Positions 1 to 44,456 of a DNA stretch of 44,456 bases are shown here, piece after piece. Position numbers and translations under genes: made by a program. The notes under the pieces are model-generated. The model saw nothing but the letters and a program-made list of their open reading frames with translations. It searched no databases and was not told the DNA's origin. Position 1 is the first letter of the stretch, and each line of letters starts with the position of its first letter. Origin of the DNA: Candidatus Peregrinibacteria bacterium CG1_02_54_53 (GTDB lineage Bacteria > Patescibacteriota > Gracilibacteria > Peribacterales > Peribacteraceae); assembly GCA_001872575.1 (NCBI GenBank), contig MNWP01000016.1, positions 1 through 44,456 of the forward strand, in the 5' to 3' direction.

Positions 1-92
1 ACCCTGCTCCCGGTTATGGACACGGCGTGAGAGGAAGTTCTCCGCAGCACCTAGCCGTGTATGGCACACGGGCTGCGACGAACCGACCCAAA

Positions 93-120
93 GGTGTGGG
101 AAGTGACATTCCCAGTCACC
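93..120. terminator. Hairpin upstream of trpS (possible end of an upstream gene)
   Basis: Arms GGTG-TGGGAA and TTCCCA-GT-CACC enclose a 6-nt loop. No T-run follows, so intrinsic termination is uncertain. Bases 1-92 hold no gene I can support; a reading frame ending in TGA at 28-30 could be the tail of an upstream gene, but it is too short to judge. Confidence 0.25.
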
Positions 121-132
121 GTTGCCGAATGC

Positions 133-138
133 TACACT
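133..138 (+). promoter_or_regulatory. -10 box of trpS
   Basis: TACACT lies 6 nt before the chosen ATG at 145, so the transcript would start at or next to the start codon. The -35 is weak (TTCCCA at 109-114, inside the hairpin). Several other genes here show the same tight spacing. Confidence 0.4.
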
Positions 139-144
139 TCTACC

Positions 145-1143
145 ATGCGCCCGTCTTCGTCTCCATCTTCGCCGAGGCTTCGCGTTCTCTCTGGCATCCA
201 ACCTTCCGGCTCACTTCACCTCGGTAATTACTTCGGATCCATCAAGCCGAATCTCGAACAGCAGAAGAAGGCCGGTGAGAGCGTGTTCTTTGTGGCCGAC
301 TTGCATGCTCTCACGACGGTTCAGGATGCCGACGAGCTGCGCGAGGCTCGTCATGACATTATCCTCGATTATTTGGCATGCGGGTTCGACCCCGCCAAGG
401 CCATCATTTTCTTCCAGTCCGATGTGCCGGAGCATACGGAACTCAGTTGGATTCTCTCCACTGTGGCTCCTATGGGCCTTCTTGAAAGAGCAGTCAGTTA
501 CAAAGAGAAGGTGCAGAAGGGGATTGCGGCGAGCGTTGGACTCTTTACGTACCCCGTCCTCATGGCGGCGGATATCCTTCTGTACGATGCCACGCATGTT
601 CCGGTTGGGCGTGACCAGAAGCAGCATGTCGAAATCGCTCGGGATCTTGCGATCAAGTTCAACAACGCGTTTGGCGACACGTTGGTGGTTCCTGAGCCGG
701 TGATCCGTGCCGAAGTGGCTGTGGTTCCGGGCACGGATGGCCAGAAGATGAGCAAGAGCTACGGCAATGCGATTCCAATTTTCGGAGACGAGAAGAAGAT
801 TGAAAAAGCGATCATGAGCATCGTGACCGATTCGAAGGGAGCCGAAGAACCCAAGGATCCTGAGAAGTGCACGGTTTTTCAGTTGCATAAGCTCTTTCTT
901 TCTCAGGCCGAGACCAAAGCACTTGTCGAGAAGTATCGTGCGGGGGGTCTGGGATACGGTGAAGCGAAGAAAATGCTTTTCTCTGCATATATGGAACATT
1001 TCGGCTCGCTGCGCTCGAAACGCGAGGAGCTCATGCAAAAATCCAAGCTGGTTGACGGGGTTGCCCGCGAGGGCGCGGAGCGTGCTCGTGCCATTGCAGT
1101 CAAAACCATGGAGAGAGTACGAAAAGCCGTAGGATTGCTCTAA
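145..1143 (+). CDS. trpS: Tryptophanyl-tRNA synthetase
   Basis: This class I aminoacyl-tRNA synthetase charges tRNA-Trp in the cytoplasm. The 332-aa product (normal length for bacterial TrpS) carries the HIGH-type signature SGSLHLGN at residues 21-28 and the KMSKS loop at 201-205, with the typical GRDQKQH and DGQKMSKSYGN contexts. The frame is open further upstream (an ATG at 61), but the added residues do not resemble TrpS, and a -10 box sits just before the ATG at 145, so I chose that start. It is the first gene of the plus-strand block, and a separate promoter follows for the next gene. The assignment is secure; only the start is inferred. Confidence 0.96.
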   Translation: MRPSSSPSSPRLRVLSGIQPSGSLHLGNYFGSIKPNLEQQKKAGESVFFVADLHALTTVQDADELREARHDIILDYLACGFDPAKAIIFFQSDVPEHTELSWILSTVAPMGLLERAVSYKEKVQKGIAASVGLFTYPVLMAADILLYDATHVPVGRDQKQHVEIARDLAIKFNNAFGDTLVVPEPVIRAEVAVVPGTDGQKMSKSYGNAIPIFGDEKKIEKAIMSIVTDSKGAEEPKDPEKCTVFQLHKLFLSQAETKALVEKYRAGGLGYGEAKKMLFSAYMEHFGSLRSKREELMQKSKLVDGVAREGAERARAIAVKTMERVRKAVGLL

Positions 1144-1163
1144 TAGTCGATATTTGGTATACT
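1135..1163 (+). promoter_or_regulatory. Sigma-70-type promoter for the secreted protein gene
   Basis: TTGCTC (1135-1140) and TATACT (1158-1163) are separated by exactly 17 nt. The -35 overlaps the last codons of trpS. Transcription would start near 1170, leaving a leader of about 18 nt before the ATG at 1188. Confidence 0.6.
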
Positions 1164-1187
1164 GGAGTGATTCCTTCTCACACACAT

Positions 1188-1865
1188 ATGAAGCGCAGCA
1201 GACTCTCCGTGTACGCAACGACTGGCGTTTTGACGATCGCCGTTTTGATCCCCATGGCCACGGCCCTTCTGGAGGATGGCGGCCACTACAGTGCAACGCT
1301 CCAGCAGGAGGCGATCGAAAATCAACCGCAACTCCGTGCTGCGCGACGTGCACTCACGCGATTGAACGGCCGATGCGGTCGCAACGGTGAAGTGCAGGAT
1401 GCCGCGTGTCGTGCCTATGCGATCGTGCAACAGGAGTGCTTTGATCGGCAGCTCCAATACTTTCAGAACACGGGTTGCCCCTCGATCAATGACATGGTTC
1501 GAATCTCGAGAATTCAGCGTGCCCTCGACATGAATCAGCCTGTTCCCTCTGAAGGTGATGAGGCAAGTACATCGTCCGGCTCCAGCTCGAGTTCCATTGA
1601 GAGCGAAGAGGCCGCTGGCACCACGTTCAATGATCTCTCCACGACCGATCGGAATATTCTTCGTCGCGCAGTTCGTGTTCAGAATTGTTCCAAAAAGCTG
1701 CCGCGTGCGATGTATCAGTTGTGCATTTCTCTCGTCGGGCAAAATCAACGGGCTGCGCCCACAGGACTGACGAATGATCAGCAGCAGATCCGTTCCGAGC
1801 AGCGTTCTTCGCAGCCATCCACCCTCAAGGATCGTATTGAGATAACCAAGCCGGTAGCGCGATAA
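1188..1865 (+). CDS. Secreted Cys-containing protein of unknown function
   Basis: I do not recognise a family. The 225-aa product begins MKRSRLSVYATTG and continues into a hydrophobic stretch to about residue 27, consistent with a signal peptide or membrane anchor. The middle (about 50-100) has paired Cys residues in a helix-rich context (NGRCGRNGEVQDAACRAY, QECFDRQ, NTGCPS). A Ser/Glu-rich linker follows at about 125-145, then a second Cys pair (VQNCSKK and YQLCISL), so disulfides in an exported domain are plausible. I chose the ATG at 1188 rather than 1167 because it places the basic n-region directly before the hydrophobic core and fits the promoter. The function is unknown. Confidence 0.7.
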   Translation: MKRSRLSVYATTGVLTIAVLIPMATALLEDGGHYSATLQQEAIENQPQLRAARRALTRLNGRCGRNGEVQDAACRAYAIVQQECFDRQLQYFQNTGCPSINDMVRISRIQRALDMNQPVPSEGDEASTSSGSSSSSIESEEAAGTTFNDLSTTDRNILRRAVRVQNCSKKLPRAMYQLCISLVGQNQRAAPTGLTNDQQQIRSEQRSSQPSTLKDRIEITKPVAR

Positions 1866-1917
1866 AGGCAATGAAAGTGAAAGAGGATACATCCGCGATG
1901 AGCTATCATGAATCTTG

Positions 1918-2502
1918 ATGTATCCCAAGCTCATCCTCGCCTCGGCCAGCCCGCAGCGCAAAACGCTCTTGCAGGGGATTGGCATTCCATTCGATGTTTT
2001 TGTTACGGACGTGGAGGACGAGAGCGATGTTACGCATCGTGATCCTGTCGAGCGGGCGCAATTCTTCGCGCATCTGAAGGCGGAGCATGCGCATACGGCG
2101 CATCCCGAGGCTTGGATCATCGGTTGTGACACATTGGTTGTGGCTTTTGATGGCTCGCTTCTCGAGAAGCCGACGGATAGCGACGAGGCACGCACAATGA
2201 TGCGGTTGCAGAGCGGCACGACGTCGCTCGTTCACTCCGGTCTCTGCATCATCGCACCGAACGGCAAGCAGTACGAAGGCATGTCTCTGTCCTCGGTCAC
2301 CTTCAAACAACTCTTGCCGCAGGAGATCGAATGGTGGATCGGCACGGGATTGTGGCAGGGTCGGTCGGGGTCGTTTCAAATCGACGGGCCCGGACAGCTC
2401 ATGATCGCGCGGATCGAGGGGGACTGGTCGGGGATTGTGGGGTTGCCCGTGTTTCTACTGGGAAAGCTAATGAGGAAGGCGGGGTGGAATGTATTCGTAT
2501 AA
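1918..2502 (+). CDS. Maf-like nucleotide pyrophosphatase
   Basis: The 194-aa product begins YPKLILASASPQRKTLL, the Maf/Ham1-type N-terminal motif (LASxSPRR). It also has the acidic GCDTLVV segment near residue 64, a KP pair (LEKPTD), the GSFQIDG segment replacing the usual GaygIqG, and a C-terminal GLP. Maf proteins hydrolyse non-canonical or methylated nucleoside triphosphates to monophosphates. The second Arg of SPRR is Lys here (SPQRK), and GSFQIDG deviates from consensus, so substrate preference may differ. A TATCAT box at 1904-1909 lies 8 nt before the ATG. A TTG just upstream could extend the frame by one residue. Confidence 0.88.
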   Translation: MYPKLILASASPQRKTLLQGIGIPFDVFVTDVEDESDVTHRDPVERAQFFAHLKAEHAHTAHPEAWIIGCDTLVVAFDGSLLEKPTDSDEARTMMRLQSGTTSLVHSGLCIIAPNGKQYEGMSLSSVTFKQLLPQEIEWWIGTGLWQGRSGSFQIDGPGQLMIARIEGDWSGIVGLPVFLLGKLMRKAGWNVFV

Positions 2503-2590
2503 CGTATGAAGTATTACGTATCTTGTTGTTTTACTCATTACACTTTGGTATGTCATATGTTATACGGAATACGTGATACCAAATACCGAA
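2503..2590. repeat. AT-rich inverted repeat between convergent genes
   Basis: Variants of GTATAACGTAT and TATTACGTATC on the left face TTATACGGAATACGTGATAC on the right, making an imperfect hairpin between maf (+) and the IMPase gene (-). Bidirectional termination is a plausible role. Related ATACGGAATACTGAT sequence occurs near 12330. Confidence 0.4.
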
Positions 2591-3394
2591 TTATTTTTTG
2601 AATACGAACCGACACAGTTCATCAAAGATCGGTTGAGTGGAAGCGACGCAGCGCACGCGTCCACGGGGGTCTTGCGGGTCCGCAAGCTCGGTGCGGGATT
2701 TTCCGCCTGCCTCTTTGACCATCAGGCAGCCGGGGGCGACATCCCACAGCCGTACACCGTCAAAGAAGACTCCGTCATTCCTGCCCTTGAGGATCTCGGC
2801 GATTTCTGCGGCAGCGCAACCGTAGTTCTGCACCGAGGCACAGCGTGGATGCGTAACGGTCATGATTTTGTCCGTACCCCGAGACTTGCCTCCGATGTTC
2901 GTACACAGAATCGCATCATCCAGATCGCGTGTTTGGCGAAGATGCGTAATGGCCTTTCCATTGAGAAACGCCCCGGTTCCACGTTGAGTCCAAAAGGTTT
3001 CGTTCCTGGCCGGCAGAACCATAACGCCGAGCTGCGTCGTTCCGTCCTGCTGCAGCGCAACGAGGCAGCCAAATTCGTCTTTGCCGTGGACGTACGGTTT
3101 TGTGCCATCGACGGGATCGATGATCCAGCAGTACGGCGAAGAAGGATCACCCAGATTCTCTGCCCCATCTTCCTCCGCCAGAATGCGATGCTTCGGAAAT
3201 TCATTTCGAATCATGCTGACGATGGCGGCCTGAGCGGCGTGATCAACGTCGGTGACGTAGTCCGTTACTTCTTTGGTATCGATGACGAGCTCTTCGGACG
3301 ATTGGCGCTTCTGCATGGCAATCTGTGCTCCGGTTTCCGCTGCACGCCGTGCGAGGTCGAGCGCGAGTGTGAGGTCGAGAGATGCCATGGTCAT
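2591..3394 (-). CDS. Inositol monophosphatase / bisphosphate nucleotidase family phosphatase
   Basis: This is a Mg-dependent sugar-phosphate phosphatase of the IMPase/CysQ/FIG superfamily. The 267-aa product carries the metal-binding acidic pair ILAEEDGAE (near residues 71-79), the WIIDPVDGTKPY motif (near 90-101) and the C-terminal WDVAPG motif, in the usual order and at the usual length. The first motif is AEED rather than GEE, a common variant. The substrate (inositol phosphate, fructose 1,6-bisphosphate or adenosine bisphosphate) cannot be decided. Its ATG overlaps the stop of a 50-aa ORF as ATGA, implying translational coupling. It is the last gene of a minus-strand run that follows the alpha-glucan genes, so a role in sugar phosphate metabolism is reasonable. 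Confidence 0.9.
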   Translation of the reverse strand: MTMASLDLTLALDLARRAAETGAQIAMQKRQSSEELVIDTKEVTDYVTDVDHAAQAAIVSMIRNEFPKHRILAEEDGAENLGDPSSPYCWIIDPVDGTKPYVHGKDEFGCLVALQQDGTTQLGVMVLPARNETFWTQRGTGAFLNGKAITHLRQTRDLDDAILCTNIGGKSRGTDKIMTVTHPRCASVQNYGCAAAEIAEILKGRNDGVFFDGVRLWDVAPGCLMVKEAGGKSRTELADPQDPRGRVRCVASTQPIFDELCRFVFKK

Positions 3395-3543
3395 TGTTGG
3401 TCATTCGTCAGGTCCGTGCCTTCGCCCGCTTTCGTAAAATCGTCGCCAAGATTCGTATCATCTTGCTGCGGAAGCGGCTGCTCAGGAGCCGGTGCGACGG
3501 GCGGGGTATTCTTGCCGTTGTTGTTTTCATCGTCCCGGTGCAT
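3391..3543 (-). CDS. 50-aa acidic Pro/Asn-rich peptide, coupled to the phosphatase
   Basis: I do not recognise the product. Starting at the ATG at 3543, it is short, hydrophilic and acidic (MHRDDENNNGKNTPP, then Pro/Gln-rich, then an Asp/Thr-rich end), with no membrane segment. Position supports it as a real gene. It starts 4 nt after the stop of the upstream secreted-protein gene, and its TGA overlaps the ATG of the IMPase gene (tcat at 3391-3394). The same frame stays open upstream to 3672, but there it only shadows the neighbouring gene. It could be a real peptide or a coupling leader. Confidence 0.5.
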   Translation of the reverse strand: MHRDDENNNGKNTPPVAPAPEQPLPQQDDTNLGDDFTKAGEGTDLTNDQQ

Positions 3544-3547
3544 GGTG

Positions 3548-4387
3548 TTAGAGAGAAGAGGATGAAGACGAAGAATGCTGCAAGGCCTGCGCCTCTGAGA
3601 GTACAGGGGAACACGACGCGATTTGCCCGCTCGCTTTCGCAAGATTTTCTCGCAAGGATTCGAGTGAATCAATTGTCTCAGAGGGAATCAGAAACGGTTC
3701 TGCAATGGCATAGCATTCCAGGGCATCTGTTATCTTTTGTCGCACTTCTTCGGAAAACCCGGTGTCTTCACTCGCCGATTTCAGCGAGAGCAGAAGCGCA
3801 TCCAGCCACGTGAGAGCCGTGCCGTTGCGTACCTGAGCGGCAGCAAACCAATAGGGTTGTCGATACTGCGTCCGCAAATTTTCACGGACGTCACGGAATG
3901 CATCCAGCGTCGTGAACACCTTGGCATCGATTGCATCGATAATAGGCTGCAGAGCGCCCTGCAGTGCATCGATGCGCGCGAGCATGGCAGTTTTAAGTTC
4001 TGCTGAGAGGCCCGGCCATTGATCGATCACATCTCGTTCATTCTTGAGTGCGTCTCGCTCGATGAGTAACTGCCCTCGATAACACTGTAGAGAAACGGGC
4101 AGAAGCGTGTCGCGATTTGCACTGCGTACGTCATCGTGGCAACGATCGATGTGCAAGAGCAGCTTGCCGCGCACTTTCTGCCACTTGGCGATCCAGCTCG
4201 AGTGTACGAGCGCAAATCTACTCCACTGGCTTGAGAATCCCTCCGCGCGCTCTGCGCGCTCGGTCCAGATATCGACAACTGCCCCGCTGCCGGATGATTC
4301 GCTGCTTGCAGATGAAGACTGCTCTTGTGCGTGAACCGCAGGCATCAGAAGAATGGAGACGAATATCGAGAGAATGAGTGAACGCAT
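3548..4387 (-). CDS. Secreted helical protein of unknown function
   Basis: The family is not recognised. The 279-aa product starts MRSLILSIFVSILLMPAVHAQ, a clear signal peptide with a VHA-Q cleavage context. A Ser-rich linker (about 24-40) follows, then a long charged helix-forming region (about 45-270) with Cys residues spaced through it, ending in a poly-Ser tail. The start at 4387 is preferred over 4399 because it gives a compact n-region. It lies 31 nt downstream of the GH15 gene and 4 nt upstream of the 50-aa ORF, so it is probably cotranscribed with the glucan operon. An exported structural or envelope role is inference. Confidence 0.7.
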   Translation of the reverse strand: MRSLILSIFVSILLMPAVHAQEQSSSASSESSGSGAVVDIWTERAERAEGFSSQWSRFALVHSSWIAKWQKVRGKLLLHIDRCHDDVRSANRDTLLPVSLQCYRGQLLIERDALKNERDVIDQWPGLSAELKTAMLARIDALQGALQPIIDAIDAKVFTTLDAFRDVRENLRTQYRQPYWFAAAQVRNGTALTWLDALLLSLKSASEDTGFSEEVRQKITDALECYAIAEPFLIPSETIDSLESLRENLAKASGQIASCSPVLSEAQALQHSSSSSSSL

Positions 4388-4418
4388 TGCGTGCATCATA
4401 GCACGAATGAATGCCGAA

Positions 4419-6470
4419 TCACGATCCGCTCAACGATCGCTCTTTTTCGATGAACTGCAGCACTGTTTCCACGTAGGTTGCGTGGCTCCATGCGAGCGGT
4501 GCCACCGAAAGCGGTTCACCGGTGATGGGATGGGTTTGTTCCGCCAGAATTCCGGTGCTCGAAGCCCTGTCTGCCGTCCAGTCAAGGATCTCTCTTGCCG
4601 GCTTGAGATCTTCGAGGGTCTTGGCTTGCATGATGAGCCATTGGGCATTCCACAGCGTGGTGATGATCCAGGGGTTTCCGGGAATTTCCGCGCTCGGATG
4701 CACTTTGGCGTGATAGACGTCGTTCGTAAATCGTGCGAGCCCGCCGATGGGCGTGTGTACGGTGAGTGCCTGTTTCATCTGTTGCATGGTCGAAACGACG
4801 CGCGGATCACCGGGAGGAAGCACGCCGAATTTCCAAATGGCCGAGATGCTCGCATCGATGGTGAGGTCACGCTCGGTTGTCCGGCCATTCTCACGTCGAA
4901 TCATCTTCACAAAGCGTTTTTCTTTGTCGTCATACAAGTGAAAGAGCAGTGCCTGTCGTGTTTCATCCGCGGCAGTGTGAAAGCGTTCGGAATGCGTGTG
5001 ATGACCGAGAATCTGGCAGATCTGTGCCGCGGCGTGCAGACCTGCGGCGACGCAAGCCACGGTGTACGTGAAGATACCGCGGTGCTCTTCCCACGGATCG
5101 TAGCTGGGGAAGGGTAATCCCGTTTCCTTCTCGCGGAATTCCGTCAGAAACTGGCCGGCTCGTTTCACGAAACTCTCGTACATCTGCTGCAGAAACTCGA
5201 AATCCTGCACACGTTCGAAATGTTTCCAGAGCGCGTAGATCACGAGTGCGGTTTCGTCTTCCTGAATCGGCATCTGTGCCTGCCCGTTGCGGTACCACGG
5301 GTGCCACGAGGATCCCAATGAACCGTCGGGATTGTATTTGTGGAGCAGATAGCCGTCGGGAGTTTGCATCCGTGCACAGAATTCGAAGAAGCGACGCGTG
5401 ACTTCGTGCACTTTGGCCTCGTCGAGGGCGAGTGAGATGAATGCGCCGTCTCGCGGCCAGACGTACGTATAGGTATCGCGATTGAAGGCCATAATGTCTT
5501 CATCAGCTGCAGCCACGATGCCACCGGCATTATCGGCGTGCAGGCGAATGAGCAGCAGGCTTCTGCGGTAGAGATCCACGAGGCGTGTGCTGAGCGAACC
5601 GAAGTTCTGTCGTGCCATGTGCACCCAGCTCTTCCAGTAGTTATGGCAGTTGCTCTGCAGACGCTGCTCTCCCTCCGTAATTACGATTTGGTGCAGATTG
5701 ACTACTTCTTCCAGATCCCGGCCCATACACAACCAGAGAGTCACGGATGTTTCTTTTCCGGGTTTCACAATGGCGTGCACACCCACGGTCGAGTCGACCG
5801 ACCCCTGATCGATTGTCGTATTACTGAGCTCTCCATCCTCTGCATCCTTCCAGGTGCCTTCGAATCCCTGGTAGTTCGACTTGCCGATGCTGTAGCTGCA
5901 GATACCGCAGCTGCCCAGTCGCTCTTTGCTGTGAAGGACAGACTGATACTCTCCTGTCCCCACGCGTCCAGTCACGCACGTATCCGGATCACTCGTTTCA
6001 CCGCCAACGAGGAAGTACCGTGTCTGACGGTAGTGGATTACGGTGTTCGTGTACGGTTCGTAGAATGCCGTATCTTTCTGTTTGTCTCCGTAGATGAAGA
6101 GGTTGTGATTGAAGTAGAAGCGAATCTTCTTTTCTTGATTATCCGTGCTGCGAACGCGGAAGTTGCGGATGAGAATGTTGTAGAACGGGTGTACGTAATC
6201 TTCGGCGATGAGCTCAAGCCCAAGGGCATCGTTGCGCAGTTTCGATTCGCCGACGAGCGAGTCGAGGCGGTATTGCGGCTCGATGTTCCACGAAGGATCA
6301 GAAAACCATTTCATTCCACGACCTTCGACGAAGATGCCGGTGCGATGAACGTTGCCGTACCCCGTGTGATCCTCCATCCCCACGTGAGGAAAATACAGAT
6401 CGCGCAGTTGCAGCTGTGCATCGAATGCCGCAAGAACCTGGCCGTTGCCGATGATGAGTGATTTGGGCAT
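4419..6470 (-). CDS. Glucoamylase-type glycoside hydrolase, family 15
   Basis: The 683-aa product has the two-part plan of bacterial and archaeal GH15 enzymes: an N-terminal beta-sandwich (about 1-270) and an (alpha/alpha)6 barrel (about 300-670). Catalytic-domain landmarks are YVWPRDGAF near 337, the general-acid region QEDETALVIYALW near 403, and the general base in GILAEQ near 641, followed by PLSVAPLAWSHA. Family members release glucose from alpha-1,4/1,6 glucans or hydrolyse trehalose. No signal peptide is visible, so it should act on internal polyglucan. Its ATG shares one base with the stop of the GH57 gene (TAATG), which indicates coupled translation. Glucodextranase or trehalase activity cannot be excluded. 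Confidence 0.9.
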   Translation of the reverse strand: MPKSLIIGNGQVLAAFDAQLQLRDLYFPHVGMEDHTGYGNVHRTGIFVEGRGMKWFSDPSWNIEPQYRLDSLVGESKLRNDALGLELIAEDYVHPFYNILIRNFRVRSTDNQEKKIRFYFNHNLFIYGDKQKDTAFYEPYTNTVIHYRQTRYFLVGGETSDPDTCVTGRVGTGEYQSVLHSKERLGSCGICSYSIGKSNYQGFEGTWKDAEDGELSNTTIDQGSVDSTVGVHAIVKPGKETSVTLWLCMGRDLEEVVNLHQIVITEGEQRLQSNCHNYWKSWVHMARQNFGSLSTRLVDLYRRSLLLIRLHADNAGGIVAAADEDIMAFNRDTYTYVWPRDGAFISLALDEAKVHEVTRRFFEFCARMQTPDGYLLHKYNPDGSLGSSWHPWYRNGQAQMPIQEDETALVIYALWKHFERVQDFEFLQQMYESFVKRAGQFLTEFREKETGLPFPSYDPWEEHRGIFTYTVACVAAGLHAAAQICQILGHHTHSERFHTAADETRQALLFHLYDDKEKRFVKMIRRENGRTTERDLTIDASISAIWKFGVLPPGDPRVVSTMQQMKQALTVHTPIGGLARFTNDVYHAKVHPSAEIPGNPWIITTLWNAQWLIMQAKTLEDLKPAREILDWTADRASSTGILAEQTHPITGEPLSVAPLAWSHATYVETVLQFIEKERSLSGS

Positions 6471-7762
6471 TACGAATGATGGGCAGAGGTTTTCTTTGTC
6501 AGCCTGTGCTTCTTTTTCGGTTCCTCAACGCGGGTTTTTAGATCACAAATAGCATGGCTGAAACGACGATAAGCCTCGTAAGGGGAATCGTAGGGACTGA
6601 AATACTTGTGCACATCTCCGTCGTTCCAGTACTTGGTGCACATGTAGTAGAAGTGATCCGATGTCTGCAGGCGTCGCCAGGTGCGAATGAGATCCGGGTT
6701 GCCTGTGGCTTTCACAAGCGGGCCCAGTGCGTAGAGCGCCTGCATGGCTGCCACTTGAATCTGGTTCCCCTGCCATGCAGAAATATCACGCTCGGTATCG
6801 GCCCACGAAATCAAACTGTGAGCGTCGTATACCGGTTTTTTGTTTTGCTGCCATGCGTCGATGACCTGTGAAGGGGTCGCGCACTTCACGCCGCGTTGCT
6901 GCCAAATTTCGGGGAGTGAACGGAGGAATTCAAAAATGCCGGTGTCTTCCCACTGGTGTTCGCCGAATGTTTCGTAGTCCATGAAGAGATTCACACTGTG
7001 CCCTCCTCCGCCAAGCAGCCAATCGGTGAACGTCTCGGCTTTGAGGGGGAATCCCACCCAACTTTTGTCGGAGAAGCGAAACGCCACGTCATCGGATAGG
7101 CGGAAGTTCTTGAGCAAAACCGCAATGTTCTCCGAGCGCTTCGGAAGGGGACGATGTCGGGCGATGAGCATCTCTTTGCTGCGAGCCAGACGGAACTGCG
7201 GTGGCATGTACGGCAGGTTTGAACTTCTGCCCTGCAGCAAATGATCGGCTCCTTCTCCGAGGATACCGGCAAATCCCATCAGCCGTACCGTTTGTGCGAG
7301 CTCGTTACTGTAGATCAGCTCCGTATTGCGGAAGATGCGCGGCGTCACACCGAACAGATCTTCAATTTTACGGATGTGCAGCGTGACTTGTTCGCAGAAT
7401 TCTTCGGTATCTTGAATGGATGAGAGGGAGTGGTAGTAGGTTTCGGCCAGAAATTCCACACGTCCCGTTGCGGCAAGCTGCCGGAAGCTTTCGAGAACAT
7501 CTTCTCCGTACTCTTCGCACTGGTCGAGAAACACTCCCGAGAGAGAGTACGAGATGGCGAAGTCGGGATACTTGTCCAACAGCGAAAGCATCAAACGATT
7601 GGCAGGCAGGTAGCACTTCTCAGCCACCTTGCGGAATACTGCACGGTTCTTCGTGTGATCAAAATAATCTTTGCCGCCATCTTTGCCGATCTCCGTGATC
7701 CGCAGATCGCGCAGGCGGTAGGGCTGGTGAACCTGGAAGTAGAAGCAAACGAGAGGAGTCAT
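6470..7762 (-). CDS. Glycoside hydrolase family 57 (alpha-amylase / 4-alpha-glucanotransferase type)
   Basis: The 430-aa product shows the conserved GH57 regions: VHQPYR at 12-17, FRNTELIYSNE near 142-152 (which includes the expected nucleophile Glu), and FMDYETFGEHQW near 258-269 (which includes the acid/base Asp). No signal peptide is present. GH57 enzymes cut or transfer alpha-1,4-glucan chains. This length and the MDYETFGEHQ motif match the short intracellular alpha-amylases often found beside a GT4/GT5 synthase and a GH15. It starts 16 nt after the glycosyltransferase stop and overlaps the GH15 start by one base, so the three form one operon for storage-glucan turnover. The exact product is not deducible. 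Confidence 0.92.
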   Translation of the reverse strand: MTPLVCFYFQVHQPYRLRDLRITEIGKDGGKDYFDHTKNRAVFRKVAEKCYLPANRLMLSLLDKYPDFAISYSLSGVFLDQCEEYGEDVLESFRQLAATGRVEFLAETYYHSLSSIQDTEEFCEQVTLHIRKIEDLFGVTPRIFRNTELIYSNELAQTVRLMGFAGILGEGADHLLQGRSSNLPYMPPQFRLARSKEMLIARHRPLPKRSENIAVLLKNFRLSDDVAFRFSDKSWVGFPLKAETFTDWLLGGGGHSVNLFMDYETFGEHQWEDTGIFEFLRSLPEIWQQRGVKCATPSQVIDAWQQNKKPVYDAHSLISWADTERDISAWQGNQIQVAAMQALYALGPLVKATGNPDLIRTWRRLQTSDHFYYMCTKYWNDGDVHKYFSPYDSPYEAYRRFSHAICDLKTRVEEPKKKHRLTKKTSAHHS

Positions 7763-7778
7763 ACGAGGGTGGGTAACG

Positions 7779-8993
7779 TTAGGAGTTGAGAAGATTTTTG
7801 TAGATGGAGAAGACTTTTTCGGCCTGGTTTTCCCAGGTCAATTTTTGCAAAATGCGCGGTGCTTCGATCGTGAGTTGCATGGCGAGCGGCGTCTCACGCA
7901 AGACGGTGAGCACACAGTCCGCCATTTTCTCGGTATCCCAGAAGTCCACTTTGAATGCGTGACCGATAACCTCGCTCGCTCCGGATTGTCTGCTCAGGAT
8001 TACGGGCGTTCCGTTGGCGATGGCCTCGAGTGCCACGAGTCCGAAGGGCTCGGAGAGCGAGGGCATGACGAAACAACTCGATTGAGCGTAGAGCTTGCGA
8101 GCCTCCGCACTCGTAACTTTTCCTGCAAAGATGATGTTGTCCTGCAGACCGAGTTTGATTGCGTGGTCCACGAGTGACGGGAGCATGTGACCGTCGCCTG
8201 CCATGACGAATTGCACATCCGGTTTGAATTTGTGCACCATGGACGCCATTTCAAGGAAGTGCAGAGGTCCTTTTTGAATGGCGAGCCGTCCGAGAAAGAG
8301 CACCATCGGGCTCTTTTTGCTCCGGTCGATTTTCTGTTGATGAAACTGCGATGCATCATGTGTCTCGCTGCTTCCGTTATGCACTACAGAGATCTTTTCT
8401 GCAGAAATGCCGTAGTGCTCCACCAAGATGTTCTTCGTATAGTTGCTCACGGCAATGACGTGGTTTGCCTGTTCGAATCCCCATCGCTCCCGTTGGTAAA
8501 TCCATTCGTTCGGATGGAAGTGCGTGCGGTCCAGTTCGGTGGCGTGGATGTGAGCGACGAACGGTTTTTCGTGATGACGAGCGGAACGCACCGCTGCCTC
8601 GTAGGTCATCCAGTCGTGTGCGTGCACGACATCGGGATTGAGATCTTTGGTGAGATCAACGCTTGTTTCAGTGAAGACGTGCACGGCATGCCCCAAATCT
8701 TCGCCATAGATCTGCGAGGTTTCCCGGGGCACGGCATGAATGCGTTGCGCGTACAGCTCGGGTGAGTCGTAGGGGATGAGCATGCTTGCAATGCGAATCT
8801 TTTGGATATGCTTATCCTGAGGAAAAAGAACATCGACTCCATTTTCCGACCCCCCCGCGGCAAACGGCAACACGAGTGTCACTTTTACGTTGTTGTAGAG
8901 CAGTCCTCGCACGAGACCTTGGCATGCAACGCCCAAACCTCCCAGGTGACGCGGGGGGTATTCCCAGCCGAACATGAGCGAGTGAATAGGCAT
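7779..8993 (-). CDS. GT-B glycosyltransferase, family 4 (glycogen-synthase-like)
   Basis: The 404-aa product has the N-terminal GGLGV motif (EYPPRHLGGLGVACQGL, about 11-27) used by GT4/GT5 enzymes, the linker HVIAVSNYTK, the second Rossmann domain starting MVLFLGRLAIQKG, and the EX7E motif EPFGLVALE near 312-320. This fits an NDP-sugar retaining glycosyltransferase. The GGLG motif and the downstream GH57 and GH15 suggest alpha-glucan synthesis, but the substrate is inference and sucrose or mannosyl transfer is possible. It is the first gene of the glucan operon and has its own TATAAT promoter at 9044-9072. Confidence 0.85.
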   Translation of the reverse strand: MPIHSLMFGWEYPPRHLGGLGVACQGLVRGLLYNNVKVTLVLPFAAGGSENGVDVLFPQDKHIQKIRIASMLIPYDSPELYAQRIHAVPRETSQIYGEDLGHAVHVFTETSVDLTKDLNPDVVHAHDWMTYEAAVRSARHHEKPFVAHIHATELDRTHFHPNEWIYQRERWGFEQANHVIAVSNYTKNILVEHYGISAEKISVVHNGSSETHDASQFHQQKIDRSKKSPMVLFLGRLAIQKGPLHFLEMASMVHKFKPDVQFVMAGDGHMLPSLVDHAIKLGLQDNIIFAGKVTSAEARKLYAQSSCFVMPSLSEPFGLVALEAIANGTPVILSRQSGASEVIGHAFKVDFWDTEKMADCVLTVLRETPLAMQLTIEAPRILQKLTWENQAEKVFSIYKNLLNS

Positions 8994-9043
8994 GGATGTC
9001 AGTGTTTGTTTTTACGTGCATACACGCGCGCGCACATCAGGTG

Positions 9044-9072
9044 ATTATATCACAATTTAGCGTCGGATTAAA
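9044..9072 (-). promoter_or_regulatory. Promoter of the alpha-glucan operon
   Basis: On the minus strand a perfect TATAAT (9044-9049) lies 17 nt from a weak -35, TTTAAT (9067-9072). Transcription would start near 9037, giving a leader of about 44 nt that includes a GCGCGCG alternating purine-pyrimidine run before the GT4 start. Confidence 0.5.
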
Positions 9073-9077
9073 GAGGG

Positions 9078-9096
9078 GAGCCCCTTGTCGGGGCTC
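9078..9096 (-). terminator. Hairpin after the DUF35/kinase fusion gene
   Basis: A perfect 7-bp stem (GAGCCCC/GGGGCTC) with a 5-nt loop lies 19 nt past the stop of the fusion gene. The minus-strand sequence after it is CCCTCTTTA, only weakly T-rich. It would separate the isoprenoid operon from the glucan operon. Confidence 0.45.
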
Positions 9097-9115
9097 TGAA
9101 TCATGGTGTGAATTT

Positions 9116-10048
9116 CTAGGCTTCAGAAAGCGCTAAAACGTGTCCCTTTATGACCTGTAAAACGCTGTCGAGGTCTTCATTGACAAGAATGTGATCGAAC
9201 AGGTGCGAGGCCCGCGTAAAGAAGTCCAAATCCGCCTGAGCATTGATCAGCCGCTCCTCAATTTGTGCGTCCGTTTCGCGTCCTCGTGCACGCATTCTGT
9301 GCAGGAGATGGCTGAGCATGGTGCGCTTGCTCGCACCGGGGGGCAACAGGCCGAACGAGAGAATGGAGCGACGACCGAAGTGTGCCGCAAGACTGCGCAG
9401 CAGGTGCATTTCGGTGACGACGACGGGAAGCTTTCCTTGTTCCCAAATGGTTTCAATATCACTCTTTCGATACCCGTAGCAGCGCTGCTCGGAATCCGAG
9501 GGAAGATGCGTCCATGCGACGAGTGCGTCGCTTTTCTCCAGCCGATCGAATTCTTTTTGCGATACATATTCGTACTCCTGATCGTCACCGTCTTTCGGTG
9601 CACGACTGGTGACGATGGGTACTTTTGCCGTGAAGTCGCCCAACATCTTCGTCAGCAGGAGTGAGACGGTGGTTTTTCCCACGCCTGAAGGGCCGGTAAA
9701 CGCCAGAATGTAGCCGGGGAACTTTTGCATTTCAATTTTCGGCTGAGCAATACGTTCCGTCATTTCGTACGCAATATCGTAGAGCCGCAGGCCCGCTTCA
9801 TTGACGCGGCTCAAGTGCATGCGTGGCAGAACAACTTGGCCGATGACAGGCTCGCCGATACCCGTGAGTGCGCCAAGGACGCGCTGACCATCAGAGAGTT
9901 CGATGAGGCCGATGCGGTGAGGCCGATCGGAAAATCCTTTCGGCGGATGCGTGATGATTGTGAAGGAGAGAAGCGTACCGGGGAGCATCCGCTCCTTTCG
10001 GTTTCGGATGGCTCGGGCGGCGACGGCGGGTGAATCAGGTAGTCGCAT
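9116..10048 (-). CDS. DUF35-like OB-fold fused to a guanylate-kinase-like P-loop kinase
   Basis: The 310-aa product is one uninterrupted frame. Residues about 22-97 match the OB-fold half of DUF35 proteins (GTLLSFTIITHPPKGF, GLIELSDGQRVLGAL, IGQVVLPR). The zinc ribbon that normally precedes it is missing: there is no Cys before residue 190. Residues 112-305 resemble guanylate kinase, with P-loop GPSGVGKT (119-126), TSRAPKDGD where GMP kinases have TTRxPRPGE, CYGYR in place of YYGT, and a C-terminal ILVNEDLDSVLQVI. The GMP-contacting EIDVQG motif reads TEMHLL, so the acceptor may not be GMP. The gene overlaps the thiolase end by 14 nt. In archaea a DUF35 protein holds thiolase and HMG-CoA synthase together, so the N-domain probably does this; the kinase role is unknown. 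The start at 10048 is chosen because upstream residues merely shadow the thiolase. Confidence 0.8.
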   Translation of the reverse strand: MRLPDSPAVAARAIRNRKERMLPGTLLSFTIITHPPKGFSDRPHRIGLIELSDGQRVLGALTGIGEPVIGQVVLPRMHLSRVNEAGLRLYDIAYEMTERIAQPKIEMQKFPGYILAFTGPSGVGKTTVSLLLTKMLGDFTAKVPIVTSRAPKDGDDQEYEYVSQKEFDRLEKSDALVAWTHLPSDSEQRCYGYRKSDIETIWEQGKLPVVVTEMHLLRSLAAHFGRRSILSFGLLPPGASKRTMLSHLLHRMRARGRETDAQIEERLINAQADLDFFTRASHLFDHILVNEDLDSVLQVIKGHVLALSEA

Positions 10049-11159
10049 GTTCGGGAGAGTGATGAAGAATGTGCACGCAGCATGTGGCACCGGCGCCACC
10101 GAAGTTGTGTGCGAGGCCGTATCGCCGGCCGGAAGCCTGCAGCTGTTTGCTGACATCAATGATCTGTTTGATGCCCGTTGCAGCGACCGGGTGGCCGCAG
10201 GCTTTCAGGCCTCCGCTTTGGTTCACGGTCATTGATTGTTCTTGTTCGTACCACTGAATTCCTTCGCCCGGCTCTGCAAATCCCAGATCTTCGAGGGCGA
10301 TGAGTGCTGCGATGGAGAAACAATCGTGCAGTTCGAGGTGAGCGATGTCGCTCGTCGAAATATTCGCTTCGTCCAGCGCCCGTTGCGTGGCATCTTTGGT
10401 GGCTCCAAAGGAGGTGATAATGGGACGGTCGGTAATGCTGACGGTATCGGTGCTTGTCTGCGATCCGGCAATGCGAATATCAGAGCGGTGTTTGGTCGAG
10501 AGTAAACAGGCCGCAGCTCCGTCGCTTACGGGTGAGCAATCGAGCAGTCGCAGGGGATCGGCCACGATGGTGCTTGCGCCAATCTGTTGCGGTGTCATTT
10601 GCTGACGAAATTGCGCGAAGGGATTATTGACGGCATTGGCGTGGTGGCGGGCGCTCACGAGATTGAGACGCTCACGCGTGAGGTTGAAATCATACATGTA
10701 GCGCTTCGCGATAAGCCCGAAGATGCCCGGAAAGGTGAGCCCCGAGGGAGCATCTTTTTCGCTGTCTGCAGCGCCCATGAGGGCGGAGGCGATTTCGTCT
10801 GAAGAGGAATCGGTCATCTTTTCGGCTCCAACCACGAGTACGGTTTCGGCCCTCCCGCTTTCGAGCAGAGCGCATGCGGTGTGCATGGCAATGGATCCCG
10901 AGGCGCATGCCGCTTCGACACGTACGGCCGGCGGTCGGTGAGGGAGCAGAGAGGAGGCGATGGCACCCAGATGCGCCTGGCCGCTCATCGCTTCACCCAG
11001 CATGTTGGCGACGACGATGAAATCGATATCCAGCGCCGAGCAGGGAGCGGAGGCGATGGCGGCGTCTGTTGCTTCTTCGATGAGTGCGGGCAAGCTCTTG
11101 CTCCACCACTCTCCGAATTTGGTCTGGCCGATTCCAATAAGCGATATGTCCTTCTGCAT
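10035..11159 (-). CDS. Acetyl-CoA acetyltransferase (archaeal/SCP-x-type thiolase)
   Basis: This enzyme would condense two acetyl-CoA to acetoacetyl-CoA, the first mevalonate step. The 374-aa product has the nucleophilic Cys85 in VEAACASGS, the LHDCFS segment typical of SCP-x/archaeal thiolases, and the C-terminal KACGHPVAATG with the catalytic His. It lies 35 nt after the HMG-CoA synthase gene and overlaps the DUF35 fusion gene, the same trio as the archaeal thiolase/HMGCS/DUF35 complex. The ATG at 11159 is the first that gives a thiolase N-terminus (DISLIGIGQTKFGEW); a TAGAAT box stands 14 nt upstream. Classical PhaA/AtoB-type thiolases look different. Confidence 0.92.
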   Translation of the reverse strand: MQKDISLIGIGQTKFGEWWSKSLPALIEEATDAAIASAPCSALDIDFIVVANMLGEAMSGQAHLGAIASSLLPHRPPAVRVEAACASGSIAMHTACALLESGRAETVLVVGAEKMTDSSSDEIASALMGAADSEKDAPSGLTFPGIFGLIAKRYMYDFNLTRERLNLVSARHHANAVNNPFAQFRQQMTPQQIGASTIVADPLRLLDCSPVSDGAAACLLSTKHRSDIRIAGSQTSTDTVSITDRPIITSFGATKDATQRALDEANISTSDIAHLELHDCFSIAALIALEDLGFAEPGEGIQWYEQEQSMTVNQSGGLKACGHPVAATGIKQIIDVSKQLQASGRRYGLAHNFGGAGATCCVHILHHSPEHATT

Positions 11160-11194
11160 GGAATGTCTGGAGGATTCTACACGCTCTCCGGCTC

Positions 11195-12235
11195 TCACGA
11201 AACTGGCGATTTCTCGTAGTTTTGTCGATATTCTCCGTAGGAGACGTAGTGCAATGATCGTTCGTCTGCGGGCAGTGCGGGACCGTCGCGCAACATCGTG
11301 AACAGAAAGGCATCCGCCCCCGCTCCCGATCCGTACGACACCAAGAGAATCTTTTGGTTCTTTTTTGCTTCTTGCAACACTTGTACGAGTCCGAGGAGCG
11401 AACATGCACTGTAAGTGTTGCCGATGTGTGGCACGATGAATCCGGTTTGCATCTGCTCCTTTGACATTTTGAATTCTTTGGCAATCTTGCTCGGGAACTT
11501 GGCATTCGGCATGTGAAGCACGATGTGATCGACTTCACTTAATTTCGTTTTCGTAACAGAGAGAATGCCGGTGAGCGCCTGCCGCACATGGAGGAAGTAT
11601 CCGGGTTCCCCCGTAAAACGTCCTGCATGTTCGGGGTACGGGGCACCGGCTGAGCGCCAGAAGTCGGGTGTATCGGTTGTGAACGAAATGGTCTTTTCGA
11701 TGCGGCAAATGGCGTTGTCGGTGGAATCGGGACCAACGATCAATGCAGCAGCTCCCGCTGCCGCCGTGTACTCCAGTGCGTCGCCGGGCTTCGCCTGCGC
11801 TTTATCAGTTCCGATGGCCATGCCGTATGTCGCCTGCCCGCATTTCACGAATGCATCCACGATCTGCAGACCCGCGGTGCCCGCCTTGCAGGCGAATTCC
11901 AGATCCGCGCAGTATGAGAAGGGATGCAGATCCAAAGCCGCTGCCAGCATGCCGCTCGTGGGTTTGACCGCGTAGGGGTGACTTTCGGAACCGACGAAGA
12001 TGGCACTGATTTCGGACGATTGGATGCCCGCCATGTCGATGGCTTGTTTTCCGGCTTCAAAGGCGAGCGTGAAACTGTCTTCGTCTGTCCCGGCGACGGC
12101 TTTCTCTTTCACGCCAAGCCCGCGAATGATTTCTTGCGGGTCACGTTCCCAGTGCTTGGCGATCTCCTCCGTCGTGATACGGTTATTGGGGATAAACATG
12201 CCGAAGCCGACGATGGCGGAATGGGAATGAGGCAT
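11195..12235 (-). CDS. Hydroxymethylglutaryl-CoA synthase, archaeal type
   Basis: This enzyme would condense acetoacetyl-CoA with acetyl-CoA to HMG-CoA. The 346-aa product matches the short archaeal form: an N-terminal IVGFGMFIPNNRIT, the region EIIRGLGVKEKAV, catalytic Cys116 in FACKAGTAG, HMPNAKFPSK carrying the active-site His, and GNTYSACSLLGL and YGSGAGADAF near the C-terminus. Bacterial and eukaryotic HMGCS are longer with different surroundings. A TATACT box lies 12 nt before the ATG. It leads the operon with thiolase and the DUF35 fusion. Other thiolase-fold enzymes (KAS III) are excluded by the DLEFACKAG context and the neighbours. Confidence 0.93.
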   Translation of the reverse strand: MPHSHSAIVGFGMFIPNNRITTEEIAKHWERDPQEIIRGLGVKEKAVAGTDEDSFTLAFEAGKQAIDMAGIQSSEISAIFVGSESHPYAVKPTSGMLAAALDLHPFSYCADLEFACKAGTAGLQIVDAFVKCGQATYGMAIGTDKAQAKPGDALEYTAAAGAAALIVGPDSTDNAICRIEKTISFTTDTPDFWRSAGAPYPEHAGRFTGEPGYFLHVRQALTGILSVTKTKLSEVDHIVLHMPNAKFPSKIAKEFKMSKEQMQTGFIVPHIGNTYSACSLLGLVQVLQEAKKNQKILLVSYGSGAGADAFLFTMLRDGPALPADERSLHYVSYGEYRQNYEKSPVS

Positions 12236-12247
12236 GAAGTGTGTTGA

Positions 12248-12253
12248 GTATAC
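12248..12253 (-). promoter_or_regulatory. -10 box of the HMG-CoA synthase operon
   Basis: TATACT on the minus strand ends 12 nt before the ATG at 12235. The -35 position (CCCAAC) is poor, so this is a tentative call. Confidence 0.4.
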
Positions 12254-12357
12254 CTTTTGTAGTTCTGGTGTTGGGAAAGTATGCAGTATTTAGTATGCAG
12301 TATGAAGGAGGTCATAGATGTGTCCTGTATACGGAATACTGATCCCTGCATACTCGC

Positions 12358-12387
12358 TCAATAGACCTCTTTCAAATAACAATTTTC
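12358..12387 (-). pseudogene. Third copy of the Cys-rich gene 3' end
   Basis: Read on the minus strand this encodes ENCYLKEVY and a TGA stop, matching the true C-terminus EQCYLTEVY of the gene ending at 12516. Immediately upstream (12388-12420) the sequence departs into a REP-like stretch containing CGCTCAGGGTGA. Confidence 0.6.
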
Positions 12388-12428
12388 GCCCATTCGACTC
12401 GCTTTTCTCGCTCAGGGTGAAAATTGCT

Positions 12429-12488
12429 TCAGTAGACCTCTTTGAGGTAGCAATTTTCACAGTACACGACTTCTGGGCGATCGGGAGC
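12429..12488 (-). pseudogene. Second copy of the Cys-rich gene 3' end
   Basis: The minus strand encodes APDRPEVVYCENCYLKEVY and TGA, against PSRPEIVYCEQCYLTEVY at the end of the intact gene. The amino-acid match with many silent or conservative differences points to an old duplication, not an assembly artefact. The remainder of 12236-12515 holds AT-rich repeats (TATGCAGTAT units at 12280-12310 and an ATACGGAATACTGAT copy) and no gene. Confidence 0.65.
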
Positions 12489-12515
12489 GCTTGCCGGCCG
12501 TAGCGTTCCCAAAGT

Positions 12516-14207
12516 TCAATAGACTTCCGTCAGATAACACTGTTCGCAATAAACTATTTCCGGTCGCGAAGGCTGGTAGGCCGTTTCAATCTCTTTTTGA
12601 CACTTCTGACATGTTCTTTTCCACAGTTTTCTCGGTCGACGTTGCTCCATGCGATCCAAATATCGCTGATTTGGATGCCTTTTCGGCAAAGGCAGGCCCG
12701 TTCGGCGGTAAAAATCCAATTCCTGCTTAATGATGATGAAAGGCTTGTCGCTCACTTCGCATTTGATGGCCCAATTGAGGACGTCGTCGGGTACATCTGC
12801 AATGGTCTCGGGCAGACGAACAGCAGCAATACTGCGTGCCGCCTTGGGCGCAGGAGGTTCGTAATCCGACCATCGGATAGTACGCGCAAGTGCCTCTTCC
12901 TTCGTCAGCGGATAGTATTCCTGTGCACGAGATTGGTTATAGCCGAACGGGGAAAAGCTCAAAGGGAAGAACTCCCCCCATTCCCTGGTTTTGCGCATGT
13001 GTTCGATAATTTTCGGAACCAGATGTTTATATTCCTCCTGCGTGTACTGTTTATTCAGGATGCAGAACGCGCCGTGATTGATGCCCGCACAACCGAAAAG
13101 ATCGTGGGAGTTCTGCGTACAATCACAATACGCCGCATTTTTGTTGTCGTAGGTGAAATGGCAGGCGAGCAGATTGTACGCATTGGTGATGGCATGGCAC
13201 TCATACATCATCTCTGCCCAGCCGACGTGGTAAACGTCGAGTGAATCCTTGATGTCGATAGCATCGACGCAATGCCGACAATCCTCCATTTTGATGGAGT
13301 CGAAGCACTCAGTGCAGTTCTTCGAGAAAAAGAGGAGGTCGCCACTGCATCCTTCCGATTGCAGTTGATAGATTGCAGGATGGAGTGCAATGCGCTCCTT
13401 CGTCTGAATATATTTCTCTCTGTATTTTTTCAGTACGGCAGAACTGAGTGGAAATATTTCTCGTATTTTCCGTTGATAGTCTTCAGGTGAGTACTGCTTG
13501 TTTTCGATACAGTGTTGCTTGTTTCGCAAATTCCAACACAGAAAACAGTCTTTGCAGTTCATGCAGTCATAGCAGAACCAGACGTTCTGACAGCGCTTAA
13601 TAAAGTCGCAGAAAAATGCCTGATAACTTCCCCATGCGTAGTACGTCTCGTAGCAGAGCTCACAACCTTCATTTAAGTAGGAGCAATCTACGCAATCGCG
13701 GCAGTGATCAATAACCCAATCGGAGTAGTAGATATCCTCACTCTCGAATGTGACGGCGGATAGATAGCAATTCTTATTCTTTCCCGAGTGATTCGTGTAG
13801 TGAGCGTTTTCACTTTGCTTGTTCACCAGCGCAACCCGGGGCACCTCAAGTTGCAATTCTCGAAACTGATCGAAGAAAGGGCGATTGAAATCGAATTCTC
13901 GTCCATAGTCGAGTGCATTCCACTTATCCGACCACCAGATTTCCTGCTCATAGACTTTAAACGGGGAATCCGGCGGATACATGGAGATGATTTCCTTTCG
14001 GTTGAAATCACATGTTCTTCGATACATAAAGCGTTCATTTCTCCATGCGAGACGACGTTGCTGCCGGCAATCGGGGCAGAGCGTGGGTGGAGAAATCGAG
14101 TACTTCTTTTCTGCAATGATGGGAGAAACCATTTCCAATGCCGCGAGATCACCATCGGTGATCTCGAAGCTTTGCTTGCACCGGTGGTTCTTGCAGATGA
14201 CCTGCAT
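12516..14207 (-). CDS. Large Cys-rich zinc-ribbon protein (CPR-type, often mislabelled CaiB/BaiF)
   Basis: The function is unknown. The 563-aa product opens with a zinc-ribbon-like CKNHRC and CPDCRQQRR, continues with WRNERFMYRR and PFKVYEQEIWWSDKWNALDYG, and then has a central field of CxxC/CxxxC pairs (residues about 160-380: CRDCVDC, CYDCMNCKDC, CTECFD, CRHCVD). It closes with a C-terminal ribbon CQKC...YCEQCY. Two copies of an NKQY(S/T)xE motif flag internal repeats. Proteins of this architecture recur in CPR genomes (from memory). I chose the ATG at 14207 because it begins just before the first CxxxxC and lies 4 nt after the HMGR stop; 14243 would overlap HMGR. The gene sits inside the mevalonate cluster. 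Metal binding is inferred from Cys spacing. It is unrelated to CoA transferases by any feature I can see. Confidence 0.8.
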   Translation of the reverse strand: MQVICKNHRCKQSFEITDGDLAALEMVSPIIAEKKYSISPPTLCPDCRQQRRLAWRNERFMYRRTCDFNRKEIISMYPPDSPFKVYEQEIWWSDKWNALDYGREFDFNRPFFDQFRELQLEVPRVALVNKQSENAHYTNHSGKNKNCYLSAVTFESEDIYYSDWVIDHCRDCVDCSYLNEGCELCYETYYAWGSYQAFFCDFIKRCQNVWFCYDCMNCKDCFLCWNLRNKQHCIENKQYSPEDYQRKIREIFPLSSAVLKKYREKYIQTKERIALHPAIYQLQSEGCSGDLLFFSKNCTECFDSIKMEDCRHCVDAIDIKDSLDVYHVGWAEMMYECHAITNAYNLLACHFTYDNKNAAYCDCTQNSHDLFGCAGINHGAFCILNKQYTQEEYKHLVPKIIEHMRKTREWGEFFPLSFSPFGYNQSRAQEYYPLTKEEALARTIRWSDYEPPAPKAARSIAAVRLPETIADVPDDVLNWAIKCEVSDKPFIIIKQELDFYRRTGLPLPKRHPNQRYLDRMEQRRPRKLWKRTCQKCQKEIETAYQPSRPEIVYCEQCYLTEVY

Positions 14208-14211
14208 GCAC

Positions 14212-15411
14212 TCAGCGTGCCAGCTTCTTATGTGAAGAAGCAAGCGTCTGCGTTGCCTGAGATGCCAATAAACTCACTTCCCCTGCGAGGACGGCTGCGC
14301 CGATGCTCTCTGCCAGTTGCTGTGGGGGACGCAGGCAGGTTTTGGGCTTTAAAATAAGCGAAAGGCACTGATTCTGTGCCGGAAGCGCCGTGCCGCCACC
14401 GCGAATACCGACGAGAATAGCGGGGAGGCGGGTTTGGATGGTGATTCCATCCTGAGCAAGAGAAACCGTCGTATCTGCGAGCGATCCCTCGACCACGTGC
14501 GCGCTGTCCTGCCCCGTTGCCAGATACAAGGCCGCGATCACATTGGCGACGTGCAAGTTGCTGCCGATTGCTCCTGCCAATGACGAGCCGACCCTGAGTT
14601 TTGCATCGGCAACGGCAAGCAATTGTTCCGGGGTCGTTTTCAAAACATCCATAATGACGGAAGAGGGGATCTTTGCCTTGGCTGTGACCTCGTATCCGCG
14701 CCCACGGTCATGCGTGCGCCGACTTGGTTTTTTGTCACTGTCCACGTTGGCGGCAATCGTGATGAGTAGTGCATCCAATTGTTCGGCCAGCCAGTCGCCG
14801 ATTGCCTGCGCAGCGATCGTGACCATGTTCATACCCATCGCTTCGGATGTGTCACAGAAAATTGTGAGGAAGGTGTACTCGTCAGATTCATCGAGGTCAT
14901 AGCGAAGAATTTTGAGGTGTCCGCTTGTTGCTTCACTGACCTTCTTCCATTTAGGCTCGAACCTCCGGATTTCTGCGGCGAGGGAGGGCTTGCCCTGAGG
15001 CGTGGAGCGCCGAAGGGTGTACGATTGTTCTTTTCCATTTTTTGGCTTCAGAACAATCGATCGGGACATGCCGTGAAGGACGGATCGCACATGTACGCCT
15101 CCGGATTGCGCTGTTACTTTGCATCCGCGATTGATACTCGCAACGAGTGCCGCTTCGGTGGTGGCGAGTGGAAGAACGATATCGATTTTCTCGCCCGAAC
15201 TCATGGTGACCATAAGCGGTCCCGCAATGCCGATCGGCAAGGGAACCGAGCCGATCATCTGCTCACAATTCTTTTCATCGGCCTGACCGATGCGCGACTC
15301 TTCCGTTGCCAGAGAAGTAAGGTCAATTCCAGTCTCATCCTCGACGCGCTTACGTCGTTCATCACAACGCTTTTGAGCGTTCAAGCCGTCGGGGAGATTG
15401 CGAAGGTCCAT
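14212..15411 (-). CDS. 3-hydroxy-3-methylglutaryl-CoA reductase, class I type
   Basis: This enzyme reduces HMG-CoA to mevalonate with NADPH. The 399-aa soluble product has EQMIGSVPLPIGIAGPL (about 50-66), catalytic Glu86 in TTEAALVAS, SEAMGMNM, catalytic Lys in NVDSDKKPS (about 219-227), GIRGGGT near 333, and the C-terminal catalytic His394 in SSHKK. The SEAMGMNM, DKKPS and C-terminal SHKK forms match class I (eukaryotic/archaeal) rather than class II. There is no membrane anchor. The gene begins a minus-strand unit with the Cys-rich gene 4 nt downstream. An NADH-using variant cannot be excluded. Confidence 0.95.
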   Translation of the reverse strand: MDLRNLPDGLNAQKRCDERRKRVEDETGIDLTSLATEESRIGQADEKNCEQMIGSVPLPIGIAGPLMVTMSSGEKIDIVLPLATTEAALVASINRGCKVTAQSGGVHVRSVLHGMSRSIVLKPKNGKEQSYTLRRSTPQGKPSLAAEIRRFEPKWKKVSEATSGHLKILRYDLDESDEYTFLTIFCDTSEAMGMNMVTIAAQAIGDWLAEQLDALLITIAANVDSDKKPSRRTHDRGRGYEVTAKAKIPSSVIMDVLKTTPEQLLAVADAKLRVGSSLAGAIGSNLHVANVIAALYLATGQDSAHVVEGSLADTTVSLAQDGITIQTRLPAILVGIRGGGTALPAQNQCLSLILKPKTCLRPPQQLAESIGAAVLAGEVSLLASQATQTLASSHKKLAR

Positions 15412-15457
15412 GTTACGTTCATTGTACCGCAGTTATTAGCTTAAGATTCTTCATTCT

Positions 15458-15491
15458 GTCCTTTCTTTGTCAGGCGCGACAAAGAAAGGAC
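15458..15491. repeat. Perfect 14-bp inverted repeat upstream of HMGR
   Basis: GTCCTTTCTTTGTC and its exact complement flank AGGCGC. A second imperfect hairpin follows (15508-15545, with CCGCC/GGCGG-type arms ending in GGACGGGCAGG). The rest of the 225-bp gap between the MDD-family gene and HMGR has no gene. The hairpins could terminate the upstream gene, or be REP-type elements. Confidence 0.6.
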
Positions 15492-15636
15492 GAAAGAAAG
15501 CGCTCCCGCCTTCGTCCACCCAAGGCGGACTACGGACGGGCAGGCCGCCTATGACCCCCTCCGCTATCGCCGCCACATAGGCGCGTTTCCGGGATTTTGT
15601 TTGTTTCGGTATGTGTTTTTTTGTTGTTTTACTTTC

Positions 15637-16644
15637 CTAGATGATCTTGGCACCCGGCCCGACCTTTGCTTTGAAGATCGTGCATCCTTTCTGCGCGTTC
15701 GCGAAGGAGAGAACGGCATCTTTAGCCTCATCTGGACACACAAGGTGGACTGTTGGTCCCGCATCCATCGTGAAGAGCACGGGGATGTGTTCCTTCGATC
15801 GCAATCCTTTGATCGCATTCACGATGCGATGTGTGTCTTCATTGAGGTAGTGCAGCGAGGGCGAGGATGTTTCCATCACGTGATGCATATCAAGGCAGTC
15901 TTCCTCCGTCACGTTTTGCAGTTTCTCAAAATCTTTCATGCGGATGGCGTCGATGCATTCCTGTTGGCGTCGCGAACGAATCGTTTCGATGCGTGTAGCG
16001 TAGAATGGGCTTGTAGAGGCCAAGGCGTGGCCTTCTGTAGAGCCGACTTTCTTCTCTTCCAGAGCAGGGATCAAAACGATGTCATGGAGCAGCCAGTGAC
16101 GTTCGTCCGCGATCTGCTCGCTCCACGAGCTCCCCAGTTCCATGCCGCTGCCTTCTTCCAGTGTCGAAAATCCGCCGAAGATACTCCGTGCCGCCGAGCC
16201 AGATCCCAGCCGCGCGAGAATGCTCGTCTGCATGTCGGTGAGTGTGATTTTCTCCGCAACCAATCCGGCCACGGCTTTTGCAAGGCAGCTGAAGACCGCG
16301 GCAGACGATGCGAGACCGATTGCGGGTGGAATGTGGGAACGGACGGTGATTGCGCTGTGCTCCGGGAGGGCATCTTTTGCGTGGAGTGTTTCGAGATAAC
16401 GGCGCATGAGCGAGAGGACCTTGCGAAAGCGTTCGATGTCCTTCTCCCTCAGCGCTTTTTCTCCGCCATCCGCCAGAAACGAGCGAACGGAAAACGCATC
16501 TGCTTCCTGTATGACGATTTCCACTGTTGGACGGTCAAGGGTCATCGAGAGCGAGGCGGCCTGTGGCAGGCGCAACTCCTCACTGCGGTTGCCCCAATAC
16601 TTTATGAAGGCGATATTGGGCGTTGAATGCGCTTTTGCTTGCAT
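15637..16644 (-). CDS. Diphosphomevalonate (or phosphomevalonate) decarboxylase, GHMP family
   Basis: The 335-aa product has the MDD layout: STPNIAFIKYWGN (8-19), the P-loop-like GLASSAAVFSCLAKAV (110-125), GSGSAARSIFGGF (147-159, with the substrate-binding Arg153) and the catalytic Asp294 in TMDAGPTVHL. MDD converts mevalonate diphosphate to IPP. In classical MDDs the first motif reads YWGKR; here Lys is replaced by Asn19. From memory that Asn form is seen in phosphomevalonate decarboxylases of Chloroflexi, which give isopentenyl phosphate, so the substrate is uncertain. The gene is divergent from the HAD gene with a shared TATAAT region, and 225 nt separate it from HMGR. Confidence 0.85.
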   Translation of the reverse strand: MQAKAHSTPNIAFIKYWGNRSEELRLPQAASLSMTLDRPTVEIVIQEADAFSVRSFLADGGEKALREKDIERFRKVLSLMRRYLETLHAKDALPEHSAITVRSHIPPAIGLASSAAVFSCLAKAVAGLVAEKITLTDMQTSILARLGSGSAARSIFGGFSTLEEGSGMELGSSWSEQIADERHWLLHDIVLIPALEEKKVGSTEGHALASTSPFYATRIETIRSRRQQECIDAIRMKDFEKLQNVTEEDCLDMHHVMETSSPSLHYLNEDTHRIVNAIKGLRSKEHIPVLFTMDAGPTVHLVCPDEAKDAVLSFANAQKGCTIFKAKVGPGAKII

Positions 16645-16684
16645 AAAAGAAAGGAAAACCTCTTTCAGCGTAGTGCTTTTTTTC

Positions 16685-16690
16685 TATAAT
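16685..16690. promoter_or_regulatory. Shared -10 region of the divergent MDD-family and HAD genes
   Basis: TATAAT on the plus strand would give a start near 16697 and a 17-nt leader for the HAD gene. The same bases read TTATAG/ATTATA on the minus strand, usable for the decarboxylase gene 40 nt away. The -35 boxes are weak on both sides. Confidence 0.45.
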
Positions 16691-16713
16691 TCCATCCTTT
16701 TCCATTACGATTT

Positions 16714-17565
16714 ATGCCGATACATGATGTCAATGTGATGATCCTCGATAATGACGGGGTTCTGCGGCGCGAGGGGAAGCAATTGCCGGGAGTGGTGGAG
16801 CTCTACGCGCAACTGGAGAAGCGGGGGATCAGCAATGTCCTGCTCTCGAACAATTCGCGAGTGACTTCCGATGGGCTCGTTCGGCAAATGAAACAGTTCG
16901 GTGTGAAGGATTTTTGCAAAGATCAGGCGATGACATCCGCTGAGGCGGCCGCATCATGGATTCGGCACAATCCTTCCGCCGATCGGCTCGAAGACATGCG
17001 TGTTTTTGCGGTCGGTGAAGAGGGCGTTTTCCGGTCTCTGCAGGAATTGGGCATTGCGCTGGCAAACGATCAATGGGATGGGCAACAATGGTCCGGCCTG
17101 CCGACGGATGTCGTGGTGGGCTTCAACACGAAGATGGATTATGCGACCACGATGGCTCCGGCATGGAATGCCATTCATCGTGGGTCCCGATGGATTCACA
17201 CCAATGGGGATGTTTCGTACAGGAATGCCGCAGGGGCGATGCTGCCGGCGAATGGGGCGCAACTTGCGTACCTCTCCACGACAGGCAAAGAGCCGGCTGC
17301 TGTCGTCGGGAAACCGAATAGGGAAATGGCTGAATCTGCTTTGCGGCGAATGAATGTGACACAGGACCAAGCACGCATTGCGGTGGTTGGCGATAATCTG
17401 ACGGAAGATATGGGTCTTGCCGATAACCTGCGCAGTGCAGGATGGAACGCCGAAGGATGGATGGTTCTCACCGGCGTGACGACAGCCGAAGACTGCGATG
17501 ATCCTTCTGTCGATAGGGTGTTTCAGGATATTCGCCAGATCACGAGGGCGCTGCTCTCTCGTTAG
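16714..17565 (+). CDS. HAD-family phosphatase, NagD/phosphoglycolate type
   Basis: The 283-aa product contains the four HAD motifs: DNDGVL (Asp nucleophile and acid/base pair, about 12-17), LLSNNSR (motif II, about 44-50), the Lys in VVGKPN (about 198-203), and GDNLTEDMG (motif IV). A large C2-type cap lies between motifs II and III, placing it with NagD-like phosphatases. Motif I has Asn between the two Asp residues in place of the usual Leu or Met. It is the only plus-strand gene inside the mevalonate block, 3 nt from the convergent mevalonate kinase stop. A role in trimming isoprenoid or sugar phosphates is speculation. Confidence 0.85.
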   Translation: MPIHDVNVMILDNDGVLRREGKQLPGVVELYAQLEKRGISNVLLSNNSRVTSDGLVRQMKQFGVKDFCKDQAMTSAEAAASWIRHNPSADRLEDMRVFAVGEEGVFRSLQELGIALANDQWDGQQWSGLPTDVVVGFNTKMDYATTMAPAWNAIHRGSRWIHTNGDVSYRNAAGAMLPANGAQLAYLSTTGKEPAAVVGKPNREMAESALRRMNVTQDQARIAVVGDNLTEDMGLADNLRSAGWNAEGWMVLTGVTTAEDCDDPSVDRVFQDIRQITRALLSR

Positions 17566-17568
17566 GCA

Positions 17569-18438
17569 TCAAACGCTGAGCAGAGGGAGTACGCTCTGTG
17601 CTCCTTTGCGGATCACCGGCAGAATCAGGTTGGGGTTCTTGTGCAGTGCCAGCACTGTCCCTCCTCCACCTGTTCTTCCACCCGCCCCCAGCACCTTGGC
17701 TGCTCCACCCAGTCGCATGATTTCCGTAATAAGTGTCTGCACGGGTTTGGGTACGACGCCGAGCGCCACCTGTGCGCGGTGATGGTCACGAAAGACCGTG
17801 CGGATGTCCTCGCCCTTCCTCAGTCGTTCGGTGCACTTGCCGATCGCGATGAGGGCCTGCTTTACGCGGGGATCATCCGAACGCTCCTTCACCCATGCGA
17901 CGAGCTCAGGTGTGGATTCATGGGGTGTTCCGGTATCGGCCAACAGCGCACCGCGCAGAATATCTTTGGGCAGCGCGATGTGCTGAGGTTCCGATCCTTT
18001 GCGAAAGAGAATGGGTTTCTCTTCCCAAATCACGGCGAAGTCGATGCCACTGTGCCCCGGGTTCATGGCGTCTTCCACCTTCAGAGCTTCGGCACGCTTG
18101 CCTTCACCGAGCAGGCAGCGGGTAAGGGCGATGATGAGGGCGGTACTGGAGCCCATACCCTTTTTGAGGGGCAGCTGATTACGGATAATAAGTTTTCCCC
18201 TGAAGGAGGCGGCTTGATCTTGCTCGAGATGCAGGATGATCTTTTGGGCGTAGTCCTCCCACTCTTCTCCGCCGCCGATGCCGAGCCACTTGAGCGTCAG
18301 TGCCCGACTTGATGGATTTCCCTCGAACGTCACCTGCATGGCGATAGGGGCGGGCACGGCGATTCCCGGTTGGCCGAACACCACGGCATACTCGCCGGTG
18401 AGGATGATTTTGCCGTGGGCGATGGATGTATGCTTCAT
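17569..18438 (-). CDS. Mevalonate kinase, GHMP family
   Basis: This enzyme phosphorylates mevalonate at C5 using ATP. The 289-aa product has the N-terminal AHGKIILTGEYAVVFGQP (7-24) typical of mevalonate kinases, the phosphate-binding LKKGMGSSTALIIAL (91-105), catalytic Asp133 in GHSGIDFAV, and the C-terminal GAGGRTGGGGT loop. It is slightly shorter than most. The HGEYAVV-type N-terminus and the SGID motif favour mevalonate kinase over phosphomevalonate or galactokinase. It lies in the same direction as uppS, with a REP-like hairpin between them, and converges with the HAD gene. Confidence 0.9.
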   Translation of the reverse strand: MKHTSIAHGKIILTGEYAVVFGQPGIAVPAPIAMQVTFEGNPSSRALTLKWLGIGGGEEWEDYAQKIILHLEQDQAASFRGKLIIRNQLPLKKGMGSSTALIIALTRCLLGEGKRAEALKVEDAMNPGHSGIDFAVIWEEKPILFRKGSEPQHIALPKDILRGALLADTGTPHESTPELVAWVKERSDDPRVKQALIAIGKCTERLRKGEDIRTVFRDHHRAQVALGVVPKPVQTLITEIMRLGGAAKVLGAGGRTGGGGTVLALHKNPNLILPVIRKGAQSVLPLLSV

Positions 18439-18462
18439 CTGTAGAAGGTTGTCATGGTGAGC

Positions 18463-18535
18463 GTGTCATTCCGAGCGTAGTCGAGGAACGAACCATACTG
18501 TCCGTGTCGCCCTTCGACTACGCTCAGGGTGACAC
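18463..18535. repeat. REP-like long hairpin between uppS and the mevalonate kinase gene
   Basis: The arms GTGTCA-TTCC-GAGCGTAGTCGA and TCGACTACGCTC-AGGG-TGACAC give 12 plus 6 perfect pairs with a mostly wobble-paired junction, around a 29-nt loop. A T-rich stretch (CCTTTTCTTT) follows on the plus strand, opposite to the flanking genes, so this looks more like a dispersed repeat than a dedicated terminator. Confidence 0.65.
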
Positions 18536-18542
18536 CTTTTCT

Positions 18543-19223
18543 TTATCCGCCGAATCTCCGGGAACGTTTGGTGAAACCGTCCACGGCCTGCCTTAGGTCG
18601 TCCGTTGTGAAATCGGGAAAGAATTTATCCAAGAACACCCACTCGGCATAAGCGGCCTGCCAGAGAAAGAAGTTCGACGTGCGTTGTTCCCCGCTGGTGC
18701 GGATGATGAGGTCTAAGTCCGGGAGTTCCGGATGATCGAGAAGCGCGCGGAGCTCCTGCTCGGATGCAATCGGGTTATTGACTTTGGCGAGCCCACGGAT
18801 GATCTCATCTTTTCCGCCGTAATCGATGGCAAGGTGCAATGAGAATTCTGTGAAATGGGCGGTTTCTACACATACCTCCTCGATCAGTTTTGCAAGTGAA
18901 GGGGGGATGCGGTCTGTGCGTCCCGAATGCAGCAGACGGATCCCTTTTTTTTGCAGTGTGGGACGCTCTTTTTGAATGTAGTTCTCTAATAGCGTCATGA
19001 GTTTGCTTACTTCTTTCGGGTCGCGTTTCCAATTCTCGGTTGAAAAACACCACACGGTGAGGACGCCGATGCGCGGATCGGCCTGACACCAGTCTGTTAT
19101 CGTGCGGAAGTTCTCAACAGCTTTCTCGTGCCCCTGCCATGGGTGCCAGGCGCGCGCCTTCGCCCAGCGGCGATTGCCGTCGGGAATGATGGCCACGTGC
19201 ATAGTCTCAGGATTTTTTGCCAT
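18543..19223 (-). CDS. uppS: Undecaprenyl diphosphate synthase (cis-prenyltransferase)
   Basis: This enzyme adds IPP units in cis to an allylic diphosphate to form the C55 carrier lipid for envelope polymers. The 226-aa product has HVAIIPDGNRRWAK at 9-22 with catalytic Asp15, the FSTENWKR segment, LHLAIDYGGKDEI, and the signature DLIIRTSGEQRTSNFFLW with AYAEWVF. The first ATG (19223) overlaps the idi stop by 17 nt; an internal ATG at 19202 would avoid overlap, and either is possible. It follows idi directly, so carbon from the mevalonate route feeds this step. A trans-type FPP synthase is not in the window. Confidence 0.96.
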   Translation of the reverse strand: MAKNPETMHVAIIPDGNRRWAKARAWHPWQGHEKAVENFRTITDWCQADPRIGVLTVWCFSTENWKRDPKEVSKLMTLLENYIQKERPTLQKKGIRLLHSGRTDRIPPSLAKLIEEVCVETAHFTEFSLHLAIDYGGKDEIIRGLAKVNNPIASEQELRALLDHPELPDLDLIIRTSGEQRTSNFFLWQAAYAEWVFLDKFFPDFTTDDLRQAVDGFTKRSRRFGG

Positions 19224-19749
19224 CTCGACGGGGGGAACGCATGATCATGGCGAAGGCCAGATGAAACCACGGTGCGTACTTCGCGGGCTCCGTGTGCATG
19301 TCTTTCGTCAGTTCCTCCGTCGTGATCCATTTTGCTTCATTCACCTCAGCGGGATCGGCTTTGAGAGGTGGATTTCCGGTAACGGATCCGGTGAGGATCG
19401 TGTCGTACTCGTACTCGGTGCCTCGTCCTCCGGGATCATCGGCGCGGTAGACGAACGAGGGCCCCTCGGTGAGCGGACAGGTGAATCCGAGCTCCTGGTG
19501 CAGCCGCAGTTGTGCGGCATCGGGCAGCACTTCCTCTTCTTGTAAGTGGCTGCAGCAGGTGTTGGCCCAGATGAGCGGAAAGAGCGTCTTCTCTTTGCTT
19601 CGTTGTTGAATGAGCAGCTCTTGTCTTCCTTTACGAAAAACAAATACCGAAAAGGCGCGGTGGAGCATTCCCGGTGACGCATGGGCTTCGGCACGGTCGG
19701 AAGTGCCGGTGATCACCCCGTCTTCGGTACAGAGAAGGACAAAGGACAT
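19207..19749 (-). CDS. idi: Isopentenyl-diphosphate isomerase, type I (Nudix fold)
   Basis: This enzyme interconverts IPP and DMAPP. The 180-aa product carries LIQQRSKEKTLFPLIWANT followed by CCSH (catalytic Cys region), the Nudix-like LRLHQELGF, the metal-binding YEYDTIL segment, and NEAKWIT with the catalytic Glu. This is the type I metal-dependent enzyme, not the FMN-dependent type II common in archaea and Firmicutes. The start is ambiguous: ATGs at 19785, 19761 and 19749 are in frame, and 19749 gives the best family N-terminus (MSFVLLCTEDG). It overlaps uppS. With uppS it forms the bacterial back end of the pathway. Confidence 0.92.
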   Translation of the reverse strand: MSFVLLCTEDGVITGTSDRAEAHASPGMLHRAFSVFVFRKGRQELLIQQRSKEKTLFPLIWANTCCSHLQEEEVLPDAAQLRLHQELGFTCPLTEGPSFVYRADDPGGRGTEYEYDTILTGSVTGNPPLKADPAEVNEAKWITTEELTKDMHTEPAKYAPWFHLAFAMIMRSPRRDGKKS

Positions 19750-19794
19750 CGGTAATAGCATGGCGGCTGTACTGCGTCTGCACAAGCATCTGCT

Positions 19795-20523
19795 TCAGTC
19801 TTCTACCAAGGGAGAAAAAATTATTTCTTCGCCCTGTTCTTCTATCCGCCACTTCGTATCCTTTAAACGGTAACTACAGGAGTTCCGCATGGCCTTGCTT
19901 ACGGCTCCGTTCTTGAGTCCGGTGATGTTCCCGACTGCCTGCCGCGTCAAGTGAGGCTCGTTGTTGAGATGTGCCTGAACAATGGCGCTCAATACGGCCC
20001 GTTCCTGTCCGCTCAATCCTGCAGGTTTCTTTGTGTTCCAGTGCGCTGCTTTGATTTGTGTGTCGACGGCATCAAGAATCTCTTTCACCGGACTGTTTTC
20101 GCCCTGCTGCTCTGCTTTTTCATGTTTGCCATCTTGCTTGAGAGTGCGTCGGATCTGTTTTCGCGGCTTTTTGGGCAGGTGTTGTGCCACACGGTCCGCC
20201 CGATTGGGATATCCGCTCTGTGCCAGAGTAAGACTCGATTGTTCCAGTTGCTGGGTGAGGATCTGAATGCGAGACATAAAGTGTTTTCGCAGTCCATCAA
20301 TTTCGATCTTCTTTGCAATTTCCTTTGCACTACGGGGATCGCGGTCATGTAATTTACGATCGCATGCTTCTGCCTGATCAATAATGTTCAGCCAAGAGTT
20401 CAGAGGGCCACCTGCCATCACTTGTGAACAACGTTCCCGTGCTCCTTCAAAATCCCCCCGTGCCGCCAGGGCGGAGATGGGGTCCAGTGCCTCGATCTGA
20501 TCTGTTGGGCTTTCTGAAGCCAT
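19795..20523 (-). CDS. Hypothetical protein with a C-terminal winged-helix-like region
   Basis: No family is recognised. The 242-aa product is hydrophilic and Lys/Gln-rich, with helix-forming stretches (about 40-130) and a linker (KHEKAEQQGENSPVK). A C-terminal segment (about 165-235) reads like a winged helix: LSGQERAVLSAIVQAHL, LTRQAVGNITGLKNGAVSKAM, then a short beta hairpin (YRLKDTKWRIEEQGEEIIFS). DNA or RNA binding is therefore possible. It is divergent from rsh with an 83-bp gap; a TATCGT box lies about 12 nt before its ATG. It precedes idi by 45 nt and may be cotranscribed with the isoprenoid genes, making it a candidate regulator (inference). Confidence 0.65.
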   Translation of the reverse strand: MASESPTDQIEALDPISALAARGDFEGARERCSQVMAGGPLNSWLNIIDQAEACDRKLHDRDPRSAKEIAKKIEIDGLRKHFMSRIQILTQQLEQSSLTLAQSGYPNRADRVAQHLPKKPRKQIRRTLKQDGKHEKAEQQGENSPVKEILDAVDTQIKAAHWNTKKPAGLSGQERAVLSAIVQAHLNNEPHLTRQAVGNITGLKNGAVSKAMRNSCSYRLKDTKWRIEEQGEEIIFSPLVED

Positions 20524-20594
20524 AGGGGAATGGTCACGATACTCGTGTCAGAGGCCGACTCAACCGATTTCTCGCTATTTTTTCAGGGTTTCTC

Positions 20595-20600
20595 TACGAT
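20595..20600 (+). promoter_or_regulatory. -10 box of rsh, deciding the GTG start
   Basis: TACGAT ends 6 nt before the GTG at 20607, so the transcript probably begins at the start codon. No Shine-Dalgarno sequence is present. An ATG at 20599 opens only a three-codon frame. Confidence 0.45.
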
Positions 20601-20606
20601 GGAACC

Positions 20607-22037
20607 GTGACCGACCGAGCCGCCCTCTCGCGACTCCTCCGGGGACTTCCGTCGCCAGCAGCGCAGCGCGTTCGGTCGGTATGGGCCTTTGCGCGTTCCC
20701 ATCTTTCGCGTATCGACCGGCGCAGCGGCGACTCATACGCCCAGCATGGTCGTGAAGTCGCTCTCACGCTCCGCGAGGCCGATGCCGATCCCTCCCTGCT
20801 CTGTGTGGCACTTCTTCACGATGCCTTTCTGGATCCCTCTGGCCCTGATTACCTGCTCCAGTCGCCGCTCACGCCCACAGAACGCAAGCTTGCCGAGCAG
20901 ATGCATGCCCTGCGTCGATTGCATCTGGATGAAAATACGCGCGATCTTGATGCGTTTCTGCACGCCTTTTCTCAAGATGAGCGTTTGTTGATTCTACGAA
21001 TGGCGCATCGTCTCAATGATGTGCGAAACCTTCAGCGTTTTAAGCCGGCTCTTCGTCGCCGCATCGCTTTCGAGACTCTACATATCTACACAGCGATCGC
21101 CGGACGGATCGGGATGCATGCCTGGCGCACGGAGATGGAGGATATTTGTTTCGCATTGCTCCATCCGCGCATCGCTCGCAGTCTGGAACGCAAATATTCA
21201 TCCTATCGGGTGATCGATGATGTGTGCCTCAATCAAACGAGTGCATTTTTGCGGCGGGTTTTGAGCAAGGGCCACATTCCTATGAAGATTTCCTTCCGCA
21301 AGAAGGGAATCTATTCAACCTATCGCAAGATGGTGCTCAAGCGGCGGTCATTCGAAGAGCTCACCGATCGCCTGGCCGTACGCATCGTTGTTCCACGGAT
21401 AGAGGATTGCTATCGCACGCTTGGTGTTGTACATCGGTTTATGCATCCCATTCCGGGCAAATTGAAGGACTACATCGGAGCTCCCAAGGAGAACGGTTAC
21501 CAATCAATTCACACCGTGGTGTATCCACTTCCGGGCGTAACGGAGCAACCCATGGAGATTCAAATTCGTACCCAAGAGATGCATGATCTCTGCGAGCACG
21601 GACCCGCTTCGCACGGGAACTATAAGCATTTTCTCTATTCTCTTGATACCGGATCAGCCAGAGTGCATCTATTGACCAATCTTGAGGCCCTGCGTTCCGA
21701 AGCGAGGTCTCCGCTCCAGTTTGAGAAGGTCTTGCGGCATTATTTTCGTGCGGATCATCTCGCGGTATTCGATGGAGACAATAATCTTTTTCACCTCAAG
21801 AGTCCCGCCACGGCGCTTGATCTTGTTTGTCTTGCATTTTCGAAGAGGCTACATCACCTTTCCGGTTTAAGGATCAATGGCAGACGACGTCCGTTTGGAG
21901 CTCCTTTGCGCGATGGAGACACTGTGGAACCGTCGTTTGCACGGCGACGTACGGTTGCTGCCGCCTGGTTGCCTTCATGCAGGCACCGATTGACGAAGAG
22001 GAAGATTCGTGAGGCGCTGCAAGAGTCTCGGACATGA
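20607..22037 (+). CDS. RelA/SpoT homologue, (p)ppGpp synthetase/hydrolase
   Basis: This protein controls the stringent alarmone. The 476-aa product contains an HD-type hydrolase domain (about 40-190; HGREVAL, LLHDAFLDP, MAHRLNDVRNL) and the synthetase domain (about 215-350; KGIYSTYRKM, DRLAVRIVV, GKLKDYIGAPKENGYQSIH, EIQIRTQEMHDLCEHG, ASH). A TGS domain follows (about 390-445; LAVFDGDNNLFHLKSPATALD). It ends soon after TGS, so the helical and ACT/RRM regulatory domains of full-length RelA/SpoT are missing. Both active sites look intact. The GTG start is chosen from the -10 position and the family N-terminus. Its stop overlaps an ATG of the following frame, but that gene has its own promoter. 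Confidence 0.93.
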   Translation: MTDRAALSRLLRGLPSPAAQRVRSVWAFARSHLSRIDRRSGDSYAQHGREVALTLREADADPSLLCVALLHDAFLDPSGPDYLLQSPLTPTERKLAEQMHALRRLHLDENTRDLDAFLHAFSQDERLLILRMAHRLNDVRNLQRFKPALRRRIAFETLHIYTAIAGRIGMHAWRTEMEDICFALLHPRIARSLERKYSSYRVIDDVCLNQTSAFLRRVLSKGHIPMKISFRKKGIYSTYRKMVLKRRSFEELTDRLAVRIVVPRIEDCYRTLGVVHRFMHPIPGKLKDYIGAPKENGYQSIHTVVYPLPGVTEQPMEIQIRTQEMHDLCEHGPASHGNYKHFLYSLDTGSARVHLLTNLEALRSEARSPLQFEKVLRHYFRADHLAVFDGDNNLFHLKSPATALDLVCLAFSKRLHHLSGLRINGRRRPFGAPLRDGDTVEPSFARRRTVAAAWLPSCRHRLTKRKIREALQESRT

Positions 22038-22042
22038 GTGTG

Positions 22043-22070
22043 TTACACTTTCGCTTCTTCTTCCTATTAT
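22043..22070 (+). promoter_or_regulatory. Promoter of the SLH/beta-propeller gene
   Basis: TTACAC (22043-22048) and TATTAT (22065-22070) are 16 nt apart. The ATG at 22076 follows 5 nt after the -10, so the mRNA would be leaderless or nearly so. This favours 22076/22079 over the in-frame ATG at 22034. Confidence 0.5.
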
Positions 22071-22075
22071 TCTCT

Positions 22076-24538
22076 ATGATGATTTCTCGCAGAGTTCTTT
22101 CCGGTGTCGTGATCTGTACGATTCTGTTTGCGAGCGCACCGTCCTCTTCGTTTGCGCTGGCATTCACGGATGTGCGATCGGGGGTCACACCGTACGCCCG
22201 TGCGATCGAGGCACTGAAAGCCGATGGAGTGATTCAGGGCTACGACGACGGATCGTTCAAGCCCTCACTTACCATCAACCGCGCTGAATTCCTGAAAATC
22301 ATTCTCGAAAGTCGCGGAGGCGAGTTTTCCGGCGCCAATTGTTTCCCCGATGTGTACGACGCGTGGTTTGCCCCGTATGTCTGTACGGCCAAAGAGGAAG
22401 GGATTGTGGAGGGATATCCCGATGGGACATTCAGGCCCGAGCAGACCATCACCTTTGTTGAGGCCGCGAAGATTCTCTCGCTGGCTTACAGGCAGCAGGT
22501 ACAGAGTAGCGGAGAGTGGTACGAGGGCTATGCACGTGCACTCGAGAGTTCCAAGGCCATCCCCACATCGGTGGCAGGGCTCACCAATCAGGTGACACGC
22601 GGTGAGATGGCGGAAATGATGTGGCGACTCACGGAAGGGATCACCGATCAGCCGACCAAGGGATTTTTGAACGTGAAGTATCCGTCTCTTGCAATCAATC
22701 TTTCTTCGGAACAACCGCAGAGGGCCAAGAGCTGTGCCGATCTCGAGGCGTTTGCCGAGGAGTCGCAGCGTTCGGGCATGTGGGGGGGTGAGCGGATGAT
22801 GATGGATGGCATGGCGGTGCCGACATCGGGTGCCATGCCCCCGCAGGCGGCCACGTTGAACGAAGCCGAATCTGCCGACTACTCACAGACAAACGTGCAG
22901 GTTGCAGGAGTGGATGAATCGGATATCGTGAAGACCGACGGCACGTATCTCTATGCCGTGCAGGGCGATGTCATTCGCATCATTCGTGCGGTTCCTGCAG
23001 CCGAGATGGCGGTGGTGAGCATCATGGATCTCCATGATGCGACGTTTTCGCCTACGGAATTGTACGTAGATGGCGATCAATTGGTGGTATTGGGGTCCGC
23101 CTGGCGCGAGCGGTCATTCCGCATCATGCAACAATCGATGATGCCGGACATCTATCCGTACCCGTATGGTCGTCAGCGTACCCAAGTGAGGATTTACGAT
23201 GTTGCTGATCGCGCGAATCCGAGATTGAGCCGAGAACTGGAATTTGATGGATCATTGGTTTCGAGCCGACGTATTGCCGATCGCATGTACCTGGTGATGA
23301 ATCGGGGTTTTCAGTGGATTCAGCCTCTTGAGGGGACTTCGAAGGATACGGATATTGTGCCGCTCTACACCGATTCGGCGCTCAACGTAACCGACCAGCC
23401 CGTTTCACTTTGTGGCGATGTGACGATTCTGCCGCATACGCCGCAGCCGCAGTACCTGATTGTGGCGGTGGTGCCGTTGGGCAGCCCCACGGCGGAGGTG
23501 CAGAAAGAGGTCGTGGTCGGCTCGGCGCAAAATCTGTACGTCTCGACGGACAATCTCTATGTTTCCTCGACCGATTGGCGGTACTTCTGGCGCGATGGCG
23601 GCGGCAATTCTGACGAGCAAACACATCTCTACCGCTTTGCCCTCACATCCGGTGGTGTGGAGTTCAAGGCGAAGGGTGCCGTGCCCGGACGCATTCTCAA
23701 TCAGTTCTCGATGGATCAGCACGAACAGAGTTTTCGCGTGGCCACCACCGTGGGGCAGCTGTGGGATTCTTCACATCCGTCGAGCAACAATCTCTTCGTT
23801 CTCAATTTGAACCTTGAGCGTGTAGGAGCCATCGAGAATATCGCTCCCGGCGAGCAGATCTACTCCGTACGGTTCATGGGTGACCGTACATATATGGTGA
23901 CGTTCAAAAATACCGATCCTTTCTTCGTGATCGATACCGGTGACCCGCGTAATCCCCGTATTCTCGGTAAGCTCAAGATTCCCGGCTACAGCGACTACCT
24001 GCATCCCTACGACGAGACGCACATCCTCGGTTTCGGTAAGGAGGCTGTGGATTCCAAAGAGGGGAATTTCGCTTGGTATCAGGGCATGAAGGTCGCGCTC
24101 TTCGATGTCACGGATCCCGGCAATCCTCTGGAGATGAGTAAGGTAGTGATCGGTGATCGCGGCACGCAGAGTCCGCTCCTGCACAATCATAAAGCACTTC
24201 TCTTTGACCGCGAGCGGAACCTGCTGGCCTTCCCCGTATCGGTGGCGAAAATCTCTGATTCGGTGAAGCGTGAAGGGTCGTGGGATTTTCCCGCATACGG
24301 CGACACCGTGTTCCAGGGGGCATACGTCTACAACGTCGACCTACAGAACGGACTTTCTCTTCGTGGCACGGTCACACACTACGGCGAGGATGACATCATG
24401 AAATCAGGCAGTTACCTCTACGGCAAAGATATCGAGCGCATTGTGCGTATCGGCGGCTCGCTCCTCACCGTGGGTCAGGACAGGGTGGTGAGCTCCGGTG
24501 AGACGGCGCTGCAGGAGGAGGGGAAAGTCATCTACTGA
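22076..24538 (+). CDS. Exported SLH-domain protein with C-terminal beta-propeller
   Basis: The 820-aa product has a signal peptide (MMISRRVLSGVVICTILFAS), then two clear S-layer homology repeats and part of a third (about 30-190). Landmarks are FTDVRSGVTPYARAIEAL, GYDDGSFKPSLTINRAEF, and GYPDGTFRPEQTITFVEA. After a Met/Gly-rich linker, a beta-propeller of the type that begins NVQVAGVDESDIVKTDG fills about 275-800. SLH repeats anchor proteins to pyruvylated cell-wall polymers, so this protein is expected at the cell surface. The propeller probably binds ligands or partners; its function is unknown. The gene ends at a strong hairpin terminator. Confidence 0.88.
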   Translation: MMISRRVLSGVVICTILFASAPSSSFALAFTDVRSGVTPYARAIEALKADGVIQGYDDGSFKPSLTINRAEFLKIILESRGGEFSGANCFPDVYDAWFAPYVCTAKEEGIVEGYPDGTFRPEQTITFVEAAKILSLAYRQQVQSSGEWYEGYARALESSKAIPTSVAGLTNQVTRGEMAEMMWRLTEGITDQPTKGFLNVKYPSLAINLSSEQPQRAKSCADLEAFAEESQRSGMWGGERMMMDGMAVPTSGAMPPQAATLNEAESADYSQTNVQVAGVDESDIVKTDGTYLYAVQGDVIRIIRAVPAAEMAVVSIMDLHDATFSPTELYVDGDQLVVLGSAWRERSFRIMQQSMMPDIYPYPYGRQRTQVRIYDVADRANPRLSRELEFDGSLVSSRRIADRMYLVMNRGFQWIQPLEGTSKDTDIVPLYTDSALNVTDQPVSLCGDVTILPHTPQPQYLIVAVVPLGSPTAEVQKEVVVGSAQNLYVSTDNLYVSSTDWRYFWRDGGGNSDEQTHLYRFALTSGGVEFKAKGAVPGRILNQFSMDQHEQSFRVATTVGQLWDSSHPSSNNLFVLNLNLERVGAIENIAPGEQIYSVRFMGDRTYMVTFKNTDPFFVIDTGDPRNPRILGKLKIPGYSDYLHPYDETHILGFGKEAVDSKEGNFAWYQGMKVALFDVTDPGNPLEMSKVVIGDRGTQSPLLHNHKALLFDRERNLLAFPVSVAKISDSVKREGSWDFPAYGDTVFQGAYVYNVDLQNGLSLRGTVTHYGEDDIMKSGSYLYGKDIERIVRIGGSLLTVGQDRVVSSGETALQEEGKVIY

Positions 24539-24550
24539 GCCTCCTGCAAC

Positions 24551-24602
24551 AAAAAAAGGCGGCCGTTTGCCCTGCATCCAGTCGAAGGGTGGCCGCCTTT
24601 TT
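24551..24602. terminator. Strong bidirectional intrinsic terminator
   Basis: AAAAAAAGGCGGCC and GGCCGCCTTTTT form a 12-bp or longer stem bordered by A- and T-runs on both sides, between the convergent SLH/propeller and SerA-like genes. It should terminate both transcripts. Confidence 0.85.
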
Positions 24603-24606
24603 ACTC

Positions 24607-25905
24607 TCAGTCTGCGAAAGTGAGCAGGCGCGATTTGTAGGGATGGAGAGCCTCCTCAATGGCCCTTCGTATCTTCAGGGCCGTCGTCTCGGTTGCCTTC
24701 TCCATGTCCGCGACCGTCATCGCCAGTTGGTGATCGTCGAACTGCCCTCCTTCCACATTGGTCAGCTTCGCGATGTTCACGTGGTGTGCCGCGACAATGC
24801 CCGTGACAGTTGCGAGCACTCCGGGAACACTCTCGTGCGTGAGAGCCATGCGGATGATCGGCGTATGGTGCTCTCCGTTGCCGTTGCCGAATTCCCCCGA
24901 TTCCTCGTCCGGTTTCAGCCGCGGCAGGGTATGACCGGGAATATTCTCCGGATTGACGGTCGCCTGCTGGGCGAATTCGATCACGCGCTGCGCCGCTTCC
25001 AGCCCCAGTGCCTCCTCCGTTGCATCATCCGATGCTGCTGTGTGGCACGAACCGAAGAAATTTGGATGCCGTACGAGCTCTGCAAGCGCCGGATCTTTCT
25101 CGAACATATCTTTCTCTTCCAACCGGAACACGTCCGTGCCGACGAGCACACCTTTCTCTGTCATGGCCTGCACGAGTGCTTCGGTATCCACCACCGCTCC
25201 GCGCGCGGTATTGACGATGATGAGCCCCGGTTTCGCCAGTGCAAGGAGCTCGCGCGTGACAACAGGCTTCTTCCCGTCCACGTGAACGGAAACGGCGTCG
25301 ACCCGGCTCATGAGCTCCTCCAAACTCACTCTGCCGGGCAAATCGCGCTTGTCGGCAAAAATGATATCTTTGAAGTGCGGGCCAGCCATCGTCTCCAGCG
25401 TCTGACCAATACGTCCGCGCCCGATGATGCCGAGCGTCATCGTCTTGGTATTGAGCGGCTTCACCTCGGGCAGTTTTTTGGCCCACTCACCTTTCCGCAG
25501 ATGCTGCATGTTCTGCGGCATTTTGCGCGCGAGGGCGAGCAGCAGCATGAGTGCGTGCTGTGCGACGGGTTCCGAGCTGGGTCCGGGTGTACTGACGGTC
25601 GAGATACCTCTTCGTGCAGCACGACCTTTGTGAATGTTGTCGTGTCCCACGCCCGCGCGGGCGATCACTTCGACGTTTGGATGCCGTTCATCGAAATCCG
25701 GATCTTCGAGGAATTGCGATTTCTTATCGCTGCGAATGAGCACGCCGCGTGCCCGAAGCGCGTCGCGCGTGATTTCGACGCCGGAGGCCTGTGCGAGTTT
25801 GTCGATTGCCGCCGGGCTGGTGACATCGCGCGGCTCGACCGGAAAGGGGACGATGTTGCCGTCCGGCGCGATATCGCCGCGGTACTGTGGAGCTTGGGTC
25901 ACCAT
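24607..25905 (-). CDS. serA: D-3-phosphoglycerate dehydrogenase-like 2-hydroxyacid dehydrogenase
   Basis: This enzyme would oxidise 3-phosphoglycerate with NAD as the first step of serine synthesis. The 432-aa product shows the substrate-binding Arg in IARAGVGHDNI, the dinucleotide fold GIIGRGRIGQ (about 156-165), NTARGAVVDTEAL, and the catalytic His in GSCHTAASDDATEE. A C-terminal ACT domain (about 350-425; THESVPGVLATVTGIVAAHHVNIAKL) is an amino-acid sensor in SerA enzymes. The usual SNAVAE-like nucleotide clamp (here SSEPVAQHALMLLLAL) is present. Other SerA-family hydroxyacid dehydrogenases are possible. No serB or serC lies nearby. The gene is isolated between two terminators. Confidence 0.87.
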   Translation of the reverse strand: MVTQAPQYRGDIAPDGNIVPFPVEPRDVTSPAAIDKLAQASGVEITRDALRARGVLIRSDKKSQFLEDPDFDERHPNVEVIARAGVGHDNIHKGRAARRGISTVSTPGPSSEPVAQHALMLLLALARKMPQNMQHLRKGEWAKKLPEVKPLNTKTMTLGIIGRGRIGQTLETMAGPHFKDIIFADKRDLPGRVSLEELMSRVDAVSVHVDGKKPVVTRELLALAKPGLIIVNTARGAVVDTEALVQAMTEKGVLVGTDVFRLEEKDMFEKDPALAELVRHPNFFGSCHTAASDDATEEALGLEAAQRVIEFAQQATVNPENIPGHTLPRLKPDEESGEFGNGNGEHHTPIIRMALTHESVPGVLATVTGIVAAHHVNIAKLTNVEGGQFDDHQLAMTVADMEKATETTALKIRRAIEEALHPYKSRLLTFAD

Positions 25906-25921
25906 GGAAGAAAGAGGGAAA

Positions 25922-25960
25922 ATAAATAAAAAATCACCCCCGGTTTTTCGGCGGGGGTGA
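25922..25960 (-). terminator. Intrinsic terminator of the flippase-like gene
   Basis: On the minus strand TCACCCCCG and CGGGGGTGA form a 9-bp stem followed by TTTTTTATTTATT. It ends transcription from the gene at 26140-27111 before the SerA-like gene. The 26 kb gap (25961-26139) shows no supported gene. Confidence 0.8.
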
Positions 25961-26139
25961 CGCGTGCATGGAATCTACGGACGTTCGATCATGCGCTGAT
26001 ACCCCCTGCTAAGGAGCAGCAGGAGGACACAGGGGAGCAGGAAAGGACGTACGCAGAATTCACGATGTCATGCTGCCATGGCGTGTCGTCTCTGTCAAAA
26101 GGCTCATCACGAATACCGTGGAACTCTGATGAAATCATG

Positions 26140-27111
26140 TCATCGTTTCTTTTCGCCAGAATCATGCCGAAATGAGCGAATGGCGACGGTTTGCTCACCG
26201 AGGAGCGGCACGGCCAACAAGAGAGGAAGAACGTAATACAAGCCTCGGTATGCCAGCAGGAGGCCGAAGATTTTGGATGCGGGAATTTCGGTCGGAAGCA
26301 GGTGCAGAATGGTAGCTTCGAACACGCCCAGTCCGCCGGGCGTATTGCTCAGCACGCCGAGATTATGGGCAAGCATGAAAACGCTCACGAAGATCGGAAA
26401 GGACATACGTGCCTCGTGCGGGAGCAGTACATACAAAATGCCGGCTTCGACGATCCAATCGATGGATCCCAGAAGAACCTGAAGAATGCTTGCGCGCAGG
26501 TGCGGCGGTGTGAATTTCCAGTGGAATATACGCAATGTCTTCTGACGTGCGCAGAGCACGAAGTACATGCTACATCCTGCAAGCAGCATCACGCCCATGG
26601 CTTTGGGCCACCATGCCATATGTTCCGAGACTTCCATCGGATCGAGCAGGAGTGAAACGCCCGTCAGCAGAAAGAAGGCCACTCCGAATGCGAGCGAGAA
26701 GAGCAAGAACATCTTTGCGATTTGCTTGGCATTCAATCCCAACAGAGAAAAGAGCCGATAGCGCATGGCGGATCCGCCGAAGAAGCCGGCGTTGTACTGA
26801 ATGGTGATACCGATGAATGACGGCACCAACATACGGAAATAGCTCACGCGTTTTCCTGCAAAATGAGCGGCAATCGTATCCATTGCCGCCACCAATAGAA
26901 AATTGACCCCAATGAGCAGCAGCGCCCACCCGACCTGCGAAGGGGGGATTTCCATAATGCTTCGCACAATCTCACGGGGATGGTGACCGGCGAGCGCCTT
27001 GCGAATCGCCCACACGGCAATGAGCAGGAGAAGAAGGCTAACAAAGGCCGACAGAAGTCTGCGTGTGCGTTGGCGCATCAGGCTTTCAAAGCATAGCGCA
27101 AGAGATTTCAT
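26140..27111 (-). CDS. Flippase-like integral membrane protein (LPG synthase TM family)
   Basis: The 323-aa product has about eight hydrophobic segments and the hallmarks of the UPF0104/AglD-like family: an N-terminal basic stretch then LLSAFVSLLLLLIAVWAI, the QYNAGFFGGSAMRYRLF motif (about 103-119), and NTPGGLGVFEATILHLL (about 255-271). Members include the flippase domain of MprF and proteins beside lipid-carrier glycosylation genes. It has no catalytic synthase domain. Movement of a polyprenyl- or phospholipid-linked substrate across the membrane is the family-level expectation; the substrate is unknown. A terminator follows the gene. Confidence 0.85.
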   Translation of the reverse strand: MKSLALCFESLMRQRTRRLLSAFVSLLLLLIAVWAIRKALAGHHPREIVRSIMEIPPSQVGWALLLIGVNFLLVAAMDTIAAHFAGKRVSYFRMLVPSFIGITIQYNAGFFGGSAMRYRLFSLLGLNAKQIAKMFLLFSLAFGVAFFLLTGVSLLLDPMEVSEHMAWWPKAMGVMLLAGCSMYFVLCARQKTLRIFHWKFTPPHLRASILQVLLGSIDWIVEAGILYVLLPHEARMSFPIFVSVFMLAHNLGVLSNTPGGLGVFEATILHLLPTEIPASKIFGLLLAYRGLYYVLPLLLAVPLLGEQTVAIRSFRHDSGEKKR

Positions 27112-27124
27112 GTGTCGTGGATAG

Positions 27125-27138
27125 TCGAGCGGGCGAGC
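27125..27138 (-). repeat. Distal copy of the tRNA-Gly 3' end
   Basis: GCTCGCCCGCTCGA on the minus strand matches the last 14 nt of tRNA-Gly(TCC) except for one base in the CCA. Together with the copies at 27615, 27730 and 27844 it brackets the GIY-YIG gene. Confidence 0.5.
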
Positions 27139-27147
27139 ACGTTCGGC

Positions 27148-27402
27148 TCACGAGCACAGCGTATTCTTTAGCATGAACTTCAATGCCCGTTTTCCTGCTG
27201 TGGTTTTGAGATATTTCTCACGTCGAAGGACATCTCCTTTGTTTGTATAAGATTCGTAAAATATCAATTTCAGTGGTTTCCTGTTTTTTGTTGATGCGAC
27301 ATTGCCTTGGTTGTGAGCCTGGATTCGTTGTTCCAAGTTCAATGCATAACCAACATACAACTTCTTATCGGCTGCACTCTGGAGGACATAGACAAAATAC
27401 AT
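27148..27402 (-). CDS. GIY-YIG domain protein (UPF0213/YhbQ-like)
   Basis: The 84-aa single-domain protein starts MYFVYVLQSAADKKLYVGY, which is the GIY-YIG pair in its YVY/YVG form. It continues NLEQRIQAHNQG (conserved Arg and His), NRKPLKLIFYE and REKYLKTTAGKRAL (conserved Glu, Lys). Such small stand-alone GIY-YIG proteins are widespread and presumed to nick or bind structured DNA; no partner domain is present. It lies between two copies of the tRNA-Gly 3' end (27125-27138 and 27615-27628), so it may ride on a small mobile or duplicated segment. Confidence 0.9.
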   Translation of the reverse strand: MYFVYVLQSAADKKLYVGYALNLEQRIQAHNQGNVASTKNRKPLKLIFYESYTNKGDVLRREKYLKTTAGKRALKFMLKNTLCS

Positions 27403-27449
27403 GGTGCGCGATTGTGCCCCAGTAGTAGTTGCTTCGCAACACTACAGGA

Positions 27450-27575
27450 CACTTCGTACACGTCGTGGGATTGGAGTTCGAAAATTGTGGCTGTTCCCTG
27501 TAGCAGATACTCGCAAGTTCGTATCGCTACAAGGCACTTCGTACATGCGCGGTATTGGAGTCCGGAAATTGTGGC
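27450..27575. repeat. Tandem 42-bp direct repeat
   Basis: CACTTCGTACA...ATTGGAGT(T/C)CG(A/G)AAATTGTGG occurs at 27450-27491 and 27535-27575, about 85 bp apart, with roughly seven differences. It is part of the 440-bp gene-free stretch between the GIY-YIG gene and tRNA-Gly. Confidence 0.6.
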
Positions 27576-27614
27576 GGTGTCAGGTAGTCACGGAGCGAAG
27601 CGACGTGTACTACG

Positions 27615-27843
27615 TGGAGCGGGCGAGCATCACGTCGCTGCGCTCCTCTGCACCGCCTTTCATCCTGCTCACTGTCTCGCTTCGCTCGTTGTTCGCGGCA
27701 TGAAACACTCCAACCTGCAAAATGCAGATTGGAGCGGGCGAGCACATTCGGCTTGCGGCCTCAGTACTGCCTTTCATCCGATTCACTGCGTCACTTTGTT
27801 CCTTGCTCATCGCATGAAAGCTCCAGAATTGCTGAGGCAATTT
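27615..27843 (-). repeat. Two ~115-bp repeats, each starting with the tRNA-Gly 3' end
   Basis: Units begin at 27615 and 27730 with TGGAGCGGGCGAGC, identical to the tRNA end at 27844-27857, at spacings of 115 and 114 bp. Within the units the blocks GCCTTTCATCC, TCACTG and CGCATGAAA recur in order. No open frame with coding character lies here. Confidence 0.7.
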
Positions 27844-27918
27844 TGGAGCGGGCGAGCGGAATCGAACCGCCGTCACCAGGTTGGAAACCTGGGGTAATAG
27901 CCATTATACGACGCCCGC
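27844..27918 (-). tRNA. tRNA-Gly (anticodon TCC), CCA encoded
   Basis: Read on the minus strand, the acceptor stem GCGGGCG pairs with CGCCCGC (7 bp), the D arm is GTAT...TTAC, and the anticodon stem CCAGG/CCTGG holds the loop TTTCCAA. A T arm with TTCGATT and the discriminator T followed by genomic CCA complete it. The 75-nt length with CCA is normal. The TATAATGGCTAT segment is the usual D-arm and internal sequence, not a promoter. Confidence 0.96.
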
Positions 27919-27981
27919 AATGGTGCGATGGAGCAAGGTCTTCGCAGAGGATAGTGGGCTGATCGTCTCTTGTGAAGGTGC

Positions 27982-28272
27982 TCAGCGCTGGTTTTGATGC
28001 GAGACCCGCATGATTCTCTGAGGGTCGGGTTTTCTCCAAGGATGGCACGTCAGAAGTCTTTTGAGGGTCAACAGACCTCCGATGATCGCGCCACGTTCGC
28101 CAATGATCTGTTTGCCATACTCAGAGCACGTGGGCGCATGGCGACAGTAGCCGTATTGCCACAGATGCTTGAGAGGTCCGTGATCAGGTGAAAGCGTTTG
28201 CTGGTATGCCGTGATCGCAGTGATCAGTATCGTACGCGGCAGAAGCCAGACAACGACGAGGGGATTGCGCAT
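27982..28272 (-). CDS. yidD: Membrane protein insertion efficiency factor YidD
   Basis: The 96-aa product has the YidD pattern: a hydrophobic N-terminus (MRNPLVVVWLLPRTILI), AYQQTLSPDHGP, YGYCRHAPTCSEYG with its Cys residues, and TCHPWRKPDP. YidD acts at the inner face of the membrane with YidC. No yidC, rpmH or rnpA is adjacent, although those are its common neighbours. The frame is open to 28329, but the family N-terminus begins at the ATG at 28272. It is divergent from the small membrane protein at 28317. Confidence 0.93.
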   Translation of the reverse strand: MRNPLVVVWLLPRTILITAITAYQQTLSPDHGPLKHLWQYGYCRHAPTCSEYGKQIIGERGAIIGGLLTLKRLLTCHPWRKPDPQRIMRVSHQNQR

Positions 28273-28316
28273 CGGGATCGAGAACGATAGGCTACGCCCT
28301 ACGTTCTCCTCTGCCC

Positions 28317-28559
28317 ATGATTTCTGCAAGTGATCTTCTGCTCGGGATGGAATTCGCCATAGCCATCCTTGTTCTCATCGTGCTCTACCACGTTATTTTC
28401 ATTGTGGTGGACCTGCGCAAAGTGATGCGTCGTGTGGAGGAAATGACACAGGAGCTTGAAGATGTTCTCATGAAGCCGATTTCAATGGTTGATGCCATTC
28501 TGCAGTGGGTGCTTGATACGATTGAGCACACCAAGAAGAAACACAACAGGAAGGATTAG
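28317..28559 (+). CDS. Small single-span membrane protein
   Basis: Not recognised. The 80-aa product has one strong hydrophobic helix (about 10-32, EFAIAILVLIVLYHVIFIVV). A cytoplasmic amphipathic or coiled-coil stretch follows (DLRKVMRRVEEMTQELEDVL), then a basic end (HTKKKHNRKD). A TACGTT box about 8 nt ahead suggests a near-leaderless start. It lies back to back with yidD and is followed by a TTAGGG-type hairpin. Confidence 0.65.
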   Translation: MISASDLLLGMEFAIAILVLIVLYHVIFIVVDLRKVMRRVEEMTQELEDVLMKPISMVDAILQWVLDTIEHTKKKHNRKD

Positions 28560-28652
28560 GTTATAGGGTTAGGGTTAGGATTCGGTGATCAGGGGTCAAT
28601 TTTTGTTACTCAACATGCAAAAAAACATTCGTCCTAACCCTATCCCTAATCC
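28553..28652. repeat. TTAGGG-type inverted pair between convergent genes
   Basis: GGATTAGGTTATAGGGTTAGG with extra TTAGGG units (28553-28580) pairs with CCTAACCCTATCCCTAATCC (28633-28652), leaving a ~50-nt loop. It overlaps the last codon of the + gene and sits just before the end of the - gene, a likely bidirectional terminator. A related pair lies at 40474-40560. Confidence 0.6.
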
Positions 28653-28658
28653 TCTCTC

Positions 28659-29153
28659 CTATAAAATCGGCTGTTCGTCGATGAAGATTCGAACGAAAAG
28701 CCTCTTCACAACGTCGAATGACGATTCAAGGAGGGTGGCAAGCAGACGATTGAGCAGGCGAATGCGCGCGTACATCTTGTTCAGCTTGAACGCGGCTCCA
28801 GGTTTTCCTGACGAGGGGATCGAGCGAATTTGTTTGCGAAGCAGTCGCACTTCGGTACGGATCTTCTCTTGCAGTTTCTTCTGCATCACTTGCTCACTTG
28901 GCAAATTGGCAATTGCCTGATCGCGCGGAGATGCTGCACGTACTGCGCCGGAGGCGCCTGTCTGAAGTCTTCCTCCGGTACTCGTGCCATCTCCAGATTT
29001 GTCTTCGCCAATGCGCTCAGTCATCTGATCCATGAGGTTGAGCACATCGAGCAAACTAGTGACCGTGGCCGGCTGAGTCACCGTGAGCACCGGCTTGGGT
29101 GCAGTCGGGGCGATTTCGGTGTGTCTGTCTGGAGTGTTGCCTGCAACCATCAT
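28659..29153 (-). CDS. Hypothetical helical protein
   Basis: No family recognised. The 164-aa product has a Thr/Pro-rich N-terminal part (about 1-40), a helix (SLLDVLNLMDQMTERIGED), a Gly/Ser linker (about 52-75) and a long basic C-terminal helical region (about 85-155; LQEKIRTEVRLLRKQIRSI). It is soluble by appearance. The start at 29153 (or the adjoining ATG at 29150) is set by the strong promoter directly upstream; the longer frame to 29207 would run through that promoter. It converges with the small membrane protein gene. Confidence 0.65.
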   Translation of the reverse strand: MMVAGNTPDRHTEIAPTAPKPVLTVTQPATVTSLLDVLNLMDQMTERIGEDKSGDGTSTGGRLQTGASGAVRAASPRDQAIANLPSEQVMQKKLQEKIRTEVRLLRKQIRSIPSSGKPGAAFKLNKMYARIRLLNRLLATLLESSFDVVKRLFVRIFIDEQPIL

Positions 29154-29157
29154 CTCT

Positions 29158-29186
29158 ATTATCTCGCAAAATGGCGATAAAGTCAA
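29158..29186 (-). promoter_or_regulatory. Consensus promoter with leaderless start
   Basis: TTGACT (29181-29186) and GATAAT (29158-29163) are 17 nt apart, 5/6 matches each, and the ATG follows 4 nt after the -10. This is the best promoter in the window and supports leaderless translation of the gene at 28659-29153. Confidence 0.7.
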
Positions 29187-29345
29187 AGATTGGAAGGGTA
29201 CTCTCATCCCCGAGTATGGTGCTTGGTATAGTGATACGGCTATTCTCCACCCTATGACTAATACTCTCTTCCACCCTTCGGCTCGTCGCCTTCGCTTTGC
29301 TCAGGCTCCTCACTCAGGGCAGGCAACTCTTTTCCCATTCATGCT

Positions 29346-29690
29346 ATGACGGAGAAAACAATCTTCCACAGAATTAGAGATAAGGAGATTCCTGCGAGTA
29401 TCGTCTACGAAGATGACGAGGTGCTGGCGTTCAAAGATATTCATCCCAAAGCGCCGACACACCTGCTCTTCATTGCGAAGAAGGATGAAGATTTCGTTCC
29501 ATCCATTGACGATCTCACGGAAGAGACGGCTCACGTGCCCGGGCTTCTCATCCGTAAGGCGCAGAAATTCGCTCAGGAGCACGGTATCACCGGCTACCAG
29601 CTGAAGTTTCATGTCGGAAAGGGCGGGGGGCAGGAGGTGTTTTATTTGCATCTGCACTTTCTCAGTGAGCAGAAGTTGGCAGATGACTAA
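29346..29690 (+). CDS. HIT-family nucleotide-binding protein (Hint type)
   Basis: The 114-aa product matches Hint proteins along its length: FHRIRDKEIPASIVYEDDEVLAFKD, the His in KAPTHLLFIAKK, and VGKGGGQEVFYLHLHFL. The HIT triad HxHxH reads YxHxH: the first His is Tyr, while the second (the nucleophile in Hint1) and third remain. Hint enzymes hydrolyse adenosine phosphoramidates; activity here may be altered. It converges with the S1 gene, overlapping its stop by 4 nt. Confidence 0.92.
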   Translation: MTEKTIFHRIRDKEIPASIVYEDDEVLAFKDIHPKAPTHLLFIAKKDEDFVPSIDDLTEETAHVPGLLIRKAQKFAQEHGITGYQLKFHVGKGGGQEVFYLHLHFLSEQKLADD

Positions 29691-31147
29691 GCGCTGAAGC
29701 CGGCTTTTTCGGCCTCTTTCTCGGTCTTGAAGTACACGCGGTTTTCTTCTTTGATCTTCTGGCCTGCTGCCGAGTCGAGGGCGTAGAACTTCTTGCCGGT
29801 CTTCGAGGCGACCCACCCTCGCTCCTCACTGCGCTCGGAGCTACGGCGGGCAGGCGAACTCTGTTCCTTTAACGGCTCCTCAACCGAGAAGAGGGCTTCT
29901 TGCTTGGCTTTTGCCTCCTTCTTCGGAGCGGACTTCTTGTCGGCTTTGGCGGCTTTTTCTGCCTTCGGCCCGCTCTGCTCCTTTGTCTCTTTCTCCTTGG
30001 CGGCTTCTTCTTCTTCACGCTCGCGTTTGAGACGTTCCATCGTTTCTTTATCAATTGGCAATAGCGCTTTGATCGACAGGCCAATGCGGCGCTCGTCGAT
30101 ATCGATGTTGATGACCTGTGCATCCACCTTCTGGCCGATGGTCAGCACCTCAGAAGGATCAGTGACCTTGTGGTGTGCGATTTCCGACAGGTGGACGAGG
30201 CCGTTGATATCACGCTCGAGCTTGAGGAAGGCGCCGTACTCAGTGAAGCGGACGATCGTTCCCTGCACGCGCTTGCCTACGGGGTAGCGTTCGGCAACTT
30301 CTTCCCACGGATCTTTCGTCAGTTGCTTAACCGAGAGCGAGATCTTGTCACCATCCATTCCGATGATCTTCACCGTGACTTTATCGCCCAATTCCGCGTG
30401 CTCCGCGGGATTGCGGACATGCCCCCAGGCGATTTCAGAAATGTGTACGAGGCCCTCAACACCGTCGAACGAGACGAAGATGCCGTACTTCACGATGCCG
30501 CTTACGATGCCGTCCTTCACATCGCCAACCTTCAGACTCTCGAGGGCTTTGGCGCGCTCTTCGGCCATGGCTTCACGTTCACTGACGACGATCTTTCCGG
30601 CCTCTTCATCCATGGTGATGATTTTTACCGTGAAAGAGTGACCGATGAACTTCTTGAGCTTCGAAATGATTTCACCGGTATCTGCATTGTTGACGCGCGG
30701 GTAATTTGCCGGTGCGAGCTGACTGACGGGCAGGAAGGTGCGGATGCCATCCATGTTCGCAAGCAGTCCCCCTTTGTTCGCCTCCTGTGCCGAAAATTCC
30801 ATCGCCCCATCGAACTCCACGAGTTTGTGGAAGCGATCCCAGGCTTTTTGCTGGCTGGCCATGCGCAGGCTCAAAACGATCATTCCTTCGTCGTTTTCCT
30901 CTTCCAATACGAGTGCAGTGACCGGCGAACCGATGTGCAGGCTGCGGAATGTATTGAAAGAATCACGGAGTTCGCGGCCCGAGACGATACCGGTCTGTGT
31001 TCCGCCGATATCGAGTAGCAGTTTGTTCTTGGCCTTGAAGACAACCGTTCCTTCAACGAGCTCGCCGGGGTGAACACGCACAATAAGCGGTCCGGACTCA
31101 AGAAGCTGTTCCATAATGGAGTTAACGACGGGAGCAGGGCGTGCCAT
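29687..31147 (-). CDS. rpsA: Ribosomal protein S1-like protein with four S1 domains and a C-terminal tail domain
   Basis: This protein binds RNA in translation initiation. The 486-aa product has four S1 OB domains (about 18-93, 105-195, 203-275, 290-365); domains 3 and 4 are canonical (YGIFVSFDGVEGLVHISEIAW, YGAFLKLERDINGLVHLSEIAH without their linkers). A Lys/Glu/Ala-rich linker (about 372-430) follows, then a short tail domain beginning GWVASKTGKKFYALD and ending TEKEAEKAGFSA. That tail resembles the Ada-like/nuclease-associated module but has lost its Cys residues. The SPARRSSERSEER segment before it appears to come from a REP-like repeat. Ahead of the gene a TTGACT adjoins a perfect CTCCTATAGGAG palindrome (31233-31250). 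Two ATGs (31147, 31114) can serve as start. Confidence 0.9.
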   Translation of the reverse strand: MARPAPVVNSIMEQLLESGPLIVRVHPGELVEGTVVFKAKNKLLLDIGGTQTGIVSGRELRDSFNTFRSLHIGSPVTALVLEEENDEGMIVLSLRMASQQKAWDRFHKLVEFDGAMEFSAQEANKGGLLANMDGIRTFLPVSQLAPANYPRVNNADTGEIISKLKKFIGHSFTVKIITMDEEAGKIVVSEREAMAEERAKALESLKVGDVKDGIVSGIVKYGIFVSFDGVEGLVHISEIAWGHVRNPAEHAELGDKVTVKIIGMDGDKISLSVKQLTKDPWEEVAERYPVGKRVQGTIVRFTEYGAFLKLERDINGLVHLSEIAHHKVTDPSEVLTIGQKVDAQVINIDIDERRIGLSIKALLPIDKETMERLKREREEEEAAKEKETKEQSGPKAEKAAKADKKSAPKKEAKAKQEALFSVEEPLKEQSSPARRSSERSEERGWVASKTGKKFYALDSAAGQKIKEENRVYFKTEKEAEKAGFSA

Positions 31148-31294
31148 ACGAAAGAGGGGGTGCGGGGGAAAGAAGTAATGAGAAGAACGTCACGCCCGCA
31201 CGAGCCATGACGTCGAGTTACAGCTTCGCATCCTCCTATAGGAGAGTCAAGAAAACAGGCCCTTTTCGATATTTATGGAAATCGGGTTTTTGCG

Positions 31295-32062
31295 TTAGAG
31301 CACGAGTTCCGTTGTGTTTAAGTCTGAGATGTTGCTGAGTTTCTGCTCCTGGCTGGTGCTGGGATTGTAGACGCGGTAGTAGAGTTCGAGCAGTTCGCGA
31401 GTCGAAAGGCGTCGCGTGGTGAGACCGATGTTATTCAATCCTGCCTCGATCAGGTTGATGCGGTCGCGCAGTGGCGTGCTTCGTCTCTCAAACGACCGAT
31501 GCCGTGCCATGGCTTTGCCGGCAGAATCATTGATGCCGATCCATTCAAGAAAAGTGGCGATCAGCGACTTGCGCTTGGGGTGATCATCGAGAGGGATCAC
31601 GACATAGAAACGTTTCTGCATGATATCAGCCGCTTCGACGATGCGTTCGATGAAGGTGGCGTACTCCGTTGTCTGATCGCGCAACAGTTCATTCGGCTGG
31701 TCTTTCGCTCGCGCACGGAGCTGATCGATGTAGGGATCGATATTGATTTTCGTCGAACGCATAACGATCTGCAGCGGAAAGTTGAGCGTGTTCACGAATG
31801 ACTGGTAGCCCGCAATGATACCTTTCTGCTCCGTTTCGCTCTTCAAATTAAAGTTCAGCGCTTCGACGCCCAATACCGCTCGCAGTCCTCCATTCTTCAA
31901 CACAACGGTGTCGTTGCGGATTTCCGAGATGGGCAGGAACCGTTGTGTGGCGGCCTTGGAGAGACCTTTGCGACGTCGCACGGTATCCTTTGGCTTCTTG
32001 CCCGTTCGTGTCTGAGCCGTCTGATCTACGGGTGCCGTTTGATCGGAGGAATTGGGAGTCAT
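31295..32062 (-). CDS. TraC-like (VirB4 N-terminal domain) protein
   Basis: The 255-aa product has a basic, disordered start (about 1-35), then RFLPISEIRNDTVVLKNGGLRAVLGV and NFNLKSETEQKGIIAGYQSF. This is the N-terminal, non-ATPase region of TraC/VirB4 proteins as found in CPR genomes. No Walker A motif follows. It starts in an ATGA overlap with the PrgI gene, a pairing seen in Gram-positive conjugation systems and CPR pili-like apparatus. A role at the inner-membrane platform of a type IV secretion or DNA-uptake machine is inference. The ATPase portion must be elsewhere or absent. Confidence 0.75.
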   Translation of the reverse strand: MTPNSSDQTAPVDQTAQTRTGKKPKDTVRRRKGLSKAATQRFLPISEIRNDTVVLKNGGLRAVLGVEALNFNLKSETEQKGIIAGYQSFVNTLNFPLQIVMRSTKINIDPYIDQLRARAKDQPNELLRDQTTEYATFIERIVEAADIMQKRFYVVIPLDDHPKRKSLIATFLEWIGINDSAGKAMARHRSFERRSTPLRDRINLIEAGLNNIGLTTRRLSTRELLELYYRVYNPSTSQEQKLSNISDLNTTELVL

Positions 32063-32703
32063 GCGTGTTGGCCAGAAGGAGGAAGAATGTCACGCAGCGT
32101 TGTTTCGTCGGATGACGTCTGCATCGGTTTGGGCTGTTTCTGCGGAGCGGAGATATCGTCTAAGGACATTGAGCTCTCGGGAGTTTCTGCTTGGATGCGA
32201 TCCTTGTCGACGGGACGGGAAGGCGTATTCACTTCGGGCAATGTATCTGCACGGTCTTGATCATTCTGTTCCGTTGCTACGGGGCCGCGGTCGAGCATTG
32301 CACTCAATTCCTCCAGCTTTTCGCGATGTGGCTGCACAGGAGCTTGTTTCTTCTTCTCATCCTCCGCTTTGAAATACTGAAAGTTGATGGTGATACCTCG
32401 ACGCGGAGACCACTGTCTCATCGACGGCTTTTCAAGTTTTTCAACCATGAGCAGAATGAAGCGCATGAGGCCGATGCCTTGGATGCGTACGAATGCGAAT
32501 ACGATTCCAATAAGAAATGGAATCCAGCAGAGAATCGTGATCGGCAGGCTGGCTGCCCCCAGCTGATTCTTGATGCCGGTCCAGATGGCGTAGCTGAATC
32601 CTCCCGTACCGAGCAGAATGATGAGCTGTCGCAGTGTCACGGGACCGACAATGCGGTCTTCGACGTAGACGTTCTGCGGAATCTTGACGGGTTCGATAGG
32701 CAT
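32059..32703 (-). CDS. PrgI-family membrane protein
   Basis: The 214-aa product begins MPIEPVKIPQNVYVEDRIVG, typical of PrgI (VirB3-like) proteins. It has two adjacent membrane spans (about 25-45 and 50-72), a cytoplasmic WSPRRGITINFQYFKAEDEKK segment, and a long hydrophilic Gln/Asp/Pro-rich tail (about 115-214). The ATG at 32703 is preferred to 32763 because the family motif starts there and a TAGAAT box lies 10 nt upstream. It is coupled by ATGA overlap to the TraC-N gene. The tail is longer than in typical PrgI proteins. Confidence 0.8.
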   Translation of the reverse strand: MPIEPVKIPQNVYVEDRIVGPVTLRQLIILLGTGGFSYAIWTGIKNQLGAASLPITILCWIPFLIGIVFAFVRIQGIGLMRFILLMVEKLEKPSMRQWSPRRGITINFQYFKAEDEKKKQAPVQPHREKLEELSAMLDRGPVATEQNDQDRADTLPEVNTPSRPVDKDRIQAETPESSMSLDDISAPQKQPKPMQTSSDETTLRDILPPSGQHA

Positions 32704-32713
32704 AAATCTCATT

Positions 32714-32719
32714 ATTCTA
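32714..32719 (-). promoter_or_regulatory. -10 box of the PrgI-TraC operon
   Basis: TAGAAT on the minus strand lies 10 nt before the ATG at 32703, with a partial -35 (TTCAGT) 17 nt further upstream. The gap 32764-32851 to clpC has no gene. Confidence 0.45.
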
Positions 32720-32851
32720 CCATATTTTTCGATATTACTGAATCCCTTCAGAGCATTGTTCAATTACAACAATGTTGTGTTGCAACAGTATTGCATGGAA
32801 ATACTTATCCTCATTCAACCGCAAATCGACGATCAGAAGATAATTAATGAA

Positions 32852-35458
32852 CTATGCAACCTTCGTTTTTGCCTCTTCAGACGGCATCTTCTTCTCAGTT
32901 TTCGTTGTGTTGCCAGGAAGAATAGTCACGTGATCGTCATCGAGACGTGAGATCACGATTGTGTCGTCTTGGCGGAAGATACCCTTAAGCATGGATTCGG
33001 CGATTTCGTCCTCCACTTTCTCCTGTATCACGCGTCGTACGGGTCGGGCCCCATAGGCAGGATCAAAGCCGAGCTTTGCCAGAACGGCGATGGCTTTCTG
33101 GTCTGTCTTGAGCGTCATACCTTGGGCTTTAAGGCGTGTCGTGAGCATGTCGAGATGCATCTTCACGATCTTCTGGATGTGCTCTTGATTGAGCGCATTG
33201 AACACGATGATGTGGTCGAGTCGATTCAGGAATTCCGGGCGCAGACGGTCTTTGAGTTCCGTGATGACTTCCTCACGCTTCTCTTCGTAGCTCTTCTCTT
33301 CTGCACCGGCTTCATTCTCCAGCTTGAAGCCGATCTTCGCCGCCTGTTTGGTGAGTTTCTCGGCGCCGATGTTACTGGTCATGACAATGATTGTATTGCG
33401 GAAATCTACCTGCTTACCCTGTCCGTCCGTGAGTGTTCCGTCTTCCATGATCTGCAAAAGCAAGTTGAAGAACTCGGGATGCGCTTTCTCAACCTCGTCG
33501 AAGAGCACTACGGAATACGGCTTGCGACGGACGGCCTCGGTGAGCTGTCCGCCTTCTTCGTAACCTACGTATCCGGCCGTCGTACCGATGAGGCGTGAGA
33601 CGTTGTGGCGTTCCATGAATTCCGACATGTCGATCTTGATGAGGGCGTCTTCGCGATTGAAGATCTCACTCGCAATGGTTCGCACGAGCTCTGTTTTTCC
33701 CACGCCTGTAGGTCCGAGAAAGAGGAACGATCCGATCGGACGACGTGCGTCCGAAATTCCCACGCGGCTGCGACGAATGGCACGAGAGACTTTTTGAATA
33801 GCCTCGTCCTGTCCGATCACATGTTTCTTGAGTACGAGTTCAAGGTTGGCCAGTCGCTTACTCTCCGATTTAAGCATCTTCGTGACGGGAACACCCGTGA
33901 TGCGTGCGAGTGTATGTGCGATGTCATCACCGGTGATTTGCACGGGGGAGCGTCGATCGCCATCCACTTGCCCCTGCAGCTCCTTCAGCTTCTCCTGCAA
34001 TTGCTGCTGTTCCTGCTTCAGCTTGAGGGCCTGATGGTACTTTTGCTCTTTCACGGCTAATTGCTGACGCGCGACGATCTTTTCGAGCTTCTCTTCAATT
34101 TTCTTTAAGTCGGGCGAGATGTGCTGCTGAATGCTCTTGCCGGCGGCAGTCTCGTCCAAGAGATCGATGGCTTTATCAGGCAGGAAGCGATCTGCGAGGT
34201 AGCGTTTGCTCAGCACGACCGCTTTCTCGAGAGCATCGTCCGTCATCGAGAGGTGATGGAATTCTTCGTACGTGGGACGGATGCCCTGAAGAATCTTGAT
34301 GGTGTCTTCGACGCTCGTTTCCTCCACCAATATGGATTGGAAGCGACGCTCCAATGCGCCATCTTTTTCAATCGTGCGGTACTCTTCGATCGTCGTTGCT
34401 CCGACAACCTGAATTGCGCCGCGGCTGAGAGCCGGCTTGAGGATGTTTGCGGCATCCAATGATCCCTCGGCGCTGCCCGCGCCCACGACGGTGTGAATTT
34501 CATCGATGAAGAGAATGACTTCCTTTTCGCTTTCCAGAGCCTCTTTGATGATGTCGTCGAAGCGCTGTTCGAATTCACCGCGGTATTTCGTTCCGGCGAT
34601 AATCGAGCCCATGTTCAACTGAAGGACGCGCTTGTTCTTCAGGCTCACCGGCACTTTTCCGGAGGCAATACGCTGTGCAAAGCCTTCGACGATGGCCGTT
34701 TTACCCACGCCGGGCTCGCCGATGATGACCGGATTGTTCTTTGTTTTGCGATTCAGGATGTGGATCAGTCGTTCGATCTCGAGATCACGACCGATAATGG
34801 GATCCATTTTTCCCTGCTTGGCTTTCTCGACCAGATCATCGGTGAAATAGTCGAGCACGGGAGTCTTGCTCTTGGGTTCGCCGTTCTTGCGGCGCTTGAG
34901 ACCTTCGGGCTCCATCATCATGCCTGCGCCCTGCATACCCACGATCGCACCCTGCAATCCCTGAAAGAACGCTTCGAGCGATTGCTCCATATTGCGGGTC
35001 TGTTGCTTGAACTGGCTGATTTGACCGAACATCTCCTCGACGCGTGCCTTCAGGTCATCAGGATCAACCTGCATTTCGGCAAGCAGAACGGTGGCGGCGT
35101 TCTTGCCCGTAGAGACGAGCGAGTGCAGCAAGTGCTCCGTACCCACATTCGCATGGCGGAACTTGTGCGCGGTGATCACACTCTGTTCGATGACGTTGTG
35201 TAAAAAGACCGAGAGGCCATGACGAACTTGAACTCCTTCAATATTCTGTGTCTTTGAGGCCTTGAGGAGGATGCGAACGTTCTCCAGTGTGACACCCGCT
35301 CCCGTAAAGATGGAAAATCCCAAAGACTTGGGAATCGAGAGAAGGCCCAGAAGCAAATGTTCCGTACCGATGTATGCGCTCTTCAGATTTTTTGCCTCCT
35401 GCTCGGCAATCTGCAGGGCGAGTTTTGCATTGGGGGTAAATCTATCGAAGGGGTGCAT
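32852..35458 (-). CDS. clpC: ATP-dependent Clp protease ATPase subunit ClpC
   Basis: This AAA+ unfoldase feeds ClpP and handles stress-damaged proteins. The 868-aa product has the duplicated N-domain (about 5-145; FTPNAKLALQIAEQEA, GTEHLLLGLL), D1 with Walker A GEPGVGKT (about 244), a ClpC-length middle domain (coiled region about 455-520), and D2 with Walker A GPTGVGKT (about 581). Absence of the long ClpB M-domain argues for ClpC. A CIRCE operator lies about 107 nt upstream, so HrcA heat-shock control is expected. clpP is not in the window. Confidence 0.93.
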   Translation of the reverse strand: MHPFDRFTPNAKLALQIAEQEAKNLKSAYIGTEHLLLGLLSIPKSLGFSIFTGAGVTLENVRILLKASKTQNIEGVQVRHGLSVFLHNVIEQSVITAHKFRHANVGTEHLLHSLVSTGKNAATVLLAEMQVDPDDLKARVEEMFGQISQFKQQTRNMEQSLEAFFQGLQGAIVGMQGAGMMMEPEGLKRRKNGEPKSKTPVLDYFTDDLVEKAKQGKMDPIIGRDLEIERLIHILNRKTKNNPVIIGEPGVGKTAIVEGFAQRIASGKVPVSLKNKRVLQLNMGSIIAGTKYRGEFEQRFDDIIKEALESEKEVILFIDEIHTVVGAGSAEGSLDAANILKPALSRGAIQVVGATTIEEYRTIEKDGALERRFQSILVEETSVEDTIKILQGIRPTYEEFHHLSMTDDALEKAVVLSKRYLADRFLPDKAIDLLDETAAGKSIQQHISPDLKKIEEKLEKIVARQQLAVKEQKYHQALKLKQEQQQLQEKLKELQGQVDGDRRSPVQITGDDIAHTLARITGVPVTKMLKSESKRLANLELVLKKHVIGQDEAIQKVSRAIRRSRVGISDARRPIGSFLFLGPTGVGKTELVRTIASEIFNREDALIKIDMSEFMERHNVSRLIGTTAGYVGYEEGGQLTEAVRRKPYSVVLFDEVEKAHPEFFNLLLQIMEDGTLTDGQGKQVDFRNTIIVMTSNIGAEKLTKQAAKIGFKLENEAGAEEKSYEEKREEVITELKDRLRPEFLNRLDHIIVFNALNQEHIQKIVKMHLDMLTTRLKAQGMTLKTDQKAIAVLAKLGFDPAYGARPVRRVIQEKVEDEIAESMLKGIFRQDDTIVISRLDDDHVTILPGNTTKTEKKMPSEEAKTKVA

Positions 35459-35564
35459 AGCAGAGTGGGGGAGCGACTTGCCCGGTGGAGCCCGAGAGAA
35501 GCGAAGTCGGGCCGAAGGGATGCATGAGAGAAGGGGGAGAACGATAGGACTTCGAGGAGTCAGT

Positions 35565-35591
35565 TTAGCACTCTCTGTTTTTGAGTGCCAA
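35565..35591 (-). promoter_or_regulatory. CIRCE operator (HrcA site) of clpC
   Basis: TTAGCACTC-N9-GAGTGCCAA matches the CIRCE consensus TTAGCACTC-N9-GAGTGCTAA at 17 of 18 arm positions with the correct 9-nt spacer. On the minus strand the same bases contain TTGGCA and TAAACT 18 nt apart, so HrcA would sit directly on the promoter. A second possible -10 (TAGAAT, 35612-35617) lies upstream. Confidence 0.88.
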
Positions 35592-35691
35592 TCTGTCCGG
35601 AAGTTCTGGCTATTCTACCAAAAAAATCTCCATCGATCAGTAGTGGGCTCACTCAGAACATGGTCTTGTGACGAGATGTCCATGATACTTA

Positions 35692-36954
35692 TCATTCTCG
35701 CTTTTCTTGAGCGGATCGTAGATCTTCGAGGAATATGGCGACCACCGTGGTTGCCGGGATCGCCAGAAGAACCCCGAGAATAGGATGAATCGTTTCGGGA
35801 AAACTCACACCCACCAGCAAAGCGAAGAGGATGGCGATGGGCGAGAGTCCAACGGCGCGCTTCATAATAAGCGGAACAAGGAGGTTATTTTCGCACCATT
35901 GGATCACGTAGTAGACCGCAACGAGAACGACGCCCCACATGAACCCTCCTTGCGTGACGCCGATAAGCACCGACGGAATCGCCGCGATGAACGGGCCGAC
36001 AGCCGGCACGAATTCGCAGAAGCCTGCGAGTGCGGCGAGCGTAAGAGCGTAGGGCATGCGCAGGATCACCAGGGCGACAAGCGTGAGTGAAAAGATGCTG
36101 AACATGAGCAGCAGCTCTCCGCGTGCCCACTGGCTGATTTTGGTATGGATGGCCTCCAGTTTCAGATTGGTGTAGTTGCGGTAGCGCACCGGCAGGAAGC
36201 CGCGCATCCACTGCAGGATTTTTTCTTTCTCCATCTGCATGAAGAATGCGAGGACCAGCACAATGATAAAGTTCGTAATGAACGAGGCGACTGATCCCGA
36301 GACGCTCTTAACCACTTCCCACGAGCCACCGGCAAACTCCGACAGGTTGGAGCCTGCACGTTCAATGGCGCCGGTGAAGTCGTGAATCGCCAGTTGTTCC
36401 AACGATGTTTGGAGCAGAGAAGTGAGACGCAGATTGACGTCCGGCGTGACGAGCGGCAGGTGGATCTGCGGGTCAGAGAGGAACATGTTTACTTCGGTAC
36501 TCAGAAAGAGCGAGATTTGCTGGAGTTGAACGGCAATGATCGGAATGAATGAGACGACGAGAAGGATCATGAGGAAGATCGCCACGAGATAGTGCAGCAG
36601 CACTGCCACACCGCGTGGAATGCGCATACGGTGCATGGCCTGCACGCTGGGATCTATCACGACGGCGAGGAATGTTGCGATGAAGAGAAGAATGATCTTG
36701 TGGCGCAGATGGTAGATCAGCATCACTCCCAGCAGAATGGCCAATAGAACGAAGACGCTACGCACAATGCTCGACACAGAGAGGTGTGCCGTCATTTCCT
36801 GATGTTTTGGAGAGGAGGGGAATTTGCCCACATGAGACTTTTGCTTCTTGCCTGACTTATCCACGCCCTTCCGTGCCCGTTCGAAGAGTCGTTGGGCCTT
36901 CTTGCCTATGATGCGGAACGACGAGAATGCGTCGGACTGAGAGGGAGGGGTCAT
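35692..36954 (-). CDS. AI-2E family transporter-like permease
   Basis: The 420-aa product has a hydrophilic, basic N-terminus (about 1-70) then the AI-2E/PerM fold: two spans (SVFVLLAILLGVMLIYHLR; LLFIATFLAVVIDP), a long extracellular helical region, and a membrane domain with GFCEFVPAVGPFIAAIPSVLIG. The end reads ENNLLVPLIMKRAVGLSPIAILFALLVG and GVLLAIPATTVVAIF. Family functions range from autoinducer-2 export to Na+/H+ antiport; the substrate is unknown. Its ATG at 36954 overlaps the stop of the VirB2-like gene (ATGA), so the two are cotranslated. A longer frame to 37032 is only overlap. Confidence 0.88.
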   Translation of the reverse strand: MTPPSQSDAFSSFRIIGKKAQRLFERARKGVDKSGKKQKSHVGKFPSSPKHQEMTAHLSVSSIVRSVFVLLAILLGVMLIYHLRHKIILLFIATFLAVVIDPSVQAMHRMRIPRGVAVLLHYLVAIFLMILLVVSFIPIIAVQLQQISLFLSTEVNMFLSDPQIHLPLVTPDVNLRLTSLLQTSLEQLAIHDFTGAIERAGSNLSEFAGGSWEVVKSVSGSVASFITNFIIVLVLAFFMQMEKEKILQWMRGFLPVRYRNYTNLKLEAIHTKISQWARGELLLMFSIFSLTLVALVILRMPYALTLAALAGFCEFVPAVGPFIAAIPSVLIGVTQGGFMWGVVLVAVYYVIQWCENNLLVPLIMKRAVGLSPIAILFALLVGVSFPETIHPILGVLLAIPATTVVAIFLEDLRSAQEKRE

Positions 36955-37277
36955 ATACCTGCGATGGTGGAGATAATGAAATCGATAATGAAGAAAGTAA
37001 GCGCGGAGGTGATGAATCCAATGATAGCCCAACGCAGCATCTCAAAGCCTGTCGATTTGTCTCCTCCTGAGACGACGGCAAGCAGAATGCGATATCCGGA
37101 AATGAGAATGAGAATCAAGCAGACCCCGCCGACGAATCCGAATACCACCTTGATGACATGTGCGATGAAGAGCGGCACACAGCGAGCCATCAGGTCACCG
37201 GAGGCAAAATCGCAACCGGCGACTCCTCCCTCCGGAATCAGGCTCAATGTCTGCGCTGCGGCGGTGGGAATCCCCAT
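36951..37277 (-). CDS. Small two-span membrane protein, TrbC/VirB2-pilin-like
   Basis: The 108-aa product has an N-terminal polar part with two Cys residues (VAGCDFASG, MARCVPLF). It then has a span (VIKVVFGFVGGVCLILILISGYRILLA without its ends), a short loop (SGGDKSTGFEMLRW) and a second span (AIIGFITSALTFFIIDFII). This resembles the VirB2/TrbC pilin-like proteins that CPR genomes encode near type IV apparatus genes; GYRILLAVVSGGD is a typical turn. AGGAGAG lies 5 nt before the ATG, one of few clear Shine-Dalgarno sites here. A general small membrane protein is the alternative. Confidence 0.65.
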   Translation of the reverse strand: MGIPTAAAQTLSLIPEGGVAGCDFASGDLMARCVPLFIAHVIKVVFGFVGGVCLILILISGYRILLAVVSGGDKSTGFEMLRWAIIGFITSALTFFIIDFIISTIAGI

Positions 37278-37373
37278 AACTCTCCTATTCTGCTGCAGAA
37301 GTACCCTATTGTGCGATAGAGTGGCCGCAACTTAGTCTCGTCAGTTTTCTCAATCTGTGGTCTTCTACCCTCT

Positions 37374-38348
37374 ATGGCGTCAGGTTCGTCCGACTTTCAC
37401 TGGCAAACTGCTCTCCGTCCGATTGTGGCGCTTGCGCCGATGGCCGGTGTGACCGATGCATCGTATCGGCAACTGATCAAGACGCTCGCGCCCCAGGCGA
37501 TCGTTTATTCTGAATTTCTCTCGACAGATGCACTGGCTTACAGCGGAAAGAAAACCATGGCGATGATGCATTTCGATCCACATCTTGAGCGACCGTTCAT
37601 TGTGCAGATCTTCGGCAAGAAGCCCGAACACTTTCTCGCAGCGGCAAAAGTCGTGGAACAGATGGGGGCTGACGGTATCGACATCAACATGGGTTGCCCG
37701 GCGGCCAAGGTCGTCTCGTCCTGCCACGGGTCCGCACTGATCAAGACACCCGAACTCGCGGCGGAACTGGTGCATGCGGCGTCGCGTGCCGTTTCGATAC
37801 CCGTCAGCGTGAAGACGCGACTGGGATGGAATACCGCAGAGACACTCATCCCGTTCTGTACGCGCTTGATCGAAGCCGGAGCGCAGGCATTGGCAGTCCA
37901 CGGCCGTCTGTTCACGGACAAATTCACGGGCAGTGCGGATTGGTCGGCGATCTATAACCTCAAGGAAGCACTGCCGCAGGTGACGATCATCGGCAACGGC
38001 GACATTCTCATCGCACAGGATGCGCTCGATCGAATCGGGAACCTCGATGGCATCATGGTGGGGCGCGGAACGATCGGCAATCCGTGGCTGTGCCGGGATA
38101 TTTGTGATGCGTTTGCAGGCAAAGGCGTGCATTCAACAAAAGACTCAATGACCTTTGCCGAGAAAATTCCGTTCATTCTCGAGCACTGCGCACTCGCCGT
38201 GAAGACCAAAGGTGAGCGTAAGGGCATGCTCGAAATGCGTACGCATCTGGCGCACTATGTCAAAGGCATCAAAGGCGCCAAAGAGCTGCGCGCTCGCTTG
38301 GTACGTGTGGAGACGCTGGAAGATGCACGAAAAATTCTTGGTGCATGA
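37374..38348 (+). CDS. dus: tRNA-dihydrouridine synthase (Dus family, DusB-like)
   Basis: This FMN enzyme reduces uridine in tRNA D loops. The 324-aa product starts with APMAGVTDASYRQLI (about 23-37), carries the catalytic Cys in DINMGCPAAKVVSS (about 102-115), SVKTRLGWN with conserved Lys/Arg, AVHGRLFTDKFTGSADW, GNGDI and GRGTIGNPWL, then the helical C-terminal tRNA-binding domain. Length and motifs are standard for the DusB group. The region after GCP reads AAKVVSSCHGSAL, with an extra Cys near the lid. The gene is convergent with rplA, with a 19-nt gap. Confidence 0.94.
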   Translation: MASGSSDFHWQTALRPIVALAPMAGVTDASYRQLIKTLAPQAIVYSEFLSTDALAYSGKKTMAMMHFDPHLERPFIVQIFGKKPEHFLAAAKVVEQMGADGIDINMGCPAAKVVSSCHGSALIKTPELAAELVHAASRAVSIPVSVKTRLGWNTAETLIPFCTRLIEAGAQALAVHGRLFTDKFTGSADWSAIYNLKEALPQVTIIGNGDILIAQDALDRIGNLDGIMVGRGTIGNPWLCRDICDAFAGKGVHSTKDSMTFAEKIPFILEHCALAVKTKGERKGMLEMRTHLAHYVKGIKGAKELRARLVRVETLEDARKILGA

Positions 38349-38367
38349 GAACGCAATATCGTCGAAG

Positions 38368-39075
38368 CTACTTCTTGAGCTCCAGCTTGATACCCGGGCC
38401 CATTGTGGGAGCAATAGTCACCGAGGCGATGTACTCGCCTTTGATGCCCGAGGGCTGCGCTTCTTTTACGGCGTGCAGAAGAGCTTCGAGGTTCTCTTTC
38501 AGCTTCTCGGGTCCGAATGACAGCTTGCCGAAGACAGTGTGGATGATGCCCTGCTTATCCATCTTGCATTCGATGCGGCCTTTCTTGAGCTCGGCAATCG
38601 TCTTTGCGATGTTCGTTGTCACCGTGCCGGACTTGGGGTTGGGCATGAGGCCCTTCTGACCGAGGATCTTGGCAACCTTGCCCAGCTCTTTCATGACTTC
38701 GGGGGCTGCCACAGCGATATCGAACTCGATCTCGCCTTTCTCGATCTTCGCGATCAGATCCTCCTTGCCGGCGAGGTCGGCTCCGGCCTTCTTGGCTTCG
38801 GCAATGCGGTCATCGGGGACGAATGCGGCGACGCGCACTGCGCGACCCGTTCCGTGGGGCAAAGCAACCGTTGTGCGAACAAGTTGATCTGCCTGTGTGG
38901 TATCGGCATTGATGCGAACATGCACTTCTGCGGTGGCGTCGAACGACGTCGTCGAGAGCTTTGGCAAAAGTTCAATTGCCTCTGCCAAGGGGTATCGAGG
39001 CTGCGTGAGCAGTGCAAAACGATCGGCATATTTCTTACCGCGCTTGCGGGCGAGGGGAGTGCGTTTGCTGGTCAT
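38368..39075 (-). CDS. rplA: 50S ribosomal protein L1
   Basis: L1 forms the ribosomal stalk that handles E-site tRNA and can repress its own mRNA. The 235-aa product has LARKRGKKYADRF, the domain I motif VRINADTTQADQLVR, LPHGTGRAVRVAAF, the inserted domain II with KILGQKGLMPNPKSGTV, and the C-terminal PTMGPGIKLEL. The ATG at 39075 is the family start; upstream codons run into a GC-rich spacer (39076-39227) with a CCCGCC...GGACGGG-type hairpin. rplK is upstream, but a membrane gene lies between. Confidence 0.96.
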   Translation of the reverse strand: MTSKRTPLARKRGKKYADRFALLTQPRYPLAEAIELLPKLSTTSFDATAEVHVRINADTTQADQLVRTTVALPHGTGRAVRVAAFVPDDRIAEAKKAGADLAGKEDLIAKIEKGEIEFDIAVAAPEVMKELGKVAKILGQKGLMPNPKSGTVTTNIAKTIAELKKGRIECKMDKQGIIHTVFGKLSFGPEKLKENLEALLHAVKEAQPSGIKGEYIASVTIAPTMGPGIKLELKK

Positions 39076-39227
39076 GGAATGAAAGGGGAAGAGGTGCAGG
39101 CGCCCTGAGCGCAGCCCGCCCGGATGTTGTCCGGTACGGACGGGTCGAAGGGCTCCCTCTAAATGCGGGCACGAGTCTGCCCGCCTTCGTCGGGCATCGC
39201 AACAAATATTCTGCTGATTTCGGTGAT

Positions 39228-39866
39228 TTACGCTCGCTTGCCGAGCAGCCGAAGACCCGACCACCTGCGCTGCTTCTTGCCTTTTTTGCCCGCCTTGGCG
39301 TGCAGAGGAGCAGTACGGAAGGAAGGATCGGCAGCCTCGCTCTCTTTAGCGCTCCAGAAGAGCAAAATTCCGTAGAGAAGCATGATGACCGGCGAGACCC
39401 ACCATCGCTGACTGTACTGACCCAGGGCAACCGTAATGAGAAGAGTGAGACCCGAGAAAAGTGCGACGATGTAGCCCACGGTTTTCACGGTGGTCACAAA
39501 GAGGGCATGTACAACGGTGAGCGAGGCGCGCTCAATGCGTTGAGCGCACTGCTCGTGCCACAGGAACAGTGCTCCTCCCACGAGGAACACCCACAGCAAA
39601 CTCATGTAGATGCGGCCCGGGTAGGGAGGCCCGCCCAGTACGCTTGTCAGCGTCGGGATCGCGCCAACGGTCATGAGAACGATACCCATGCCCTGCATGA
39701 TGTAGTGGAATGCGGCACGCGTGACCTGCCCCGCCTTTGCGCCTTGTGTCGATGTGCTTACGAGAAGCAGGAGAGTGAGGAGCAGGAGCAGCAGAAACGG
39801 TGCCGTCACAGAATAGAACATGCCGACGGGGCTCATGAAGAATGTGAGCGGAGAGGCGGCGGACAT
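39228..39866 (-). CDS. Multi-span membrane protein of unknown function
   Basis: Not recognised. The 212-aa product has six hydrophobic segments: about 13-38, 54-75, 85-103, 118-138, 140-150 and 160-178. The N-terminal half has an LLLLLLTLLLLVS span, and a basic tail (KAGKKGKKQRRWSGLRLLGKR) is probably cytoplasmic. The pattern could fit a small pilus-region or DUF-type membrane protein, but I cannot assign it. It interrupts the usual rplK-rplA pair, in the same direction. Confidence 0.65.
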   Translation of the reverse strand: MSAASPLTFFMSPVGMFYSVTAPFLLLLLLTLLLLVSTSTQGAKAGQVTRAAFHYIMQGMGIVLMTVGAIPTLTSVLGGPPYPGRIYMSLLWVFLVGGALFLWHEQCAQRIERASLTVVHALFVTTVKTVGYIVALFSGLTLLITVALGQYSQRWWVSPVIMLLYGILLFWSAKESEAADPSFRTAPLHAKAGKKGKKQRRWSGLRLLGKRA

Positions 39867-39995
39867 AATCGGGATTGGGGAGGAATCTGGTAAAGTCTAC
39901 GGCTCGCAATTACCCATCGCACGCGAAATCCATTGCGGAACAACGAAAGCGATGATCTAAACATGGTAGGAGGTTCTGCAGTTTTCTTTCTGAAA

Positions 39996-40418
39996 CTACT
40001 CGATTGTCACCCCCATACTGCGAGCCGTTCCCTCAATAATGCGCATTGCAGCCTCAAGATCCTTGGTATTCAGATCTGCCATTTTGGTCTCGGCGATTTC
40101 CTTCACCTGTGCCTTGGTGAGCGAGCCCACCTTGTTCTTGTTCGGCTCGCCACTTCCCTTTTCGAGCTTCGTGCGCTCCAAAATCAGAGCGGATGCGGGC
40201 GACTGCTTCAGTTCGAATGAGAAGCTGCGGTCGGTGTAGACCTTAATGACCACGGGTACAACCTGACCCATACGGTCCTTCGTCTTGTTGTTGAACTGCG
40301 TGCAGAACTCCTGAATGTTGATGCCTGCCTGACCGAGTACGGGCCCCAGAGGAGGTGCAGGGTTTGCCTGCCCGCCGCGCGCCTGCGCTTTGATGACCTT
40401 TGCGACTTGTTTTGCCAT
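39996..40418 (-). CDS. rplK: 50S ribosomal protein L11
   Basis: The 140-aa product has the N-terminal [25 protein letters not shown]-type domain with its PAPPLGP motif (binding site of stringent factor and thiopeptides), [12 protein letters not shown], and the rRNA-binding C-domain ending [18 protein letters not shown]. Length and motifs are standard. It precedes the membrane gene and rplA on the minus strand; nusG and secE are not visible upstream, where a TTAGGG-type repeat and a Pro-rich gene lie instead. A TATCGC box is close to the ATG. Confidence 0.97.
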
Positions 40419-40473
40419 AGCCGCGATACTCTATGTGTCGGGGTTCGGAACGTCAATAAATATGAAGAAGAAA

Positions 40474-40560
40474 GGGTTAGGGTTAGGGCTTGGATTAGGT
40501 GAGGTGCTATGCATTATCGAGAACTTGTTCAAGTCCTCCTCAATCCTAACCCTCATCCTA
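40474..40560. repeat. TTAGGG-type inverted pair upstream of rplK
   Basis: GGGTTAGGGTTAGGG and GGATTAGGTGAGG (40474-40504) face CCTCAATCCTAACCCTCATCC (40538-40558), with arms of about 20 bp including mismatches and a ~35-nt loop. It overlaps the last codons of the gene ending at 40558. It resembles the pair at 28553-28652. Confidence 0.55.
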
Positions 40561-41280
40561 TTTTGTGAGTTCCTCCACCAATCTGTACATCATTTCGTCT
40601 TTGCCCGGTGCGATGTGAAATTCGTAGAGACGTTCGCGGATGCGTACGAAGACGAACCGCTCTTCACTTAAAGAAGGATCAAGGAATGTGAGAAAGTTTC
40701 GCGGTGGCTTGCCTGCCGGAGACTGCATTTCATCGAGCAGATCACGCACATCGGGCGAAAAGAGCGTCGAGACAGATTCCTTCAGAGCCATGAAGACCTG
40801 TTTGACGTTGGGTGTTTCGATCCACGAGAGCAGCCCGGCGCGATCACCATCGAGCAGGAGCACGCGGGTTGTGACCCGTGACGGATCACTCACGATGGCC
40901 GACAAGAGGCTTTGTTGCGCCGTTTCTTCGCCACTGAAATTCAGTTGCTCTGCGATGGCAATGGGGTCGGGACCCGATCGCTTCACGACTGCTCCTGCGG
41001 GCGGGGGTTCGGATGTGGATGGCGGTGGCGTGGGAGTGTCGACGGGTTCGAGAGGGGGTGCTTCGGGCGGGGGATTCATCGGTTCTTCGGGTGGCGGGGC
41101 GGGGGGTTCCTCGGACGGAGGCGATAGGGGTTCCTCTGGAGGCATGTCGGTGGGGGGCTCTGATGATGTTTGTTGTGCAGTGGAGGCGGGAAATGGTTCG
41201 ACGAAGATCGCATCGGCAGCACCGAATGAGAGAAGTGCCACGAGCAGGCCGCCGAAGAGAAACACATGATTGCGTTGCAT
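40558..41280 (-). CDS. Exported Pro/Glu-rich-linker protein of unknown function
   Basis: No family recognised. The 240-aa product starts MQRNHVFLFGGLLVALLSFGAADA, a signal peptide. A PPEEP-type low-complexity linker (about 38-95) follows, made of degenerate 6-10-residue repeats such as SEEPPAPPPEEP. A globular C-terminal domain (about 105-238) contains LLLDGDRAGLLSWIET and LSEERFVFVRIRERLYEF. The linker resembles cell-wall-spanning stalks. A TACAAT box (41293-41298 on the plus strand) lies 12 nt before the ATG. It is divergent from ruvB. Function unknown. Confidence 0.7.
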   Translation of the reverse strand: MQRNHVFLFGGLLVALLSFGAADAIFVEPFPASTAQQTSSEPPTDMPPEEPLSPPSEEPPAPPPEEPMNPPPEAPPLEPVDTPTPPPSTSEPPPAGAVVKRSGPDPIAIAEQLNFSGEETAQQSLLSAIVSDPSRVTTRVLLLDGDRAGLLSWIETPNVKQVFMALKESVSTLFSPDVRDLLDEMQSPAGKPPRNFLTFLDPSLSEERFVFVRIRERLYEFHIAPGKDEMMYRLVEELTK

Positions 41281-41339
41281 GACTTCGTCGGAATTGTACC
41301 TTATTTTTGCCAGATAAAACTGCTACCCTGAAGGTCCAC

Positions 41340-42389
41340 ATGGCACTGTCTCACCACGTGCGGCCTACTCCCGCCACTACGGCCAAGAAGACCGTGCGTG
41401 AGAGTGAGTCATTTGAGCAGACATTGCGACCAAAGACGATTGTGGAGTACGTGGGGCAGAGCGATACAAAGGGTCATTTACTCGTACACATTTCCGCTGC
41501 CAAAACCCGCATGGAACCGCTGGGTCACACGCTCCTCCACGGACCGCCGGGACTCGGCAAGACCACGCTTGCCCACATTATGGCGCACGAGATGGGTGCG
41601 CAGATCCGCATCACGAGCGGGCCCGCCATCGAGAAGCCGGGCGATCTGGCATCCATGCTCACGAATTTGCAGCAGGGGGATGTGCTCTTCATCGACGAAA
41701 TCCATCGTCTGCGTCCCGCAATTGAAGAGGTGCTCTACAGCGCCATGGAGGATTACGCATTGGATCTCGTTATCGGAAAAGGACCCTCGGCACGATCCAT
41801 GCGTCTCTCACTCAAGCCGTTCACGCTTGTCGGAGCGACAACCAAAGCGGGCTCGATGAGTGCGCCTCTCCGCGATCGTTTCATTCACAACTTCAAGCTT
41901 TCCTTCTATACGCCCGCCGAGATGGAGCAAATTGTTCTGCGATCCGCACGTATTCTGACGGTGACCCTTGAAGATGGAGCGGCCGATTTGATCGGATGTT
42001 CCAGTCGTGCAACTCCCCGCATTGCAAACCGGCTTGTGCGTGCCATCCGTGATTTTGCTCAGGTGAAGGGCGAGAAGAACGTTTCGCTGGAGCGCGTGCG
42101 CTCCACACTCGAGGAGCTGGGTATCGATGATCGGGGATTGGATCGCACCGACCGTGCCATTCTGCAGGCGATCATCGAGAAATTCGGCGGGGGTCCCGTG
42201 GGACTCTCGACGCTCGCGGCCGCTACGGCCGAAGAAGAAGAGACGCTCGAAGACGTGTACGAGCCGTACCTGCTCCAACAGGGTTACCTGCAGCGCACGT
42301 CCAAGGGGCGCGTGGCCACACCGCACGCATTCGGCCTGCTCGGCATCAACATGCCGGAAGGGATGCAGAAGAATTTATTTGCAGCATGA
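41340..42389 (+). CDS. ruvB: Holliday junction branch-migration ATPase RuvB
   Basis: This AAA+ motor with RuvA drives Holliday junction migration. The 349-aa product has ESFEQTLRPKTIVEYVGQ, Walker A HGPPGLGKTTLA (about 68-79), Walker B DVLFIDEIHRL, the sensor region GATTKAGSMSAPLRDRF, and a C-terminal winged helix ending RTSKGRVATPHAFGLLG. The start at 41340 gives a short basic N-terminus; 41307 would extend into the promoter region shared with the divergent gene. ruvA and ruvC are not in the window. Confidence 0.97.
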   Translation: MALSHHVRPTPATTAKKTVRESESFEQTLRPKTIVEYVGQSDTKGHLLVHISAAKTRMEPLGHTLLHGPPGLGKTTLAHIMAHEMGAQIRITSGPAIEKPGDLASMLTNLQQGDVLFIDEIHRLRPAIEEVLYSAMEDYALDLVIGKGPSARSMRLSLKPFTLVGATTKAGSMSAPLRDRFIHNFKLSFYTPAEMEQIVLRSARILTVTLEDGAADLIGCSSRATPRIANRLVRAIRDFAQVKGEKNVSLERVRSTLEELGIDDRGLDRTDRAILQAIIEKFGGGPVGLSTLAAATAEEEETLEDVYEPYLLQQGYLQRTSKGRVATPHAFGLLGINMPEGMQKNLFAA

Positions 42390-42398
42390 GGAATTTGC

Positions 42399-43514
42399 TC
42401 ATGCGTTTGTAAGATTTTCCACAGCACGTCGTATCTGCTCCTCAAATTTCTGGTGCGAGAATTTCTCCGCCTGCGCGCGACAGGCTGCGGTATCGAATGA
42501 TGCTTTCGAGAAATCCTTGAGCACGTTCATGAGGGATGCAGCAGTGAGCTCATCGAAGAACGTTCCGGTGACGCCTTCGACGATAGTTTCGAGTGCCCCT
42601 CCTTTCCTGAGCGCGATCACCGGCGTACCACATGCCATCGATTCCACGGGCACCAGCCCGAAATCCTCTTCGCCCGGGAAGATCGTTGCCGTGGCTCCGC
42701 TATACAGCGCCTTTAGCTCCTCATCCGTCACGTAGCCGAGCAATTCCACCGTGGGTCCGGCGAGTGATTTGAGTCTCCGCTCATCGGGTCCTGTTCCTGC
42801 GATCTTCAGCGGTAACTTCAGTTGGGTGCAGGCCTCGATCGCCACGTCAATGCGCTTATAGGGGACGAGAGTGGAGACGACGAGATAGTAATTACCAACC
42901 GGGGATTGTTCGACTGGCGATTGCAGCCAGAAGTCATCGATCGGCGGATAGATCACGTCGGATTGTCGTCTCCAGTACAGCTCGATGCGGCGTTGCACTT
43001 CTTGCGAGGCGGCAATGAGGGTGTCGGGACGATCGGCGGCCTCGCTATCCCAGATGCGCAGCTTATGGAATGTGCGTTCCAGATATTTCCTTCTCAGTTT
43101 TCCCAGTACTCCTCTTCCTGCACGTTCCAACACATCATGCGTGCGGTCCCACAGGTAGCGGGCAGGGGAATGTATGTAACAGAGGTGACGAGGTTTGCCA
43201 TTGGTGATGATGCCGTGCGCGAAGGCGGACGATGCAGAAATGACGAGGTCGAATTCCGAGAAATCCCACGTCTCTACGGTTGCCGGAAACTTTTTGAGGC
43301 AGAGGTGATGGTTATACCGGAACGGAGCCGGCAACCAGCGGTATTGCAGCGCGCTTGTTCGTACCCGCTCCTTAGAAAACCAGTCGCCCAACTTCTTTTC
43401 GTCGTAGAGGAGGGTATAGATGGGGGCCTCGGGGAACATATCGGCAAGAACGCGCAACACCTTCTCGGCGCCGCCTTTCATAGTCAGAAGCTCATGGACG
43501 AGTGCGACTTTCAT
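42399..43514 (-). CDS. Glycosyltransferase family 4
   Basis: The 371-aa product is a GT-B enzyme. It starts MKVALVHELLTMKGGAEKVL (donor-side GGAE loop), has CYIHSPARYLWD typical of mannosyl/galactosyl-type transferases of envelope gene clusters, LVVSTLVPYKRIDVAIEA at the second Rossmann domain, and the EX7E motif EDFGLVPVE. The start at 43514 is taken because the family N-terminus begins there and it avoids overlap with the DUF389 gene. The acceptor is unknown; envelope polysaccharide or lipid-linked sugar is likely. It is convergent with ruvB. Confidence 0.88.
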   Translation of the reverse strand: MKVALVHELLTMKGGAEKVLRVLADMFPEAPIYTLLYDEKKLGDWFSKERVRTSALQYRWLPAPFRYNHHLCLKKFPATVETWDFSEFDLVISASSAFAHGIITNGKPRHLCYIHSPARYLWDRTHDVLERAGRGVLGKLRRKYLERTFHKLRIWDSEAADRPDTLIAASQEVQRRIELYWRRQSDVIYPPIDDFWLQSPVEQSPVGNYYLVVSTLVPYKRIDVAIEACTQLKLPLKIAGTGPDERRLKSLAGPTVELLGYVTDEELKALYSGATATIFPGEEDFGLVPVESMACGTPVIALRKGGALETIVEGVTGTFFDELTAASLMNVLKDFSKASFDTAACRAQAEKFSHQKFEEQIRRAVENLTNA

Positions 43515-43542
43515 CAGTCCCGATTGTACATGCGCACAGTGT

Positions 43543-44241
43543 TTACGCATCACCTTCGGCCGCCTTCTGTTCCTTTTCCACGGTTTTCTCAGTGACTTTG
43601 GTGAGTGAGAAGAATCCCAATTGCAGGAACGTGAGGATGGACGCGAGCAGGATGCCGATGACGTTCATGCCGAATACCATCAATGAGGAGCGCATGATTG
43701 CTGCATGCATCAGTGCCAGACTGATGCCGGCAATGCAGAGTGGCGGGAGAAGCGAGATCGAGATTGCCACACCGGCAATGGTGGCAGTCAGGTCCTTTTT
43801 CACCCAAGCGAAGCTGGCGACGATGCCGGAGCAGAATGCGACGAGAAAGTATATGAATGGGTTGATCTCTTGCGGGATGATGGCGGTGATCGGTGTGGCG
43901 TACGCCACGATCCATGTGAGGGTGATCGAGAGGGCCAGGACGATGAGGATCGACATGACGAGTACTGTGCAGGCATGCACAATTCCACGTCTGCTGTGTG
44001 ATACGAGCGAGACGGCCAAGAGCAGAATGGGCGCCAGGACGGGCGCCACCACCATGCCTCCGATGACGATGGGGATATTGGCAATGAGCAAACCCGATGT
44101 GACGATGATCGCCGAGAGCGTTAAGAGCAGGTAGTACCCTTGGCGGAACGTTGTCGTGGAAACGAGAGTTTCAATCGCTTCATGCCGCTCTTCTTTGCTC
44201 GCACCGAGCAGAGATTCCGATTTACGCCAGTAAAGAAACAT
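43543..44241 (-). CDS. DUF389 membrane protein
   Basis: The 232-aa product matches the TIGR00341/DUF389 family: a polar N-terminus, then six hydrophobic spans (about 35-205), with the motifs IVIGGMVVAPVLAPILLLAV, the TPITAIIPQE segment, and AGVAISISLLPPLCIAGI. Function is unknown. The start is supported by a perfect TATAAT 6 nt upstream. It precedes the GT4 gene by 28 nt and may be cotranscribed. Confidence 0.88.
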   Translation of the reverse strand: MFLYWRKSESLLGASKEERHEAIETLVSTTTFRQGYYLLLTLSAIIVTSGLLIANIPIVIGGMVVAPVLAPILLLAVSLVSHSRRGIVHACTVLVMSILIVLALSITLTWIVAYATPITAIIPQEINPFIYFLVAFCSGIVASFAWVKKDLTATIAGVAISISLLPPLCIAGISLALMHAAIMRSSLMVFGMNVIGILLASILTFLQLGFFSLTKVTEKTVEKEQKAAEGDA

Positions 44242-44247
44242 CAGGCT

Positions 44248-44253
44248 ATTATA
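44248..44253 (-). promoter_or_regulatory. Perfect -10 box with leaderless start of the DUF389 gene
   Basis: TATAAT on the minus strand ends 6 nt before the ATG at 44241, inside a GGCTATAATAGCC palindrome (44245-44257). Confidence 0.6.
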
Positions 44254-44275
44254 GCCGAAAACCGTCCCTCACTTC

Positions 44276-44402
44276 AATGGCTTGCCATGAGGAGCGGAGC
44301 GACGAATGGTGGGTCAGGTGGGATCCTTCATATGCGTTCAGGACAAGTTTGAACCCATGGCTAAATGGCTTGCCATGAGGAGTCGAAGGCGACGAATGGT
44401 GG
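44276..44402. repeat. Two copies of a 37-39-bp direct repeat
   Basis: AATGGCTTGCCATGAGGAG followed by a variable 4-6 nt, then GCGACGAATGGTGG, occurs at 44276-44312 and 44364-44402, 88 bp apart. Bases 44254-44356 hold no other gene I can support. Confidence 0.7.
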
Positions 44403-44456
44403 AGCGCTTTCGAAAAAATCCGAACCGATTTCAGCACGAATTGGCGCGGCGGCTGA
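44357..44456 (+). CDS. Possible 5' end of a gene running off the window
   Basis: From the ATG at 44357 (or 44375 or 44396) the frame stays open to the edge and reads a strongly basic start ending in VERFRKNPNRFQHELARRL. The second copy of the direct repeat encodes the first residues. No family is recognised, and a short random frame is possible. Confidence 0.25.
   Translation, partial: MAKWLAMRSRRRRMVERFRKNPNRFQHELARRL

Follow-up and report, generated by a model that had tools for sequence, protein, structure and literature searches.

In Peribacteria, a mevalonate-pathway scaffold is fused family-wide to a repurposed guanylate kinase, a candidate isopentenyl phosphate kinase

The structure 6esq_E is the DUF35 subunit of the archaeal complex of thiolase and HMG-CoA synthase (HMGS). 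In a related solved complex, a helix and an OB fold make up most of the contact with the thiolase, which they wrap (PMC12329534), and the DUF35 structures solved by 2019 all bind zinc (PMC6996347). Isopentenyl phosphate kinase (IPK), a member of the amino-acid-kinase family, is found in archaea, Chloroflexi and plants (PMC3857490). For Peribacteria, a 2016 analysis of complete genomes reported the genes of the mevalonate pathway up to mevalonate 5-phosphate and from mevalonate 5-diphosphate on, and called the pathway "near-complete" (PMC4736985).

Here we describe a gene from a contig of Peribacteria, a group of tiny uncultured bacteria (the window, meaning the whole stretch of 44,456 nucleotides that was analysed) whose product resembles parts of these systems. 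With the archaeal thiolase/HMGS DUF35 protein it shares the helix and OB fold, its best sequence and structure match and the same gene neighbours, but it lacks the zinc ribbon and carries a kinase domain at its C-terminus. This domain is like guanylate kinase (Gmk, yeast 1gky) in fold (Z about 24), P-loop, lid arginines and phosphate clamp, and differs in a longer segment after PP and in having a separate gmk beside it in the same genome. Known IPKs are alike in the reaction that we propose and in the pairing with a phosphomevalonate decarboxylase; however, they have the amino-acid-kinase fold, whereas the fusion domain has the guanylate-kinase fold of an unrelated family.

The fusion gene and its neighbours

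The fusion gene lies at one end of the following genes of the window.

9116..10048, minus strand: DUF35-OB / guanylate-kinase-like fusion gene (P0001, 310 aa)
10035..11159, minus strand: acetyl-CoA acetyltransferase (archaeal-type thiolase), overlapping the fusion gene
11195..12235, minus strand: HMG-CoA synthase, archaeal type (TIGR00748 and NF003274 above cut-off)
14212..15411, minus strand: HMG-CoA reductase (HMGR; PF00368)
15637..16644, minus strand: decarboxylase annotated as diphosphomevalonate decarboxylase (N19 and H206 as in the Anaerolinea phosphomevalonate decarboxylase)
17569..18438, minus strand: GHMP kinase of the mevalonate-kinase lineage (best solved match S. aureus mevalonate kinase 2x7i, E 2e-26)
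18543..19223, minus strand: polyprenyl (undecaprenyl) diphosphate synthase (PF01255)
19207..19785, minus strand: isopentenyl-diphosphate isomerase type I (Nudix; NF002995 and TIGR02150 above cut-off; start codon uncertain)

The gene order is thus isomerase, undecaprenyl diphosphate synthase, GHMP kinase, decarboxylase, HMGR, HMGS, thiolase and fusion, with two further genes interspersed. A HAD-family hydrolase is encoded on the opposite strand (16714-17565, plus), flanked by the decarboxylase and mevalonate kinase genes, and a 575-aa Cys-rich protein with a weak treble-clef zinc-finger match lies between the HMGS and HMGR genes (12516-14243, minus). The fusion gene runs from an ATG at 10048 to a stop codon at 9116-9118 and shares 14 bp with the thiolase gene (11159→10035). 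The initial annotation had described this overlap, an archaeal-type HMGS nearby and both halves of the protein in one frame; thiolase and HMGS were confirmed as the next genes, and of the 74 genomes in the window's family, 63 have the fusion frame uninterrupted, with 43-100% identity. Because the same open frame recurs in so many genomes, a frameshift or an assembly join was ruled out.

The fusion is full length in these 63 genomes, so that the search of other Peribacteria suggested at the outset was answered positively, and searches of 279 further genomes from the same class yielded none. Every genome with an HMGR gene carries it (62/62), neither reductase nor fusion is present in 10 of the 74, and the remaining two have the fusion or its kinase domain with no HMGR match. 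We conclude from the reductase-positive genomes and from the ten that have neither that the fusion is tied to the mevalonate pathway. The fusion, which joins a mevalonate-pathway scaffold to a repurposed guanylate kinase, is real and spans the family. No published account of a DUF35-guanylate-kinase fusion was found in the literature searched.

Several genomes deserve separate mention. A contig labelled Candidatus Kaiserbacteria (L061, JACRFK010000003.1) carries a full fusion with 51% identity and is possibly a mis-binned or mislabelled Peribacteria contig. Five family genomes (G029, G034, G043, G044 and G046) have neither HMGR nor IspH, and undecaprenyl diphosphate synthase was undetected in them as well; these may have lost isoprenoid synthesis altogether.

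A DUF35 half without a zinc ribbon

The N-terminal half consists of two elements.

9989..10030, minus strand: N-terminal helix, residues 7-20 (AlphaFold models)
9758..9985, minus strand: DUF35 OB fold, residues 22-97, without zinc ribbon (PF01796; 6esq_E; Z 10.2)

HMM searches, which had been proposed for both halves, placed PF01796 (N-terminal half) and PF00625 (C-terminal half) above their curated cut-offs, and the PF01796 OB domain matched residues 24-73 with 38.2 bits (Pfam cut-off 27.1). The top solved relative of the N-domain profile was 6esq_E (E 1e-10), ahead of other DUF35 subunits. The AlphaFold model of the N-domain (pLDDT 86) had only DUF35 structures among its ten best structural matches, with 6esq_F first (Z 10.2 over 93 residues, rmsd 2.7), and general OB folds scored below them, at Z below 7. 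The assignment to DUF35 made in the initial annotation is therefore borne out by both sequence and structure, and its picture of a mevalonate scaffold carrying a kinase was the right one.

Also as annotated, the Cys ligands are gone: the OB part of the window protein has no Cys, and residues 1-110 of any one of the 63 fusions contain at most two Cys. We had considered loss of the zinc ribbon as a special trait of the fusion, but free-standing DUF35 proteins of other Patescibacteria share this absence, and it therefore does not go with the fusion in particular. Examples of such free-standing 98-99 aa OB proteins without ribbon are at L187:7972-8268, L192:8385-8681, L193:12096-12389 and L191:8999-9292. 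These genes are located between thiolase and kinase genes, and several clusters in other Patescibacteria families read HMGR, HMGS, thiolase, DUF35 (97-101 aa), GHMP A, GHMP B and decarboxylase.

In the 74 family genomes, PF01796 matches were essentially limited to the fusion, with a second, sub-threshold match in one genome, and the fusion gene adjoins the thiolase and HMGS genes both in the window and in the sampled relatives. From homology and operon position, we infer that thiolase and HMGS are held by the helix and the DUF35 OB fold in the manner of the archaeal complex.

A guanylate-kinase fold with an altered acceptor site

The C-terminal half and its site residues are as follows.

9134..9715, minus strand: guanylate-kinase-fold domain, residues 112-305 (PF00625; Z 24.6 to GMPK)
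9668..9694, minus strand: P-loop GPSGVGKTT, residues 119-127 (K125 in 54/54 fusions of genomes without a phosphomevalonate-kinase-like GHMP gene)
9572..9616, minus strand: acceptor loop, residues 145-159 (alignment to yeast guanylate kinase)
9467..9484, minus strand: R-C-Y-G-Y-R, residues 189-194 (alignment of fusions)
9296..9373, minus strand: residues 226-251, RRSILSFGLLPPGASKRTMLSHLLHR, a non-acceptor motif largely kept even in site-decayed proteins

PF00625 (Guanylate_kin) matched residues 117-301 with 45.8 bits against a Pfam cut-off of 25.2, and the AlphaFold model of this half (pLDDT 86) matched guanylate kinase with Z 24.6 and rmsd 1.8. The functional residues of the yeast enzyme are the P-loop lysine, the phosphate ligands Arg38, Arg41, Tyr50 and Tyr78, and the lid, and Ser34, Glu69 and Ser80 contact guanine. 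In the profile alignment from which all equivalences to yeast residues were taken, R149, K152 and Y159 of the acceptor loop correspond to Arg38, Arg41 and Tyr50, and Y191 to the phosphate ligand Tyr78. Conservation was counted over the 54 fusions from genomes without a phosphomevalonate-kinase-like (PMK-like) GHMP gene: K125, Y159, R189, Y191 and the lid arginines R251, R255 and R266 are invariant, and R149 is present in 53.

The positions that read guanine in yeast are different. I145 takes the place of Ser34, Ala, Ser or Thr that of Glu69, and Y193 that of Ser80; Asp98 of 1gky is replaced by Ile or Val, and Glu stands at Asp100, the fourth guanine-reading position. The altered acceptor motifs described in the initial annotation (KDGD 152-155, CYGYR 190-194 and TEMHLL 212-217) were all present. 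Judged from these alignments, the domain has kept the P-loop, lid arginines and phosphate clamp of a guanylate kinase and has lost its guanine-reading residues.

With the TIGR03263 equivalog model, the fusion scored 79 bits and the genome's own gmk 138, relative to a cut-off of 160.45 that even this gmk missed. The separate gmk, on C40 of the window genome, had been looked for at the suggestion of the initial annotation, and it has Ser, Glu, Thr and Asp at the guanine-reading positions. An earlier idea that the fusion is the cell's guanylate kinase moonlighting is unsupported because the genome has this enzyme, which also rules out the fusion as the only guanylate kinase of the cell.

Animal phosphomevalonate kinase (PMVK) has a P-loop NMP-kinase-like architecture, as does the fusion domain, and the two possibly catalyze the same reaction. 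PF04275, the PMVK family, gave no Pfam match in the fusion protein at E up to 0.01; homology to animal PMVK was rejected on this result and because the domain groups with guanylate kinases. Animal PMVK was not among the 50 structural matches listed for the kinase model, which proves nothing either way.

The missing kinase step and its candidate enzyme

Two GHMP kinases are all that the window genome encodes, and GHMP proteins likewise number exactly two in most fusion genomes; the solved-structure matches of the 289-aa GHMP protein are almost all mevalonate kinases. No known IPK was found among the amino-acid kinases of the window genome (one genome, 96% complete): these are pyrH, proB, an aspartokinase (by our own reading of its sequence) and an argB-like protein, so we conclude that this genome has no classical IPK. 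The MEP pathway was rejected as an alternative source of isoprenoids since IspH was absent from all 13 genomes searched.

The specificity of the decarboxylase bears on which kinase step is missing. The best solved match of the native decarboxylase was 6n0x (222 bits), which is the mevalonate-5-phosphate-bound phosphomevalonate decarboxylase of Anaerolinea (PMC9254496); decarboxylases of other organisms scored 175 bits or less, the 6n0z variant aside. In the alignments, 6n0z differs from 6n0x at two positions (YWGN→YWGK and GSTQGH→GSTQGM, Asn→Lys and His→Met). According to the work of Thomas et al. as cited in PMC9254496, mutagenesis switched the Anaerolinea enzyme to the diphosphate, and going by that citation 6n0z is presumably this switched variant. 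Lys21 is listed as conserved in the diphosphate enzymes (eLife 2013 table, PMC3857490). At the Lys21 position the native Peribacteria decarboxylases carry Asn (50/50 readable), and at the Met196 position His (52/52), whereas decarboxylases encoded in genomes with a PMK-like gene, whether of this family or not, carry Lys or Arg at position 21. Arg27 was dropped as a sign of phosphomevalonate decarboxylase; it and His196 also occur in the decarboxylases of Patescibacteria with a PMK-like gene, and thus only Asn21 discriminates. These residues, like those of the Anaerolinea enzyme, suggest that isopentenyl phosphate is most likely the product of the native decarboxylase, in which case the guanylate-kinase domain would be the only candidate kinase for that phosphate in the cluster.

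We propose that the fusion protein has two separable jobs. The helix and DUF35 OB fold would hold thiolase and HMGS, and the guanylate-kinase-fold domain, as an ATP-dependent kinase, would no longer use GMP as its acceptor but a small monophosphate from the mevalonate pathway that is not a nucleotide. The GHMP mevalonate kinase would convert mevalonate to mevalonate 5-phosphate, the native decarboxylase would turn this, in the manner of a phosphomevalonate decarboxylase, into isopentenyl phosphate, and the guanylate-kinase-fold domain, for which isopentenyl phosphate is the most likely substrate, would produce isopentenyl diphosphate. That a scaffold for thiolase and HMGS carries a non-homologous IPK is, on the sequence comparisons, a reading that we lean to about as strongly as we doubt it. 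We are a shade more tentative about the full proposal, in which this would be the first IPK of the P-loop NMP-kinase fold, derived from guanylate kinase, tethered to a scaffold and completing a family-wide alternative mevalonate pathway. The comparison across the 74 genomes suggests that the domain most likely supplies the absent kinase step, and we know of no guanylate-kinase-family enzyme that performs the last kinase step of an isoprenoid pathway.

Another explanation is that the domain is a phosphomevalonate kinase, as the initial annotation had offered, after which the decarboxylase would convert mevalonate 5-diphosphate to isopentenyl diphosphate in a classical pathway with a non-homologous kinase. 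The gap that the literature names in the pathway is exactly this step, the window decarboxylase passes the TIGR01240 cut-off for diphosphomevalonate decarboxylase, and operons of other Patescibacteria have a mevalonate kinase gene and a PMK-like gene directly 3′ of thiolase-DUF35. Two genomes, G035 and G072, combine an intact fusion with a third decarboxylase type that has Lys at position 21 and with no PMK-like gene (for G072, by GHMP count); should that decarboxylase accept only the diphosphate, the kinase would have to act on mevalonate 5-phosphate. However, Asn and His stand in the native decarboxylase just as in the monophosphate-specific enzyme of Anaerolinea, its best match, and the comparison with solved structures led us to give up phosphomevalonate kinase as the leading reading in favor of IPK. 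We regard it as unlikely, yet as a serious rival still. The third decarboxylase type (L234:304-1311 in G035; L282 in G072) has an 8-residue insertion in the substrate-phosphate loop.

Nine family genomes contain a third GHMP gene and a distinct decarboxylase, both with relatives in other Patescibacteria at ∼40-53% identity. The fusion has lost two or more of its clamp or P-loop residues in eight of these genomes, compared with none of the 54 genomes lacking the gene (Fisher p 2e-9, a raw value that ignores kinship). The substitutions are K125R/R149C/Y159T/R189C in G013 and G015, R149C/Y159L/R189G/Y191C in G038 and G039, Y159 to V or H with Y191A in G005, G016 and G017, and Y159E/R189Y/Y191E in G048. 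On the tree the decayed state needs four changes, and a paired test of decay against the PMK-like gene gave three pairs for, none against and one undecided, too few for significance. All nine genomes have the other decarboxylase type instead of the native one. GHMP phosphomevalonate kinase, whose fold is unrelated to that of the fusion domain, thus appears as its genomic exchange partner. Decay of the kinase site is also consistent with the fusion being a phosphomevalonate kinase, but replacement of the decarboxylase would then be unneeded; under the IPK reading both are expected because both steps would change together. Asn (TxNTGQ) replaces the catalytic Asp in the decarboxylases of these nine genomes, and likewise in those of five among eight other Patescibacteria (L035:6776-7750, L187:10286-11275 and homologues), so that their chemistry is uncertain and they may not act as ordinary decarboxylases.

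The PMK-like identity of the third GHMP protein is suggested by motifs shared with Listeria phosphomevalonate kinase 3k17 (QGxGSxxDxAxxxYGG; VGWTG/VGYTG), and the protein also scores above the mevalonate kinase cut-off TIGR00549. This score, and a branch near archaeal mevalonate kinases, would fit the idea that the guanylate-kinase-fold domain is the mevalonate kinase and the 289-aa GHMP protein the phosphomevalonate kinase. We find this barely credible, since ERG8 and Gram-positive phosphomevalonate kinase models fit the third GHMP protein better than the 289-aa protein, the solved matches of the latter and the motifs of the former both argue against it, and an acceptor that bears no phosphate would hardly require a phosphate clamp to be kept.

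The eight genomes that keep the protein despite a decayed site raise the possibility that the domain is a non-catalytic protein-interaction module, like the guanylate-kinase domains of MAGUK scaffolds. Given the essentially invariant P-loop, clamp and lid arginines in the other 54, we consider this highly improbable as the whole explanation; persistence of the protein nevertheless makes an additional, non-catalytic role of the domain probable. In the site-decayed fusions, residues 226-251 are mostly unchanged and the OB and scaffold surfaces retained. The reverse holds in G014, where the only orphan kinase domain of the fusion family besides the 63 full-length fusions has its catalytic residues intact and several of residues 226-251 altered. 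These opposite patterns point to two separable constraints, catalysis and assembly.

The orphan domain of G014 lacks the OB domain and lies within a ribosomal-protein gene cluster (L039:5501-6256, minus strand). Searches of this genome (99% complete) detected neither HMGR nor a GHMP kinase or prenyl synthase, which counts against an IPK; the pathway could fall in an assembly gap, as it occupies one or two loci in relatives. Together with the clear guanylate kinase homology, G014 would suit a kinase that acts on a nucleotide or other monophosphate, as a sensor or on another metabolite, and is merely housed on the mevalonate scaffold. We think this improbable, given that every fusion has lost the guanine readers, that the family strictly co-occurs with the pathway, and that acceptor-site decay goes with a GHMP gene of the mevalonate pathway.

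With an IPK on the scaffold, the step that Peribacteria reportedly lack in the mevalonate pathway (PMC4736985) would have a concrete candidate enzyme, and the decarboxylase residues suggest that the Peribacteria enzyme is probably misannotated, as happened in Chloroflexi (PMC3857490). The recurrent association of decay with a PMK-like GHMP gene ties an enzyme family known only from metagenomes to one metabolic step, and the site-decayed homologues are ready-made inactive controls. If our reading is true, a guanylate kinase turned isoprenoid kinase would be a fresh case of non-homologous replacement, and one polypeptide would join isoprenoid functions from the start and the end of the pathway.
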